Origin: an uncultured Planctomycetaceae bacterium
GTDB taxonomy: Bacteria > Planctomycetota > Planctomycetia > Planctomycetales > Planctomycetaceae
Length of the DNA: 8,651 bases
NCBI GenBank assembly: GCA_903921605.1
Contig: CAIXQV010000812.1
Coordinates: forward strand, 1 to 8,651
Direction: 5' to 3'
The notes below the pieces were generated by a model. That model ran no database searches. It was not told the origin of the DNA and saw only the letters and a program-made list of their open reading frames with translations. Of this stretch, positions 1 through 8,651 are shown piece after piece (the first letter of the stretch is position 1; the number at the start of each line of letters is the position of its first letter). The position numbers and the translations under genes are program-made.

Positions 1-450
1 CCGCCAATCAGCGAACTGGCCAAGTTGCAGGGCGATGTTGCTAATGGTCGTATGGTGTACTTCTCCACCGGCACCTGTCACAAGTGCCATGTGGTTGACG
101 GCATGGGTCGTGAGATCGGGCCGAACCTGACTGAGATCGGCAGCAAGCTCAGCCGCGAAGCGATGTTTGAGTCGGTGCTCTATCCAAGTGCCGGCATCAG
201 TCACAACTTCGAACTCTGGACCGTCGTCAAAACCGACGGTACGACTTTGAACGGACTGCTCGTGTCCAACACCGACGCTGAAGTCAGCATCAAGGGTGAC
301 GACGCTCTCGTCCGGGCCATCCCGAAGTCAGAGGTCGAAGAGCTGGTCAAACAAAAGATCAGCCTCATGCCTGCTGACCTGCAAAAGACCATGACAACTC
401 AGGAACTTGCCGACGTCGTGGATTACATGCAGACGCTGAAGAAGAAATAG
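1..450 (+). CDS. C-terminal end of a PVC-type c-type cytochrome (partial at 5' side)
   Basis: The reading frame is open from base 1 and ends at TAG 448-450, so the gene begins upstream of the window; a TTG at 25 is only an internal codon. The visible 149 residues form one small haem domain. A covalent haem site CHKCH lies at residues 26-30 of the fragment, followed by a G-P-N-L-T motif. Near the end come an S-L-M-P motif, whose Met (about residue 123) is a candidate axial ligand, and a final helix with D-V-V-D-Y-M. This order matches the putative haem-binding domain of Pirellula/Verrucomicrobium proteins (TIGR02603), which usually closes proteins of around 1000 residues carrying a dehydrogenase-like propeller and HEAT-like repeats. 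The likely role is exported electron transfer coupled to oxidation of an organic substrate; the substrate cannot be told from this fragment. An intrinsic terminator follows 33 bp after the stop. The domain call is firm, the whole-protein architecture is inferred. Confidence 0.88.
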   Translation, partial: PPISELAKLQGDVANGRMVYFSTGTCHKCHVVDGMGREIGPNLTEIGSKLSREAMFESVLYPSAGISHNFELWTVVKTDGTTLNGLLVSNTDAEVSIKGDDALVRAIPKSEVEELVKQKISLMPADLQKTMTTQELADVVDYMQTLKKK

Positions 451-482
451 GGCAGCCGCCAAACGGCAACCGACGATCAATG

Positions 483-517
483 AGCCCGGCACGTAAATCG
501 TGCCGGGCTTTTCTTTT
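483..517 (+). terminator. Rho-independent terminator after the cytochrome gene
   Basis: A perfect 11-bp stem (AGCCCGGCACG at 483-493, its complement at 499-509) encloses a 5-nt loop TAAAT and runs directly into TTTTCTTTT on the + strand. It begins 33 bp after the cytochrome stop codon. The T-tract is on the + side only, so it should end the cytochrome transcript rather than the converging larE transcript. Confidence 0.93.
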
Positions 518-551
518 GAGTACTCGCCAGGAAACCCGCCAAGTCATTCCG

Positions 552-572
552 CCACCGGGCCTGCCCCGGTGG
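552..572. repeat. Short perfect inverted repeat between convergent genes
   Basis: An 8-bp perfect stem (CCACCGGG at 552-559 and CCCGGTGG at 565-572) has a 5-nt loop. It lies 42 bp beyond the larE stop codon, in the gap between two convergent genes. It could be the 3'-end hairpin of the larE transcript, but no T-tract follows on the minus strand, so it would be a Rho-dependent or stabilising structure at best. It may equally be a REP-like palindrome. Confidence 0.5.
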
Positions 573-614
573 TTTACCGGCTTCTGCACCATTTCCTGCA
601 TCGCCTTTCAGGCA

Positions 615-1466
615 TCACTTCGCCCCGAGCTGCACCAGCGACAATGCCGCGTTGAGATTCCCCGAACGAAATCCTTCCAGATCAATCGTGACAGACCGGA
701 ACCCGAGCGATCGAAAGCGTTCCACCAGCGCCTGTCGAGTTTCTGCGACACAAATCCTCGCGATGGCATTCACTGGCACTTCGATTCTCGCCAGCTCATT
801 CGCCTCGAGTCGCACTCGAAACTCTGAGATCCCAGTTATCTCGCGCAGGAATGCTTCGGCCTGTTCAATCCTGGCGACTCGCTCTTCATTGACCTCAACA
901 CCATAAGCAATTCGACTGGCCAAACACGGCGCGGCGGGTTTCTCTGAGACACTCAAACCCCAGTATCGCGCGAGGGTGCGGACATCCGACTTGTTGAGAT
1001 TCAATTCAATCAACGGACTGCGGATCCCATGGTCTGCAGCGGCTTTCATTCCGGGACGATGATCACCCAGGTCGTCGGCATTGGCTCCGTTGACGATCAA
1101 CACTACCTGCAACTCGGCCAGCTTCTCTGCGGCCAGCGAATACAGTGTGTCTTTGCAATAGAAACATCGGTCTCCCGCATTGCGCCGATATTCGTCGCGA
1201 GAAAACTCATCAGTGGAAATCTCGATGTGGCGAATGCCGATTCTCTCGGCTTCTTCACGAGCAATCGTGCGTTCAATCCCGGCAAGACTCGGACTGACGG
1301 CTGTCACGGCCACAGCCTGAGAGCCCCACGCCTCATAAGCCGCCTTCGCAACAACCGCGCTGTCGACCCCGCCGGAATACGCGACAGCAACCGGACCGTA
1401 GGAGCGAATGGTGTCTACAAGCCGTGACGCGGTATCAGCCACGGTATGCGGGATTGTTTGAGTCAT
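615..1466 (-). CDS. larE: ATP-dependent sacrificial sulfur transferase LarE-like protein
   Basis: This 283-residue protein belongs to the PP-loop ATP pyrophosphatase family. LarE adenylates a carboxylate of the pyridinium dicarboxylate precursor and inserts sulfur during synthesis of the nickel-pincer cofactor of lactate racemase-type enzymes, in the cytoplasm. The ATP-binding SGGVDS motif is at residues 31-36, D-D-L-G-D-H-R-P-G-M at 131-140, the cysteine-bearing motif P-C-L-A-S-R-I at 180-186, and a LarE-type G-F-R-S-G near 265-269. Length fits the family (about 270-290). Three cysteines stand at key places: C101 and C104 in R-C-F-Y-C-K and C181 in P-C-L-A-S-R. C181 matches by eye the sacrificial cysteine of Lactiplantibacillus LarE; the added pair suggests the iron-sulfur type of LarE. 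Only ATG 1466 places a short N-terminal helix before the PP-loop; no Shine-Dalgarno is visible. No larB, larC or larA lies within the window. Alternative: another member of the NAD synthase/GuaA-like PP-loop group, less likely given P-C-L-A-S-R. Confidence 0.9.
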   Translation of the reverse strand: MTQTIPHTVADTASRLVDTIRSYGPVAVAYSGGVDSAVVAKAAYEAWGSQAVAVTAVSPSLAGIERTIAREEAERIGIRHIEISTDEFSRDEYRRNAGDRCFYCKDTLYSLAAEKLAELQVVLIVNGANADDLGDHRPGMKAAADHGIRSPLIELNLNKSDVRTLARYWGLSVSEKPAAPCLASRIAYGVEVNEERVARIEQAEAFLREITGISEFRVRLEANELARIEVPVNAIARICVAETRQALVERFRSLGFRSVTIDLEGFRSGNLNAALSLVQLGAK

Positions 1467-1619
1467 GAATTAAGGAGTCGATCGAGGATCAAATGGCGAA
1501 AAGCCGACGGCAACAGTTCTCGCTTGTACTGACGCCTTCGGCTTGCCGTTAAACAAATTTGGCAAGACCACGCATACAGGCACCCTCAGGATCATAGCAC
1601 CTCTGTACCGTTTTTTCAG

Positions 1620-1678
1620 TGAACGCGAACGGATCCGGCACAATGTCCGGGACTGCCTGAATTCCGGATTTGCGTTCA
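1620..1678. repeat. Imperfect inverted repeat / possible structured leader
   Basis: An outer 7-bp stem (TGAACGC at 1620-1626, GCGTTCA at 1672-1678) and an inner 6-bp stem (ATCCGG at 1633-1638, CCGGAT at 1664-1669) are separated by an asymmetric interior loop and enclose a 25-nt apical region. It lies 160 bp upstream of the DUF1501 start and may be part of its leader or a worn palindromic repeat. The function is unknown. Confidence 0.4.
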
Positions 1679-1825
1679 GTTTCTGATCGGGTACATTCGA
1701 AGTAAACTTTGTCCACGCGGTGTGAAATGAGGCTGGGTGTCCACAGGATACCTGTAGACGGTCGCGTCACTCGTCGCCGCGAACTTTGAATATACCGCCA
1801 AACGACATCTCCCACCGCGAATCCT

Positions 1826-1830
1826 CGGAG
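1826..1830 (+). promoter_or_regulatory. Shine-Dalgarno site supporting the GTG start at 1838
   Basis: CGGAG ends 7 nt before GTG 1838. It supports that start over the in-frame ATG at 1904, which would remove the twin-arginine motif needed for export. Confidence 0.6.
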
Positions 1831-1837
1831 TTTTCTC

Positions 1838-3190
1838 GTGCTAAACATCGTCAGTCATCCCTCGGGTCGCCGCCAGTTCTGTGACGGGGTTTCTCGCCGA
1901 CGAATGCTGCAAATCGGATCTCTGGGTACGTTTGGTCTCTCACTGCCAGGTTTGCTGCAGGCCGAACAGTCGGGCCTGGTCCATCCCTCTGCACGATCGA
2001 AGAAGTCGGTCATTCTGGTTTGGATGCATGGCGGTCCGTCGCAGCTTGATACGTTCGATATGAAGCCCGCGGCTCCTCGAGAATATCGCGGACCGTTTTC
2101 GCCGATCGCATCGTCACTGCCAGGTTTGGAAGTTTGCGAACTTCTCCCGGAACACGCGAAGGTGATGGATAAGTGCACCGTCATCCGCAGTTTCTCTCAC
2201 GGCAACGGCGATCATTGGGCGGCCGCTCATTGGATGCTGACAGGTCGTCTTGGTGCCAACGGCAGTGATCGCAAACCTCGCTATCCTTCGATGGGAGCTG
2301 TCGCGTCACACTTACTTGGTCCAACTCAGCCCGGAGCCTTGGCCAATGTCAATATGAACGATGGAGGTTTCGGCTTTCATGGTGGAGCGTGGCTGGGCGT
2401 CAATACGAATCCGTTCCGCTATGGAGACTTCAGCTACGGCAATGAAGCCGGTCAACTGCCGACCGGGGACCATAAAAGTTTTTCACTCACCGATGGTCTG
2501 TCGCGCGATCGCATGATGGATCGAGTTTCTCTTCGCGGTCAGCTTGATGGCTTGAAGAAACAGATCGATCGCAATCGCTTGTTCGAGCAGATGGATGCCG
2601 TCGATCATCAGGCCATGGATCTGGTTCTCTCCGGCCGCGTTCGTCGCGCGTTTGATGTGACGGAAGAAGATGCTGCACTGCGAGAACGATACGGTGCGGG
2701 CTGGGGTGAGCAGGCCTTGCTGGCTCGCCGCCTGATCCAGGCCGGAGTTCGCTATGTCTCGCTGAACACGGGTTACTTCGACGACCATTCCAATATCACC
2801 GGAGCATTGAACGACAAGTTGCCTCGCCATGACCGCGCGGTCGGAGTGCTGATTCAGGATCTCGCCGAGCGCGGAATGCTGGATGACACGTTAGTCGTTG
2901 TGGCTGGTGAATTTGGACACACGCCAAGAATCAACGACAACGCTGGGCGAGATCACTGGCCGCAGGCTCAAAGCATTCTGCTGGCCGGCGGTGGCTACCG
3001 TCATGGCCAGGTCATTGGCGCGACCAACGACAAGGCGGAATTCCCAACTGACCGCAAGATCGGCGTCGAAGACTTCTGCGCAATCGTCTATCACGCCATG
3101 GGGCTCAAAGTGGATGATACGATTTTCGATCTGACTGGTCGGCCGACGCATCTCATCCCCGGCGGTGAAGTGCCGTTTGAATTGCTGTGA
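1838..3190 (+). CDS. DUF1501 family exported protein (sulfatase-like fold)
   Basis: This 450-residue protein carries an N-terminal twin-arginine signal: S-R-R-R-M-L-Q-I-G at residues 19-27, then a hydrophobic stretch to about residue 42 ending L-L-Q-A-E. It is therefore expected to be exported folded by Tat. The mature part matches the DUF1501 family (PF07394), placed in the alkaline phosphatase/sulfatase superfamily. Visible family motifs are W-M-H-G-G-P-S-Q-L-D at 62-71, G-D-H-W at 124-127 with H-W-M-L-T-G-R at 131-137, G-E-F-G-H-T-P-R at 357-364 and G-R-D-H-W-P at 370-375; the C-terminus has D-L-T-G-R-P. The Asp/His-rich motifs suggest metal binding, but no substrate is known for the family. 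Length is typical. In planctomycetes such genes usually follow a DUF1549/DUF1553 cytochrome-like gene; here that partner is absent and the gene stands alone. GTG start chosen because of the Shine-Dalgarno and signal peptide. Confidence 0.92.
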   Translation: MLNIVSHPSGRRQFCDGVSRRRMLQIGSLGTFGLSLPGLLQAEQSGLVHPSARSKKSVILVWMHGGPSQLDTFDMKPAAPREYRGPFSPIASSLPGLEVCELLPEHAKVMDKCTVIRSFSHGNGDHWAAAHWMLTGRLGANGSDRKPRYPSMGAVASHLLGPTQPGALANVNMNDGGFGFHGGAWLGVNTNPFRYGDFSYGNEAGQLPTGDHKSFSLTDGLSRDRMMDRVSLRGQLDGLKKQIDRNRLFEQMDAVDHQAMDLVLSGRVRRAFDVTEEDAALRERYGAGWGEQALLARRLIQAGVRYVSLNTGYFDDHSNITGALNDKLPRHDRAVGVLIQDLAERGMLDDTLVVVAGEFGHTPRINDNAGRDHWPQAQSILLAGGGYRHGQVIGATNDKAEFPTDRKIGVEDFCAIVYHAMGLKVDDTIFDLTGRPTHLIPGGEVPFELL

Positions 3191-3378
3191 GAAATTTATG
3201 ACCTCATCAGCCGCGTGGCGTTGATGCGATGTTGCCTCCCCCCCCTGAGCCTGCCTCACGGGCCTGCGGGCCTTTGCACAACCACAATGTTTCTGTTTCC
3301 GCTGGTGCAAAAGCCAGTAAACCCCCGACGCAGGGGCGGGGGCGGGTAAGTCAACAGAACGATGGCGGTTTCTGCAAA

Positions 3379-3588
3379 TTATTCACGAGCATCGCTCAAA
3401 AACGCCTCTTTCAGAACTGCCCTGTTCATCCAGTTTAGCATCACGGGCTGTTCGGTTCCCAGGCGGCGTTTTGTTCGGTAAAGTTTGGCCGTGGGGGGCA
3501 CTTCAATGAACGCTGTCGACAGCCATGATGGAAAAGAGTTCCATCGGAGTGGCTGATGGCGGAAGGCCCAGGACGGATTCGTGTTCAT
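3379..3588 (-). CDS. Doubtful small hypothetical protein, 69 residues
   Basis: This is an open frame with ATG at 3588 and TAA at 3379-3381, divergent from the citrate-synthase-like gene and only 23 bp from its start. It does not overlap any real gene, which distinguishes it from the shadow frames elsewhere. The product is basic, has four Trp, and has no membrane segment, signal peptide or domain that I recognise. No Shine-Dalgarno is seen. Its codon choice is not obviously unlike that of its neighbours. It may be a genuine small planctomycete protein, part of a dispersed repeat, or chance. I give it low confidence and assign no function. Confidence 0.25.
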   Translation of the reverse strand: MNTNPSWAFRHQPLRWNSFPSWLSTAFIEVPPTAKLYRTKRRLGTEQPVMLNWMNRAVLKEAFLSDARE

Positions 3589-3594
3589 GAAGAA

Positions 3595-3601
3595 GAAGGG
3601 A
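3595..3601 (+). promoter_or_regulatory. Probable Shine-Dalgarno site of the citrate-synthase-like gene
   Basis: GAAGGGA lies 10 nt before ATG 3612. An out-of-frame ATG at 3587 opens a six-codon frame (M-K-K-K-G-I) that ends at TGA just before the real start; it could be a tiny leader peptide or chance. Confidence 0.4.
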
Positions 3602-3611
3602 ATCTGACTTT

Positions 3612-4775
3612 ATGGATCAATCAGCACTGCCGGCGGCTCATCTTGTGAATGGGCTGCGACGTCTGGTGGATGATATTCGCAGAAACGAAATTGCAGGTTC
3701 GCGCGGACTCACGGATGTTGTCTGCGGCACGACGACTCTTCTGACCTATGGTGACGCAGGAGTTCATTACTGCGGCTATGCTGTCGAAGATCTGATCCAG
3801 ATGCACTCGTTTGAGCATGTGATCTGGCTCTTGCTGCACCAGAGCCTGCCCACCGAAGAAGAAATGGCGGACTGCAGTTCCATCATTGCCGACTCCGCGG
3901 TTATTGATGAGTCGACAACCGAGATACTGGCACGACTCCCTGTTGGCGCGCGGCCGCTGGATTTGTTTCCACTCTGTCTCTCGCTGCTTTCTTTTTTTGA
4001 TCCGACACCATGCGACAGCAATGACGAAAGCGCGAGAACTCGAGTGCTTCGTTTGCTGGCGCAATTGCCACTGATTATTTCCTCCGCACTGGGTGATTCG
4101 ACAGACATCGCGGCCTTGTCTTCGACGCAACTGTCAGCGGACGAGACTGAACTCACATGGGCCGGGCGTCTGTTGTGTCGACTGCGAGGAACTGAAGAGC
4201 GTCCTTCGGCCGCTGAAGATGCGGCCATGAATGCGCTGATGATTTGCGAATGCCTCACGGAAATGCGTCCGGCGTGTTTTACGGCACGGTTTGCGGCCAG
4301 CACGACGACTCACATTGTTCCGGTGCTGCAGTCGGCCGCGTCGCTGTTTGTTTCTCAACTTCGGAATGACCCGTTTCTGTGGACCAGCGATCTGCTGAAA
4401 GGATTCCTGAATCCGGGACAGGTTGAGGCGTGGTGGCGGCGGCGAGAAGGTCAGCCAATGCCGTTCGGTTTTGCGGCGGCTTCCGAGGACAATCGTGCGT
4501 CGCTGCTGACAGAAACTTGCCGCACAATGCTGGGAAGTATCGATAGAATCCGCGTAGAGGCGGCTGCGGCTCGCCTGGAAAAGCTTCAGGCTCAGGAACA
4601 GCGAGTTCCCACGACCGACTGGGCTGCGGCTCGCCTGATGACGCTGCTGGATATTCCGGCCGATCGGCAGGCCCTGGTGATCGTCATGGCCAGACTTGTG
4701 GGCTGGGCCGCTCAGGCAATTGAACAGCAATCGTCTGGCATTAGCCTGCTTCCCGCTCTACGCTACGGGACTTGA
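3612..4775 (+). CDS. Citrate-synthase-like protein lacking most catalytic residues
   Basis: This 387-residue protein has the overall plan of bacterial citrate synthase/2-methylcitrate synthase (about 370-430 residues). The N-terminal part is well kept: G-L-T-D-V-V-C-G-T-T at 32-41, C-G-Y-A-V-E-D-L at 54-61, S-F-E-H-V at 66-70, L-L-L-H-Q-S-L-P-T at 73-81 and L-P-V-G-A-R-P-L-D at 109-117, where citrate synthases have L-P-x-x-A-H-P-M-D. The C-terminal signature M-A-R-L-V-G-W-A-A-Q is at 359-368. The active site is not kept. The H-A-D-H-E segment reads C-E-C-L-T-E (212-217), the G-P-L-H-G-G segment reads S-Q-L-R-N-D (248-253), and G-F-G-H-R-V-Y reads P-F-G-F-A-A-A-S (284-291) before D-N-R-A (293-296). 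Of the catalytic triad only the Asp (D336, T-T-D-W) is visible. These alignments are by eye. The frame is intact, so this looks like a maintained pseudoenzyme or a changed activity, not a decayed gene. It is separated from thrC downstream by a terminator-like repeat. Confidence 0.8.
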   Translation: MDQSALPAAHLVNGLRRLVDDIRRNEIAGSRGLTDVVCGTTTLLTYGDAGVHYCGYAVEDLIQMHSFEHVIWLLLHQSLPTEEEMADCSSIIADSAVIDESTTEILARLPVGARPLDLFPLCLSLLSFFDPTPCDSNDESARTRVLRLLAQLPLIISSALGDSTDIAALSSTQLSADETELTWAGRLLCRLRGTEERPSAAEDAAMNALMICECLTEMRPACFTARFAASTTTHIVPVLQSAASLFVSQLRNDPFLWTSDLLKGFLNPGQVEAWWRRREGQPMPFGFAAASEDNRASLLTETCRTMLGSIDRIRVEAAAARLEKLQAQEQRVPTTDWAAARLMTLLDIPADRQALVIVMARLVGWAAQAIEQQSSGISLLPALRYGT

Positions 4776-4787
4776 GGCCGTTGATTT

Positions 4788-4864
4788 AATTAGCCGGAAC
4801 GCGTTAGCGTCCGGTTTTTCTGCAAAGCTGAAAAGAACCTTGGGCTAACGCCCGGCGGCTAATT
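4788..4864. repeat. Composite palindromic element, two head-to-head hairpin units
   Basis: A 77-bp element is bounded by a perfect 9-bp inverted repeat (AATTAGCCG at 4788-4796, CGGCTAATT at 4856-4864). Inside are two hairpins: one centred on GCGTTAGCG (about 4795-4814) and one on GGGCTAACGCCC (4842-4853). The right unit read as its reverse complement aligns with the left unit through the shared GCTAACGC core and the CGGCTAATT end. The stem bases differ but remain paired within each unit. The arrangement resembles bacterial interspersed mosaic elements (paired REP sequences). A single copy of the left unit recurs at 7251-7286. Confidence 0.8.
4793..4819 (+). terminator. Terminator-like hairpin after the citrate-synthase-like gene
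   Basis: This is the left unit of the composite repeat. CCGGA and CGC pair with GCG and TCCGG around loop GTTA with one bulged A, and five T follow on the + strand (4815-4819). It starts 17 bp after the stop codon at 4775. It probably ends that transcript and uncouples thrC, although the bulge makes it weaker than the one at 483-517. Confidence 0.5.
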
Positions 4865-4932
4865 GAACAACAGGTCAACAACGCGCTTGAGACCGTCGTT
4901 ACTAACGAGTTCCTTTTTCATTCTGGTTTTCC

Positions 4933-6321
4933 ATGTCAGTTGCATTTCAGCAGTGTATCCATCCCGATTGCGCGGCCACTTACGATGTTGGCCAAATCCT
5001 TACGGCATGCCCGAAGTGCGGCGGCCTGCTGGACGTCACGTATGACTGGAATGCCGTACCGGTTCCAAAGTCGCTTTCGGAATTCGAACGCCGCTGGACG
5101 ACACGACTGAATCCCGTCGACTACAGCGGTGTTTGGCGATTTCGAGAACTGCTGCCATTCGCCACCGATGAGCAAATCGTCACAATCGGCGAAGGCCAGA
5201 CCATTCTGCAGAAGAACGACAAGCTTGCGCGCCAGTGCGACATGAAAGCCGGTCACCTCTTCCTGCAATACGAAGGCATGAACCCTTCAGGCAGCTTTAA
5301 AGATAACGGAATGACAGCCGCATCGACTCATGCTCGCATGGTCGGTGCAAAGATGACGGCCTGTGCTTCGACGGGAAACACCAGTGCGTCGCTGGCGATC
5401 TATGCGGGCGTCACCGGACATTTTCAGTGCATCGTCTTTGTCGGCAGCGGCAAGATTGCTTTCGGCAAGTTATCACAGGCACTGGACTATGGAGCAAAGA
5501 CGATTCAGATTCGAGGTGACTTCGATGACGCTCTGGCACGCGTGCGAGACATCTGTGCGAAGCACCCGATTTATCTTTGCAACAGTGTGAATCCATTTCG
5601 ACTCGAAGGTCAGAAAACAATCATGCTGCGAGTTCTCGAGGGACTCGGTTGGCAGGTGCCAGACTGGATTGTGGTCCCGGGTGGAAATCTTGGAAACAGC
5701 AGCGCGTTCGGCAAAGCCTTTATGGAACTGAAGGCACTGGGGCTGATTGATCGCGTTCCTCGGTTGGCAATCATCAATGCGTCCGGAGCCGATACTCTCG
5801 ATGAGTTCGTAAATGACGGCAAACTGGTCTGGAACGGTGGTCGTCCGAATGCCGATCAGATTTCCGGCCGCTACACCACCATGGATCGTGACAACGAACG
5901 AGCCTCCACTTTGGCCAGTGCGATTGAGATTAATCGTCCGGTGAATCTTGAGAAAGCTCTGCGAGCACTCTCCGTCTGTAACGGTATCGTGCGAAAAGTC
6001 TCGGATCAGGAAATCATCGATTCACGTGCTCGAATTGCTGCCACGGGTTTCGGATGCGAACCGGCCAGCGGTGCCACGATCGCTGGCGTGCTTAAACTGC
6101 GAAAAGAAGGCGTGATTCAGGCGGATGATCGAGTCGTCTGTATCCTGACTGGACATCAGTTGAAGGATCCCGACCTGACCATGGCCTACCATTCGGGCGA
6201 TCCTCAGTTGATGAGCAAAAAGCTGACTCCAGCCGGAGTCACTTCAACGCCGTTCGCGAATCCACCAGTCGTCGTTGATAATGACGAAGTCGCGATCCTG
6301 AAGGCACTTGGGCTGGCGTAG
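4933..6321 (+). CDS. thrC: Threonine synthase (PLP-dependent)
   Basis: Threonine synthase converts O-phospho-L-homoserine and water to L-threonine and phosphate, the last step of threonine synthesis, in the cytoplasm. The 462-residue product is a fold-type II PLP enzyme. The PLP lysine is K123 in [11 protein letters not shown] (117-127), with G-E-G-Q-T at 86-90 as the usual substrate-side motif. A-S-T-G-N-T-S-A-S lies at 145-153, the phosphate-binding loop G-G-N-L-G-N at 250-255, and the late L-T-G-H at 405-408. Residues 8-29 contain four Cys (C8, C13, C26, C29, the last two as C-P-K-C), forming a probable N-terminal zinc ribbon, as in many class of ThrC that are longer than the shortest forms. 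ATG 4933 is chosen because it keeps that ribbon; no good Shine-Dalgarno precedes it. No hom or thrB is adjacent. Cysteate or related synthases share the fold, but the motifs fit ThrC best. The gene converges on exbB with 4 bp between stop codons. Confidence 0.93.
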
Positions 6322-6325
6322 CGGG

Positions 6326-7129
6326 TTACTCGTCGGCCGACGATCGTTGTTTGCGGCGGGCCTGAGCAGCTCGGCGGTAGTCGGAGAAGACGTGAGCGGC
6401 CAGAAGGGTCGTCTCTGTGGATAGCTCTTCGACTCGACTTCTGAAGAACGCCAATGCGCCGATGGCCGGAATTGCGACTCCTAGACCCTGCAGAGTTGTG
6501 ATCAGAGCTTTGTAAACGCCGGGAGCAAGTTCCGAGATTTGCGGATTTGCCTTCAGCTCGAACTCCATGAACGCAAGAATCATCCCCCAGACTGTTCCCA
6601 TCAGCCCGAGCATCGGGGCCAGAGTGCTGATGACGGACAAATGTTCGATGCGGCGGAAGTAGCGACTGGATTGTTCGACCGCTGCGTCTTCGATCGCTTT
6701 TTCAACGGCCGCGTAGCTGCCAGTCCCCGCTTCTTCCAGCCCCGCATGAAGCAAGCGACTGAGAAATCCCTGATGCTTTTCACACAGCTGCAGCCCTTCG
6801 GCGATTTTCTTCTCAGCCAGGCAGCGGTGAATTTCTTCGGCAAGTCCGGGCGGCATAAATGTTGACCGACGGATATGCAGCACATAATCAATGATCAAGG
6901 CCACCATGATGAAGCTCAGAAACATGATCACGTAGCCGATCATGCCTCCCGCGGCCAACATGTCGCGTACGTTCAAAAATGACTGAGCAGTCTTTTCCGC
7001 AGCCTGAGCCGGCGCGGCGTCTTGTGCGAAGAGACTTGTGACAGTCAGCAGGCAGACGGCGCCGCCGCACATCAGGACCAGCCGTCGAAAACCGGAGTTT
7101 GGCGATCTGGGTTCAAAAGGGATGCGCAT
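6326..7129 (-). CDS. exbB: MotA/TolQ/ExbB proton-channel family protein
   Basis: This 267-residue inner-membrane protein belongs to the family that forms proton channels with ExbD/TolR and uses proton-motive force to drive transport or envelope work through TonB or Tol-Pal partners. Residues 1-35 look like a cleavable signal peptide (R-R near 15-16, hydrophobic 17-33, L-F-A near 33-35) before an Ala-rich linker; this N-terminal extension is common in planctomycete and related ExbB-like proteins. Membrane segment one is about 60-85. A cytoplasmic loop rich in Glu/Lys follows (about 86-160). Segment two, with P-M-L-G-L-M-G-T-V-W-G-M, is about 164-188, and segment three, with T-T-L-Q-G-L-G-V-A-I-P-A, is about 206-229. 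These last two carry the family signature. No exbD/tolR lies next to it: the downstream neighbour is convergent thrC, and upstream there is a repeat and a DUF1501 gene. The exact subfamily (ExbB versus TolQ) cannot be fixed. Confidence 0.88.
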   Translation of the reverse strand: MRIPFEPRSPNSGFRRLVLMCGGAVCLLTVTSLFAQDAAPAQAAEKTAQSFLNVRDMLAAGGMIGYVIMFLSFIMVALIIDYVLHIRRSTFMPPGLAEEIHRCLAEKKIAEGLQLCEKHQGFLSRLLHAGLEEAGTGSYAAVEKAIEDAAVEQSSRYFRRIEHLSVISTLAPMLGLMGTVWGMILAFMEFELKANPQISELAPGVYKALITTLQGLGVAIPAIGALAFFRSRVEELSTETTLLAAHVFSDYRRAAQARRKQRSSADE

Positions 7130-7321
7130 CCTGACATTCCGTTGCCATGTGGGTCGAAGTCATCAACGTTGAGAAGTGTTGTAGTGTAGACGAACCTGAC
7201 GAAAACTCGACGGTGATTCCGCAGCGGCCGGGAAAAGGGGCCGGAACCTTTTGAATTAATCAGCCGGAACGCGTTAGCGTCCGGTTCTCATTTCAGAGCC
7301 GCTGATCTCCGTGGATCACTG
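7130..7321. other. Gap between the second DUF1501 gene and exbB
   Basis: This 192-bp gap lies between two minus-strand genes. It should hold the exbB promoter in its left half and contains the palindromic repeat 7251-7286 in its right half. I found no convincing promoter boxes and no T-run on the minus strand after the repeat. Confidence 0.5.
7251..7286 (+). repeat. Second copy of the palindromic repeat unit
   Basis: The 36 bp match 4781-4816 with only two differences (positions 5 and 11 of the block). The hairpin CCGGAACGC-GTTA-GCGTCCGG is fully kept. Unlike the first copy it lacks the T-run and the mirrored second unit. It lies 35 bp beyond the stop codon of the second DUF1501 gene (minus strand), so it may form that mRNA's 3' end. 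Confidence 0.85.
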
Positions 7322-8557
7322 TCAACTCCGGAAGACATCAACCGGCTTGAAATCGCCCTTCAGAATCTTGCCGGATTCGCACTGAAACCAATTCTCTATG
7401 ACAGCCGCGTAGACCTGCCGAAAATCGGTGTGATGCTGGATGTCCCCGTCTTTGAGCTTTTGCAGACTCGGCAATTCTCCGACGAGGCCACTCTTCACAG
7501 AATTACCGGCAAGAAACATGGGGCCGGCTGTCCCGTGGTCGGTGCCTTCGCTGGCATTCTCTTCAACTCGTCGACCAAACTCGCTGAACGCCATCACGGT
7601 GACAGCATCAGACTTTTTCATCTGATCCACGTCATCCAGAAAGGCCTTCACGGAATCGCCAAGCTGCCGGAGCAATCCCTCGTGAGCCCCGGGTTGCTGG
7701 GAATGAGTATCGAATCCGTTGAGTTGCAGATAGTAGATCGACGTCTTAAGACCGGAACTCATCAGCCTGGCAACGGTCTGCAGTTGTTCGCCCAGTCCGT
7801 TCTTTGGATACGTTACAGTCGAAGCATAGGACTTACCGGTGGAACTCAGGCGCTCACTGGCCGTGATCGCGGAGCTTGTGCTGGACTGCACAAAGTTCAG
7901 CAGGTCGTTGCCTTCACCTCGCCGGGCGTCTGCCAGCTCCTGAACGGCTTTGCGAAAGTCCGCATCGTCGGCTCCCTGTAGTCGAAACTGTTCCAGTGAG
8001 CGAATGGAAGGCACGCGAACCTTTCGCGACATCACAGAGAACGGCTGTTTGTCGTGCCCCAGATGCAACGCAGCCGGATCTCCGCCATCGGCGTCTGTTT
8101 GCTCCTCAAGAAATCGTCCCAACCAGCCGTCGGTGCGAATATCATTCTTTCGCTGACACGTATGCCAGATATCCATCGACTCAAAGTGTGAGCGATTTGG
8201 ATCCGGGTATCCGACTCCCTGAACAATCGCCAGCTTGCCGGCTTCAAGTAGATCTGCGAATCCTCGCAACGCGGAATGGAATCCAAGCTCTCCGTTAATG
8301 GCCAAAGTGTCGCTCTTTGCGACCGCGAGTTTGGGACGCAGCTTGCGGTATGTCTCATCGGCAAACGGAACCACGGTGTTCAGGCCGTCGTTTCCTCCGG
8401 CCAGTTCAATCACCACGAGCACTCGTTCTGAGTTTGCGCCACTGCTTGCCGCGCGAACTGCAGCTTGCTGCAAAACAACGGGAGCAAATCCGCCGAATGT
8501 CAGAACAGCAGAACCCGCGGAATTCTTCAGAAACGATCTGCGAGAGTTTTGTGCCAT
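7322..8557 (-). CDS. DUF1501 family exported protein, second subfamily
   Basis: This 411-residue protein begins with a short Tat-type signal: S-R-R-S-F-L-K at residues 5-11, then a hydrophobic stretch to about 35 ending A-V-R-A-A. Recognisable DUF1501 features are V-I-E-L-A-G-G-N-D-G-L-N-T-V-V-P at 49-64, G-F-H at 92-94, H-F-E-S-M-D-I-W at 124-131, G-F-D-T-H at 281-285, F-S-E-F-G-R-R-V at 324-331 and T-D-H-G at 339-342 followed by P-M-F-L-A-G. The AGGNDGLN motif and shorter length set it apart from the DUF1501 protein at 1838-3190, which has the H-G-G-P form. Genes of this subfamily commonly sit beside a DUF1800 gene; any such partner would lie beyond the right edge. The frame stays open upstream of ATG 8557 but contains no ATG, GTG or TTG start there, and the Tat motif sits at the right distance from 8557. 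The substrate is unknown; export to the periplasm is inferred from the signal. Confidence 0.92.
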   Translation of the reverse strand: MAQNSRRSFLKNSAGSAVLTFGGFAPVVLQQAAVRAASSGANSERVLVVIELAGGNDGLNTVVPFADETYRKLRPKLAVAKSDTLAINGELGFHSALRGFADLLEAGKLAIVQGVGYPDPNRSHFESMDIWHTCQRKNDIRTDGWLGRFLEEQTDADGGDPAALHLGHDKQPFSVMSRKVRVPSIRSLEQFRLQGADDADFRKAVQELADARRGEGNDLLNFVQSSTSSAITASERLSSTGKSYASTVTYPKNGLGEQLQTVARLMSSGLKTSIYYLQLNGFDTHSQQPGAHEGLLRQLGDSVKAFLDDVDQMKKSDAVTVMAFSEFGRRVEENASEGTDHGTAGPMFLAGNSVKSGLVGELPSLQKLKDGDIQHHTDFRQVYAAVIENWFQCESGKILKGDFKPVDVFRS

Positions 8558-8620
8558 CGAATCTTCTGCCTTCAGGAGGATCTGCTCGTCTGGTGCACTG
8601 TCGAAAAGGTTCTGTTGGTT

Positions 8621-8651
8621 GTAGGCCGGACCGAGCGGAGCGAGTTCCGGC
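8621..8651. repeat. Palindromic GC-rich repeat at window edge (possibly truncated)
   Basis: GCCGGACC at 8625-8632 pairs with GTTCCGGC at 8644-8651 except for one mismatch, around an 11-nt purine-rich loop (GAGCGGAGCGA). It lies 63 bp upstream of the DUF1501 start. Its core (GCCGGA...TTCCGGC) resembles intergenic palindromes I associate with planctomycete genomes; this is recollection, not a search. The element may continue past the window. Confidence 0.55.

Follow-up and report, generated by a model that had tools for sequence, protein, structure and literature searches.

A citrate-synthase-like protein with a replaced and conserved active site, usually encoded beside thrC in planctomycetes

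Citrate synthase is a central enzyme, and a probable misnaming of proteins in its family matters. An 8,651-nucleotide stretch of DNA from an uncultured Planctomycetaceae bacterium (here, the window) carries an open reading frame for a protein of this family in which the histidines used to make citrate are replaced, raising the question of what such a protein does. A first-pass annotation based on the sequence alone had described it as an apparent pseudoenzyme. In this paper, we report a computational analysis of the active site, the relatives and the genomic setting of this protein. The annotated features of the window are as follows.

615-1466, minus strand: LarE-type ATP-dependent sacrificial sulfur transferase (TIGR00268, 286 bits)
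1838-3190, plus strand: DUF1501 protein (PF07394)
3612-4775, plus strand: citrate-synthase-like pseudoenzyme, 387 amino acids (ATG to TGA, 387 uninterrupted codons)
4933-6321, plus strand: thrC, threonine synthase, 462 amino acids, the downstream neighbour (TIGR00260, 237.6 bits, cut-off 167.1)
7322-8557, minus strand: DUF1501 protein (PF07394)

A 36-bp repeat with a palindromic core (CCGGAACGCGTTAGCGTCCGG) is present in two copies, one in the gap before thrC (4781-4816) and one in the gap between a MotA/ExbB-type gene and a DUF1501 gene (7251-7286). The first copy and positions 4833-4867 form an imperfect inverted repeat, and the element looks like a REP-type intergenic element.

Fold and active-site residues

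Residues 32-375 of the window protein match PF00285 at 144.1 bits (cut-off 27), covering Pfam profile positions 1-350 of 357, and this full-length match above the gathering score places the protein in the citrate synthase superfamily, with the citrate synthase fold. The protein fails the cut-off of TIGR01800 (citrate synthase II) with 122.2 against 421.3 bits; a planctomycete paralogue not linked to thrC (L037) clears the same model at 460.6 bits. Residue pairs were taken from sequence alignments, using the numbering of the mature Escherichia coli GltA, and the structure model was compared by ranges only. In the E. coli enzyme we take H264, H305 and D362 to be catalytic and H229, R314, R387 and R407 to be oxaloacetate ligands. 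The corresponding parts of the window gene are given below.

4245-4289, plus strand: block C212-R226 (CECLTEMRPACFTAR), replaces the HExN block; T216 stands at H229 and R219 at N232
4356-4382, plus strand: block Q249-W257 (QLRNDPFLW), replaces GPxHGGAN; R251 stands at H264
4458-4472, plus strand: block M283-F287 (MPFGF), replaces MGFGH; gap at G304-H305 in 24 of 24 family rows
4494-4496, plus strand: R295, equivalent to R314, kept (70 of 70 aligned rows; 90 of 90 family proteins)
4617-4619, plus strand: D336, equivalent to the catalytic D362, kept (in all 24 family rows and in 89 of the 90 family proteins)
4692-4694, plus strand: R361, equivalent to R387, kept (70 of 70 aligned rows; 90 of 90 family proteins)
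4746-4766, plus strand: C-terminal block L379-Y385 (LLPALRY), with L380 at the lost R407

The three segments reported by the first-pass annotation as replaced (CECLTE, SQLRND and PFGFAAAS) are indeed present in the window protein and lie in the blocks that bear H229, H264 and H305 in E. coli. Its statement that only the catalytic aspartate remains was correct for D336 but too narrow, since R295 and R361 are also kept. Two of the three catalytic residues are missing, with R251 at H264 and no histidine at H305, and among the four oxaloacetate ligands R314 and R387 are kept, H229 has become T and R407 has become L. H305 can be placed in two ways: MAFFT sets F287 at F303 and leaves G304-H305 in a gap in all 24 family rows, with the loop to R295 three residues shorter, and the alternative sets F285 at F303 and F287 at H305, which shortens this loop by one residue. 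From F287 to R295 there are nine residues in 111 of 115 proteins.

All 24 family rows have lost H229, H264, H305 and R407, and the alignments hold no conserved histidine in place of H264 or H305. Across 115 full-length family proteins no column exceeds 74% histidine, the most histidine-rich being H10 in a low-confidence N-terminal stretch; a histidine occurs somewhere between F287 and R295 in 12 proteins, scattered and none of them conserved (position 288 in three). Seven sequences whose active site is intact share 61 invariant columns; the 24 family rows conserve 21 of these at 90% or more, and many of the losses fall in the active-site blocks.

A still-active citrate or methylcitrate synthase with an unusual residue set would agree with the retention of D336, R295 and R361 and with single relatives that have a histidine at 216 (P0103) or at 288. 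This reading is nevertheless very improbable given the four residues lost in every family row and the distance to the 421-bit cut-off; mutating these histidines cripples characterised citrate synthases. That the protein does not make citrate in the usual way, as the first-pass annotation held, we consider very likely.

Conservation, selection and genome distribution

A protein search returned 141 significant relatives, with 46-99% identity among the 120 matches listed. They are mostly named 'citrate synthase' or 'citrate/2-methylcitrate synthase' in the databases ('hypothetical protein' in two of the matches listed), and the naming as citrate synthase is very probably wrong. The substitutions are conserved in 90 non-redundant full-length relatives, in which T occupies position 216 in 89, F287, R295 and R361 never vary, R219, R226, Q249, D253, P254, W257, W274, R278, P284 and G286 each reach at least 99%, N252 stands at 97% and R251 is R in just 74. 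N252, D253 and P254 are found in all 24 family rows. Single exceptions are H at 216 (P0103), R at 380 (P0117) and E at 336 (P0080). The former active-site blocks are more conserved than the remainder of the protein (mean 0.76 against 0.64; one-sided p 0.0003 with columns treated as independent). Because the catalytic histidines are replaced by a new and highly conserved residue set, the family very probably serves another function now.

Purifying selection on the gene is strong. Between the window gene and three copies in metagenome-assembled genomes (MAGs) dN/dS was 0.022, 0.024 and 0.040, and between two of the MAG copies 0.062, with thrC at 0.011-0.038 in the same four close pairs. Seven more distant family pairs, in which dS above about 0.7 is partly saturated, gave 0.065-0.131, against 0.028-0.067 for thrC in the four measured. 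As the family value exceeds that of thrC in seven of the eight pairs with both measured, the pseudoenzyme gene is well guarded, though less so than thrC. The loss of catalytic residues could also be read as a decaying pseudogene or a sequencing artefact, but the window and the MAGs L001 and L003 have an intact frame, dN/dS stays at 0.02-0.13 in all 11 pairs and the replacement motifs are conserved, leaving this reading with hardly any probability. Frameshift and decay were rejected on the intact frames and dN/dS, as the first-pass annotation had expected for a frameshift. The record title of L001 assigns this MAG to 'Candidatus Kuenenia stuttgartiensis'. That title looks wrong: L001 resembles the window and the Planctomycetales MAG L003 in gene content, and its genome (G001) falls in the same order as G003.

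Three MAGs hold the pseudoenzyme gene at 97-99% identity, and each has exactly two PF00285 matches, namely the pseudoenzyme and a type-I GltA of 429 amino acids. This GltA (L004-L006) has intact active-site residues, lies on another contig than the pseudoenzyme and scores 87-88 bits against the pseudoenzyme family profile. The family is present in 27 of 150 genomes of the order at 246 bits or above (next best match, 219), in one of them as a contig-edge fragment, and in three of 392 genomes drawn from the phylum at E 1e-70, all three already among the 27.

Together, the conserved replacement motifs, the purifying selection and the canonical gltA elsewhere in the three genomes with near-identical copies strongly support a maintained pseudo-citrate-synthase. 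The first-pass annotation had further suggested that it may be a regulatory subunit of the true citrate synthase, an acyl-CoA binder or an enzyme with a new reaction. A regulatory or assembly role in a heteromer with that enzyme would suit the shared fold and the canonical gltA in three genomes with the same gene; however, the sole other PF00285 protein in these genomes is the distant type-I GltA, its gene is on another contig and the conserved neighbour of the pseudoenzyme is thrC, which make the proposal improbable. A type-II partner for hetero-oligomers was rejected, as one of the two PF00285 matches per genome in the three genomes is the pseudoenzyme itself.

Linkage to thrC and paralogues in the same slot

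Among the 23 loci that were compared, of which the window, L001 and L003 are near-identical, the pseudoenzyme gene is followed on its own strand by thrC in 17. The loci share little else in gene order, as the next most shared neighbour occurs in only 5 of the 23. When counted by genome, the adjacency expected of a regulator or partner of threonine synthase was found in 19 of the 27 family genomes, with thrC elsewhere in six and not found in two; these counts were made by eye from coordinates, and family matches were taken from the best-scoring end of the match list. In 18 of the 19 loci measured the two genes lie 47-271 bp apart, a spacing that does not establish co-transcription; the value computed for L053 was discarded as an artefact. 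A scan of positions 3190-5000 gave no promoter-like sites and two terminator-like sites against 2.1 expected, both inside coding sequence. One genome (G146; L051) carries the pseudoenzyme-thrC pair twice, on separate contigs, either a duplication or a mixed MAG.

A replacement for a missing homoserine kinase was also considered for the pseudoenzyme and rejected: of the 10 genomes tested, 8 clear the apgM-type model TIGR02535, and the other two (G001 and G002) have matches under the cut-off. Classical thrB was passed in none of the 10, with weak matches in seven.

In another twenty genomes of the order a citrate-synthase-like gene with a lower score stands directly upstream of thrC, and 19 of these were read. 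A further 20 regions upstream of thrC were read: three contain a very divergent citrate-synthase-like gene (G050, G016 and G073), 14 have none, and the remaining three reach a contig edge after 854-1,466 bases with no such gene in the part read; none was found in the L099 region. Altogether, some citrate-synthase-like gene lies directly upstream of thrC in at least 42 of the 150 genomes, and in many others thrC is without such a neighbour.

These slot paralogues form a graded series from intact residues to the loss of all three histidines. H229, H264, H305 and D362 are intact in 14 rows (L061-L063, L065-L075), in which a conserved Trp precedes H305 in the GFGH loop (GFWH) and HGGPG stands for HGGAN; judged from the altered region round H305, the activity of these proteins is doubtful. 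L064 has lost D362, L060 and L101 have lost H264 and D362, and all three histidines are gone in L076-L078, L107, L117 and the window family. D362 is also lost in L076-L078, L107 and L117, the last two being the most degenerate thrC-linked rows (PF00285 at 136 and 124 bits). Among unlinked rows, L037-L039, L082, L086-L089 and L098 keep all four residues and L079, L083-L085 and L090-L097 are without one or more. The intact set is found in 26 of 70 rows, and at least five changes are needed over the 70-row tree.

Five of the unlinked rows (L090-L094) make up a second planctomycete citrate-synthase-like family, in which Y stands at H229, E at D362 and Q at R407, and four of the five lie on contigs of 7.4-7.9 Mb; going by these residues, they are possibly another set of pseudo-citrate-synthases.

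In the tree the window family is one clade (100/100 support). All thrC-type rows fall on one side of a branch with support of 92/85, dropping to 71/15 without seven long rows, so the tree does not establish a single origin, and the joining of the family with L076-L078 is flagged as possible long-branch attraction. Judged from position, a common origin in the thrC slot is likely.

The slot paralogues also bear on a further explanation, in which a neo-functionalised enzyme uses the remodelled pocket (T216, R219, C222, R251, N252, D253, D336, R295 and R361) for other chemistry, with an oxo-acid or acyl compound as substrate and perhaps a place in amino-acid metabolism. The near-constant D336 and the many near-invariant new residues, R251 being less constant, fit catalysis as well as binding. 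Against it, both catalytic histidines are gone with no conserved histidine in their stead, and the aspartate is lost in the slot paralogues L060, L064, L076-L078, L101, L107 and L117, which argues that the shared function of the thrC slot needs no citrate synthase chemistry. We consider such an enzyme rather unlikely, though well worth keeping in view.

A possible role and comparison with known systems

The protein retains its fold, a new conserved set of residues stands where the citrate-making histidines were, selection is strongly purifying and the gene is linked to thrC. The explanation that we tentatively prefer, at somewhat less than even confidence, is a maintained pseudoenzyme derived from a type-II citrate synthase paralogue upstream of thrC and acting as a ligand-binding sensor or partner for threonine synthase or the aspartate-family branch. 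Such a paralogue occupies the place before thrC in many members of a single planctomycete order, and the protein would no longer condense acetyl-CoA with oxaloacetate, with R295, R361 and D336 still binding a small oxo- or dicarboxylate such as oxaloacetate or a related aspartate-family metabolite. The carbon of the aspartate-family branch derives from oxaloacetate, and the protein may adjust threonine synthase or this branch in a role comparable to that of HisZ, an inactive synthetase-like protein that serves HisG. In a more specific form, the protein would be a dedicated metabolite sensor: the oxaloacetate carboxylate clamp (R295 and R361) would have been retained, catalysis would have been lost independently in several lineages, and threonine synthase would be adjusted to how much oxaloacetate-family precursor is available. 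This form is conceivable but unlikely.

Several observations weigh against a sensor or partner. Synteny is not interaction, and thrC is elsewhere or not found in eight of the 27 family genomes as counted above. R314 and R387 may be kept for folding, since they are present in every one of the 70 rows, whether active or inactive. Catalytic residues have also been lost outside the thrC slot, as the unlinked rows attest, the family dN/dS lies mostly above that of thrC, and the clade uniting the thrC-type rows has the weakened support and possible long-branch attraction described above.

A family without the catalytic residues beside thrC, together with same-slot relatives that have them, offers a natural series from enzyme to non-enzyme and indicates a possible link between a node of the TCA cycle and threonine synthesis. 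Judged by titles and abstract openings, a search of open-access papers turned up nothing on a citrate synthase pseudoenzyme in planctomycetes, on the link to thrC or on TCA-to-amino-acid control of this kind. Pseudoenzymes are known as a kind; on the same reading of titles and abstract openings, this family and its setting appear undescribed.

Among known proteins, 2-methylcitrate synthase/citrate synthase II (PrpC; TIGR01800; PDB 6s6f and 6s87) differs in that both catalytic histidines, the oxaloacetate histidine and Arg407 are replaced or missing in the window protein, which scores far below the model cut-off. The type-I GltA of the same genomes belongs to the same Pfam family; unlike the window protein it has all seven active-site residues intact, and it is much more distant in sequence. 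The thrC-linked paralogues with GVWHGG and PGFWHRVY motifs (L061-L063, L065-L075) share the slot and the arginines of the window family but keep H229, H264, H305 and D362 and have Trp for Gly before H305. HisZ and similar pseudoenzyme partners have an unrelated fold, and the likeness would lie only in an inactive enzyme relative serving a biosynthetic enzyme.
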